Shown here: in pieces, positions 1 through 32,305 of the stretch | Position numbering within the stretch: position 1 is the stretch's first letter | Layout of the letters: each line of letters starts with the position of its first letter | Virus record (IMG/VR): IMGVR_UViG_3300007634_000017 | Span: 1-32,305 of that record | DNA from: a virus | Length of the DNA stretch: 32,305 nt | Strand: one strand, 5' to 3' | The notes under the pieces: generated by a model | Databases searched by the model: none | Told to the model about the DNA's origin: nothing | The model's input: only the letters and a program-made list of their open reading frames with translations | Translations under genes and position numbers: made by a program

Positions 1-1419
1 ACCTTGAGCACCAATAGCACCTTGAGCACCTTGCTCACCAACGTTACCTTGGATACCAGCAGAACCCTGAGAACCTACAGCGCCTTGAGCACCTTTGTCA
101 CCAACATTACCTTGGATACCGACAGAACCTTGGGCACCAATAGCACCCTGCGCGCCTTGCTCACCAACGTTACCTTGAATACCAGCAGAACCCTGAACAC
201 CTACAGCACCCTGTGCTCCAACTTCACCAACGTTACCCTGAATACCGATAGAACCTTGAGCACCAGCAGCACCCTGTGCTCCAGCTTCACCAACATTACC
301 TTGGATACCGACAGAACCCTGAACACCTTGAATTCCTTGTGGGCCTATTTCTCCGACATTACCTTGAAGTCCTTGTTCACCAACTGAACCCTGAATACCT
401 TGGACACCAATAGGGCCTACGTTACCTTGTAGTCCTTGAGAACCCTGCGCACCAACTGCGCCCTGTGCTCCGACTTCACCAACATTACCTTGAATACCTT
501 GGTCACCTTGATTACCCTGCGCACCTTGTGCTCCAATTTCACCAACATTACCTTGGATGCCCTGAACTCCAGTACTACCTTGAGCGCCTTGAGCACCAAT
601 CTCTCCAACGTTACCCTGAAGACCTGTAGCACCAATTGCCCCTTGGACACCTTGGACACCGATAGGGCCTACATTACCTTGTAGTCCTTGAGAACCTTGA
701 GCACCCTGAGCACCCTGTGCTCCAATCTCTCCAACATTACCCTGAAGTCCCTGAGCACCCTGAGCACCTTGTTCACCCTGTGCTCCAATTTCTCCGACGT
801 TACCTTGGATACCTTGGTCACCTTGAGGGCCTTGTTCTCCTTGGTTACCGCGTTCACCGACATTACCTTGGATACCTTGGACACCAGTGATACCACGAAC
901 ACCCTGAGGCCCAATCTCTCCGACATTACCCTGAGAACCTTGGGTACCAATTGCCCCTTGGACACCTTGGACACCAATAGGGCCCTGCGGCCCGATGATT
1001 CCTTGAGCACCCTGAGAACCAATTTCCCCCTGACCACCTTGAGGGCCCTGCGGCCCCGTATCACCAATCTGAGTGTTCTCGATAGTGTAGTTAATTAAAT
1101 CAATCTCATACTGTAAATTGATGGTATTTGAGTTTAATGTCGTGAGAATAGTATCATGTTGCGTGACGCGTGAATCCAGAAAACTAATATTGTTCTGGTT
1201 GTCAAGAACAGTTTGAACATTCAATCCATTTAGGTAAGTGCCAACTGAACTATCAATGTAATTAGAAATAAATTCTGGGGTAATAGTACCCGCTGCGCTC
1301 ATATCAACAAGCGAGAACATCTCTTGAAAGTTCGCATTGATTTTAGCAGAGGCGTCTCTTAGAGTATCACCTTTCCCGTCATTAACCGAGGTGCCTGTAT
1401 TAATAATTTGCCGAGTCAT
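1..1419 (-). CDS. Collagen-like tail fibre protein, partial (C-terminus beyond left edge)
   Basis: The frame starts at ATG 1417-1419 behind AAAAAAGGAAA and stays open to base 1, giving 473 codons without a stop. The first ~35 residues (MTRQIINTGTSVNDGKGD..., then LRDASAKINANF) match a segment common at the N-terminus of phage fibre and neck-type structural proteins. After a ~115-residue head the protein is pure Gly-X-Y, Gln-rich instead of Pro-rich, built of 21-residue units containing GNVGE. It probably forms a trimeric collagen-like stalk on the virion, displaying a receptor-binding or adhesive tip. It lies directly downstream of baseplate genes, where T4-like phages keep fibre genes. The tip domain is not visible, so receptor specificity cannot be judged. 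Confidence 0.85.
   Translation of the reverse strand, partial: MTRQIINTGTSVNDGKGDTLRDASAKINANFQEMFSLVDMSAAGTITPEFISNYIDSSVGTYLNGLNVQTVLDNQNNISFLDSRVTQHDTILTTLNSNTINLQYEIDLINYTIENTQIGDTGPQGPQGGQGEIGSQGAQGIIGPQGPIGVQGVQGAIGTQGSQGNVGEIGPQGVRGITGVQGIQGNVGERGNQGEQGPQGDQGIQGNVGEIGAQGEQGAQGAQGLQGNVGEIGAQGAQGAQGSQGLQGNVGPIGVQGVQGAIGATGLQGNVGEIGAQGAQGSTGVQGIQGNVGEIGAQGAQGNQGDQGIQGNVGEVGAQGAVGAQGSQGLQGNVGPIGVQGIQGSVGEQGLQGNVGEIGPQGIQGVQGSVGIQGNVGEAGAQGAAGAQGSIGIQGNVGEVGAQGAVGVQGSAGIQGNVGEQGAQGAIGAQGSVGIQGNVGDKGAQGAVGSQGSAGIQGNVGEQGAQGAIGAQG
29..985 (-). repeat. Tandem 63-bp coding repeats (21-residue Gly-X-Y units)
   Basis: The motif (a)c(a/g)ttacc recurs with exact 63-bp spacing at 41, 104, 167, 230, 293, 356, 419, 482, 545, 608, 671, 734, 797, 860 and 923, fifteen copies. 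Each unit encodes seven Gly-X-Y triplets of the form GNVGEIGAQGAQGAQGSQG plus one more triplet. Copies are diverged but never shifted, so length change has happened only by whole units. The repeat continues past the left edge. Confidence 0.9.
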
Positions 1420-1440
1420 TGTGCTCTATTTCCTTTTTTA

Positions 1441-2412
1441 TTATCCACCGCCTTCACCCGCATCCATAGTTTCGTAGGTCTGTGACGCATCCAATCCACC
1501 ATCGTCTAGTGTAGGTGGTTTAACACCAACCCACTCTGCGACACTATCGTTGAAGTCGTCTACAATCTGTTGAAGAGTTATACCGTCATATTTCTCTAGA
1601 GTTTCTAAAGAACTTATAAGTATACCTTCTCCGGCGTCTTTCTGTGCTTGAGTTCTCGCATCTACTGGGTCATTCTCTTCCATAACAAGTAAAGAGTATG
1701 TGGGTCGTAGGTCTACGTCTATGGGTGTTGTCTGTATTTCAATAGCATAACTAGGTATTTCTAGTGGGTCTGTTGTATCCCCCGCTTTCAAATAAACTTG
1801 TGCTTCACTTAATGTCTGTACTTCCGCAGAAAGGTACCATCCAGCGGGGTGTACCATTTTCTTATAAAAACTTTGATAATCGTCTAATGACATACCTGTT
1901 TTCAAAAGAATTGAGAATATCTGATATTTTCTATCGTCCTGAATATACTTCAGAGACTTAGGCCCTATTAAAGAGTTGCCCGGTCTGTCATTTAAAATGA
2001 ATATGTTATTCTTAGGGTACACGACCTCAACATCCTCGTCAAAGAATGCTTTAAAGAATTCATTCACCGATAACACAGTACCTTTAGCGCGATAGAAGTC
2101 TGCCAGTAATCGAGTCATCAACCTAGCGTCTTGCTGTGGATGAAATGATTCTCTTGTCAACCCATCACTTATCTCTGATATTAAAGTATCTAGGTCTATT
2201 AGGTTAACGTGCGATATATCACGAGCATTAAACAAATCATAAATCTGTTCACTGAATGTTGCTAATCCCTGTTCTTCCTGATACTCATAGTACTTCTCAA
2301 GAAATTCTACTAATCTTGGATATTCGCTTTGATAGAATTCAGGAAGTACACCCTTTACTATGGGAGCGTGGAAACTCGGTCGATAAATTTCCTTTCCAAT
2401 AATTTGTGCCAT
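1441..2412 (-). CDS. Virion structural protein, baseplate region
   Basis: 323 residues, ATG overlapping the gp6 stop codon (TAATG). It begins MAQIIGKEIYRPSFHAP and soon has PEFYQSEYP..LVEFLEKYYEY, a pattern I associate with structural proteins encoded next to gp6 in marine T4-like phages. Position (after gp6, before the fibre gene) and length are close to those of T4 gp8 (334 residues), but I see no sequence signature proving gp7 or gp8. Most likely it is a peripheral baseplate wedge or fibre-attachment component, made late from the operon that includes gp25 and gp6. The C-terminus ends in a Gly/Glu-rich tail (DAGEGGG). Confidence 0.65.
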   Translation of the reverse strand: MAQIIGKEIYRPSFHAPIVKGVLPEFYQSEYPRLVEFLEKYYEYQEEQGLATFSEQIYDLFNARDISHVNLIDLDTLISEISDGLTRESFHPQQDARLMTRLLADFYRAKGTVLSVNEFFKAFFDEDVEVVYPKNNIFILNDRPGNSLIGPKSLKYIQDDRKYQIFSILLKTGMSLDDYQSFYKKMVHPAGWYLSAEVQTLSEAQVYLKAGDTTDPLEIPSYAIEIQTTPIDVDLRPTYSLLVMEENDPVDARTQAQKDAGEGILISSLETLEKYDGITLQQIVDDFNDSVAEWVGVKPPTLDDGGLDASQTYETMDAGEGGG

Positions 2413-4271
2413 TATAGAGAGACCCTAGTTGTACCATCATCTAATACAGCCTCTGTAGTTGATAATGATTTGTCTAGTGATATCACATAGTTACGTAAAG
2501 GTTTTACTGTACTCTGGTTAGCAGGTGTAGCACTTACTTTAATAGAACCGCCAACATAAGAATCTTTATCGATTGACAACGCAATCAGGGATACCTTACC
2601 TTTAGCTGGGTCATACGTACCGATGTTATCTATTTTAACTATATTATTCAGATCAACTAACTGTAGTCGAGTAGAACCTAGTTTGTTTTTAATGCTAACA
2701 TTCTGTCCCTGCCACTTAAATCCAGTAGACGTTATGATATAGTCATCATTATCTGGGTTAGCTAATATAACTGGGAAGTTTAATGTCCAGTTTCTGGTTA
2801 TTTCCGAAACAAGTTGACCTGTCGCGGATTCGATTGCCGCAATTTCTGTGGAGACTGGAATACGTTGCTGTAATTTAACATCCATTCTAGAGTTGATTAT
2901 GTACTCTGATATTTTATCAATTTCAGTCAATAAGTTAGAACGTCTAAATGTAGAGTTAAACTTCTCTAAATTAGCTGACACAAAGTCATCTACGATGACA
3001 TTCACCAATGCTTGAAGAGTTTCGACAGAAGAAATGTTTTTGGTCTGGTCTACTTGGAAAACTGTGCGCAATTCGAGGTATGTGGTTTCTGGGTCAACAA
3101 ACTCAGTGTCGATAGACATAATAGATAACTTAGAAGTTAAGTTGTCTTTAATACTACCCTTAACAGTTTCTTGAGCAAACTCACTGATACCGTCAATAAA
3201 ATTAAGACTTACAAATACCTTACCGTACTGTGGAGGTTCGTTATCGTTACCACCCCAACAGAAAACATCCTTGATAAAAGGTGAAAATTTCTGGGATATT
3301 AATGTACTATAGTCATTCGCAGTAACCAATCTTTGCTGTGAAGTAAACCCACGAGGTGCGTTCAACTTAATTGACGAAGTAGTTTCTCTTGCAGAACCTC
3401 CATTAGCTGGAGTAATCGTGGTAACATTAACTGAGTAAAAGTTACTCAAGTAACTAATTTGTGCCGTAGAGAATACAGACGCACCATTAGGTTCCGCCCC
3501 TCGTGAGGAACGGTACTTTATTTGTATACGGTTACCCGCAATAGGACTACTGCCTAGGATTCTACCACCACCAAAATAAATCTCATAGAACCCATTGGAT
3601 GACTCACGCAACATAAAGATGTGAGAATTTCTATCAATAGTAGATACTTTGTCAATATTAGTGTAATTTAAACTATCTACACCAGTCCAGTCGCTAAACA
3701 CTTGGACTTCCATACTGTCTGTATCAATCGTTGCGTCTTCAATAACATATACGTTATCGTCAGAAGCGTTACCTACTAAGAAGTTCTTAGTTTTAATTTC
3801 ACCTTCATAAACGGTTATAAGTTCACTACCTGCTGCCGTCTGGAATATATACTGGTCACCTGACTTTCTAGAAGTATATTCGCTGGGCGTTTTAAATGAA
3901 TATAGTATATCATCATACTGAGCAAATAATTCTGTACCTTTCGGTAAGGATATAATATCAGGCCCGTTGGGAATAACTACTGATATTTTAACTTCAGCAG
4001 ATGACGCAGTTCGAGATTTAGGTACATACCCTAAAAGTTCCGCATGGTTAACCACCGAAGTACGAAGTTGTGCCGTAGTGATGAATGACTCATTGATAGC
4101 CATATTAGCAATCAGACCATTCACATGAGTGTTATAAGCGAGAACATCTAGTATGCTAGATAGTCCAGACGCTTCAAAGTCATAATCAGTAAACTCACCA
4201 CTTTGCTTGTAGTAGGTCTTCAGTTTATTTTTAATGTTTACAAAATCGAGATCCGACGTTGATATAGGCAT
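2412..4271 (-). CDS. 6: Baseplate wedge protein gp6
   Basis: 619 residues, close to T4 gp6 (660). The N-terminal block FTDYDFEASGLSSILDVLAY, followed by NTHVNGLIANMAINESFITTAQ and LRTSVVNHAELLGY, is the hallmark of the gp6/gpJ family. The protein forms the inner ring of the baseplate and drives the hexagon-to-star change when the tail contracts. It starts one base after the gp25 stop codon and its own stop overlaps the next start, so gp25, gp6 and the downstream structural gene form one translationally coupled late unit. Confidence 0.9.
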   Translation of the reverse strand: MPISTSDLDFVNIKNKLKTYYKQSGEFTDYDFEASGLSSILDVLAYNTHVNGLIANMAINESFITTAQLRTSVVNHAELLGYVPKSRTASSAEVKISVVIPNGPDIISLPKGTELFAQYDDILYSFKTPSEYTSRKSGDQYIFQTAAGSELITVYEGEIKTKNFLVGNASDDNVYVIEDATIDTDSMEVQVFSDWTGVDSLNYTNIDKVSTIDRNSHIFMLRESSNGFYEIYFGGGRILGSSPIAGNRIQIKYRSSRGAEPNGASVFSTAQISYLSNFYSVNVTTITPANGGSARETTSSIKLNAPRGFTSQQRLVTANDYSTLISQKFSPFIKDVFCWGGNDNEPPQYGKVFVSLNFIDGISEFAQETVKGSIKDNLTSKLSIMSIDTEFVDPETTYLELRTVFQVDQTKNISSVETLQALVNVIVDDFVSANLEKFNSTFRRSNLLTEIDKISEYIINSRMDVKLQQRIPVSTEIAAIESATGQLVSEITRNWTLNFPVILANPDNDDYIITSTGFKWQGQNVSIKNKLGSTRLQLVDLNNIVKIDNIGTYDPAKGKVSLIALSIDKDSYVGGSIKVSATPANQSTVKPLRNYVISLDKSLSTTEAVLDDGTTRVSL

Positions 4272-4718
4272 TTAGCGTATCCTCGCAATATTCACGTTCA
4301 AACTTACCTGCTCTAATGTACTGATAACCTGAAAGGTGATTGTTAAATCTAAAGAGTTATAATCGGGTGAAAATTTACTAACGACCCTTTGTAGTTTCGC
4401 TCGTGGTTCGTAATTATTAATAGCGTTGCGTACCATCGATTTGATATTATCGTCGTCAAACTCATCACCTAACTCAAATAACATACCTTCCAAGTTCGCT
4501 CCAAATGACGGAGCAAAAGGTTTAGACCCTCTGTTACACAACAAAAGATTCTTGACAGACTGAGCCACAGAGGAGGCCTCCGTCTTCTTGTATATATCTC
4601 CAGATGGTTTCACCGTAAACGAACAATCGATATCCGAGTTTTTCTTTTGAATAGAACTCGTGATTGGTCGAGTGGTAAGATTGCCATCTTCTATTGATGT
4701 GAGTTTTTTAACTGACAT
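4272..4718 (-). CDS. 25: Baseplate wedge protein gp25 (lysozyme-like fold)
   Basis: 148 residues from ATG 4716-4718 (T4 gp25: 132). An upstream in-frame start at 4811 would run back through the promoter and into the previous gene, so it was not chosen. The RBS is GGAAG, and a late promoter box lies 22 bases upstream. The features SVAQSVKNLLLCNRGSKPF, FGANLEGMLFE and NAINNYEPRAKLQRVVS are typical of the gpW/gp25 family: a segment joining wedge arms to the hub and sheath in all contractile injection systems. Confidence 0.88.
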   Translation of the reverse strand: MSVKKLTSIEDGNLTTRPITSSIQKKNSDIDCSFTVKPSGDIYKKTEASSVAQSVKNLLLCNRGSKPFAPSFGANLEGMLFELGDEFDDDNIKSMVRNAINNYEPRAKLQRVVSKFSPDYNSLDLTITFQVISTLEQVSLNVNIARIR

Positions 4719-4740
4719 GGGCTTCCAACTCTTTTTGTAG

Positions 4741-4748
4741 TATTTATA
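4741..4748 (-). promoter_or_regulatory. T4-type late promoter (gp25 operon)
   Basis: Reading the minus strand: TATAAATACTAC. The box matches the T4 late -10 consensus exactly, sits in the 37-base gap after the upstream gene, and by T4 spacing would start transcription near 4735, leaving a leader of about 17 bases before the gp25 ATG. Confidence 0.8.
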
Positions 4749-4755
4749 CAGTTTG

Positions 4756-6072
4756 CTAAGGCGCAACAATCTCAATCTTGGTAGGAATGCCGAGTAATTC
4801 CAAAACATCACAAAAACTTAGCGTTAATAGTTCTAACAACTTACCGAGTCCGATGGCATCAAGGAATTTTTTAATCTTTTTTATCCATATACTCAATAAA
4901 TGCCATTGCCAGTTAAGCGCAAAGTCGCGAGCACCTTTCTTGAAGTTATCAATATCTTGCTCTGCGGATTTAACTTTTCCTTCCATGTCACCGCCTATGA
5001 TATCATCATATACGTTGAAACCAAGAATTTCTATTTCTTTCAATTGGTCAGCAATCATCGCATAACCCTTACCTTGAAGTTTAGCCTTCTCAGCATCTAG
5101 GTCGGGTTCCGACATGCCTTCGAAGAATCCTTCAACTCGTTCTATTTGTTGATTGACTTCGGCAATCTTATCTTTAACTTCATCCTCTATCTGTTTGATA
5201 GTAGAATCTATCCATTCATTGATATCAAAGTTCAATAGGTCTGGGAGTGAAGGTAATCCTAATGCGTCCCAAATCTCTTTAAATTTTTTGATGAGTTTGT
5301 TAAACAGATCCCACACCAGATTGGTAACCGCATTCATCATTTCAGACTTGATATATTGCCAAGTGATTTTCGCTTTCCACTCGCGGCACTTTACACCGTA
5401 CGTACCATCCCATGACCGGAGAGGTTCTGGAATTAATAGATATAGTTCGTCAAGTCTTTCTTCAATCTGTAGTTTGATTCGGGCCTGTTCTTCCTCAGTG
5501 AATATTTCTAAAAGGTTTATTTCAATCCCCATTATATTCAAATTGAAGTCAACCGGTAACAGTTTAGATATTAGTTCCGCGATCTTGACTGGGATGAATA
5601 ATTGATAATCTTGAATCAATTCATTGAAGGCATCGTCCGCCTCCTTTTCCCAATTTCGAATCTTCCCTTCTTTGTCCCAATACGGAGCAAGTAAATCTGA
5701 TACCTGTTCAATAGTAGTTTCTACTTCGGTAATAATATCTTGTAATTGATCTATAAGCTCTTGTGCTTCAGCATCAACCTCGTCGACGAATTGATCTTTA
5801 AGGTCGATTATATTTTGTCTTAATTGCGTTGGGATGTTAGATAACTTATTAAACTCTTTGACAATGTCCGCACGAGTAGGAGGGAATCCACCCTCGCACG
5901 GTATCTCAATTCCTAATTCTAATATGGAAAGTTGATCTACCGCTAACACGCTCAAGGTTTTTAATACATCTAACTGTCCTTTACTGACCGAAGATACTGA
6001 CGCTATTGGATTAGGTGGTTTAATCTGTAATACCGGTGTATCTACTACCGGAAACTCTTCTGAATCAGCCAT
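4756..6072 (-). CDS. Large helical virion structural protein between gp25 and gp5
   Basis: 438 residues, mostly predicted helix with long amphipathic, coiled-coil-like stretches (for example around residues 75-130 and 270-310) rich in Asp, Glu, Lys and Leu. I do not recognise a domain. Its place between gp25 and the gp5 hub protein suggests a baseplate hub or spike-associated component. It starts at ATG 6072, six bases after the gp5-like gene, so it is co-expressed with it. A DNA-binding or membrane role is not supported: the C-terminus is hydrophobic (LGKLLELLTLSFCDVLELLG) but looks amphipathic rather than membrane spanning. Confidence 0.6.
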   Translation of the reverse strand: MADSEEFPVVDTPVLQIKPPNPIASVSSVSKGQLDVLKTLSVLAVDQLSILELGIEIPCEGGFPPTRADIVKEFNKLSNIPTQLRQNIIDLKDQFVDEVDAEAQELIDQLQDIITEVETTIEQVSDLLAPYWDKEGKIRNWEKEADDAFNELIQDYQLFIPVKIAELISKLLPVDFNLNIMGIEINLLEIFTEEEQARIKLQIEERLDELYLLIPEPLRSWDGTYGVKCREWKAKITWQYIKSEMMNAVTNLVWDLFNKLIKKFKEIWDALGLPSLPDLLNFDINEWIDSTIKQIEDEVKDKIAEVNQQIERVEGFFEGMSEPDLDAEKAKLQGKGYAMIADQLKEIEILGFNVYDDIIGGDMEGKVKSAEQDIDNFKKGARDFALNWQWHLLSIWIKKIKKFLDAIGLGKLLELLTLSFCDVLELLGIPTKIEIVAP

Positions 6073-6078
6073 TAGACA

Positions 6079-6684
6079 TTATCCGCCCGAGTTTAGTGTT
6101 ATAAATTCGCTACCATTAATGTTTACTGTATTAGCAGACACCGAAACCTTACCGTGACTTCCACCCACAGTTAAATTTATAGAGACTGGTTTATCCCCAT
6201 TTGCGGGTACATATATGGAGATATTACCATCCTTATCCATTTCATAGTACGCACCCCCTTTATGCTTTTCTTTGATACGTTCAGCGCCAGGCGTATCATC
6301 ATACTCTTTATAATGTCCGGTCTCTGTCTCGTATACCTTATTGAGAGGGTAGTTCTCCTTTGCCTTCTCGTTCGTATCCCCTGTTTTGGGTACAGTACCA
6401 ATCACCATAGGCAACTGAGAGTTCTTCCCGTCAAGGAACATACCGAACACTTGTGTACCCTTTAGGATACCTAGGTTCTGACCCTGTCCCTTATGGATAC
6501 CCGTAGTGACAGGTACAACTATCTGGGCCCAAGGCAGGTCTTCGTCAGGAATTTCATCATATACACCGAAAACCCTAACCCTGACTCTACCCAATTTCTC
6601 TGGGTCGTCCTTTACATTGACAACCTCACCCATAAACCATCTAGTCTGGTCGCCATAAAAATCTATTGAATTCTGCGGTATCAT
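6079..6684 (-). CDS. 5: Baseplate hub/spike OB-fold protein gp5, no lysozyme domain
   Basis: 201 residues. The first ~95 form a gp5-type OB fold (WFMGEVVNVKDDPEKLGRVR, then VRVFGVYD...LPWAQIVVPVT, and later MVIGTVP). The C-terminal ~70 residues are beta-rich repeats (GGAYYEMDKDGNISIYV, KVSVSANTVNINGSEF) as in the needle beta-helix. T4 gp5 (575 residues) carries a lysozyme domain between these parts; here it is absent and the two are joined by a short linker. The protein should form the trimeric spike at the tail tip. Its start overlaps the stop of the gp27-like gene by four bases (ATGA), consistent with the gp5-gp27 complex. Confidence 0.85.
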   Translation of the reverse strand: MIPQNSIDFYGDQTRWFMGEVVNVKDDPEKLGRVRVRVFGVYDEIPDEDLPWAQIVVPVTTGIHKGQGQNLGILKGTQVFGMFLDGKNSQLPMVIGTVPKTGDTNEKAKENYPLNKVYETETGHYKEYDDTPGAERIKEKHKGGAYYEMDKDGNISIYVPANGDKPVSINLTVGGSHGKVSVSANTVNINGSEFITLNSGG

Positions 6685-8012
6685 TGATTGGTCACCTTTT
6701 CATCCGACAACTTCACACAAGTGAGTGTCGCTACATAATTTTCAGCTCGGAACGCATGTTTAACCCCGAAGATGAGAAAGTCACCAGACTTCTTCATATC
6801 AATTGAGGTGGTATCATTACCATCTTCGGTGTTTATATTAGCAAGAAATCTGAGTCTGATTTTTTTACCTATACTATTATTACGTCTCCCTTTCATAAAC
6901 TCAATGAAATTAACACTAATAGTAAGAGGACTCTTTTTCAAAACATGATCCATGCTCTTATTAATAACACTTAGTTTATAGTTAGCAAAGTCATCACTTT
7001 GTGATAGTGAATTAAACCCTTCATACGCATCCGTACTACCAATCTGAGTAATCTTGCGACTCTTTTTCGTATTGAGTTCCGATTTTCTGAAATAATCTAG
7101 CGCATCCGAAGTATTAGATATGAGCTTGTCATTTTTTATTTTCTGTGTAAAGTCCTTATCAATATCAAATATACCCGAGACTCTTTCGTTTTTAGTTATA
7201 TCCAGAAAACTATATTCACCACCCACGATACCTTCGGAAATCATTTTAAATAAGTTATCAGTATTTTTGAACTGATACCCTAGTATAGTACGTCGTCTGA
7301 TTTTAGACTCATTGTCATTACCTTGAGGTATGTTCGCTTGTATATGGGCGAATGGTACGTCCGGATTAATAACATCTTGTTCCATCAGTGTTTTGAGGTC
7401 ACTGAAGATCAACTCATCTCCGATAAGAGAAGAGTATAGGTAGAAAGGATATCCTTCCTTAGTACTAGAATTATTTTTTATCCAAGAGATTGATTCCATC
7501 GGTGTTAAGTTAGGTACAATCACCCGCATCTCTTGTTTATCAGTGTCAGTCGAAGATACTTTCTTATTAATCAAGTCACTGATAGACCCAATAATTTTAG
7601 ACGGTTTTCCGGAATACTGACGGTTAACATTAATCATATTAGACTCGTAAGCGATATCTTCTATGAGATGAACTACAACATTTTCTACCGTATCATGACC
7701 TTTCTGCGAAAACAAAACTTGCGTTATATAAAACGTTTTGGCGATAACTTTAGCATCAAGATCATCAGTCACTATCAGTTCTACATGAACTTTCTCACCA
7801 CCCTGTAAATAACCACTTGTTATAACATCTCCGCTATCAATGAAGGATAGTGTGCCGGTGAGGTAAGGTTTATCTAAATGCTCGAACACGTCAAGGTCAG
7901 TCACCGCATTTCGGATATCCACTTTTTTGTGTGAAGTGAAATGAGTACTTTCGATGAGAACTTTTTTAAATTCAAAAGGTGTTTTATGTTCGAGTTCACT
8001 AATTGCTGTCAT
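6681..8012 (-). CDS. 27: Baseplate hub protein, gp27/gpD-like
   Basis: 443 residues (T4 gp27: 391). It has beta-rich N-terminal parts (DVFEHLDKPYLTGTLSFIDS) typical of hub tube-like domains and a C-terminal part (SGDFLIFGVKHAFRAENYVA) that resembles the end of many gpD/gp27 hub proteins. Assignment rests mainly on its position: immediately before and overlapping the gp5 gene, after gp53. gp27 trimers cap the spike and connect it to the tail tube. Overlap with gp53 is also four bases (ATGA). Confidence 0.7.
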   Translation of the reverse strand: MTAISELEHKTPFEFKKVLIESTHFTSHKKVDIRNAVTDLDVFEHLDKPYLTGTLSFIDSGDVITSGYLQGGEKVHVELIVTDDLDAKVIAKTFYITQVLFSQKGHDTVENVVVHLIEDIAYESNMINVNRQYSGKPSKIIGSISDLINKKVSSTDTDKQEMRVIVPNLTPMESISWIKNNSSTKEGYPFYLYSSLIGDELIFSDLKTLMEQDVINPDVPFAHIQANIPQGNDNESKIRRRTILGYQFKNTDNLFKMISEGIVGGEYSFLDITKNERVSGIFDIDKDFTQKIKNDKLISNTSDALDYFRKSELNTKKSRKITQIGSTDAYEGFNSLSQSDDFANYKLSVINKSMDHVLKKSPLTISVNFIEFMKGRRNNSIGKKIRLRFLANINTEDGNDTTSIDMKKSGDFLIFGVKHAFRAENYVATLTCVKLSDEKVTNQ

Positions 8013-8734
8013 AACTTACCCATAGAGTCTTGAATGGCTCGCACAACAGAATTTATATTACCTTTGCGAAGTACGCGTATTTGTTTTAATGATTCATTCT
8101 GTTGGTGATAGTGCTCTTCGTGAGTCACTTCTATATCATTAACTCCGGGCCCGAGGTATGGGTCGATGTCTATAATATTACCTTCAATATCAGTATAAAA
8201 ACGAGCGGACTTGTGTTCGGGTTCAACTGTGTTCACAAGCAATGTTTCCAAAACACCTTCGTTATTGGTAGAATCTAATTGTTCACCGTTAGAAAAGGAA
8301 CCCGATACCATCTTCACTACAACTTGCCCGAGCCGAACATGTCGATGTAGAACTTCAGCAGTACCGTTCGCTCCTTGGATGGTTTGGTGGGTCAAGAACT
8401 TGTTTACAATATCCTCACTCGTGTTTAACACAATGTAAGGATGTGCTTTCTCCACTTTCGCTTGTACCTGAGCATACGGTAATGGCCATCCACGTTCGCG
8501 AATCTCATCGTTCATGAAATAGAATGTCCAGTGTAAATTAGCATCGCCGTACAACTTATATGCTACATGATCAGGACGTTCGCCATCAGCAATGTAGTAG
8601 TCAGTATAGAATGAGGTAGCATCCTTAACGTTATCCAAAATATCAGCGTACGCAGTAAGATTTTGCGCAATGGAGCGATCAGCGGTATCGCCGAATCTAT
8701 AGAATATTTTAGGGAAGTATTTAAAGTATGCCAT
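8009..8734 (-). CDS. 53: Baseplate wedge protein gp53
   Basis: 241 residues (T4 gp53: 196). The N-terminus is strongly diagnostic: MAYFKYFPKIFYRFGD, then ILDNVKDATSFYTDYYIADG, DHVAYKLYGDANLHWTFYFM and NDEIRERGWPL match the gp53 family in motif order. gp53 links wedge subunits at the baseplate centre and carries a LysM-like domain in T4. The start codon shares one base with the stop of gp48 (TAATG). Confidence 0.88.
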   Translation of the reverse strand: MAYFKYFPKIFYRFGDTADRSIAQNLTAYADILDNVKDATSFYTDYYIADGERPDHVAYKLYGDANLHWTFYFMNDEIRERGWPLPYAQVQAKVEKAHPYIVLNTSEDIVNKFLTHQTIQGANGTAEVLHRHVRLGQVVVKMVSGSFSNGEQLDSTNNEGVLETLLVNTVEPEHKSARFYTDIEGNIIDIDPYLGPGVNDIEVTHEEHYHQQNESLKQIRVLRKGNINSVVRAIQDSMGKL

Positions 8735-9771
8735 TAGTAACCACCATCTCCACTTTCGTCTGTGCTTTCTTCAATATCTTCGCGACTTAATGTTCTGTCC
8801 TCTACCATTGTAAACGACAAGTCAATTTCAGCAGGAGTTCCGTCTTCATGGAATGCCATTGAACCCGCATTATAATTTACACTGATACTGCGTATGAAGG
8901 TATTGCGTAATTTAGTTCCGACTCGTACTGGAGCCGCACCCTCGATGTCTGGCATAAACCAACTCGATACATCGAATACCATAGGATACTTATAACCCGC
9001 ACTTATACCATCTCCCACACCACCAATCATCTCAGGGTATGCGGATTTCCTAAAGATATGAATAATATTTTTAATTTCGTCAGCCTCTTTCTTACTCTTA
9101 GGAATAAACTTAAACTGAAACTGAAACTCACGTATTCCTACGTTTCTGAACTGAGTCCGTATGTTTGGATTAACAGATACCGCTCCAGCAATACTAACTG
9201 CTGATCCTGCGGTTTCATTGATTTTCTGCGCCCCACGCGCAAGAGCAAGTCTTGCTAATGCGGGAGTCTTTGCGCTATTGACCATATCTGTGATAGATTG
9301 TTTTCCACTAGTAATAGATTGCGCCAACGCGCCCATCGCGCCACTACCTGACGACAACGCTTGAAAACCGGCAGCACCAGCAGTACCCAAACTAGGTGTG
9401 TCATATCCAAAGTTATCTGTGATCACTAGAGAGACTGGTAAGTATAGCGCTACCACGTCACCCGTGTATTCGATGCTTCTCGCTACTACTTCTTTTGACT
9501 CTGTACCGGCACCGGATTCGGCAGCTTTCACTGCTTCCGCTTCCTCTTCATTTTTTGGTTTACCGTCACCTTCGTCTTCGCTTGGTCGGTTAAGAGCAAA
9601 CATACTTTCGAACAACGCACCAAAGTCAATACCTTTAATGGTCGGTGGTTTAATTTCTTTTATGTGAAATAATACCTTAGACCGAGAATTTGTAGTATCT
9701 AGAGGATACTGCAGTATCTTTTTTGACTTGGCTGTGTTGTCTGTAGTGTCGGTAGGTTCTGTTTCTGCCAT
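8734..9771 (-). CDS. 48: Baseplate tail-tube cap protein gp48
   Basis: 345 residues (T4 gp48: 364). The N-terminus has a YPLD segment and a central low-complexity Ala/Gly/Ser region (about residues 125-205), followed by a tube-like beta domain (REFQFQFKFIPKSKKEADEI, FRKSAYPEMIGG, RSISVNYNAGSMAFHEDGTP, PAEIDLSFTMVEDRTLSRED). The last motif is typical of tail tube-type proteins that describe how the tube is nucleated. First gene of the minus-strand baseplate operon, directly behind the late promoter at 9804-9811. gp48 versus gp54 cannot be separated with certainty; order and length favour gp48. Confidence 0.72.
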   Translation of the reverse strand: MAETEPTDTTDNTAKSKKILQYPLDTTNSRSKVLFHIKEIKPPTIKGIDFGALFESMFALNRPSEDEGDGKPKNEEEAEAVKAAESGAGTESKEVVARSIEYTGDVVALYLPVSLVITDNFGYDTPSLGTAGAAGFQALSSGSGAMGALAQSITSGKQSITDMVNSAKTPALARLALARGAQKINETAGSAVSIAGAVSVNPNIRTQFRNVGIREFQFQFKFIPKSKKEADEIKNIIHIFRKSAYPEMIGGVGDGISAGYKYPMVFDVSSWFMPDIEGAAPVRVGTKLRNTFIRSISVNYNAGSMAFHEDGTPAEIDLSFTMVEDRTLSREDIEESTDESGDGGY

Positions 9772-9787
9772 CGGAATAACTCTCGGT

Positions 9788-9795
9788 TATAAATA
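9788..9795 (+). promoter_or_regulatory. T4-type late promoter (gp4 operon)
   Basis: Exact TATAAATA on the plus strand, 29 bases before the gp4 start. T4 spacing predicts a start site near 9801, inside the gap and only about three bases from the predicted opposite start. Confidence 0.8.
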
Positions 9796-9803
9796 CTTTT
9801 TAC

Positions 9804-9811
9804 TATTTATA
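9804..9811 (-). promoter_or_regulatory. T4-type late promoter (gp48 baseplate operon)
   Basis: Exact TATAAATA reading left, predicted start near 9798, leader of about 27 bases to the gp48 ATG with a GAGAG Shine-Dalgarno-like sequence. It faces the plus-strand box at 9788-9795 across eight bases. Confidence 0.8.
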
Positions 9812-9824
9812 CATAAAGTTACTA

Positions 9825-10337
9825 ATGAAAACATACAAAGGCAGATACCAACCGAAAAACCCAGAAAAGTACGCTGGTGATGTGGATAATGTCGTCTATC
9901 GTTCAGGTTGGGAACGACATGTTATGAAATGGTGCGACGAAAGTATAGACATCGTACAGTGGATGTCCGAAGAACTTGTTATACCGTACATATGCGAAAC
10001 CGATGGAAGACCTCACCGATACTTCACCGACTTTGTTATTAAGTACAAGTCTGGACGAGTGGTTATTGTGGAAGTCAAACCTCATAAAGAGACCCTGTTA
10101 CCCGTACGTAAACAAGGTAAGACTAGACGTACTATATTGACCGAAGGAATGACATACATCAAGAACCAGTCGAAGTGGAAGGCCGCTAAGGCGTATGCTG
10201 ATGACCGTGGATATCACTTCGAGATATGGACTGAGAAAGAATTGACCGCAATGGGTGTCATGCCCAAGTCCACTCAAAAGATGCGTACCAAGAAACCCCT
10301 GAAAAAACTTGCGCCCTTCCGTAAGAAAAAGAAATAG
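9825..10337 (+). CDS. 4: Head completion protein gp4 (TnsA-like nuclease fold)
   Basis: 170 residues (T4 gp4: 150). The blocks YRSGWERHVMKWCDES, VQWMSEELVIPY, HRYFTDFVIKYKSGRVVIVE and VKP are diagnostic of the T4 gp4 head-completion family, which shares the PD-(D/E)XK fold of TnsA-type endonucleases; the putative site is D in YFTDF with E-x-K in VEVKP. It acts after DNA packaging so that tails can join. The C-terminus is strongly basic (KKPLKKLAPFRKKKK), consistent with DNA contact. First gene of the plus-strand late operon. Confidence 0.85.
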   Translation: MKTYKGRYQPKNPEKYAGDVDNVVYRSGWERHVMKWCDESIDIVQWMSEELVIPYICETDGRPHRYFTDFVIKYKSGRVVIVEVKPHKETLLPVRKQGKTRRTILTEGMTYIKNQSKWKAAKAYADDRGYHFEIWTEKELTAMGVMPKSTQKMRTKKPLKKLAPFRKKKK

Positions 10338-10343
10338 TTCCTG

Positions 10344-10351
10344 TATAAATA
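10344..10351 (+). promoter_or_regulatory. T4-type late promoter
   Basis: Exact TATAAATA seven bases after the gp4 stop codon. The predicted start near 10357 gives a leader of about 24 bases containing AGGAA before the ATG at 10381. It boosts the tube/tape-measure genes independently of the gp4 promoter. Confidence 0.8.
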
Positions 10352-10380
10352 GTAGGAATAGATTTTAACTCAGGAACTTT

Positions 10381-10971
10381 ATGTCTACAGTATTTAACAG
10401 ACTAGAACTACAAGCATTCCGTGCGGGTATTACTCCTCGCACAAAGGAGTCGCGAGCATGGTTCCAACAAAAGATTAAGAATCTACGTAGCATCAATCGT
10501 GAAGCATTGATGAAAGAAGAACCTTTAAAGCAAGTGAGTACCGAAATTGTCGGTAGCATGTATATGTTCTTCTACGATCCGAAGCACAAAGAGACATTAC
10601 CGTATTACGATACGTTTCCTTTAGTGGTCGTTGTCGGGCCCGCAGAAGGCGGATTCCTAGGATTGAACCTTCATTACCTACCTCCTATCTTACGTGCTAA
10701 GATGTTGGACGGGTTGATGGAGATTACTACTAACAATAAGTTTAACGATTCTACGCGATTCAAGATGACATATGAGTTACTTGCGCGAGCATCGAAATTT
10801 AAGTACTACAAACCCTGTCTCAAACATTATTTGAATAAACAGGTAAAAAGTAAATTCGCATTAGTACCGGCACCAGAGTGGGAGATTGCTACATTCCTTC
10901 CGACAGCACAATTCCGTAAGGCGAACTCTAAGAAAGTCTACGCAGACTCTAAGAAAATGATAGGTGGATAA
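10381..10971 (+). CDS. Conserved T4-like phage structural/assembly protein
   Basis: 196 residues with its own late promoter and a good AGGA RBS. The middle part (MYMFFYDPKHKETLPYYDTF, then PLVVVVGPAEGGFLGLNLHY, LPP) belongs to a family conserved in marine T4-like phages, always near gp4 and tail tube genes, with no established activity known to me. The C-terminus is basic (RKANSKKVYADSKKM). A role in capsid/neck completion or DNA-end binding (gp2-like) is possible from position only. It ends three bases before the next gene. Confidence 0.6.
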   Translation: MSTVFNRLELQAFRAGITPRTKESRAWFQQKIKNLRSINREALMKEEPLKQVSTEIVGSMYMFFYDPKHKETLPYYDTFPLVVVVGPAEGGFLGLNLHYLPPILRAKMLDGLMEITTNNKFNDSTRFKMTYELLARASKFKYYKPCLKHYLNKQVKSKFALVPAPEWEIATFLPTAQFRKANSKKVYADSKKMIGG

Positions 10972-10974
10972 CCA

Positions 10975-11685
10975 ATGGCATCAATAGAAGATTTAAAGAG
11001 TAGACTTATTAGTCGAGGCGGACTAGCGTCTGCTAACCAGTTTGGTGTGGTACTACCATCAAAAGTAGGTATCACTAAATTAAGTGGCGCTAAGAATAAT
11101 AACATATTGTGTAAAAGCGCAACGTTGCCTGGCAGACAAATTACTACACTAGATAGACAAATTGGTCTGTATAGTGAAAAGATTGCCAATGGATTCCTCG
11201 TAGAAGATGTTACGTTGACCTTCCATCTTCTGAACGATTATAGTGTTCGTAAATATTTTGATAAATGGTTGGGAGCAATGGTAGGGCATATGACACCCAC
11301 TCCCCCCAAAGAACCTAAACCTCCCGCAGAAGGCGAAGAAGCTAAACCACCAGCACCAAAACCTTTATCGAGGGGTGCCATCGGGTGGAAGGACGATTAC
11401 GTTGCGGACATTATAATACATCAATTAAAAAAACCACAGGTTCGTGTGGGGTTCGACCTAGGGCCTTTAGATATTAATCTAGACCTACTGGGAGGTACCG
11501 TGTACAGTGTTAAACTGATAGACGCTTTCCCGACAAACGTATCAACTATTCAATTGAGTGATGACCTCGACGGATTAGTAGAAGTAACTGTTACATTTTC
11601 ATACACCAACTGGGAGCCCTTTAAGGCTGACAAAGTAGGGTTATTCTCTGCTGACATCAATCTTAATTTCGGCGGCTTAATTTAA
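10975..11685 (+). CDS. 54: Baseplate-tail tube initiator, gp54/gp19-like
   Basis: 236 residues. The N-terminal half has the tail-tube family pattern: ANQFGVVLPSK, LCKSATLPGRQITTLDRQIG, EKIANGFLVEDVTLTFHLLN and DYSVRKYFDKWLGAM. A Pro/Glu-rich linker (about residues 104-124) is inserted before the second half, which ends in a beta-sandwich segment (LVEVTVTFSYTNWEPF). Proteins of this type form the tube (gp19) or the ring that nucleates it (gp54). The insertion and the position before the chaperone and tape-measure genes favour gp54, but gp19 family membership is the firmer statement. Confidence 0.65.
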   Translation: MASIEDLKSRLISRGGLASANQFGVVLPSKVGITKLSGAKNNNILCKSATLPGRQITTLDRQIGLYSEKIANGFLVEDVTLTFHLLNDYSVRKYFDKWLGAMVGHMTPTPPKEPKPPAEGEEAKPPAPKPLSRGAIGWKDDYVADIIIHQLKKPQVRVGFDLGPLDINLDLLGGTVYSVKLIDAFPTNVSTIQLSDDLDGLVEVTVTFSYTNWEPFKADKVGLFSADINLNFGGLI

Positions 11686-11700
11686 ATTATAGGATTTATA

Positions 11701-12408
11701 ATGGCATTACCAAAACTGAATGACACACCAAAATATCGCGTTACCGTACCATCTACAGGTCAGGAAGTTAGTTACCGACCTTTCCTAGTAAAGGAACAGA
11801 AGATGTTGCTGATCGCATCTGAGACGCAAGATAGAGTGGATATGGTTAAATCAATCATCAACACTATCAATGCGTGTACTACAGAAGACATCAAGGGAGA
11901 ACTAACTACCTTTGATGTAGACTACCTATTCACTAAGATTCGGTCAAAATCCGTAGGTGAGACAAGTACATTATTAATTTCATGTACCGAATGTGAAATG
12001 AATAACGAAGTTGTGGTTGAACTCGATAAGATAGAAGTTGAGGGAGTGGCCACCGATGTTAAAATCAATATCACTGACGACATTGTTCTTGAAATGAGAT
12101 ACCCGACATACGAAGACTTTATGAAAAATGAGAAACTTCTACATGGTACGAGTGCTACAGAATCTCTACTAGAGTTGCTTATCACATGTATAGCGACTAT
12201 ATGTACCGAAGAAGAACGATACTCGACCAAAGATTCGACTAGAGAAGAACTAATTGATTTTATAGACTCAATGACAGCACAACAGTTCGAGACAATTTCG
12301 ACATTTGTAAATGATATGCCCACACTTAAAGAAGAAGTTAAATTTACGTGTGCGCAGTGTAATACAGAGAACTCTAAAGTTCTAGAAGGCATAGATGATT
12401 TTTTTTGA
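11701..12408 (+). CDS. 26: gp26-type baseplate hub assembly protein / tail chaperone
   Basis: 235 residues (T4 gp26: 208). Starts MALPKLNDTPKYRVTVPSTG; residues 20-60 (YRPFLVKEQKMLLIASE) are typical of the gp26 family. Two CxxC pairs, C95/C98 and C217/C220, look like a split four-cysteine zinc site. It lies two genes before the tape measure, exactly where tailed phages place tail assembly chaperones. The reading frame ends GIDDFF-stop inside a run of eight T, which may allow a share of ribosomes to continue into the next frame. Confidence 0.8.
   Translation: MALPKLNDTPKYRVTVPSTGQEVSYRPFLVKEQKMLLIASETQDRVDMVKSIINTINACTTEDIKGELTTFDVDYLFTKIRSKSVGETSTLLISCTECEMNNEVVVELDKIEVEGVATDVKINITDDIVLEMRYPTYEDFMKNEKLLHGTSATESLLELLITCIATICTEEERYSTKDSTREELIDFIDSMTAQQFETISTFVNDMPTLKEEVKFTCAQCNTENSKVLEGIDDFF
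12399..12407 (+). other. Probable -1 frameshift slippery site (T8 followed by TGA)
   Basis: The run T-TTT-TTT is read in frame 0 as Phe-Phe and followed at once by the gp26 TGA stop (12406-12408). A -1 slip would read TTG-ATT-AAT and continue into the next open frame. Phage P2 uses a similar T-TTT-TTG site at the equivalent tail-chaperone position. The downstream frame has no ATG and no Shine-Dalgarno at a usable distance. Confidence 0.55.
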
Positions 12409-12587
12409 TTAATCTCTCTCATGACACGTTGGTAAATTACTACCAAGTTAACTTCCAACTGTTAAACAACTTCAACTACTCATTGAGTGATGTTGAAGAA
12501 ATGTTGCCTTGGGAGAGAGAGATTTATTTGACCATGTTGATTGACGACCTAAAAGAAAAAAGAGAAAGAGCACAACAGCAGGGATAA
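12405..12587 (+). CDS. 51: gp51-like baseplate hub assembly protein / frameshift extension of gp26
   Basis: 60 residues if read from TTG 12405, otherwise the C-terminal extension of gp26 after a -1 frameshift. The sequence has LVNYYQVNFQLLNNFNYSLS and MLPWEREIYLTMLIDDL, resembling small proteins annotated as gp51 that follow gp26 in marine T4-like phages. Predicted helical. There is no in-frame ATG before the conserved part. It ends three bases before the tape-measure ATG. Function in T4: needed for hub assembly but absent from the virion, as expected of a chaperone. Confidence 0.6.
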   Translation: MINLSHDTLVNYYQVNFQLLNNFNYSLSDVEEMLPWEREIYLTMLIDDLKEKRERAQQQG

Positions 12588-12590
12588 CCC

Positions 12591-14297
12591 ATGATTGAAA
12601 CATTAATAGAGCACCTAAAATCACAGAATAATACTCTGGATAGTGTTAACACTAACCTTACGAGTATGAACAGTTCTTTAGCGACAATGATTCTGAGTGA
12701 CCGGAAGGACGAACTTCGTCGCCGTGAAGCAGATGATGATGCTAAAAGAGCAGCGAGTGCTGCCTCCCGAACAACCAGTACTGCCGGTGGTGGTGGTAGT
12801 AAAAAAGGTGGTGGCGGTGGTAGATTTTCGGGTTTTGGTGGTGTTCTAGGTGGATTTGGTGCGGGTACGTTGGCAGGTGGGGCAACAAGTTTATTAGGTA
12901 GAGCTGCCCTGGCAGGTGGTTTGGCTGCGGGTGCCGACAATATTGCTAGTTATGTTCAAGAACAGACTGGTTCAAGTGACCTCGCTGATGCCGCGCATCG
13001 AGCAACAAAACTGGGGTCATTCGGTCTTCTTTTGGGTACGCGTTTTGCTTTACTGGGTGCGGTAGGTGGAGCCCTTGCTACTCCCGAAGTTATATCAGAA
13101 CTTGAAAAGTTGGGAGACAAGGCAGCAGGACTGAAAGAGCCTTTGATGAAATTCACAGGTGCTCTACCTTCATTGAACGACGCACTTTCTAAAGTGACTG
13201 AAACCGTGGTAGGGACTTTAAGTTTTATTAATTCAGCAATCGAGGGAGACGTGCCCGCTGCTTTAGACAAGGTCGACGAAGCGGCAGTATTGGCTCTTGG
13301 TGTTAAAGGAGGTATGGACGCTAACAAGAATAAGGAGAAACTTACTAGAGCAGGTCGAAGAGCTGCGCAAAATGCTCGGCAGGCAGCAATCAAGGCAAAA
13401 AAAGTTACTTCACCAGTATCAGAAATGGAGTTCTCTAAAAGTCAACGTCAACAATTTAATTCTGAAACTGCTAAGGGTTTGAGTGACAAGGAAATTAAAG
13501 CTTTGGAGCTAGATGGACTCAAGGTAGATAAAACTACCGGTAGTATCTCTAAGGTCGGTGGTGAATTTGTAAGTGCTGATAAGGTAGATGAATTATTTGC
13601 TAAGAATGAAATCAAAACGTCAACCCAAAGTCTCAGTGCTAAAAACTTTATAGATGAACTTAATGGTAAAGCGGCAGCGAAATACGGTAAGTTTGGTAAG
13701 GCATTATCCTTCTTAAAGAAAGTTCCGGCATTGGGTTCTTTAATAAGTGGTGGAATAATAGCAAATATTTTAATGGATGAGACCACATCTACGAAAGAAA
13801 AAGCGGCATTGCTTAGTAAAGAATTGGGTAGCATAGGTGGCGCAGCTCTTGGTGGCGCAGTTGGTGGTTTGATAGGAACCTTAGGCATGCCCGGCATAGG
13901 TACTCTTACTGGAGGTGTATTGGGTGCTTTAGCTGGTTCGTGGTCAGGAGAGGAATTGGGAGAAAAGTTTGCCAATTGGATGTTAGGTGTAGACGATTCA
14001 GCATCAGAACCCTCAGAACCTGTGGCAGCAGCCGGTGGAAATAAAAGACGACGAGGTGCTGGTGCCAAACCTTCTCAGGTTAGTAGTAGTGTCACGTCAG
14101 CACCGTATCCTCAGTCTGGTGTTAAGGTTGCGACAGCATCTAGTGATATGTTTGCCGCTCAGGCGCAACAAAATATCGTGGTGGTAGACAATAGTAATGT
14201 CAGTAATAATGTCAGCACTCAGGCAGGTGATGTTAGTTTCAGCGGAACCACTGGTTTCGACTTCTATGACCCAATGATGGGTTCTAGAACTGCATAA
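12591..14297 (+). CDS. 29: Tail tape measure / baseplate hub protein gp29
   Basis: 568 residues (T4 gp29: 590), behind AGGGATAACCC-ATG. N-terminal helix, then a Gly/Ser-rich linker (residues ~64-105), long helical stretches with Ala/Lys, and a hydrophobic Gly-rich segment (~390-465) as in tape-measure proteins that insert into the host membrane. No catalytic domain is visible. Placement after the chaperone pair is the classic tape-measure position. Last gene of the plus-strand late block; its stop is followed by a hairpin that terminates the converging gp32 transcript. Confidence 0.72.
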   Translation: MIETLIEHLKSQNNTLDSVNTNLTSMNSSLATMILSDRKDELRRREADDDAKRAASAASRTTSTAGGGGSKKGGGGGRFSGFGGVLGGFGAGTLAGGATSLLGRAALAGGLAAGADNIASYVQEQTGSSDLADAAHRATKLGSFGLLLGTRFALLGAVGGALATPEVISELEKLGDKAAGLKEPLMKFTGALPSLNDALSKVTETVVGTLSFINSAIEGDVPAALDKVDEAAVLALGVKGGMDANKNKEKLTRAGRRAAQNARQAAIKAKKVTSPVSEMEFSKSQRQQFNSETAKGLSDKEIKALELDGLKVDKTTGSISKVGGEFVSADKVDELFAKNEIKTSTQSLSAKNFIDELNGKAAAKYGKFGKALSFLKKVPALGSLISGGIIANILMDETTSTKEKAALLSKELGSIGGAALGGAVGGLIGTLGMPGIGTLTGGVLGALAGSWSGEELGEKFANWMLGVDDSASEPSEPVAAAGGNKRRRGAGAKPSQVSSSVTSAPYPQSGVKVATASSDMFAAQAQQNIVVVDNSNVSNNVSTQAGDVSFSGTTGFDFYDPMMGSRTA

Positions 14298-14323
14298 AAA
14301 AAAGGGGGAACTTTCGTTCCCCC
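14296..14323 (-). terminator. Rho-independent terminator of gp32
   Basis: On the minus strand the stem GGGGGAAC (14323-14316) pairs with GTTCCCCC (14311-14304) around a GAAA tetraloop and is followed by seven T (14303-14297). In the plus direction no T-run follows, so it acts on the leftward gp32 message, 18 bases after its stop codon. Confidence 0.85.
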
Positions 14324-14341
14324 CGAATCCAAATATCTGGA

Positions 14342-15286
14342 TTAATCTTCAGCAGCCATCTTCGCGAAATACGACAGAGTATCATCAGTCGATTCGGCGA
14401 CAGGCGCCTCGGCAGCAGGAGCTGATACAACCGTTGGTTCTGACGCTGAACGAATTGGAGCAGCTTCTGCCGATTGGGCAAGTGCTTCATTCTTCAGAGT
14501 AGCACCGTTTCCAGTTGCTACTCCTAGGACAGTATCCAACTTAGCCTTCAAATCATCATAAGACTTGAACCAGTTCGCATCAAATGCGTTCGGGTAGTTT
14601 GGTACTTGGAACTCATTCAGGTCATACAAAGAGTTATAGGTGGATTCCAACCTAGTCTCGTCTGCCTCAAACAGAGCAGTAGGAGATTTGAAATCTGACT
14701 TATCATAGTTGCGGTATCCTGCGACATTACGAATCTTCAATTCGAAGTTCGCACCAGACCAGAAATCGAATGGATTGACCGGAGTCTCGCCAGGAAATTC
14801 TGGTTGCATCATATCCATGATCTTGTCAAAGATTTTCTTACCGAACTCGTAGATCATTACCTTGCCATTGTTGGCTGGGTTTGCGGGATCATTAACGACT
14901 AGGATGTTAGTAACGTAGTGTAGACGACGCTTCTGACGACGGGCAGTCTCTTTATCTTCTTCGATACCAGAGTTCCATAGACGAGAGTTTAACTCACCTA
15001 ATGGGTCGTTCTGACCTAGTGTAGTCAATGAACGTTCGATGTACCACTGACCGGTTGGGCCTTTAAAGGCATGATCCCAATAACGTACCCACGGTAGGTC
15101 TTGACCTTCCATCGCGGGTAGAAAACGAATGATAGCGTAACCATTACCTGCTTCATCAACAGTAGGTTTCCACTTGCGGTCGTCTTGGTATTTGTTTGTG
15201 TTGGTTGCCTGACCGGATGCTTCGGTAGCAGCGGTAACAAGCTTTGAGATATCCATAGATTTGGATTTTAGATTTGCGAAAGACAT
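14342..15286 (-). CDS. 32: Single-stranded DNA-binding protein gp32
   Basis: 314 residues (T4 gp32: 301), RBS AAAGGAAA. N-terminus MSFANLKSKS carries a basic LAST-like motif for cooperative binding. The core has YAIIRFLPAMEGQDLPWVRY, HYVTNILVVNDPANPANNGK and VMIYEFGKKIFDKI, all gp32 family signatures. The C-terminus is acidic after an Ala/Pro/Ser linker (STDDTLSYFAKMAAED), the usual protein-interaction tail. It coats replication forks and recombination intermediates. Unlike T4 gp32 it has no cysteine at all, so the T4 zinc site is missing. A late promoter upstream and a terminator downstream make it an independent transcription unit. Confidence 0.93.
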   Translation of the reverse strand: MSFANLKSKSMDISKLVTAATEASGQATNTNKYQDDRKWKPTVDEAGNGYAIIRFLPAMEGQDLPWVRYWDHAFKGPTGQWYIERSLTTLGQNDPLGELNSRLWNSGIEEDKETARRQKRRLHYVTNILVVNDPANPANNGKVMIYEFGKKIFDKIMDMMQPEFPGETPVNPFDFWSGANFELKIRNVAGYRNYDKSDFKSPTALFEADETRLESTYNSLYDLNEFQVPNYPNAFDANWFKSYDDLKAKLDTVLGVATGNGATLKNEALAQSAEAAPIRSASEPTVVSAPAAEAPVAESTDDTLSYFAKMAAED

Positions 15287-15368
15287 AATATTTCCTTTAG
15301 TATTAGGATTACTTAAATATAAACAATGGTCGTATGAACAATGTATGTGATTGCCTCTAGGGCACTGC

Positions 15369-15376
15369 TATTTATA
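15369..15376 (-). promoter_or_regulatory. T4-type late promoter (gp32)
   Basis: Exact TATAAATA on the minus strand, overlapping the stop codon of the gp33 gene. The predicted start near 15363 leaves a leader of about 77 bases before the gp32 ATG, longer than other late leaders here; it may hold a translational operator, but I see no convincing pseudoknot. Confidence 0.7.
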
Positions 15377-15641
15377 ACACATCTAAAGTGTTAAGTTTTG
15401 GTAGAAAGTTTAACTGCCGAGCTTCTGCTTCGAGGTTTTCGATTATTGGGACAGTAAGATATTTTTTAATGTCCTCTACCTCTAGACCTTGAACTTCACA
15501 AAGATGAACTATAGTATCCATATAACTCATACGATGTTTGAATACGAACTCTTCTATGTTGCGAGAGAAGGTTTTCCTATCCAAAAAGTTGGCAGCGTTC
15601 TCTGCCTTTCTATTCATCCAGTACACCAACCGATAAAACAT
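15372..15641 (-). CDS. 33: Late transcription co-activator gp33
   Basis: 89 residues. The core FVFKHRMSYMDTIVHLCEVQ, GLEVEDIKKYLTVPIIENLE and AEARQLNFLP resembles the gp33 proteins of marine T4-like phages (T4 gp33: 112). gp33 bridges host RNA polymerase and the sliding clamp, enabling transcription from TATAAATA promoters. Location directly upstream of gp32 copies T4 gene order, and abundant TATAAATA boxes here fit its role. Start uncertain: ATG 15641 overlaps the previous gene by 32 bases; ATG 15617 (MNRKAENAANF) overlaps by 8. Neither has a strong Shine-Dalgarno. Confidence 0.7.
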   Translation of the reverse strand: MFYRLVYWMNRKAENAANFLDRKTFSRNIEEFVFKHRMSYMDTIVHLCEVQGLEVEDIKKYLTVPIIENLEAEARQLNFLPKLNTLDVL

Positions 15642-15888
15642 TCTCTACTTTAAAAGAGCGCCATGCTTGTTTATCGATTGCGAAAGCACGAATTACAGAC
15701 TTGTTGACAGAGTAGTCAGCGTTAGTCTCGGATACTTTAGGTTGCTCGGTAACAGGTAATAAATTAGTCGCTAAGGTACAAGGCATTACTCGCGTCTCGC
15801 CATTAACCTTAGTGAACGTCACCTCTAGAATGTTTTTCTTGAGGGTATCCATAAGTGAATCATATTCGAATGTTTTAGAATCGGTCAT
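15610..15888 (-). CDS. Small beta-barrel protein, DUF2693-like
   Basis: 92 residues from ATG 15888 (RBS GAGGA, nine bases away); a longer in-frame start at 15957 lies inside the previous gene and lacks a signal. The pattern EVTFTKVNGETRVMPCTL, then a C-terminal AFAIDKQAWRSFKVENVLSV, matches a small phage family (DUF2693, SH3-like barrel) present in many T4-like phages, function unknown. Sits between early genes and gp33 in an overlapping string, so it is probably transcribed from the early promoter at 17071-17099. Confidence 0.7.
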   Translation of the reverse strand: MTDSKTFEYDSLMDTLKKNILEVTFTKVNGETRVMPCTLATNLLPVTEQPKVSETNADYSVNKSVIRAFAIDKQAWRSFKVENVLSVGVLDE

Positions 15889-16159
15889 ATTCAGCGTCCT
15901 CTTCAGATACTTCGGCGTCGGCATGAACATACTTGAGAAAATCTTCGTTGCCGTCAAGCATTACAATAACGGTTTCAAGACACTTCAACACATTTTCCAT
16001 GTTACCGATGACTTCATCATCTTTGGTTTCTTTTTGAGCTTCTTCAGCATAATCCTGTAGAGACTCGATGTACACGATACGTAAGAACTCACGTGAGATA
16101 AGAGTTACATCGTTTTTAGGGTATCGACCTAAGTCAATTAAGTTTGGTGATTCAGACAT
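15875..16159 (-). CDS. Hypothetical acidic protein
   Basis: 94 residues starting MSESPNLIDLGRYP at ATG 16159, which overlaps the preceding stop (TAATG) with GAGGAA ten bases upstream; an ATG three codons earlier has the RBS too close. Very acidic, especially the C-terminus (HADAEVSEEDAEYDRF), and probably helical. No domain recognised. The start and stop both overlap neighbouring genes, so it belongs to the gp33-MazG operon. Confidence 0.6.
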   Translation of the reverse strand: MSESPNLIDLGRYPKNDVTLISREFLRIVYIESLQDYAEEAQKETKDDEVIGNMENVLKCLETVIVMLDGNEDFLKYVHADAEVSEEDAEYDRF

Positions 16160-16383
16160 TAATTCCATTCCTCGTTAGTGTTTGCTTTATAAACATCATT
16201 AAAATGAGCATTGACATATTTGTCAGTGTCATGCCAACTAATGTTGGACTTATAGTCTTGGCGGTCTAACGCCGAAACTTCTTTCGCGAGCAGTAGATTA
16301 GACCTACGTACTTTTGAACTTTTCTGTACTCTGAGAGTAGCACGACGAATCATTGCGTATCTCATTACTTTATCTACAGCCAT
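16159..16383 (-). CDS. Hypothetical small basic protein
   Basis: 74 residues, ATG behind AAGGATTAATGTATA. The first half is basic (RRATLRVQKSSKVRRSN), suggesting nucleic-acid contact, and the second half is mixed (WHDTDKYVNAHFNDVYKANT). I do not recognise a family. It is part of the tightly packed early operon downstream of the promoter at 17071-17099. Confidence 0.55.
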   Translation of the reverse strand: MAVDKVMRYAMIRRATLRVQKSSKVRRSNLLLAKEVSALDRQDYKSNISWHDTDKYVNAHFNDVYKANTNEEWN

Positions 16384-16389
16384 TATACA

Positions 16390-16512
16390 TTAATCCTTAT
16401 CTTGTGTCAAGTAAAATTTACCGGTCTTCTTAGCTTCCTTTTTACGGTCAACATGTACCGCAGCGACATTATACTTTCTAGCATACTTAGCAACTGGATT
16501 TGACTTTTTCAT
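16390..16512 (-). CDS. Small conserved phage protein (KSNPVAK family)
   Basis: 40 residues: MKKSNPVAKYARKYNVAAVH, then VDRKKEAKKTGKFYLTQ. GAGGAC lies six bases before ATG 16512; an in-frame ATG at 16530 has no RBS. Very similar short Lys-rich proteins with KSNPVAK or KNPVAK starts occur in T4-like marine phages; function unknown. The start lies beside the stop of the MazG-like gene. Confidence 0.7.
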   Translation of the reverse strand: MKKSNPVAKYARKYNVAAVHVDRKKEAKKTGKFYLTQDKD

Positions 16513-16519
16513 TTTGTCC

Positions 16520-16786
16520 TCAATCTTCATTTACGAGATCCGACCAACTCTTTAGTTTTATTCGTTTCTCTGCTGAATACAAATCTAGGTCGGTATAAGA
16601 CACGAGGTCGTATTCTTGGCAAAGGTCGATCATACACTGAAGGTCACCGAGTTCTTTGGCGAACCGCTCAAGAGTGTCATGGTCTTGACCAAATCGTTTT
16701 AGTTTAGATGCCATCTGAATAACTTCAGCACACTCTTCCTGAAGAATCGTTAAGAGTTCAGTACAACTATCATTGTGTCTCAACAT
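16520..16786 (-). CDS. MazG-like nucleotide pyrophosphohydrolase
   Basis: 88 residues with the all-alpha NTP-pyrophosphatase signature: LQEECAEVIQMASKLKRF supplies EE-x-x-E and, 21 residues on, ELGDLQCMIDL supplies the second metal site (E-x-x-D). Such phage enzymes hydrolyse dNTPs or alarmone-like nucleotides and may tune host nucleotide pools or stringent response. It is shorter than full MazG and close to the single-domain phage forms. Two bases downstream of the preceding gene's stop codon in the same early operon. Confidence 0.8.
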   Translation of the reverse strand: MLRHNDSCTELLTILQEECAEVIQMASKLKRFGQDHDTLERFAKELGDLQCMIDLCQEYDLVSYTDLDLYSAEKRIKLKSWSDLVNED

Positions 16787-16787
16787 C

Positions 16788-17039
16788 TTAGAGTCCCATC
16801 AATGTGTTGTCGCGGAAATACAAACCGGTAGGTGGAGTTAACTTACCAAGCATTGCCCAGTCTTCTGCCTTTAACGCGGGGACATATTGTCCGTATTGGT
16901 CAGCAAACTCTTTACCCATCTCGTTGTATTCGTTAAGGTACTGAAGAGCTTCTGCGGCAGCAACTTTGGCATCCTTATTCTCAAAAGTCTTTTCATCATA
17001 ACGGTTAGTCAGTTTTGGTTTAGCAACAAATTTAAACAT
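16788..17039 (-). CDS. Hypothetical protein, first gene of early operon
   Basis: 83 residues from ATG 17037-17039. A TTG start seven codons upstream falls on the GAGAGAGA ribosome-binding stretch, so it was rejected. Sequence MFKFVAKPKLTNRYDEKTFE with an Ala-rich helix (DAKVAAAEALQYLNEY) and PPTGLYFRDN near the end; family not recognised. Its leader (GAGAGAGAATATATT) is shared with other early genes. It heads the operon running through MazG to gp33. Confidence 0.6.
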   Translation of the reverse strand: MFKFVAKPKLTNRYDEKTFENKDAKVAAAEALQYLNEYNEMGKEFADQYGQYVPALKAEDWAMLGKLTPPTGLYFRDNTLMGL

Positions 17040-17070
17040 AATATATTCTCTCTCAATCAATTAGGTGGCT

Positions 17071-17099
17071 ATTATACTTCTTTCAGAAACAAATGTCAA
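17071..17099 (-). promoter_or_regulatory. Early sigma70 promoter E1
   Basis: Minus strand TTGACA-17-TATAAT, a perfect consensus, starting 32 bases before the first gene of the MazG-gp33 operon. Its spacer (TTTGTTTCTGAAAGAAG) is nearly identical to that of the promoters at 19438 and 23408. Confidence 0.9.
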
Positions 17100-17103
17100 G
17101 GGC

Positions 17104-17268
17104 TTATTTAGCTTTAGATTCTTTTAACTTCCTAAATTGCCATCTTAGAAACCATTTCATTCGCCGGAAGTACTCTTTCGAATCGTAGTCAGGGTATTTT
17201 CCGTCATACCCTTCACACTCTTCACAATGAAGTGTCCACTGTTTAAAACAAAATTCTCTGAAAGTCAT
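17104..17268 (-). CDS. Hypothetical small aromatic/basic protein
   Basis: 54 residues: MTFREFCFKQWTLHCEECEG, then a Trp/Arg/Lys-rich end (MKWFLRWQFRKLKESK). The ATG overlaps the stop of the preceding gene (TAATG), so translation is coupled; a longer in-frame reading is only overlap with that gene. C14-x-x-C17 may bind metal with further Cys/His but the set is incomplete. No family recognised. Its stop is followed at once by promoter E1 for the next operon. Confidence 0.55.
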   Translation of the reverse strand: MTFREFCFKQWTLHCEECEGYDGKYPDYDSKEYFRRMKWFLRWQFRKLKESKAK

Positions 17269-17825
17269 TAGTAGTACCAGCTGTTGTAGTGTTCTGCTTC
17301 CGCAGTAGTAGGACGGGCGCAAGAGTAAGAAGAAGTCTTGAAACCACCGTAGTTGTCCAGACGTTTCTTCATCTCTTCGCCAATGAAAGAGTTGGGAACC
17401 GCACGAACATTCTGACAGTCATAACCTTCTGAACCTTTGACAGTCTGAGACGCAATCTCACGAACGATCACAGTCCGAGCAGTAGGTTTCGCAACAACTT
17501 GGTAGAGATCGACTTGAGTCTGTTCGTAACCCCAAGAGTCAACGAACAGGTCACCGACCTTAACGCCGGCGGCAAGTTCTGCTGCCTTGACTTTCTGCGC
17601 TTCTTTACGTTTTGCGCGATACTCGGTAACAGCGAGACGATTATCAATGAACTCTTGTTGCGCTTCATACATGCGTTCAACACTACGGTAACGAACGTGG
17701 TACTCAGTCTTGTAACCAAGACGGGCACGAGGAGCAAGACGGTCGCACTTGGCGATCATACGTTCTTCATCAATAGTAAGAATAAGGTCGTGTTTCGCGA
17801 ACAACTCAATCATTTCATTTTTCAT
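17268..17825 (-). CDS. Conserved phage protein of unknown function (GDLFVDSWGYEQT)
   Basis: 185 residues. Residues ~85-125 (GVKVGDLFVDSWGYEQTQVD, LYQVV) match a segment found in many phage proteins of unknown function. The N-terminal part is rich in Arg/Lys/Glu with a helix (YRAKRKEAQKVKAAELAAG). The start MKNEMIELF is behind GAGAGATGTATT. First gene of the operon driven by promoter E2. Confidence 0.65.
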   Translation of the reverse strand: MKNEMIELFAKHDLILTIDEERMIAKCDRLAPRARLGYKTEYHVRYRSVERMYEAQQEFIDNRLAVTEYRAKRKEAQKVKAAELAAGVKVGDLFVDSWGYEQTQVDLYQVVAKPTARTVIVREIASQTVKGSEGYDCQNVRAVPNSFIGEEMKKRLDNYGGFKTSSYSCARPTTAEAEHYNSWYY

Positions 17826-17855
17826 AATACATCTCTCTCAATCAATTAGGTAGCT

Positions 17856-17883
17856 ATTATAACATAACTGGGAACAATGTCAA
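17856..17883 (-). promoter_or_regulatory. Early sigma70 promoter E2
   Basis: TTGACA-16-TATAAT on the minus strand, immediately downstream of the stop of the next operon. Its leader TAGCTACCTAATTGATTGAG is shared with promoter E6. Perfect hexamers, spacer one base shorter than ideal. Confidence 0.85.
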
Positions 17884-17902
17884 GGGCCCTAGCCAAAATA
17901 AT

Positions 17903-18208
17903 TTAAATATTTTTCTCACGCAGGTGTCTTATTTTTGCTTCGACGATATCAAGAACACATAACTCAGTTCCCCCGATGTGCCACTTATAGAGTTCTCCGC
18001 CTCTACTTTTAACCCCACCGTCATAATCTTTCCAGTCATACACAGTGATCGGAGTTTCTTCTCCGTAGAAGTTATATCCAACGAACTCCCATTCGGTACA
18101 AATCTTATCTTCTACATCAAGCGCATCACGAAGATAGGTAGGTTCTCCAAGAACCTCGACTAACTCGTAGTAAGTGGCGTCAATGTAACCTTTTAAACTA
18201 GTCATCAT
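17903..18208 (-). CDS. Conserved phage protein with structured 5' leader
   Basis: 101 residues (100 if ATG 18205 is used; GAGG lies seven to ten bases before the two ATGs). The motif set GYIDATYYELVEVLGEPTYL, then TEWEFVG, TVYDWKDYD and KWHIGG matches a small protein family recurrent in bacteriophages with no known function. It is the only gene behind promoter E3 and has a ~130-base leader filled by a multi-branched RNA structure, whereas other early leaders are about 30 bases, so its expression is probably specially regulated. Confidence 0.65.
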   Translation of the reverse strand: MMTSLKGYIDATYYELVEVLGEPTYLRDALDVEDKICTEWEFVGYNFYGEETPITVYDWKDYDGGVKSRGGELYKWHIGGTELCVLDIVEAKIRHLREKNI

Positions 18209-18232
18209 AAAACCTCAAAAATAATAAATGGT

Positions 18233-18338
18233 GGGAGGAGCAGTGAACCGAAGTTCCTATTCCTGATTCCAGATGTCTCGGAGACAAGCAGTGAACCCCG
18301 AAGGTTCTTAATCAGGAGACCAGACCTCCCCATCAACA
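18233..18338 (-). ncRNA. Candidate structured leader RNA or small RNA
   Basis: On the minus strand, stem P1 GGGAGG/CCTCCC (18330-18325 with 18238-18233) encloses stem P2 TCCTGATT/AATCAGGA (18317-18310 with 18268-18261, eight perfect pairs). Inside P2 are hairpins GAACC-TTCGG-GGTTC (18307-18293) and TGTCTC-C-GAGACA (18286-18274). Between P2 and the P1 closing strand is GAAC-TTCG-GTTC (18256-18245) with a UUCG tetraloop. An 11-base repeat (AGCAGTGAACC, plus strand) occurs at 18239-18249 and 18287-18297. P1 begins just after the expected start site of promoter E3 and ends 24 bases before the start codon. No known riboswitch family was recognised. Confidence 0.6.
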
Positions 18339-18344
18339 GTAGCT

Positions 18345-18372
18345 ATTATACACGATTCAGCTACAAAAACAA
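18345..18372 (-). promoter_or_regulatory. Early sigma70-type promoter E3
   Basis: TATAAT is perfect; -35 TTGTTT with 16-base spacer is weaker than in other early promoters. The expected start near 18338 places the structured RNA at the very 5' end of the transcript. Confidence 0.65.
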
Positions 18373-18411
18373 GGGCTTTCTTAGAACAATTTGTTATATC
18401 AACCTAACTTC

Positions 18412-18801
18412 TTATTTCTTTTTAGTGGCAGGAGACTTCTTCTTAACGGGGGCCTTTGCGTTAAAGGTCTTTCGTTTGACAGTAGGTTTCTTAACAGTAG
18501 GTTTCTTCTCAGGTGTCTCTACGGGAGCCTTAACAGTTTTCCGCACCTTCCTTTTGGGTTTTGTCACAGTTTTCTTTGGTTGAGGAAACTTTTTAGACAG
18601 AAACTCATTGACTGATAACCCGCACGTTCTCAACTCCTTTATAAAACGTCTGTGGGAGTCCATGTCCCACCCGTGAGCGGGTTCCAAGAACTCACCGTAA
18701 TGATCCATCACAATATCAGATAATCGCTCACACTCCAAGGTATCCTTGTCGTAGAGGTACCTAACCTTACGGTCGTAATTCAACTTAACAATCTTTTCCA
18801 T
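18412..18801 (-). CDS. Lysine-rich protein with histone-H1-like tail
   Basis: 129 residues. The first ~72 form a mixed domain (MEKIVKLNYDRKVRYLYDKD, LSDIVMDHYGEFLEPAHGWD) of no recognised family. From residue ~73 the chain is a Lys/Pro/Thr/Ala tail with PKK and VKK repeats (TVKKPTVKRKTFNAKAPVKK), like the C-terminus of histone H1. It probably binds DNA or RNA non-specifically; as an early gene it could compact host DNA or protect phage DNA. Low-complexity codon use is confined to the tail. Last gene of the operon from promoter E4; its start overlaps the preceding stop. Confidence 0.65.
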   Translation of the reverse strand: MEKIVKLNYDRKVRYLYDKDTLECERLSDIVMDHYGEFLEPAHGWDMDSHRRFIKELRTCGLSVNEFLSKKFPQPKKTVTKPKRKVRKTVKAPVETPEKKPTVKKPTVKRKTFNAKAPVKKKSPATKKK

Positions 18802-19085
18802 TATGCCACCAACTGAACCCGACCATCAAACTCGGTTATACTCATCTCAAAGGGAACGATCATTTCAATACCAACTCGGTTAATATCGAACCGGTCAGAA
18901 CCGCTGCGAGAGTCAGTCACATATACCTTGTAACCATGACACATAGGAACACCATTGTCGTAGAACATCTCACCCTTCTCAATAACACGACCTACCAGAT
19001 AACTGTCGGGACGGCCGTCCATTGGTCGGAAGTCAAGCGCTTTAATCATATCACCAACATTCGCTACATTCTCAAATCTCAACAT
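18801..19085 (-). CDS. Hypothetical protein of early operon
   Basis: 94 residues, compact beta-rich pattern (VGDMIKALDFRPMDGRPDSY, LVGRVIEKGEMFYDNGVP, YKVYVTDSRSG, EMIVPFEMSI). Looks like a small barrel, resembling in style the VGDTIQW family encoded at 23441-23644 and 24049-24429, but residues are too different to claim homology. ATG overlaps the preceding stop codon (19085). Confidence 0.55.
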   Translation of the reverse strand: MLRFENVANVGDMIKALDFRPMDGRPDSYLVGRVIEKGEMFYDNGVPMCHGYKVYVTDSRSGSDRFDINRVGIEMIVPFEMSITEFDGRVQLVA

Positions 19086-19225
19086 TATATTAAATCTCCT
19101 ATCTCAGCTAATCGGTTGGTGATGCGTCGGTACTCACTTTTGTAGTACGTTTCGTTATAACACTCCGCAGCATCAATCAACATTACAAGGTCGTTCATCA
19201 AATCACCAATTTCACTATCAATCAT
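19085..19225 (-). CDS. Hypothetical short helical protein
   Basis: 46 residues, MIDSEIGDLMNDLVMLIDAA then ECYNETYYKSEYRRITNRLA. GGGGAGG lies six bases before ATG 19225, the strongest Shine-Dalgarno in the operon; an upstream in-frame alternative start lies within the previous gene. Predicted as a helical hairpin with acidic first half. Family not recognised. Overlaps the previous stop by four bases (ATG-A type). Confidence 0.5.
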   Translation of the reverse strand: MIDSEIGDLMNDLVMLIDAAECYNETYYKSEYRRITNRLAEIGDLI

Positions 19226-19404
19226 TTGTAACCTCCCCACCTTACCCACGCATACTGAGGTTTCTGACAAAATTGTCCTATCTCATCAAAACCCAACACA
19301 GTGTATCCGTCTAAAGGATCGGTACCTGCTTCATACTCAACGAGATCCCAACCCGCTTTAAACAACTTGACTTCTTTGATATCTTCAATAAGGCGAACTT
19401 GCAT
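19222..19404 (-). CDS. Hypothetical protein, first gene of early operon E4
   Basis: 60 residues, MQVRLIEDIKEVKLFKAGWD then beta-rich to the end (AWVRWGGYK). The ATG follows GAGAGAGAATATATT, the shared early leader. Family not recognised. Its transcript continues through three overlapping genes to the Lys-rich protein. Confidence 0.55.
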   Translation of the reverse strand: MQVRLIEDIKEVKLFKAGWDLVEYEAGTDPLDGYTVLGFDEIGQFCQKPQYAWVRWGGYK

Positions 19405-19437
19405 AATATATTCTCTCTCAACTCAATTTGTACAGCT

Positions 19438-19466
19438 ATTATACTTCTTTTAGAAACAAATGTCAA
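19438..19466 (-). promoter_or_regulatory. Early sigma70 promoter E4
   Basis: TTGACA-17-TATAAT, perfect consensus. The region GGCCCTTGACATTTGTTTCT is nearly identical to that of E1 and E7, and the leader shares CTGTACAAATTGAG with E7. Confidence 0.9.
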
Positions 19467-19485
19467 GGGCCTGAAGCTAAATAAA

Positions 19486-20436
19486 TCAACAATTCCAGAT
19501 ATAAATCTTATCCTGTTTCTTCTTACCTTTCTTCAACGAGTCAACTTTCTGACCCATCTGTTGTTTGAGGTCTTCCTCATCATGACATACCGGTAACCCA
19601 AATGATACCGCATCCTCATACATTTTAGGTGATATGTTAAAACAGACGTGACCACCCGTCTTTATGTTATCGACGCATTTCTGCCAGAGAGGTATAAAGA
19701 ATTCGGTGTAGAACTTCTCATCAGATTCCCAAGGTGTCATATGTTCATATATTTCTAAGTTAACATAAGGAGGGGAAGTAAGTACAAAGTCATAGTCCAG
19801 TTTACTGAAATCTACATCAAGAGCACTCTCCCAAATCATATCAAGTTTAGATTTGTCTTCGTCAGGGAACAGAGTGTTTTCAAGTCCGGACTCTTCGTTT
19901 AAGAATGTCATCATGTCATCATAGGCATCAACCATTTCCACGTTAGTATCGATACCCGTGTAATCAATCCCTAAACTCCACGCACCTAACATTCGACCAC
20001 CCCATCCCGCTGTAGGGTCTAGTACACTCTTTGCGTTATACTTTCGATAAAGATACTTGGCGGTTGTTGCCTTAAACATGACAATCGAACCCAAGTTGAT
20101 TCTAAAACATTCGAAGACATTACCGGCAGGTGTCCTACCTCCACGGTTTCGTTTCTTGGTAGAGTCAATCAGTTTGTCCCATTGCTCTTTGTCGCTGTGG
20201 ATATCATAGATAGTTTTACCATCTTGACGTTTACACTTTAATAGGTTTTTTAATTGGAAGTGATATAGGAATGGATTGCCCGAGAAGTTATTAGAATTCG
20301 CTACGGCGTCGAATTTGTTGAGATTAAACAAATCCTTTCTGAGTCCTGCCACATCGATATTCTTATGATTCTCGATATCTTCGACTGTGACAGAATCCAA
20401 ATGTAGATTGACTGGTTTTAATTCAACTTTAGACAT
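19486..20436 (-). CDS. SAM-dependent DNA methyltransferase
   Basis: 316 residues from ATG 20436, whose ATG lies inside the end of the nuclease gene (eight-base overlap); a longer in-frame reading only duplicates the neighbour. SAM-binding motif DPTAGWGGRMLG (residues 140-151) is followed by catalytic TSPPYVN (220-226), so it is an amino-methyltransferase of the N6-adenine/N4-cytosine class, with SAM motif before catalytic motif. The ~135 N-terminal residues may recognise DNA. Its partner gene encodes a PD-(D/E)XK protein, suggesting protection of phage DNA against that nuclease, or a modification with an independent role. Confidence 0.85.
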   Translation of the reverse strand: MSKVELKPVNLHLDSVTVEDIENHKNIDVAGLRKDLFNLNKFDAVANSNNFSGNPFLYHFQLKNLLKCKRQDGKTIYDIHSDKEQWDKLIDSTKKRNRGGRTPAGNVFECFRINLGSIVMFKATTAKYLYRKYNAKSVLDPTAGWGGRMLGAWSLGIDYTGIDTNVEMVDAYDDMMTFLNEESGLENTLFPDEDKSKLDMIWESALDVDFSKLDYDFVLTSPPYVNLEIYEHMTPWESDEKFYTEFFIPLWQKCVDNIKTGGHVCFNISPKMYEDAVSFGLPVCHDEEDLKQQMGQKVDSLKKGKKKQDKIYIWNC

Positions 20437-21103
20437 TAAATAATCTTGATACCTTTTCTTCGGATAATGTGCGGTTTGCGTGTTTGAAGTAATCTGAGAA
20501 CTTAGCACCACCAGACTGAGTCCACATGTTCCGTAGATAAAAGGCAAGACCTCTACCTTGGTAGTCGGCAGCCTTGAGTCTGGCATTAAATTCGGCAACT
20601 CGTTTCATACTTTCTTGTTCGAATTCCTCAATGATTCTTCGCTGCTCTTCGTTTACAATATCTTCGCCCATGTACATCGTAGTCTCATTAGACTTTTCTG
20701 AACAGAACAAGTAGACATAACCATCTTTAGGCAGCCCACCATTGTACATAGGAGCATTGTTTTTACTACTCTTACATTCTAATAGAACTACGGTATTGTC
20801 TACTTTAAATACGAAGTCCGGAGAGTTGTGTGTACCGGTGGGTTGGGTGAAGTATACATTGTCAGGAACACTATCATGGTGCTCACCTCGCAACAGAGCA
20901 TCTCGGAAGTCAACGACACTAGTAAATCCTAGACTAGACGCTAGTTCTTTGAAGTCACTCTGAACTAATGAATTGCTCACTAGCACATCTTCTACGGCAT
21001 CTTCGTGACTCGCTACATTGTGTACAGTACCGCTCACCGCCTGATAGTTTCTGAAGTAAGGTAATGCGATTAATTGATCGTGTATTGCTTTTGATAGATT
21101 CAT
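20429..21103 (-). CDS. Putative PD-(D/E)XK restriction-type endonuclease
   Basis: 224 residues from ATG 21103; the TTG five codons upstream falls in the RBS stretch. Residues 94-111 read S-PD-F..., then VVLLECKSS: P95-D96, E109, K111 form a canonical PD-X12-E-x-K site of type II restriction-like nucleases. It continues YVYLFCSEKSNETTMYMG, a beta strand pattern also seen in restriction enzymes. The overlap with the methyltransferase gene makes a restriction-modification-like operon from promoter E5. Alternatives: a nicking or host DNA-degrading enzyme. Target site cannot be predicted. Confidence 0.65.
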   Translation of the reverse strand: MNLSKAIHDQLIALPYFRNYQAVSGTVHNVASHEDAVEDVLVSNSLVQSDFKELASSLGFTSVVDFRDALLRGEHHDSVPDNVYFTQPTGTHNSPDFVFKVDNTVVLLECKSSKNNAPMYNGGLPKDGYVYLFCSEKSNETTMYMGEDIVNEEQRRIIEEFEQESMKRVAEFNARLKAADYQGRGLAFYLRNMWTQSGGAKFSDYFKHANRTLSEEKVSRLFNV

Positions 21104-21132
21104 AGTATACTCTCTCACTCAATTAAGTAGCC

Positions 21133-21162
21133 ATTATAACACATGTTTCGATTACTTGTCAA
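21133..21162 (-). promoter_or_regulatory. Early sigma70 promoter E5 (nuclease/methyltransferase operon)
   Basis: TTGACA-18-TATAAT on the minus strand, leader with the shared CTTAATTGAGTGAGAG stretch, ~30 bases before the nuclease ATG. Confidence 0.85.
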
Positions 21163-21170
21163 TACATTTA

Positions 21171-21620
21171 TCACTTACACGCTAAATAAATTTCTCTCTC
21201 AGTACCATACGCCTCGTGCTCCCAAGGATGGTCTCTATAGGCAACTCCAACATACTCAACACCATCAAAGGTCTGCTTCGTAGTCAGACAAGTCTCGCCA
21301 TCATCGTTTGTTCTCAAAACGAATCCATTATTGATCAGTCGACCAGATGCCATCTGTTTTGCGTGAACCATTTCGTGGGCAATATTTACCATCAGATCTT
21401 CCATAGGGATTCTACCTTCAGAATCACTGCGAGCAAGTTCAATAAAAACCTCTTCATCATCACCGTTACAGTAACCACCGGCATCACCATCACAACGGGG
21501 TTTGAAGTCTAAGTCAAACAAACATTCTTCAAACTCATCCAGACCTAAGTGACTGTACACTCGACCTACGTAGTCTACCAGCTTCTGACTGGTAGTACCC
21601 TGAACAATCATGTTATACAT
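21171..21620 (-). CDS. HEMVH zinc metallopeptidase-like protein 1
   Basis: 149 residues. NIAHEMVHAKQMASGRL gives the HExxH zinc motif (residues 82-86), and PWEHEAYGTEREI (132-144) supplies a glutamate suited as third ligand, the arrangement of SprT-like zincins. C43, C51 and C112 are scattered, so no zinc ribbon is obvious. A clear relative is encoded at 25285-25695. A phage zincin could process a virion or host protein, or be a DNA-protein crosslink protease; substrates are unknown. The ATG overlaps the stop of the previous gene (TAATG). Confidence 0.75.
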   Translation of the reverse strand: MYNMIVQGTTSQKLVDYVGRVYSHLGLDEFEECLFDLDFKPRCDGDAGGYCNGDDEEVFIELARSDSEGRIPMEDLMVNIAHEMVHAKQMASGRLINNGFVLRTNDDGETCLTTKQTFDGVEYVGVAYRDHPWEHEAYGTEREIYLACK

Positions 21621-21877
21621 TATAATGTAATCTCAATTCGTTCTGTAGGAGGATTCAACTCTCTGAACCCTTTAGACTCAAGAATCTCACGAACACGTTC
21701 ACGGTCAAGAGTGTCACCGCCACCCCAATGATCAGCAATGTCCATACACTTGACAGCGTACTCAAGGATAGCTTCTTGGATATCAGGGATACCACACCCA
21801 AGGTCGTATATGCCATCTTTGCCATAGAACAAGTGGACATAGTCACGGAAGTCATTTAACGCAGCAGGAAAATTCAT
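21620..21877 (-). CDS. Hypothetical protein, first gene of operon E6
   Basis: 85 residues from ATG 21877 (GAGAGAG upstream); a second ATG two codons earlier is possible. The protein, MNFPAALNDFRDYVHLFYGK, has an acidic/aromatic N-terminus and a segment with D-x-x-D/R (CMDIADHWGGGDTLDRERVR). It looks like a small folded domain, family not recognised. It is co-transcribed with zincin 1. Confidence 0.55.
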   Translation of the reverse strand: MNFPAALNDFRDYVHLFYGKDGIYDLGCGIPDIQEAILEYAVKCMDIADHWGGGDTLDRERVREILESKGFRELNPPTERIEITL

Positions 21878-21908
21878 AATCATCTCTCTCTCAATCAATT
21901 AGGTAGCT

Positions 21909-21936
21909 ATTATAACATAACTGGACACAGAGTCAA
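21909..21936 (-). promoter_or_regulatory. Early sigma70 promoter E6
   Basis: TTGACT-16-TATAAT on the minus strand. The segment AGTTATGTTATAATAGCTAC is shared with promoter E2, and the leader has the same TAATTGATTGAGAGAG. Confidence 0.8.
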
Positions 21937-21940
21937 TAGC

Positions 21941-22195
21941 CTACTTAGAACTATTAAGCATATCGATATGCGCTTTTATTTCTTTTCGGTTTAACTTGCG
22001 AAACTTGCGTCGTGATACACCCCAAGATTTCAGGGGAGCGGTGAATACCTGAAGGATTCCGGTATTGCGAGGAACGTAACCTATGAGGTCAGTGCCTTTG
22101 GTTACATAAGTGTGGTTAGGTACATAATCATAAGTACCCCAGTCAGTAATTTCTTCGCGCCACATAAAGTGACAGGCATCTTCATACGTCATCAA
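21941..22195 (-). CDS. Hypothetical protein, last gene of operon E7
   Basis: 84 residues (83 from ATG 22192). GGAG lies ten bases upstream. MTYEDACHFMWREEITDWGT..., a Trp/Tyr-rich first half, and a basic C-terminal part (RRKFRKLNRKEIKAHID). Family not recognised. It overlaps by 14 bases the small gene upstream, so their translation is linked. Confidence 0.55.
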   Translation of the reverse strand: MMTYEDACHFMWREEITDWGTYDYVPNHTYVTKGTDLIGYVPRNTGILQVFTAPLKSWGVSRRKFRKLNRKEIKAHIDMLNSSK

Positions 22196-22316
22196 CTAAT
22201 CTCCAACATTCATAATATCTTCTAATACTAGATAGGACACCATAATAGTCATCCTGATTATCTGTGCTAAACGCTAACCACATCACCAATATGACACGGG
22301 CGAAAAACATTCTCAT
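22182..22316 (-). CDS. Small hydrophobic secreted/membrane protein (44 residues)
   Basis: 44 residues, MRMFFARVILVMWLAFSTDN then QDDYYGVLSSIRRYYECWRL. ATG overlaps the preceding stop codon by four bases (ATGA), and it overlaps the following gene. N-terminus is a charged residue plus a hydrophobic segment (FFARVILVMWLAF), like a signal peptide or a single membrane span. Evidence is translational coupling, not homology; function unknown. Confidence 0.5.
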   Translation of the reverse strand: MRMFFARVILVMWLAFSTDNQDDYYGVLSSIRRYYECWRLVDDV

Positions 22317-22852
22317 GACATCCACTCAGGGGTCACCGCATTTTTCCAAGTAGCAAAGGCACTCTTCTCTTCACGATAGTAGTTACGATACCCGTCAACT
22401 ACGTCATCGCGTTTACAATGGTCAGGCATACACTGCGGCATCACTGATTCATGTGCGGTCTGTTTGATATTCTTAGGTGCGAGCCACAACATGGAACCTA
22501 AATCTGTATAGGTCTTATGAACACGTCCATAACGACGTTCGTATTCTTTGGCAGTTGCCTGAAAGTGTTTGTACAACCAACGATAGTTCTTGTCATTCTC
22601 ACGACACCAGATGTTTGATGGGTGATTCACGTGAGATGCTTTATATAAAAGTCTCTCTATCGCGTCACCCGCAAGTCGCCAACGTTTGATGTTACGACCA
22701 TTCTTAGTCTTATCGGTGTACTGTTCGCCATCAAGTATACGGTGCGCAGTAGAGAGTAACTGACCATACTCAGTGACCATCTTGACTACGTGCTTGTCGC
22801 ACATCAACTGCGCGGCCTGTACTGGATCGTTATCTAACTTAAAAATGTTCAA
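22313..22852 (-). CDS. Conserved phage protein (CDKHVVKM family), TTG start
   Basis: 179 residues. NIFKLDNDPVQAAQLMCDKH, then VVKMVTEYGQLLSTAHRILD, belong to a family found in many phages and annotated without function; conserved Cys-Asp-Lys-His suggests a metal or catalytic site. The start is TTG 22850-22852, overlapping the TGA of the preceding small gene, with GGGAG ~10 bases upstream; there is no earlier ATG and conserved sequence begins at residue 2. The C-terminus contains basic, aromatic pieces (YRNYYREEKSAFATWKNAV). Nucleic-acid modification is conceivable but unproved. Confidence 0.7.
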   Translation of the reverse strand: MNIFKLDNDPVQAAQLMCDKHVVKMVTEYGQLLSTAHRILDGEQYTDKTKNGRNIKRWRLAGDAIERLLYKASHVNHPSNIWCRENDKNYRWLYKHFQATAKEYERRYGRVHKTYTDLGSMLWLAPKNIKQTAHESVMPQCMPDHCKRDDVVDGYRNYYREEKSAFATWKNAVTPEWMS

Positions 22853-22962
22853 TCGTCATCTCCCATATTTTTAATTTCTAACCAGATGGCCATGAGTATA
22901 GAGATACCTACTAAGCCAAGAACCTCACTAAGCGTGAACGATAAAAGAGTATCAATAAGCAT
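22849..22962 (-). CDS. Small membrane protein (37 residues)
   Basis: 37 residues: MLIDTLLSFTLSEVLGLVGI then SILMAIWLEIKNMGDDD. RBS GGAG seven bases before ATG 22962, start overlapping the previous gene's end. One transmembrane segment (about residues 12-27) with acidic C-terminus, so N-in/C-out or the reverse cannot be decided. The overlap with the TTG of the next gene supports translation. Function unknown. Confidence 0.55.
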   Translation of the reverse strand: MLIDTLLSFTLSEVLGLVGISILMAIWLEIKNMGDDD

Positions 22963-23158
22963 ATTTTTCTCCGTAGATTTCACCGAACACTACATCAACT
23001 TCTTGGGCAGTCAGAGTATCGTCAACAACAATACAATCGACATCACCGTTAAGCAATAGAAACTCCATCTTGTTAACAAACACATCCTTCGTGGGGTTGT
23101 AGTAGTAGGTCATGGTGTTCTCAGTCTTATTCTTATAAACGGTCATAGGGAGATCCAT
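22952..23158 (-). CDS. Hypothetical protein of operon E7
   Basis: 68 residues, MDLPMTVYKNKTENTMTYYY. ATG shares a base with the preceding stop (TAATG), with GAGGT ten bases upstream. Beta-rich first half, acidic centre (CIVVDDTLTAQEVDVVFGEI). Family not recognised. Confidence 0.5.
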   Translation of the reverse strand: MDLPMTVYKNKTENTMTYYYNPTKDVFVNKMEFLLLNGDVDCIVVDDTLTAQEVDVVFGEIYGEKYAY

Positions 23159-23376
23159 TACACAGTTACCTCAGTATTGAAGATTTCACGCTCTTGGTAC
23201 ATACCAGTCACCTCGGTACTTTCTTTACGGACAACAACATAGGTATTTTCATACCCATAACTTTCGAGTTGCTGTTGGTAAACGAACGCGGTTTGGCGAT
23301 CATAACATGGGGTGAAGAAACCAGCAAGTGGTTTGTCGGTCTCGGCACATCGAACAACATAGGTAATCTCTGACAT
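23158..23376 (-). CDS. Hypothetical protein, first gene of operon E7
   Basis: 72 residues from ATG 23376 (MSEITYVVRCAETDKPLAGF). A longer in-frame reading starts in the promoter and is rejected. Likely an alpha/beta domain (AFVYQQQLESYGYENTYVVV). Shares the GAGAGAGAAGATT leader. It heads a six-gene overlapping string down to 21941. Confidence 0.55.
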   Translation of the reverse strand: MSEITYVVRCAETDKPLAGFFTPCYDRQTAFVYQQQLESYGYENTYVVVRKESTEVTGMYQEREIFNTEVTV

Positions 23377-23407
23377 AATCTTCTCTCTCTTCTCAATTTG
23401 TACAGCC

Positions 23408-23436
23408 ATTATACTTCTTTTAGAAACAAAAGTCAA
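23408..23436 (-). promoter_or_regulatory. Early sigma70 promoter E7
   Basis: TTGACT-17-TATAAT. From the -35 flank to the leader it is almost identical to E4 (shared TTTCTAAAAGAAGTATAAT), consistent with duplication of a promoter cassette. Confidence 0.85.
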
Positions 23437-23440
23437 GGGC

Positions 23441-23644
23441 CTACGCTAAATTAATTTTAATAACATTTAGATTGGACATGGCATCACTATCGAGAAAGTG
23501 TCTGTCCATAGGTTCAGGGCCGGTGGCAATACTGTAGTAGTCAATACCATCACCTGTAAGGTCTTCATGAACAAACGCTATCTGACCTGAAAGGACACCA
23601 CGAGGAGTGTCCCATTGAATTGTGTCACCAACTGAACCGTACAT
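23441..23644 (-). CDS. Small phage protein, VGDTIQW family (copy A)
   Basis: 67 residues. The stretch VGDTIQWDTPRGVLSGQIAF, VHEDLTGDGIDYYSIATG and FLDSDAMSNLNVIKI aligns with the C-terminal half of the protein encoded at 24049-24429 (VGQTIRW, FIHRDL, SNAMEHLEVENL), so the two are paralogues. Predicted small beta-barrel. ATG overlaps the preceding stop. Confidence 0.65.
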   Translation of the reverse strand: MYGSVGDTIQWDTPRGVLSGQIAFVHEDLTGDGIDYYSIATGPEPMDRHFLDSDAMSNLNVIKINLA

Positions 23645-23943
23645 TATGCTCTCCTCTTACGTGGTTTAAAACCTAGATATTCCATCGCTGCCAGCGGAGA
23701 GGATTCTTCACTCAACTCGATATAATCTTCAACTGAAGTAGTCTTACAAAGGAAGTTAACCCACGACTTCCAAGGTTTAGAACCGTACTTGAATCGCGCA
23801 ATGAAAGTTGGTTGTGGCTTACCGTGCCAAGATGGGTGGCAGTCAGGTCTTGCTACTTCCATGTTGACAGACTTAGTGTGACGACCCTGATACATTAGGT
23901 ACATACCGTCCCAAGTGAATTCTTCTTTGTTGAATCTAGTCAT
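23644..23943 (-). CDS. Conserved phage protein (EFTWDGMYLMY)
   Basis: 99 residues from ATG 23943 (another ATG two codons upstream has the RBS too close). EFTWDGMYLMYQGRH, FIARFKYGSKPWKSWVNFLC and ESSPLAAMEYLGFKPRKRR are a combination I have seen in conserved phage proteins without known function. The C-terminus is basic (RKRRA). First gene of the two-gene unit from E8. Confidence 0.6.
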   Translation of the reverse strand: MTRFNKEEFTWDGMYLMYQGRHTKSVNMEVARPDCHPSWHGKPQPTFIARFKYGSKPWKSWVNFLCKTTSVEDYIELSEESSPLAAMEYLGFKPRKRRA

Positions 23944-23977
23944 AATCATTTACTCTCTTATCTCAATTTGTACAACC

Positions 23978-24006
23978 ATTATACAATACTTCTTTTGAAA
24001 ACACCA
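23978..24006 (-). promoter_or_regulatory. Early sigma70-type promoter E8 (weak -35)
   Basis: TATAAT is perfect, and the leader CTCAATTTGTACAACCATTATA (plus strand reading) is shared with E4 and E7 up to the -10. The -35 position at 17-base spacing reads TGGTGT, a poor match. A perfect inverted repeat lies just upstream (24017-24040). Confidence 0.55.
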
Positions 24007-24016
24007 GTGGTAAACG

Positions 24017-24040
24017 TGACCAACCGAGAAGTGTTGGTCA
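24017..24040 (-). other. Inverted repeat TGACCAAC-N8-GTTGGTCA
   Basis: Eight perfect base pairs around an eight-base loop, in the gap between the stop at 24049 and promoter E8. No T-run follows on the minus strand, so a rho-independent terminator is not well supported; it may be a processing hairpin or an operator just upstream of the weak -35. Confidence 0.5.
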
Positions 24041-24048
24041 TCAGATAT

Positions 24049-24429
24049 TTACGCTACCATTTCCGCGAAACAAATTCCCGTAGATAGGTTCTCTACCTCC
24101 AGATGTTCCATCGCGTTACTGTTTAGTGACACAGTAGTTTTCTCAGTTCGGACAATATAGAAGTCAGCGTTAACTTTTTCAGAAGCAGTCGGAAGGTCAC
24201 GGTGAATAAATGATACAGTACCCTCTTGGGTCTGCAATCCAGTTCTCCAACGAATAGTTTGACCGACTCTAGCAAACTTCGAATGATAGACAATGGTGTC
24301 CATCTTAGCATGAGCGACACATAACGAATTCGGATTCGGGAAAGTATCTTGCGCTTCATACGCTTGCAACTTAGTTGCGTAAGGGCCCGCCTTGCGGAGA
24401 TTGGTACTGATCGTCATAACATAAAACAT
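24049..24429 (-). CDS. Phage protein, VGQTIRW family (copy B)
   Basis: 126 residues from ATG 24429, with GAGGTGAT seven bases upstream; the longer in-frame reading runs through the promoter. The N-terminal ~45 residues (MFYVMTISTNLRKAGPYATK) are unique; the rest (VGQTIRWRTGLQTQEGTVSF, IHRDL, NADFYIVRTEK, SNAMEHLEVENL) is homologous to copy A at 23441. The paralogue pair is separated by one unrelated gene. Function unknown; single-gene transcript from E9. Confidence 0.6.
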   Translation of the reverse strand: MFYVMTISTNLRKAGPYATKLQAYEAQDTFPNPNSLCVAHAKMDTIVYHSKFARVGQTIRWRTGLQTQEGTVSFIHRDLPTASEKVNADFYIVRTEKTTVSLNSNAMEHLEVENLSTGICFAEMVA

Positions 24430-24456
24430 AATATCACCTCTATCTAATAAGTCCCT

Positions 24457-24485
24457 ATTATACTCGCGTTTAAAGCAATAGTCAA
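24457..24485 (-). promoter_or_regulatory. Early sigma70 promoter E9
   Basis: TTGACT-17-TATAAT on the minus strand; spacer and leader differ from the other cassettes and the gene has a classical SD instead of GAGAGAGA. Confidence 0.8.
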
Positions 24486-24557
24486 TACTATTCGCCATTT
24501 ATTTCATGAATAGTCCCTATCCATTCAATTGATATTCGTAGACCAGACCTTTCAAAT

Positions 24558-24565
24558 TATAAATA
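24558..24565 (+). promoter_or_regulatory. T4-type late promoter (plus-strand island 1)
   Basis: Exact TATAAATA, predicted start near 24571, leader of ~31 bases with AGGTG before the ATG at 24602. Confidence 0.8.
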
Positions 24566-24601
24566 TCAGATACACTAATAATAAAAAAAACTAGGTGTAA
24601 T

Positions 24602-25081
24602 ATGATCGACCCTATAACGGCTGTGGCTATGGCGACATCTGCGTTCAAGACTGTTCAAAAAATGGTTGCTATGGGACGTGACGTGGAAGATACCTTTGGC
24701 CAGATGGGCAAGTGGTACTCAGCCGTGTCAGATTTCAACGAAGCTAAACGCAGAGCATTAAATCCTCCACTATTTCGAAAATTGGTAGATAGGACATCAG
24801 TAGAAGAAGAAGCTCTCAACACACTCATCCAAGAGAAAAAGATTCAGCAACAAGAAGCTGAACTAAGAAGTCTGTTAACTTACGCATATGGCCCATCTGG
24901 TTATCAAGAACTTATCGAGATGCGTAGAAAGATTCGCGAACAACGAGAAAAGACGATCTATGCTCAGGAACGTAAACGAAAGAATCTTATTAGTAACACG
25001 ATAAACATTTCAATGATAGGTGCTCTTGGGTACTTCCTATATCTTTTAATTTCTTTCATGTACAGTATCTGGCCACAATGA
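24602..25081 (+). CDS. Conserved T4-like phage protein, tail-anchored membrane protein
   Basis: 159 residues. N-terminal part MIDPITAVAMATSAFKTVQK, GRDVEDTFGQMGKWYSAVSD, then a long charged helix (EEEALNTLIQEKKIQQQEAE) and YGPSGYQELIEMRRKIREQR, matching a family common in marine T4-like phages with no established role. The C-terminus is a single transmembrane span (INISMIGALGYFLYLLISFM). Late expression and the membrane anchor suggest lysis, envelope association or particle assembly. It overlaps the next gene by ATGA. Confidence 0.68.
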   Translation: MIDPITAVAMATSAFKTVQKMVAMGRDVEDTFGQMGKWYSAVSDFNEAKRRALNPPLFRKLVDRTSVEEEALNTLIQEKKIQQQEAELRSLLTYAYGPSGYQELIEMRRKIREQREKTIYAQERKRKNLISNTINISMIGALGYFLYLLISFMYSIWPQ

Positions 25082-25284
25082 TACACGCATTCGTTCTGAC
25101 AGTGATGTTAAAGGGAGTCATCGTATCTAATGATATGTACTTCGCTAGCATTAATGTGTGTCAAGAATATGCTCATGCTATAGTACACGGAAAACATACG
25201 AACGTCCATCATAACAATATGGTGGGCGCTTACTGTATACCGACCAAAGTCGATCCATCGACAATTACTCTCTACGTCAAGTAA
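25078..25284 (+). CDS. Small exported Cys-containing protein
   Basis: 68 residues, MIHAFVLTVMLKGVIVSNDM. The first ~16 residues are a hydrophobic export-like segment. Two cysteines (C28, C53) may bridge in the periplasm. Similar short proteins (signal plus a Cys pair near the end, AYC...P) follow the preceding gene's homologues in marine phages as far as I recall. A spanin- or lysis-accessory role is possible, unproved. Its stop abuts the stop of the converging zincin gene with no gap. Confidence 0.6.
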   Translation: MIHAFVLTVMLKGVIVSNDMYFASINVCQEYAHAIVHGKHTNVHHNNMVGAYCIPTKVDPSTITLYVK

Positions 25285-25695
25285 TTAATCCATCATTTCA
25301 AAAGGGAAACAATCGAGGAACAGTTCACGTTCTAGACGATACGCTTCTTTCTCCCATGGCTGGTTGGTGTAAGCATAGTTGTCAGCGTTACGACCTTTCC
25401 ATTTCCAGACACCGACAGCAGTCAACTCACCGCGAAGGAACTGGCGAGCGTGAACCATCTCATGAGCGAGTGCCTGCATTTGTTTTAGGAATGACTGGTC
25501 ACGTCTAGCGATCTGGATTTCAGCATAGTCCACGTCACCTTCACATAGACCTTGCGCAGAGTTATCAAGTTGAGTCTTGAACTTGATAGTGACCATTCGC
25601 GAAGTGAATCGGTGAATCTTCAACGCACCCATAAGACGGGCGACGTACTCTTCAACGATCTCTGGTTTGGCGTGACGACCTTCAATACTATACAT
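25285..25695 (-). CDS. HEMVH zinc metallopeptidase-like protein 2
   Basis: 136 residues. LAHEMVHARQFLRGEL provides HExxH (residues 78-82) and QPWEKEAYRLERELF (112-126) the third-ligand glutamate. The order and spacing (HEMVHA-x-Q ... PWE-x-EAY-x-x-ERE) matches zincin 1 at 21171-21620, so they are paralogues diverged elsewhere. Single-gene unit from promoter E10 with the shared early leader. Substrate unknown. Confidence 0.75.
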   Translation of the reverse strand: MYSIEGRHAKPEIVEEYVARLMGALKIHRFTSRMVTIKFKTQLDNSAQGLCEGDVDYAEIQIARRDQSFLKQMQALAHEMVHARQFLRGELTAVGVWKWKGRNADNYAYTNQPWEKEAYRLERELFLDCFPFEMMD

Positions 25696-25723
25696 AACGA
25701 CTCTCTCAATCAGTTAGGTAGCT

Positions 25724-25752
25724 ATTATACCACCACTAACTACATTATACAA
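25724..25752 (-). promoter_or_regulatory. Early sigma70-type promoter E10
   Basis: TTGTAT-17-TATAAT on the minus strand; leader TAGCTACCTAACTGATTGAG as in E2/E6. A second TATAAT overlaps the -35 (25744-25749). Confidence 0.7.
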
Positions 25753-25806
25753 CCCCAAAATCATCTTTTTTTAGAACTATTTGGAATATAGTGTAGTGTT
25801 TTATGA

Positions 25807-26103
25807 TCATCTGCGCATATTGGCGTGGTCTTTCGCCTCTTGAGCGTCAATTATGGGTACCGCATTACTCTTGTGCATAGTACTGATACCTTTGACTAGA
25901 GTACCGGTGTAGTTCATTCTTTCTTTCTTTTGGGTATCATGGATACCACTATCGAGGGATTTATAAACCGGAGTGTCCCTTCGGTAAGGTTCTGACCTCA
26001 CTTCCATCGGTTCGAACTTAATAGGAGTCTTCTTCTTAGTTGTCCATGCGTTGTATTTCTTCTTTCGACCAGAAGCATATGTTCTCATATTACCGTGCAT
26101 CAT
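25807..26103 (-). CDS. Conserved marine T4-like phage protein (MHKSNAVP family)
   Basis: 98 residues from ATG 26103 (ATG-ATG pair; GTGAGG nine bases upstream). Basic N-terminus (RTYASGRKKKYNAWTTKKKT) and a strongly conserved C-terminal block (NYTGTLVKGISTMHKSNAVP, then DAQEAKDHANMRR) that I recognise from many T4-like marine phages, function unknown. Its promoter E11 is the best sigma70 match in the window. Confidence 0.75.
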   Translation of the reverse strand: MMHGNMRTYASGRKKKYNAWTTKKKTPIKFEPMEVRSEPYRRDTPVYKSLDSGIHDTQKKERMNYTGTLVKGISTMHKSNAVPIIDAQEAKDHANMRR

Positions 26104-26176
26104 AAAAAACCTCACTTACTGTAACTACTAAATACATGTAACAGTGCTATACTATCCAACCCTGTTTGGAATAGAG

Positions 26177-26205
26177 ATTATAACACACAAATAAGCTTCT
26201 GTCAA
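26177..26205 (-). promoter_or_regulatory. Early sigma70 promoter E11
   Basis: TTGACA-17-TATAAT, perfect consensus, minus strand. Leader of ~65 bases, longer than other early leaders, containing the small inverted repeat TCCAAACAGGGTTGGA (26155-26170). Confidence 0.88.
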
Positions 26206-26216
26206 ATTTATTTGAG

Positions 26217-26224
26217 TATAAATA
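26217..26224 (+). promoter_or_regulatory. T4-type late promoter (plus-strand island 2), possibly leaderless
   Basis: Exact TATAAATA, with its last A only five bases before the ATG at 26230. With T4 spacing (+1 six bases after the box) transcription would begin at the A of the ATG. Confidence 0.7.
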
Positions 26225-26229
26225 ACACC

Positions 26230-26496
26230 ATGAAAGATTATAACTTCGATTTCGGGTTTACTGCTGTAGATGAGACTGAACTAGATGCTGTTCAGGAGGC
26301 ACTCTGTGCCGCCAATGAGAATTCTACGACGGCCAGTGAACTCGAACAACGTTTAGACAATCTGTACAATGCGGTTCAACCACTACTATCTAACCTAAAG
26401 AAGAATCCTGAAAAGGAGTATATCTTATGGCCGAACCGTCTTGATAAGATTGAAGAATTTGAAACCCACATTCAAAACATTTACATAGGACACTAA
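26230..26496 (+). CDS. Conserved T4-like phage protein (KNPEKEYILWPNR)
   Basis: 88 residues from ATG 26230; a TTG at 26212 is upstream of and across the late promoter and was rejected. MKDYNFDFGFTAVDETELDA then LDNLYNAVQPLLSNLKKNPE and KEYILWPNRLDKIEEF: the last part is a motif seen in marine T4-like phages, function unknown. Predicted helical. There is no Shine-Dalgarno before the ATG, consistent with a leaderless transcript. Four bases separate it from the next gene. Confidence 0.7.
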   Translation: MKDYNFDFGFTAVDETELDAVQEALCAANENSTTASELEQRLDNLYNAVQPLLSNLKKNPEKEYILWPNRLDKIEEFETHIQNIYIGH

Positions 26497-26500
26497 CCCA

Positions 26501-27364
26501 ATGTTTTACAGCCCAAAAAAAGAACTCATCCTCCGTGACTTGAATGAAGATGGTTCAGCGTTTTATCAATTTGTATATGGTGGGGAAAAGGAATCACTTG
26601 CCCTTGAATTGAGCACTCAGTTAAAAACTATTCTTCACGAAGACGGAAAATATTTGGCATACCAGAACTCGGATGTGAACACAATAGAAGAAGTTCTCAA
26701 TCGAGTACCAATGTTTCTTAACATGTTAAAGCATCGCGGATACAAAAATATCCTATATGTGGGCCATTTCAACGACGGTCAAACTAGCTGGATTCTAGAC
26801 GAGTATGCTGACCGTACATTGGATGTGTTGCCTCCAGAACGTTCAGGACTGGGTTCTCAGATTGATCCTAATATCATCGTCCAGTTCCTACCATTGTTAC
26901 ACAAAGCATTCAACTACCGTGGGGGCTTTAAAGTAGCACGACCAACTCGACCACAGCACCGTGGCTTACTTTATTCCTTGTATGGTCTGAATGGTCTTCG
27001 AGGCCATATGGTTCAGGCATCTAGTCAGTACAGTCATGGTAACTTGGATTGGACTGTTGAGTCTACAGAAGAGAAATTTGATGCTGTAGTATTCTTAGGT
27101 TGTCCTAAGTATGATAACAGGGCGTTCTCTTTCAGAGAAGTATATGACCAATTTGCGCAATACTGTACTCCAGACTTTGAACTAGTCGACTTGTACTATG
27201 GTGCACCCGACGCTGGTAAGTGGGTAGGTGGTGAGAAGAAATCAACTGTTTCAGACATCGACGTAGCATTCACTACTCGTTCTCAATGGGATTCAGAAAT
27301 TAAAGATGGTGGGGGTCGACCAGAAGAGGTCGAGAACTTCCGTCGTATGCTAACCGTATTTTAA
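26501..27364 (+). CDS. Unknown protein of 287 residues, late
   Basis: No family recognised. N-terminal alpha/beta part (MFYSPKKELILRDLNEDGSA), a region with KHRGYKNILYVGHFNDGQTS, a His/Arg-rich centre (FKVARPTRPQHRGLLYSLYG), then an alternating alpha/beta part with FDAVVFLGCPKYDNRAFSFR and DFELVDLYYGAPDAG. NILYVG and AVVFLG are strand-loop patterns of Rossmann-like folds, so a nucleotide-binding or methyltransferase-like fold is possible, but no motif is diagnostic. Cotranscribed with the 88-residue gene and closed by a strong terminator. Confidence 0.6.
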   Translation: MFYSPKKELILRDLNEDGSAFYQFVYGGEKESLALELSTQLKTILHEDGKYLAYQNSDVNTIEEVLNRVPMFLNMLKHRGYKNILYVGHFNDGQTSWILDEYADRTLDVLPPERSGLGSQIDPNIIVQFLPLLHKAFNYRGGFKVARPTRPQHRGLLYSLYGLNGLRGHMVQASSQYSHGNLDWTVESTEEKFDAVVFLGCPKYDNRAFSFREVYDQFAQYCTPDFELVDLYYGAPDAGKWVGGEKKSTVSDIDVAFTTRSQWDSEIKDGGGRPEEVENFRRMLTVF

Positions 27365-27385
27365 GAATATCCCCGGCAAGGATAG

Positions 27386-27412
27386 GGGGAGCATTGCGCT
27401 CCCCTTTTTTTT
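27386..27412 (+). terminator. Rho-independent terminator of island 2
   Basis: Stem GGGGAGC (27386-27392) pairs with GCTCCCC (27398-27404), loop ATTGC, followed by eight T (27405-27412). It lies 21 bases after the stop of the 287-residue gene; its T-run overlaps the last codon of the converging small gene. Confidence 0.85.
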
Positions 27413-27566
27413 ATATCAGTAGTAATATAATTCCGGCGATACCACACCATATCAAAACATTAGGGTAAATCGTCCAGCACATTTTGAAATCACGTGCGGT
27501 TATCAACACAAATTCTTTTACTTTTGGTGCGTACTCTTCATATAATTCTTTTAGTTTGTCCTTCAT
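27411..27566 (-). CDS. Small membrane protein (51 residues)
   Basis: 51 residues: MKDKLKELYEEYAPKVKEFV, then LITARDFKMCWTIYPNVL and IWCGIAGIILLLI. AGGAG eight bases before ATG 27566, start overlapping the preceding stop by ATGA. Amphipathic charged helix followed by a C-terminal transmembrane segment, like small phage membrane or lysis-timing proteins; role unknown. Confidence 0.65.
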   Translation of the reverse strand: MKDKLKELYEEYAPKVKEFVLITARDFKMCWTIYPNVLIWCGIAGIILLLI

Positions 27567-28195
27567 AGTTTTTCTCCTACGACAACAGTAACATTGGTGG
27601 GTTTGATGAATTTTAACTTATCATGGCTATGATACACGAAAAACTCTGTTTTGTCAAACTCTTGGAAGAACTTTTGCCAAATAGGTCTCCAGTTACTTGC
27701 CATGCGGTGTACGTTCAGTGCGCTTCTATCACTCTGTAAGAAGTTATCAGTAAAACTGTCTAGGTTCATATCAAACATAGAGTCAAACCCGTACATGTGA
27801 ACTTCCTTCGCCTGCATAACACGACACGCATAGTCTACCGCCATATGACCGCACGAATAGTTTGTGGCAGCATCTTCTAGTTTCTGACCCCTAAGTTGTG
27901 CGTACGTTGGTATGTAGGTGTGAAAACCCTTGATGTTCTGGGCATACTTCATGTAGAATGTGGGATTCTTTTCCATCCACCGACGAGGTCGCGTCCCTAG
28001 AATCCAGTCGTACATATCTAATTGTACTGACTGATCTTGTAGCGCAGTCATCATTTTGAAGTCTACCATACAAGAACCATAGACTTCTTCTTTATCTAGT
28101 GACATAGGGGGCATGTTACATACCAACAGCAGACCACTAGACCCACGTTCGAACATGGTTGCGTGATCTCCGTTACCTAAGACGTTAACTTTCAT
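27563..28195 (-). CDS. Glycosyltransferase-like (GT29/DUF115 fold) protein
   Basis: 210 residues. The motif SSGLLLVCNMPP near residue 20 and YSCGHMAVDYACRVMQAKEV-HMYGFD-SMFD near 113-140 resemble the sialyltransferase-type (GT29/GT42, DUF115) pattern of nucleotide-sugar pocket followed by GFD. Not a perfect family match, so it could be a related fold without transferase activity. Together with the two other putative glycosyltransferases nearby, it may modify phage proteins, host lipopolysaccharide or phage DNA. Starts six bases after the stop of the following nuclease gene (reading leftwards). Confidence 0.5.
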   Translation of the reverse strand: MKVNVLGNGDHATMFERGSSGLLLVCNMPPMSLDKEEVYGSCMVDFKMMTALQDQSVQLDMYDWILGTRPRRWMEKNPTFYMKYAQNIKGFHTYIPTYAQLRGQKLEDAATNYSCGHMAVDYACRVMQAKEVHMYGFDSMFDMNLDSFTDNFLQSDRSALNVHRMASNWRPIWQKFFQEFDKTEFFVYHSHDKLKFIKPTNVTVVVGEKL

Positions 28196-28204
28196 TTCAA
28201 TATC

Positions 28205-28540
28205 CTACAGAATGTATTCTTTAGCGTGGTTTTCTTTAATCATGAGTTGATTGAGGTTTACTCCTTCGACCTCAATCTCTCCTAGTATACGTCCATACTT
28301 ACCCGTCTTATGGGTTGTTAGTTTGACTTGTGTCCCTACTGGGGCATGTTCTTCGGCGAATCGTGCGGCCTCTTTCCCAAGAGACTTTTCGGCAAGATCT
28401 CTAGTGCGAGACTCAGGAGCATCAATACCCCATAAACGAATACGCTGATTACCATAAACAAGACCGAACCCAAGATCAATGTCAACGTCAACAGTGTCGC
28501 CATCAACCCATCTTTTAATTGTTGCGATATACACATACAT
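28205..28540 (-). CDS. Staphylococcal nuclease-like (SNase) protein
   Basis: 111 residues. VDGDTVDVDID supplies the calcium-site aspartates; RIRLWGIDAPES (R33-S44) holds the catalytic R35, D40 and E43; KYGRILGEI holds R84, equivalent of SNase R87. All catalytic residues are intact. There is no signal peptide, so it probably acts in the cytoplasm or after lysis, degrading nucleic acid to recycle nucleotides. Its start shares a base with the stop of the holin gene (TAATG), a nuclease-plus-holin pair. Confidence 0.9.
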   Translation of the reverse strand: MYVYIATIKRWVDGDTVDVDIDLGFGLVYGNQRIRLWGIDAPESRTRDLAEKSLGKEAARFAEEHAPVGTQVKLTTHKTGKYGRILGEIEVEGVNLNQLMIKENHAKEYIL

Positions 28541-29013
28541 TATTTTCTAAAACCTCGTGACTTGTCTAACGCACGTGAACCAAACCAAAACGAGATGATA
28601 GCGGCAAAGATTGCTTTAGTGTCATCGTCCCATAGTATAGCTATTGCGTTATTAAAGTCAACACCGTCCTCGGCGTTCATTGCGTTCATTAAGAGAGTAA
28701 CCTCAATAACAGCAAAAAGTCCAAAGAAACTATATGTGATTATAGGGCGTACCGACTTCTGTAGTCCGGCGATGAACCCTGTACCTTGGTTGATTGAGAT
28801 GTCATGTTCGATTAGTCGGGCATGCTCTTTATCTGCCGCCTGCGTCTCAAACATTTTCATATCGTGGTCGAATCCGGCAGCACGTAGTTCAGCCATCTTC
28901 TCCATCTTCTTTAATTCAAATTCGTTGTCTCTTTTAGACTTGAAGTGATCCGTTACCGCAGGGACAAGGGAACCCGTCAAACCTAATAGTGAACCTAATA
29001 ATCCGCTTAACAT
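28540..29013 (-). CDS. Holin, 3TM gene-transfer-agent type
   Basis: 157 residues. N-terminal hydrophobic/Gly-rich helix (LLGSLLGLTGSLVPA), a central charged cytoplasmic helical stretch (KSKRDNEFELKKMEKMAELR), then two membrane segments (PIITYSFFGLFAVIEVTLLM and FAAIISFWFGSRAL). This order and the RP-x-x-x-Y-x-F-x-G and FGSRA motifs match the 3TM holin family used by phages and gene transfer agents. It permeabilises the cytoplasmic membrane to time lysis. RBS AGGAGAATAAT. A TATAAATA lies 161 bases upstream within the preceding gene. Confidence 0.8.
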   Translation of the reverse strand: MLSGLLGSLLGLTGSLVPAVTDHFKSKRDNEFELKKMEKMAELRAAGFDHDMKMFETQAADKEHARLIEHDISINQGTGFIAGLQKSVRPIITYSFFGLFAVIEVTLLMNAMNAEDGVDFNNAIAILWDDDTKAIFAAIISFWFGSRALDKSRGFRK

Positions 29014-29025
29014 TATATTATTCTC

Positions 29026-29700
29026 CTATTGGTGCCAGTAGTCTTTAACCCACTCCTGTGGCTCATATGTGCGCACGGGTGTGGTAATGGACTCTGACAT
29101 AGATTGTATGATACTTGGTCTCCCGTGGAAACATATTATGGAAACGTCTTCTATGTTATCGGGGTACACTTCGTATTTATATGATTTTAACTCATCTGGG
29201 AATACTTGCTGTAGTAAGGTACGATTGGTTATAGTTTCGTTGAGGTATTCCCCATCTCCTCGGAACTCTTTTGTCACGATAACTCTTTTAAAGAAAAACT
29301 CTTTGTACACCCAATCCATACTTTCAGAGTCCCATGCCATGACACCACTCTGTAGTTTATCTTTTAGATGTGGTTGATGTTCATTCACATGACCTAGGTC
29401 TTCTATACCCATAAATCCACCGGTATAGTTTAGTAACCAGTCTATGTTGCCTACAATCAAAGTATCGAGGTCTAGGTATACCATCCTACCGTAGATATCT
29501 CCATCAAACAGTTGTAGTTTGTTCCACCAACCAGTAAGGCCTGGCTTCAGAAACTTGGTGTCGACACCATCTATATGTCTATCACTCAAACACACAAACT
29601 TATGACGTACCGTAGTGTTTCTTTCAACTCCAGCCTTCAGATTACGGACATAGTCTTCAGAGAACTTGTCTCCCCAAAGAACGCAGCATACTGTTACCAT
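29026..29700 (-). CDS. Glycosyltransferase, GT8-like (DxD)
   Basis: 224 residues. HKFVCLSD, GWWNKLQLFDGDIYGRMVYL-DLDT-LIVGNIDWLL, then SGVMAWDSE and FHGRPS near the end: the DLD of YLDLDT is the metal/nucleotide-sugar DxD motif of GT-A enzymes, close to family 8. It transfers a sugar from UDP-sugar, target unknown. It overlaps the GroES-like gene's stop by one base; reading leftwards it precedes the holin. A late promoter-like box lies within it (29174-29181). Confidence 0.78.
   Translation of the reverse strand: MVTVCCVLWGDKFSEDYVRNLKAGVERNTTVRHKFVCLSDRHIDGVDTKFLKPGLTGWWNKLQLFDGDIYGRMVYLDLDTLIVGNIDWLLNYTGGFMGIEDLGHVNEHQPHLKDKLQSGVMAWDSESMDWVYKEFFFKRVIVTKEFRGDGEYLNETITNRTLLQQVFPDELKSYKYEVYPDNIEDVSIICFHGRPSIIQSMSESITTPVRTYEPQEWVKDYWHQ
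29174..29181 (-). promoter_or_regulatory. Possible intragenic late promoter (holin)
   Basis: Exact TATAAATA inside the GT8-like coding sequence, minus strand, where it encodes Tyr-Lys-Tyr. A start near 29168 would give a ~155-base leader ahead of the holin. Coding constraint could produce it by chance, so confidence is low. Confidence 0.3.
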
Positions 29701-29969
29701 TAACTGGCTATCAACTTAATGTCGTCATAATCGATTACAGCGCACTGTATACCATCTAATTCTACTGCCATCGCTTTGCCCCAATCAAAGTAGATTGTAC
29801 TACCCGCTGAGATAGTTTGATGTTGTGCGACTTCAATACTCATACTAACTACCGTGGCAGGTTTATGACCCGTAGGTTTTATTCCTGATATAATAAGACC
29901 ACTAGCAGTCTTCGTGTCTTGTTCTTTTTGTGCGGTAACTAAAACGTTATTATGTAAAACTTTCATCAT
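29700..29969 (-). CDS. GroES-like co-chaperonin (phage gp31 analogue)
   Basis: 89 residues (88 if the second ATG is used). NNVLVTAQKEQDTKTASGLI-IS carries a mobile-loop-like segment ending in Leu-Ile-Ile, equivalent to the GroEL-binding Ile-Val-Leu of GroES; VVSMSIEVAQ...TISAGSTIYFDWGKAM and CAVIDYDDIKLI complete the barrel pattern. It should bind host GroEL as T4 gp31 does for capsid folding. Preceded by two TATAAATT sequences (29976-29983 and 30015-30022), imperfect late boxes. Confidence 0.82.
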   Translation of the reverse strand: MMKVLHNNVLVTAQKEQDTKTASGLIISGIKPTGHKPATVVSMSIEVAQHQTISAGSTIYFDWGKAMAVELDGIQCAVIDYDDIKLIAS

Positions 29970-30014
29970 TTTTCCAATTTATAAAGAGAGGTAAAGTATT
30001 CACCCCTACCCCCT

Positions 30015-30022
30015 AATTTATA
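30015..30022 (-). promoter_or_regulatory. Near-consensus late promoter (GroES operon)
   Basis: TATAAATT on the minus strand, one base off the consensus, 45 bases before the GroES-like ATG and inside the gap that follows the GT25-like gene. Predicted start near 30009. Confidence 0.35.
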
Positions 30023-30032
30023 TGTTTACTAA

Positions 30033-30677
30033 CTACACTTCTGTTATATCATAGTTCGAGTCATAGTTATGTTTAGCGAGACATCCAGTGACATTCTGTA
30101 TGGTGGTAAACGTATCTTGAGCCTCTGCCGACCACGGATAATACTCTTCCAGCCAATCAAAACGTTCTCTCGATAGATAAACATCTGTAGTCATTGCGTG
30201 AAGTGGAGCAGCGTCAATTAGTCGTTGAGCACCTTCGGGTGTTACGATATATGCGTGTGCGCCTGGAAAGTAAGGTTTAGATGTCAGTCGTCCCCAACCA
30301 GAGGAAGGTAGTAGGAATTTGCCGTACGAAGGTTTCCCTATGTTCCCCACATATTTTGGTAGTGTCGTGGGGATAGGATTGTTCACTACCGCGTCATGCT
30401 CAAAGATAACGAACGGTTCGTTTTGTTGAACACAGTTTTTCCACAGGGAGTAGTGAGAAAGGAATGCGGATAAAGAATTTTCTAGACGAGAGTAACGTCC
30501 TTGGAATCTACTGATAGGAATAACTTCACGGTTACATATACCTAGTATATCATCTTTAGGGGTGATTGCGTCAAACTTGACGACATCCAACCCGTAGTCT
30601 TTTGCTGTCTGTATACATCTGTCCGCGACTTGCTCGGACTTCTCATGGTCTTTGATTGTGATAACGAAAGCTTTCAT
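30033..30677 (-). CDS. Glycosyltransferase family 25-like protein
   Basis: 214 residues. ENSLSAFLSHYSLWKNCVQQ, FVIFEHDAV and PGAHAYIVTPEGAQRLI are typical of GT25 enzymes (lipooligosaccharide galactosyltransferase family); the EHDA segment is the equivalent of the E-D-D nucleotide-sugar site. N-terminus MKAFVITIKDHEKSEQVAD is the expected first strand-helix. Donor and acceptor are unknown. It lies downstream of the terminator that closes the sulfotransferase-like gene and so needs its own promoter, which I cannot see. Confidence 0.78.
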   Translation of the reverse strand: MKAFVITIKDHEKSEQVADRCIQTAKDYGLDVVKFDAITPKDDILGICNREVIPISRFQGRYSRLENSLSAFLSHYSLWKNCVQQNEPFVIFEHDAVVNNPIPTTLPKYVGNIGKPSYGKFLLPSSGWGRLTSKPYFPGAHAYIVTPEGAQRLIDAAPLHAMTTDVYLSRERFDWLEEYYPWSAEAQDTFTTIQNVTGCLAKHNYDSNYDITEV

Positions 30678-30687
30678 AAAATCTCAT

Positions 30688-30713
30688 ATAAAAAAGCGGA
30701 CGTGGAGTCCGCT
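30688..30713 (-). terminator. Rho-independent terminator of the sulfotransferase-like gene
   Basis: On the minus strand GCGGAC (30712-30707) and GTCCGC (30701-30696) form a stem around TCCAC, followed by TTTTTTAT. It lies 25 bases after the stop of the 30738-31439 gene and just before the GT25-like start. Confidence 0.82.
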
Positions 30714-30737
30714 CTTTGAATTACTGTATACTAATAC

Positions 30738-31439
30738 TTATACGTTATAGAAGTGTGCGTCTACGCTAGCAGCTTGTTCGCGTTCAATCCAGTCCGCATA
30801 AACGTCAACCTTTTCTAATAGATTGCTTCCAGAACCCTTACGCAAATTACGGATACCTGAATCATCAACAACCTTATTGATTGCTTCAAAATTTACTTGA
30901 ACTTCTTTACGAATCTTACCGTAAGAGTCAGTAGTTTTAGGACTTAGGTGATCAATTACTTTAGTAAGAACTGTGTGAGTGTTTTCCACAAGATTCTCGT
31001 ATGAAATGTCTAGAGCGTAGGTTAACAATTTAGAATCTCTATTGAACATATCGAGTAGAGAATAACCCATGTCTTCTTTCAAGAAGTCTTCGAAGGACAT
31101 GCCTACTGAATACTCTCGCCATAGATGAGTTAACACATCTTTTTCGTCACGATGCATTCTAATAAAGTTGTGAGAAGTTAACTGGCCCGCCTCTAGAGCA
31201 AAGATAAAGCTGCCCATAGTACTAATGTCTGTCCACGGGCAGAACCCTAGACATGTACTTTGTAGGCTGTTCCACTGTACTTTTCGTGCGTTTACAGCAT
31301 TTTGTAGATTAGAACCAAAATCTGCGCCTTCCACTTCGCGTAGATACATTCCATATAGGTTCTGTAATAGATCACCACCAGCTCCGGCAGCACCTACAAC
31401 GAAAAAGTTGTCGGCAGTTCTTACTAAAATATTTTCCAT
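30738..31439 (-). CDS. Sulfotransferase-like protein
   Basis: 233 residues. N-terminal FFVVGAAGAGGDLLQNLYG resembles the 5'-phosphosulfate (PAPS) loop (G-x-x-x-S-G-T-x-L), though Ser-Gly-Thr is replaced by Ala-Gly-Gly. FIRMHRDEKDVLTHLWREYS matches the R-x-x-x-D-x-x-S 3'-phosphate motif, and LDISYENLVENTHTVLTKVI resembles the Y-E-D-L/x-V motif of the family. The replaced loop may mean altered cofactor use or inactivity. Behind the late promoter 31481-31488 and closed by a terminator, it is a single-gene unit with GGAG ten bases before the ATG. Substrate unknown. Confidence 0.6.
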   Translation of the reverse strand: MENILVRTADNFFVVGAAGAGGDLLQNLYGMYLREVEGADFGSNLQNAVNARKVQWNSLQSTCLGFCPWTDISTMGSFIFALEAGQLTSHNFIRMHRDEKDVLTHLWREYSVGMSFEDFLKEDMGYSLLDMFNRDSKLLTYALDISYENLVENTHTVLTKVIDHLSPKTTDSYGKIRKEVQVNFEAINKVVDDSGIRNLRKGSGSNLLEKVDVYADWIEREQAASVDAHFYNV

Positions 31440-31480
31440 TGAGATTAACTCTCCGTTACGGGTTTTTAAAAGATTACTGT

Positions 31481-31488
31481 TATTTATA
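31481..31488 (-). promoter_or_regulatory. T4-type late promoter (sulfotransferase-like gene)
   Basis: Exact TATAAATA, minus strand, 41 bases before the ATG at 31439; predicted start 31475. It lies 22 bases past the stop of the radical SAM gene. Confidence 0.78.
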
Positions 31489-31510
31489 AGATTTTATTGT
31501 CTGATATTAC

Positions 31511-32305
31511 CTAATCACGGTAATCATTCAAATCGAACTTTGTGCCATGCATTTTCATGAGGTCTCGTTCGTGATTAGTGTACACCAATACTTCGGGGTC
31601 TTCGATCAAGAAGTCGCAACTCTTACAGAAATCTGGATAATCTCCGGTTCGGTGTTGTTCCCGTAGAGTCTCGTACTCTTCACCAAAAAAGATGTCTGCG
31701 ATATTATCTTCGGAACAGTGACCAAGAACTGCCTCTTCATCTCGACCAAGAACCTGACAACATGGATGTACAGCACCGGTCTTCTTATCAAGACCACCGG
31801 CACGGATTACTACATCCGGAGAGAATGGTCGGCCACAAGTCTTGATCTTACCTTTACGTGCGTTATCACCAATATCCCAAGCGCCAGACCAGTTATGCAT
31901 CTTCCATATCTCGGTCTTGACGCCTAGTTCATCAACCAAGGTCTTGTACTTCTCTAGTTCCTCGTCAATGTTATTGTTGTCTGTGATTAGGTGGTAGGTA
32001 GATACTACACAGTCCGAACCCGACTCTTTGACGTACGCAACCATCTCTTCGATGTTACGTCTAATCTGAGCGTAGTGTCCTCCTACTGCGTTGTACATCC
32101 ACTTACTATAGTCTTGTTCGTCCGAACCGATGAATGAGAATCGATAGAAGTCCAGACCAGCATCAACACAATCTCTCATGTACTGACCTTCCATCTTAAA
32201 TCCATTAGAGAAGATGAATGCCTTCGCACCGTACTTCTTCACTACCTTAATGTACTCCGGTAGGTTCTTAGCCATGGTGGCTTCACCCGAACCATCTAGG
32301 TTGAC
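31511..32305 (-). CDS. Radical SAM/SPASM-domain enzyme, partial (N-terminus beyond right edge)
   Basis: At least 264 codons in the window, open upstream of the ATG at 32275 (NLDGSGEATMAKNLPEYIKV is in frame). DGSGEAT corresponds to the radical SAM GE motif, so the CxxxCxxC cluster lies outside. The C-terminal cysteines, CGRPFS, HPCCQV and CKSCDF, form a SPASM-like auxiliary cluster-binding region. The enzyme probably modifies a peptide or small molecule by radical chemistry; no partner precursor peptide is visible within the window. It lies next to the sulfotransferase-like and glycosyltransferase genes, consistent with decoration of a surface or metabolite. Confidence 0.8.
   Translation of the reverse strand, partial: VNLDGSGEATMAKNLPEYIKVVKKYGAKAFIFSNGFKMEGQYMRDCVDAGLDFYRFSFIGSDEQDYSKWMYNAVGGHYAQIRRNIEEMVAYVKESGSDCVVSTYHLITDNNNIDEELEKYKTLVDELGVKTEIWKMHNWSGAWDIGDNARKGKIKTCGRPFSPDVVIRAGGLDKKTGAVHPCCQVLGRDEEAVLGHCSEDNIADIFFGEEYETLREQHRTGDYPDFCKSCDFLIEDPEVLVYTNHERDLMKMHGTKFDLNDYRD

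Follow-up and report, generated by a model that had tools for sequence, protein, structure and literature searches.

The window analysed here, the whole of a 32-kb virus fragment from IMG/VR, carries a gp26-like gene (ORF1) whose last codons read GAT TTT TTT TGA. ORF1 matches PF12322, T4_baseplate (E 7e-57), and phrog_150 (E 1.8e-61), and it has strong matches to gp26 of many T4-like phages. The nearest isolate record is Phage C48C1 (Kyanoviridae), with 60% identity in ORF1. A run of eight T (T8) occupies 12399-12406 at the end of this gene, and a gp51-like frame in -1 register (ORF2) continues from it; its first codon after the slip point is TTG at 12405, and its stop is TAA at 12585-12587. 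ORF2 matches phrog_634, annotated as baseplate hub assembly catalyst (E 4.5e-22). The phrog_150 profile spans both ORFs back to back, with columns 5-232 on ORF1 and columns 235-282 on ORF2. An earlier note on this DNA had described the T8 before the gp26 stop, the gp51-like -1 frame, and the lack of an ATG and a ribosome-binding site for that frame. All of these are seen: there is no ATG 5' of the conserved region of ORF2, and the TTG lacks a purine-rich ribosome-binding site in front of it.

The next gene begins 3 nt past the end of the -1 frame and matches phrog_794, a tail length tape measure protein. The locus thus has the G/GT layout, with a short ORF, an overlapping -1 frame and a tape-measure gene directly downstream (Table 1). 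Beyond the tape-measure gene, a strong terminator-like hairpin, GGGGGGAACGAAAGTTCCCCC, followed by a T-run, lies on the minus strand at 14303-14324; it sits between that gene and a convergent gp32-like gene and may serve both strands.

Table 1. Features of the locus in window coordinates
Feature	Position	Strand	Basis
TAC-N (short tail assembly chaperone, gp26-like), 235 aa	11701..12408	+	ATG..TGA; PF12322, phrog_150
Shine-Dalgarno-like AGAAGG, 9 nt before heptamer	12384..12389	+	sequence; weak in window
Slippery heptamer T TTT TTT, in register; first seven of T8	12399..12405	+	sequence; kept across relatives
TAC-C extension (gp51-like C-terminal domain), -1 frame	12405..12587	+	phrog_634, phrog_150 columns 235-282; conserved in relatives
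0-frame stop TGA, abuts heptamer	12406..12408	+	sequence
Long-range stem, 5' arm, 7 nt past heptamer	12413..12421	+	covariation; MFE fold
Hairpin I within long-range stem	12422..12464	+	MFE only; similar hairpin in C48C1
Hairpin II within long-range stem	12465..12505	+	MFE only
Long-range stem, 3' arm, in W-E-R codons of PWERE motif	12510..12518	+	covariation; MFE fold
Tape-measure-like protein, 568 aa, directly 3'	12591..14297	+	phrog_794 E 1.6e-9

The AlphaFold2 model of ORF1 has a pLDDT of 87.9. Its first ~90 residues align with the HK97 tail assembly chaperone (2ob9) at Z 7.5 and rmsd 3.9 over 83 residues, a middling score in a range (Z below 8) that can reflect a common arrangement. Other matches of the model are 3fgx (Z 8.0) and YqbN, 3klu (Z 6.9); the next, unrelated row scores Z 4.2. 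The four top rows (3fgx, 2ob9, 3klu and 5ir0) all cover ORF1 residues 1-95. We take 3fgx, 3klu and 5ir0 to be chaperone-like; only 2ob9 is named so. A Foldseek search of the PDB with the same model gave no significant match, the best being again 2ob9 (E 0.69).

Conservation of the T run

The first seven bases of the run fit the X XXY YYZ pattern of a slippery heptamer in the zero-frame register. The earlier note had likened the site to the T TTT TTG of P2. The T run of that comparison stands and the P2-type heptamer does not: T TTT TTG is present only in the -1 register, and the heptamer in register is T TTT TTT. Elsewhere on its plus strand the window has a single further T8, at 27405-27412, in the gap 3' of an ORF at 26501-27364.

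We gathered gp26-gp51 junctions from isolate phages, IMG/VR contigs and genome bins, and removed sequences more than 80% identical. The earlier note had proposed to check whether the T run is kept in relatives, and it is: an in-frame T TTT TTN is present in 124 of 126 non-redundant relatives (<80% identity) and in all 91 held-out non-redundant loci. The run was also unchanged in 11 of 11 near-identical IMG/VR contigs in a first scan. Among the 124 relatives the last base of the heptamer is C in 64, T in 42, A in 11 and G in 7, usually at most one codon separates the heptamer from the gp26 stop, and the -1 frame is open across it in every one of the 124 checked. The lineages that carry it include Kyanoviridae, Pootjesviridae, Emdodecavirus and Menderavirus, as well as deep Straboviridae such as Schizotequatrovirus, Chrysonvirus and Nanhuvirus.

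Such conservation exceeds chance. Given each gene's own codon use, and ignoring kinship, the chance that all middle Phe codons would be TTT is ~10^-23, and the chance that all preceding codons would end in T is ~10^-30. With such codon use, the heptamer would be very unlikely to persist in the absence of selection. At the conserved Phe of the RPF motif, 69 sequences have TTT and 44 have TTC; the first Phe of the heptamer is always TTT. Even GC-rich lineages that seldom use TTT (own fraction of TTT 0.06-0.4) retain the heptamer.

The two relatives with no T6 run, Erwinia phage Bue1 and Vibrio phage D494, both belong to distant lineages. Each has a gp26-like gene and an overlapping -1 frame (Bue1, L071, stop at 3281; D494, L075, stop at 3155), and the D494 junction has a TAATG overlap. 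These two phages may use another slip site or reinitiation.

The collection also holds T4-like gp26 loci (L162-L202) in contigs binned with unrelated bacterial or archaeal genomes, including a Heimdallarchaeota bin; most of these are probably mis-binned phage contigs.

RNA structure around the proposed slip site

A -1 frameshift cassette of the dnaX type consists of an upstream Shine-Dalgarno-like sequence, the heptamer and a downstream RNA stem at 5-9 nt spacing. The same three parts are found at this locus. They differ from the dnaX type in the stem, which in the window's clade is long-range, with arms about 90 nt apart and two hairpins enclosed, and in other lineages is a local hairpin.

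In the window, the segment 12406-12528 folds at -36.4 kcal/mol (z -4.38), and none of 200 shuffles was as stable. The C48C1 fold has a z of -3.57. Over 70 sequences, the 118 nt after the heptamer have a mean z of -2.24, with 54% of them below -2, against z of -0.07 to -0.6 for windows upstream and downstream of that region.

The long-range helix was picked from among all column pairs by permuting synonymous codons between sequences, and it starts 7 nt after the heptamer, inside the spacing of the cassette. At least eight of its nine pairs form in 44 sequences, whereas the null has a mean of 24 and a maximum of 34. In two of the pairs, 12413-12518 and 12416-12515, either base can change without altering the protein, and both pairs covary as C-G and T-A; at the latter, Leu CTT is matched by Glu GAA, and CTC by GAG. 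Among 973 synonymous pairs these two take ranks 1 and 3. Pagel tests of correlated evolution, which like our other tree tests and our E-values are approximate, give likelihood ratios of 37.3 and 12.7, respectively; the maximum among 128 control pairs is 18.2 and the second 11.6, so that only one control exceeds 12.7. The minimum numbers of switches on the tree are 13 and 9.

The helix was found after looking and then tested on held-out loci from the same collection. There, the two pairs rank 1 and 7 of 366 (72 sequences), and their likelihood ratios of 20.7 and 17.4 exceed those of all 190 controls (maximum 14.8). Furthermore, in one alignment (A2) paired cells amount to 85.9% versus 81.6% after shuffling and double changes to 68 versus 34 (0 of 500 shuffles in each case), and pairing drops to 37-62% in slid registers. 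These results support a long-range stem that is conserved and has been kept by evolution.

The register of the helix is i+j=133; a stem at i+j=131 gave no signal. A GC bias that couples C with G and T with A was also considered as the source of the covariation, and we rejected this composition artefact because the mean correlation over the 973 synonymous pairs is 0.02. The permutation of synonymous codons did not single out the two hairpins enclosed by the stem. A search of 12200-12700 against Rfam gave no match, which suits an element that has not been described before.

No structure emerged from a consensus fold of the full set of 124 sequences, because the lineages differ. In 21 sequences (including L351, L376, L364, L236 and L383) the same 5' arm pairs locally instead. 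This local hairpin has a 4-nt loop, keeps the same spacing, lies within the first 36 nt from the heptamer and shows compensatory changes, as in GGCTCTC-TCAT-GAGAGCC, GGCTATC-TCAC-GATAGCC and GACTCTC-GCAT-GAGAGTC. There are 22 local stems of six or more consecutive pairs, whereas the null averages 5.3 and peaks at 11. By strict rule about half of the relatives form neither the long-range nor the local stem, so structure at this site is general in tendency and not universal in form.

Upstream of the heptamer, the family's Glu codon before a conserved Gly, located 11-15 nt upstream, is enriched for GAG. The ratio of GAG to GAA is 46 : 27 at this codon and 716 : 1958 elsewhere (63% versus 27% GAG; Fisher p 2e-10, kinship ignored). 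This bias is as expected for an internal Shine-Dalgarno-like stimulator. The element is in part explained by the conserved Glu-Gly itself, and the window has a weaker form of it, AGAAGG.

Readings of the junction

The virus is best read as a marine, uncultured T4-like phage and the locus as its tail assembly chaperone gene. We consider it very probable, from sequence comparison, that -1 ribosomal frameshifting at this locus makes both TAC-N and a fused TAC-NC. Frameshifting is the best explanation because the heptamer and the open -1 frame are conserved, start codons are missing in relatives, and the two parts are homologous to gp26 and gp51. The earlier note had proposed just these two products, gp26 and a gp26-gp51 fusion, and every comparative test that we ran agrees with its proposal.

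Under termination-reinitiation, gp26 would end at its TGA and a restart at the overlapping TTG would give a separate gp51-like protein. The overlap of the TTG with the stop in the window suits such a restart, as do the TGATG or TAATG overlaps of some relatives (phiM9, RHph_I9, P10VF, Ps15 and D494). However, the TTG has no ribosome-binding site, and the start codon does not persist. The T8 is kept in C48C1 and in the eight loci L083-L090 (51-58% identity), but none of them has a start codon there: the codon that begins the -1 frame is TTA-like (TTA itself in C48C1) and is not a start. The earlier note had named loss of the T run together with an ATG in close relatives as evidence against frameshifting, and these relatives show the reverse. 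More broadly, 58 of the 126 relatives lack ATG, GTG and TTG in the stretch that begins 30 nt 5' of the stop and ends 10 codons 3' of it. Reinitiation would also leave the invariant, in-register T run unexplained, and T4 gp51 is one fused chain. We therefore judge reinitiation to be very unlikely indeed.

Slippage might instead occur in transcription, with RNA polymerase stuttering on the T8 so that an extra U in some mRNAs would fuse the frames. In E. coli this usually needs a run of about nine or more. The window's T8, and the runs of eight (30) or nine (2) that together make up 32 of the 124 relatives, would suit it, but most runs fall well short of that length: 80 have exactly six T and 12 have seven. 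Polymerase stuttering also sits poorly with the single register that is kept, with the C, A or G that follows the run, and with an RNA structure at canonical frameshift spacing behind it. As the explanation of the locus, transcriptional slippage is very unlikely, and it could contribute in species with a T8. The remaining reading, that one ORF has been broken by a sequencing or assembly error or by gene decay, draws on the proneness of homopolymers to error. It has a negligible probability and we regard it as refuted by the comparative data: 11 contigs are identical, and C48C1 and more than 200 other relatives have the same layout, with both frames conserved as protein.

Ribosomal frameshifting at the heptamer would work as follows. 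Most ribosomes would read gp26 through to its TGA and release TAC-N, and a fraction would slip by -1 on U UUU UUU and go on to make TAC-NC, with the predicted junction DDFF|LINL; the octapeptide DDFFLINL given by the earlier note is the same. How much of each product is made probably depends on a pause of the ribosome, brought about by the Shine-Dalgarno-like sequence before the heptamer and the RNA stem that starts 7 nt after it. Both TAC-N and TAC-NC would then coat the tape-measure protein, and the extra domain of TAC-NC would recruit tail-tube subunits, as for lambda gpG and gpGT. We infer the slippage itself, its stimulation by the RNA stem and the chaperone role. The conserved stem is a concrete, testable candidate for the stimulator.

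T4 gp26 and gp51 and related systems

The slip site of lambda is G GGA AAG, unlike the T TTT TTT found here. The lambda gpG/gpGT pair and those of other dsDNA phages (Xu, Hendrix and Duda 2004; Atkins et al. 2016, PMC5009743) resemble this locus, with a short ORF and a -1 extension before the tape measure and the same proposed role. In an excerpt of the 2016 review, the G-T frameshift is widely conserved 'except T4' (PMC5009743).

T4 gp26 (TAC-N) and gp51 (TAC-NC) belong to the same family as the locus (PF12322, phrog_150, phrog_634). In T4, however, the two forms are separate paralogous genes that are divergently transcribed, whereas the window has one gene and a slip site. The earlier note had suggested that the two T4 genes may be a split or fusion of a G/GT pair. 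The split was not borne out: we reject a split gene for T4 in favour of a duplication, as gp51 covers the full span and gp26 and gp51 are homologous over their shared part. T4 gp26 (208 aa) covers phrog_150 columns 14-235, and T4 gp51 (249 aa) covers columns 13-280 in one continuous chain that includes the ORF2 part. Profile comparison of gp26 and gp51 alignments gives 99.2% (E 1.6e-19). With hhalign, TAC-N matches gp26 at 99.5% and gp51 at 97.5%, and ORF2 matches the gp51 C-terminus at 97.5% (E 8.6e-12). With its full span and its profile match to gp26, gp51 is the long paralogue and gp26 the short one, and they are not halves of one gene. From these sequence relationships, a duplication into a short and a long copy accounts for T4 gp26 and gp51 better than a split does.

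T4 gp51 long passed for an essential protein of hub assembly whose function was unknown (PMC3004832). The frameshift layout in relatives supports gp26 and gp51 as the short and long forms of a tail chaperone, held as two genes in T4. It also offers a natural comparison between a lineage in which an RNA signal would set the pair of chaperone forms and one in which two genes do so.

As Vladimirov and colleagues reportedly found, several T4-like groups have kept the frameshift, and the group of T4 has separate genes in its place. Two later papers (PMC10885494, PMC12846349) credit frameshifting in T4-like TAC genes to Vladimirov, Gautam and Davidson (2022, Virology 566:9-15), and PMC12846349 cites that work for poly-T frameshift signals in T4-like TAC-N genes. 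Such frameshifting is thus already published and our locus is a further case; what may be new is the conserved RNA stem. The TAC loci of Vandenendeviridae and Andersonviridae, with their invariant GTTTTT, are like ours in their poly-T slip near the TAC-N 3' end and their uninterrupted -1 frame, as presented in part of PMC12846349. They differ in belonging to other phage families, and that part of the paper describes no RNA stem for them (PMC12846349).

We put forward one wider proposal, which we hold to be evenly poised between right and wrong. Frameshifting in T4-like TAC genes would be driven by a conserved, undescribed RNA element, made up of the Shine-Dalgarno-like sequence and a stem that begins 6-7 nt past the T TTT TTN heptamer. 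This stem would come in two interchangeable forms: long-range, with arms about 90 nt apart, in the window's clade and many cyanophage-like viruses, or, in the same position, a local hairpin of 7-8 bp with a 4-nt loop. The element would have become unneeded once T4's ancestor duplicated the gene into gp26 and gp51.

The gp26 and gp51 genes are divergent in T4, Winklervirus, Tulanevirus, Bragavirus and Lazarusvirus; in Klebsiella phage Roth27 (L076 2501-3795) and Pantoea phage Phynn (L080 1904-3191) the paralogues instead lie side by side on the same strand. In frameshifting T4-like phages, databases mis-start the gp51 part. The annotated gp51 of C48C1 and Syn19 begins at an internal ATG (L001 4783-4887; L059 3765-3902), which removes the conserved beginning of the extension, and in C48C1 the annotation is 34-35 aa long, against a fused extension of 60 aa.

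What the first reader, a model, noticed from the sequence alone, without database searches (positions are those of the whole stretch)
18233..18338. Multi-branched leader RNA behind an early promoter
Seen: five stems (6, 8, 5, 5-6 and 4 base pairs, one with a UUCG tetraloop) nest without conflict, starting a few bases after the expected start site and ending 24 bases before the start codon of a conserved phage gene. Every other early leader here is short and unstructured. The two halves share a duplicated segment (CTTCGG..TTCACTGCT). It could be a riboswitch or protein-binding operator in a phage early gene, or a small regulatory RNA. No known riboswitch class matched by eye.
Basis: partly seen in the sequence, partly recalled or inferred. 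Interest (0 to 1): 0.72.

Follow-up and report, generated by a model that had tools for sequence, protein, structure and literature searches.

The report
New double-junction RNA in phage leaders
Just behind an early promoter, this marine virus of bacteria carries a short RNA fold built from two copies of the same three-armed module; the fold is proven by matching mutations in related viruses, belongs to no catalogued RNA family, and probably controls the gene that follows it.

Summary
All five stems exist, and 13 distinct homologous leaders (the window's and 12 from other marine T4-like phage contigs) keep them through compensatory changes: 14 of 30 pairs changed on both sides, 96.9% of cells paired, 0/500 shuffles as high, slid controls 1-2 pairs. 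Folding energy alone would have missed it (z = -0.02). Nothing in Rfam 15 matches. The duplicated segment is the key: the RNA is two copies of one three-way junction, joined in circular permutation through a shared helix, each with the same near-invariant unpaired letters (UAG, CACUG, CUGG). The same slot in related phages holds two modules, one, two plus one, or only a small hairpin. It starts 13-14 nt after the -10 box and a gene follows on the same strand, but that gene differs between phages. Best reading: a cis-acting leader element with two equivalent binding sites (ligand or protein unknown) that sets expression of an early gene. The RNA family is shown; the mechanism is inferred. Rivals: 5' mRNA stabiliser, put-like antiterminator RNA, trans-acting RNA.

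The parts
18345..18350 (-). -10 box TATAAT of the early promoter (inside TATAATAGCTAC, 18339-18350); weak -35 TTGTTT at 18367-18372, spacer 16
   Evidence: consensus only, no start-site mapping
18233..18331 (-). Double three-way-junction leader RNA (whole element; covariance model match 18230-18335, 113 bits)
18325..18330 (-). P1, 5' strand (GGGAGG), closes the second junction
   Evidence: pairs with 18233-18238; A-U to G-C double change in the window sequence itself
18320..18324 (-). Junction strand UCUGG (second module, half B)
   Evidence: CUGG invariant in 13/13 double RNAs
18310..18317 (-). P2, 5' strand; helix shared by the two modules
   Evidence: pairs with 18261-18268; 4 of 8 pairs show double changes
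18293..18307 (-). H1 hairpin GAACC-UUCGG-GGUUC (first module)
   Evidence: 2 of 5 pairs with double changes, e.g. AU to GC
18287..18292 (-). Junction strand ACUGCU (first module, half A)
   Evidence: CACUG invariant 13/13
18274..18286 (-). H2 hairpin UGUCUC-C-GAGACA (first module)
   Evidence: 5 of 6 pairs with double changes
18269..18273 (-). Junction strand UCUGG (first module)
   Evidence: CUGG invariant 13/13
18261..18268 (-). P2, 3' strand
18245..18256 (-). H3 hairpin GAAC-UUCG-GUUC (second module)
   Evidence: 2 of 4 pairs with double changes
18239..18244 (-). Junction strand ACUGCU (second module)
   Evidence: CACUG invariant 13/13
18233..18238 (-). P1, 3' strand (CCUCCC)
18213..18216 (-). 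Probable Shine-Dalgarno GAGG of the downstream gene
   Evidence: sequence
17903..18208 (-). Downstream gene, 101 aa (GYIDATYYELVEVLGEP), no Pfam or PHROG match, confident model without a PDB relative

Best explanation
A conserved structured leader RNA that acts in cis on the early transcript it begins. Each module is a three-way junction whose unpaired letters form a specific site. Two modules share helix P2, giving a pseudo-twofold RNA with two equivalent sites. Occupancy of the sites (by a metabolite, ion or protein, unidentified) most likely tightens the closing helix P1. P1 ends at a pyrimidine-rich tract 8-18 nt before the Shine-Dalgarno sequence, so its stability would change either early termination or ribosome access. 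Shown: the fold, its conservation, the module duplication, the fixed place behind the promoter and before a gene. Inferred: that something binds, that P1 is the switch, and the direction of control.
For: Covariation in P1, P2, H1, H2 and H3. Two homologs not used to build the model score 102-103 bits (E about 1e-28). Junction strings UAG/CACUG/CUGG stay nearly fixed in both halves while stems and loops vary; structure alone does not need that. Module number varies in one slot: two (13 distinct sequences), one (L341-L347, L350, L365), two plus one (L204, L212), as expected of a binding domain. A gene follows on the same strand in every promoter-linked case. P1 starts 13-14 nt after the -10 in 17/17 leaders; the 12 nt after P1 are 85% pyrimidine. 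Riboswitches and riboswitch candidates are known in marine T4-like phages: manA and wcaG (PMC2864571), glutamine riboswitch in Melnitz and Mosig (PMC9004378).
Against: No ligand, protein partner or expression platform is identified. The alternative hairpin GGGAGA-UCUGG-UCUCCC that could oppose P1 is kept in double RNAs (95% of cells) but shows no covariation and is missing from the single-module RNAs L342, L350 and L365. No canonical terminator lies at the RNA in the window. Downstream genes are unrelated to each other and mostly of unknown function. Relatives have a bare hairpin in the same slot.
Confidence: 0.5

Rival explanations
1. A 5'-terminal structured cap that protects strong early mRNAs from 5'-end-dependent decay. 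The exact fold matters only for compactness.
For: P1 begins about 6-8 nt from the expected start in all leaders. A minimal hairpin GGGGAGAGUCCCC occupies the same slot in relatives. The downstream gene does not matter.
Against: A simple hairpin would do; near-invariant junction letters in 26 half-modules and duplication of the whole junction are not explained. The other early leaders read in the window have no such structure. L247 and L242 modules are not at an evident promoter.
Confidence: 0.2
2. A put-like RNA that binds the transcribing host RNA polymerase and makes it resistant to pausing and termination.
For: Immediately behind an early promoter, as HK022 putL is (PMC9378689); fixed spacing to the promoter and indifference to the downstream gene.
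Against: put is about 70 nt with two stem-loops; the architecture here is different. In the scanned stretch the first strong minus-strand terminator downstream is at 14324-14303, about 4 kb away. Other early promoters have no such RNA. Single modules at internal sites (L247) do not fit.
Confidence: 0.12
3. A trans-acting small RNA or decoy, released from the leader, that binds a host factor.
For: One locus per phage record although its downstream gene changes, as for a gene that only borrows a promoter.
Against: A coding region follows closely in the promoter-linked cases and no terminator ends the RNA in the window. The GTTCACTGC match to type I-F CRISPR repeats is chance: GTTC belongs to stems that change to GCCC, GTCC, AGTC or ATTC in relatives.
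Confidence: 0.1
4. A translational operator for a phage RNA-binding repressor, a sub-case of the best explanation in which the binder is a dimeric phage protein (this probability is part of the 0.5 above, not added to it).
For: Two symmetric sites suit a homodimer; T4-like phages use such repressors (general knowledge: RegA, gp43, gp32). One probable single module lies between an SSB-like gene end and uvsX (L247).
Against: No RNA-binding protein was recognised regularly next to the RNA; the 101-aa product has no solved fold relative. Overlap of the sites with the ribosome site is not seen.
Confidence: 0.2

Closest known systems
manA and wcaG RNA motifs (RF01745, RF01761)
   Same: Structured, riboswitch-candidate leader RNAs found mostly in marine metagenomes and T4-like cyanophages (PMC2864571)
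   Different: Different sequence and fold; Rfam gives no match on the window. A manA-like RNA does lie next to a single module in L242
Tandem riboswitches such as glycine, and the two-domain nadA/NAD+ motif
   Same: Two similar copies of one domain in one leader
   Different: There the copies follow one another (own knowledge and PMC7297122 abstract); here they are fused in circular permutation through a shared helix, and single-module versions exist. No ligand known
HK022 putL/putR antiterminator RNAs
   Same: Structured RNA behind a phage early promoter
   Different: About 70 nt, two stem-loops (PMC9378689); no three-way junction
Glutamine riboswitch (glnA, Downstream-peptide) of marine phages
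   Same: Small structured RNA in T4-like marine phage genomes (Melnitz, Mosig; PMC9004378)
   Different: No Rfam match to either family at E up to 10

Membership tests
Any Rfam 15 family | Covariance model score at or above gathering, or any match at E up to 10 | tested here: not met
   window; homologs, gathering threshold; single modules, chance-level only
Structured cis-acting leader RNA (general kind) | Fold supported by compensatory changes | tested here: met
Structured cis-acting leader RNA (general kind) | Between a promoter and the start codon on the same strand, conserved across relatives | tested here: met
Riboswitch | Conserved unpaired core beyond the helices | tested here: met
Riboswitch | Conserved mutually exclusive structure (expression platform) | tested here: inconclusive
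   Possible anti-P1 hairpin 95% paired but no covariation and absent from single-module RNAs
Riboswitch | Binds a small molecule | not testable with these tools
   -
HK022 put RNA | About 70 nt, two stem-loops | tested here: not met
   against PMC9378689
HK022 put RNA | Location behind an early promoter | tested here: met
HK022 put RNA | Antitermination through the beta' zinc-binding domain | not testable with these tools
tRNA or tRNA-like RNA | Cloverleaf, CCA end | tested here: not met
   ARAGORN none; the ACC(A) after P1 occurs only in the window sequence
RNA mimic of a type I-F CRISPR repeat | Conserved repeat sequence GTTCACTGCC... | tested here: not met
   GTTC varies with its pairing partner in homologs

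The most novel reading that the evidence does not exclude
A new class of ligand-sensing RNA in which one three-way-junction aptamer was duplicated and fused through a shared helix into a pseudo-twofold, possibly cooperative sensor, used as an exchangeable cassette at early promoters of marine T4-like phages.
Probability: 0.33. Interest if true: 0.85.

Novelty: new variant of a known kind. Interest (0 to 1): 0.7.

Why it matters
Regulation in marine T4-like phages is mostly read from promoters and proteins. This adds an uncatalogued RNA family with a proven fold, a clear modular evolution (none, one, two, three modules in the same slot) and an unusual fused-dimer architecture. It gives a defined 55-100 nt RNA that can be probed for a ligand or protein partner, and a covariance model that others can use to find more members. 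If it senses a metabolite, it would show directly what the phage measures in the host at the start of infection.

Tried and rejected
Energy-based test: uninformative (z -0.02 to -2.2). Rfam at strict and lax thresholds: nothing, apart from a tRNA in L131 and a manA-like RNA in L242. DNA similarity to named phages and plasmids: only chance hits; the Aeromonas phage hit lies antisense inside a gene. Single-module model over 15 named phages, mostly T4-like, including Melnitz, Mosig, HTVC008M, KVP40, S-PM2 and C48C1: no match better than E 0.3. Genome collection pattern scan: five hits, none scoring with the model. CRISPR-repeat mimicry: many I-F arrays were found with the shared GTTCACTGC, rejected because the letters vary with their stem partners. 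tRNA-like end (CUCCUCCCACCA): only in the window sequence. Intrinsic terminator formed by P1: the U-rich tract starts too late in several members; kept only as a possibility. Predicted fold of the 101-aa product (pLDDT 86): no PDB relative, so it gives no hint of a ligand. L247 as a member is marginal by model (E 0.006-0.05) and rests on its intact core and stems. One search counted a mis-placed version of the anti-P1 hairpin; one search is the correct one.

Full report
WHAT IS THERE. On the minus strand, 13 nt after a TATAAT box (18350-18345), the sequence folds into five nested stems that end 24 nt before the ATG at 18208. Folding energy is no better than in shuffled sequence (z = -0.02). 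Rfam gives nothing, even at E = 10. No ORF of 50 aa or more overlaps it on either strand.

HOMOLOGS. The downstream protein finds ten near-identical phage contigs with identical leaders, which are useless for covariation. A pattern with the duplicated GTTCACTGC found true homologs (read). Three further scans and a scan for neighbours of the next gene gave 13 distinct full-length RNAs in about 38 IMG/VR contigs. Two of them (L373, L348) were found by the model without being in its alignment, with 103 and 102 bits, E about 1e-28.

PROOF OF THE FOLD. On the first 11 sequences 11 of 30 pairs changed on both sides. On 13 it is 14 of 30, with 32 double-change cells against 9.1 in shuffles, 96.9% of cells paired, 0/500 shuffles as high, and 1-2 such pairs when partners are slid. 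P1, P2, H1, H2 and H3 each have at least one pair with changes on both sides. The second alignment was fitted to the model's structure and leans towards it; the first, a plain MAFFT alignment, does not. P2, the long-range helix, has 4 of 8 pairs with double changes, which decides against local hairpins that RNAfold prefers in some members.

MODULE ANATOMY. Read around P2 in either direction, the RNA repeats: P2 - UAG - hairpin (GAAC..GUUC) - CACUG(CUU) - stem - (AU)CUGG - P2. In half A the third stem is H2, a closed hairpin; in half B it is P1, open to the 5' and 3' ends. So the element is one three-way junction duplicated and fused in circular permutation through P2. In the 13 double RNAs CACUG and CUGG are fixed in both halves and UAG in all but one half (UAA in the window's half A). 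Two RNAs (L373, L348) lack the CUU/AU letters in half A and keep CACUG and CUGG, so the core is UAG/CACUG/CUGG. The CAGG of the extra L204 module would turn a U.U into U-A if CUG pairs with CUG across the base of the third stem; this is a suggestion, not tested.

NATURE'S OWN DISSECTION. Single modules exist. L341-L347, L350 and L365 carry a 54-57 nt form, P1 open and P2 capped, behind the same type of promoter (E 3e-9 to 2e-6 with the double model). L204 and L212 carry a double followed at once by a single. L242/L237 carry a single opened at P2 (E 1.8e-5). L247 carries a probable one (E 0.05 and 0.006) between an SSB-like gene end and uvsX (gene names from reading the sequence). In L304, L316, L320 and L335 the same promoter and leader start (GTTGGTTGGGGA) hold only a small hairpin GGGGA..UCCCC.

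PLACE AND NEIGHBOURS. In 17 leaders P1 starts 13-14 nt after the -10 hexamer, and the next ATG is 15-28 nt after P1 in the 15 where it was read directly. The 12 nt after P1 are 85% pyrimidine. The next gene is not constant: the GYID gene followed by a 185-aa gene (window, L149, L153, L160, L204), the 185-aa gene directly (L159, L169, L342, L350), an SprT-like gene (L152), a MSDQ..YLENYG gene (L122, L131, L373), others (L365, L348). Conversely, some relatives of the GYID gene have no such leader or a different structured RNA. Where whole records could be searched there is one locus per record. None of 15 named phages carries it.

HOW IT WORKS. The invariant junction letters, the duplication and the constant place before a gene fit best with a cis-acting element with two equivalent sites, closed by P1. 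Whether the binder is a small molecule or a protein, and whether P1 acts on termination or on translation, is open. A hairpin that could oppose P1 is kept in double RNAs but without covariation and not in single ones. The 5' cap, put-like and trans-acting readings are weighed in the rival list.

KNOWN OR NEW. Marine T4-like phages are known to carry riboswitches or candidates: manA, wcaG, PhotoRC-II (PMC2864571), glutamine riboswitch (PMC9004378), and others (PMC9964418). None matches. putRNA of HK022 is similar in place only (PMC9378689). I therefore call it a new RNA family of a known general kind, structured phage leader RNA, with an architecture I could not match to any known family.

Noticed in passing
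L160 about 2080-2140 of the reverse strand; L208 about 9050-9115; L358 about 1730-1790; L359 about 2075-2135; L348 about 3385-3445; L372 about 3600-3660; related form L318/L319: A second uncatalogued structured RNA: GGGG..CGGUC-UUUCGAAGAUUCCGACUGACAGGUAAGUG-GACCG..CCCC followed by a U-run, with a nearly fixed core of about 28 nt and changing stems. It forms a terminator-like hairpin after a gene in some phages and stands in the leader of the GYID gene, or right after the double RNA, in others. No Rfam match for L372.
   Followed up: partly
L242:630-1034: A stretch of about 540 nt without an obvious gene next to a single module holds a manA-like RNA (46 bits, E 1.5e-10, below the gathering score) and perhaps a second weak one.
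   Followed up: partly
window 17065-25729, minus strand: Several early promoters share an almost identical -10 and leader start, TATAATAGCTACCTAATTGATTGAGAGAG; this common leader may itself be a translation signal.
   Followed up: no
window 14303-14324, minus strand: Strong intrinsic terminator (9-bp stem, T-run) right after the single-strand-binding protein gene.
   Followed up: no
L318/L319 about 15-75 nt before the GYID gene: Leader with a long hairpin GAUGGGG..CCCCAUC and a T7 run just before the start codon, which looks like an attenuator.
   Followed up: no
L131:10500-10576: A tRNA-Pro(TGG) gene lies directly upstream of the promoter of the double RNA.
   Followed up: no
window 18318 opposite 18260 (P2 at the half B end): A C.A mismatch is kept in all 13 double RNAs; perhaps a wobble pair needed by the junction, perhaps a constraint from another pairing.
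   Followed up: partly
window 17903-18208 and L011-L014, L015, L016, L318, L348, L372: The GYID protein family occurs in varied phages (tblastn hits in Prochlorococcus phage P-SCSP2 and a spring myovirus); confident AlphaFold model (pLDDT 86) without a PDB relative.
   Followed up: partly
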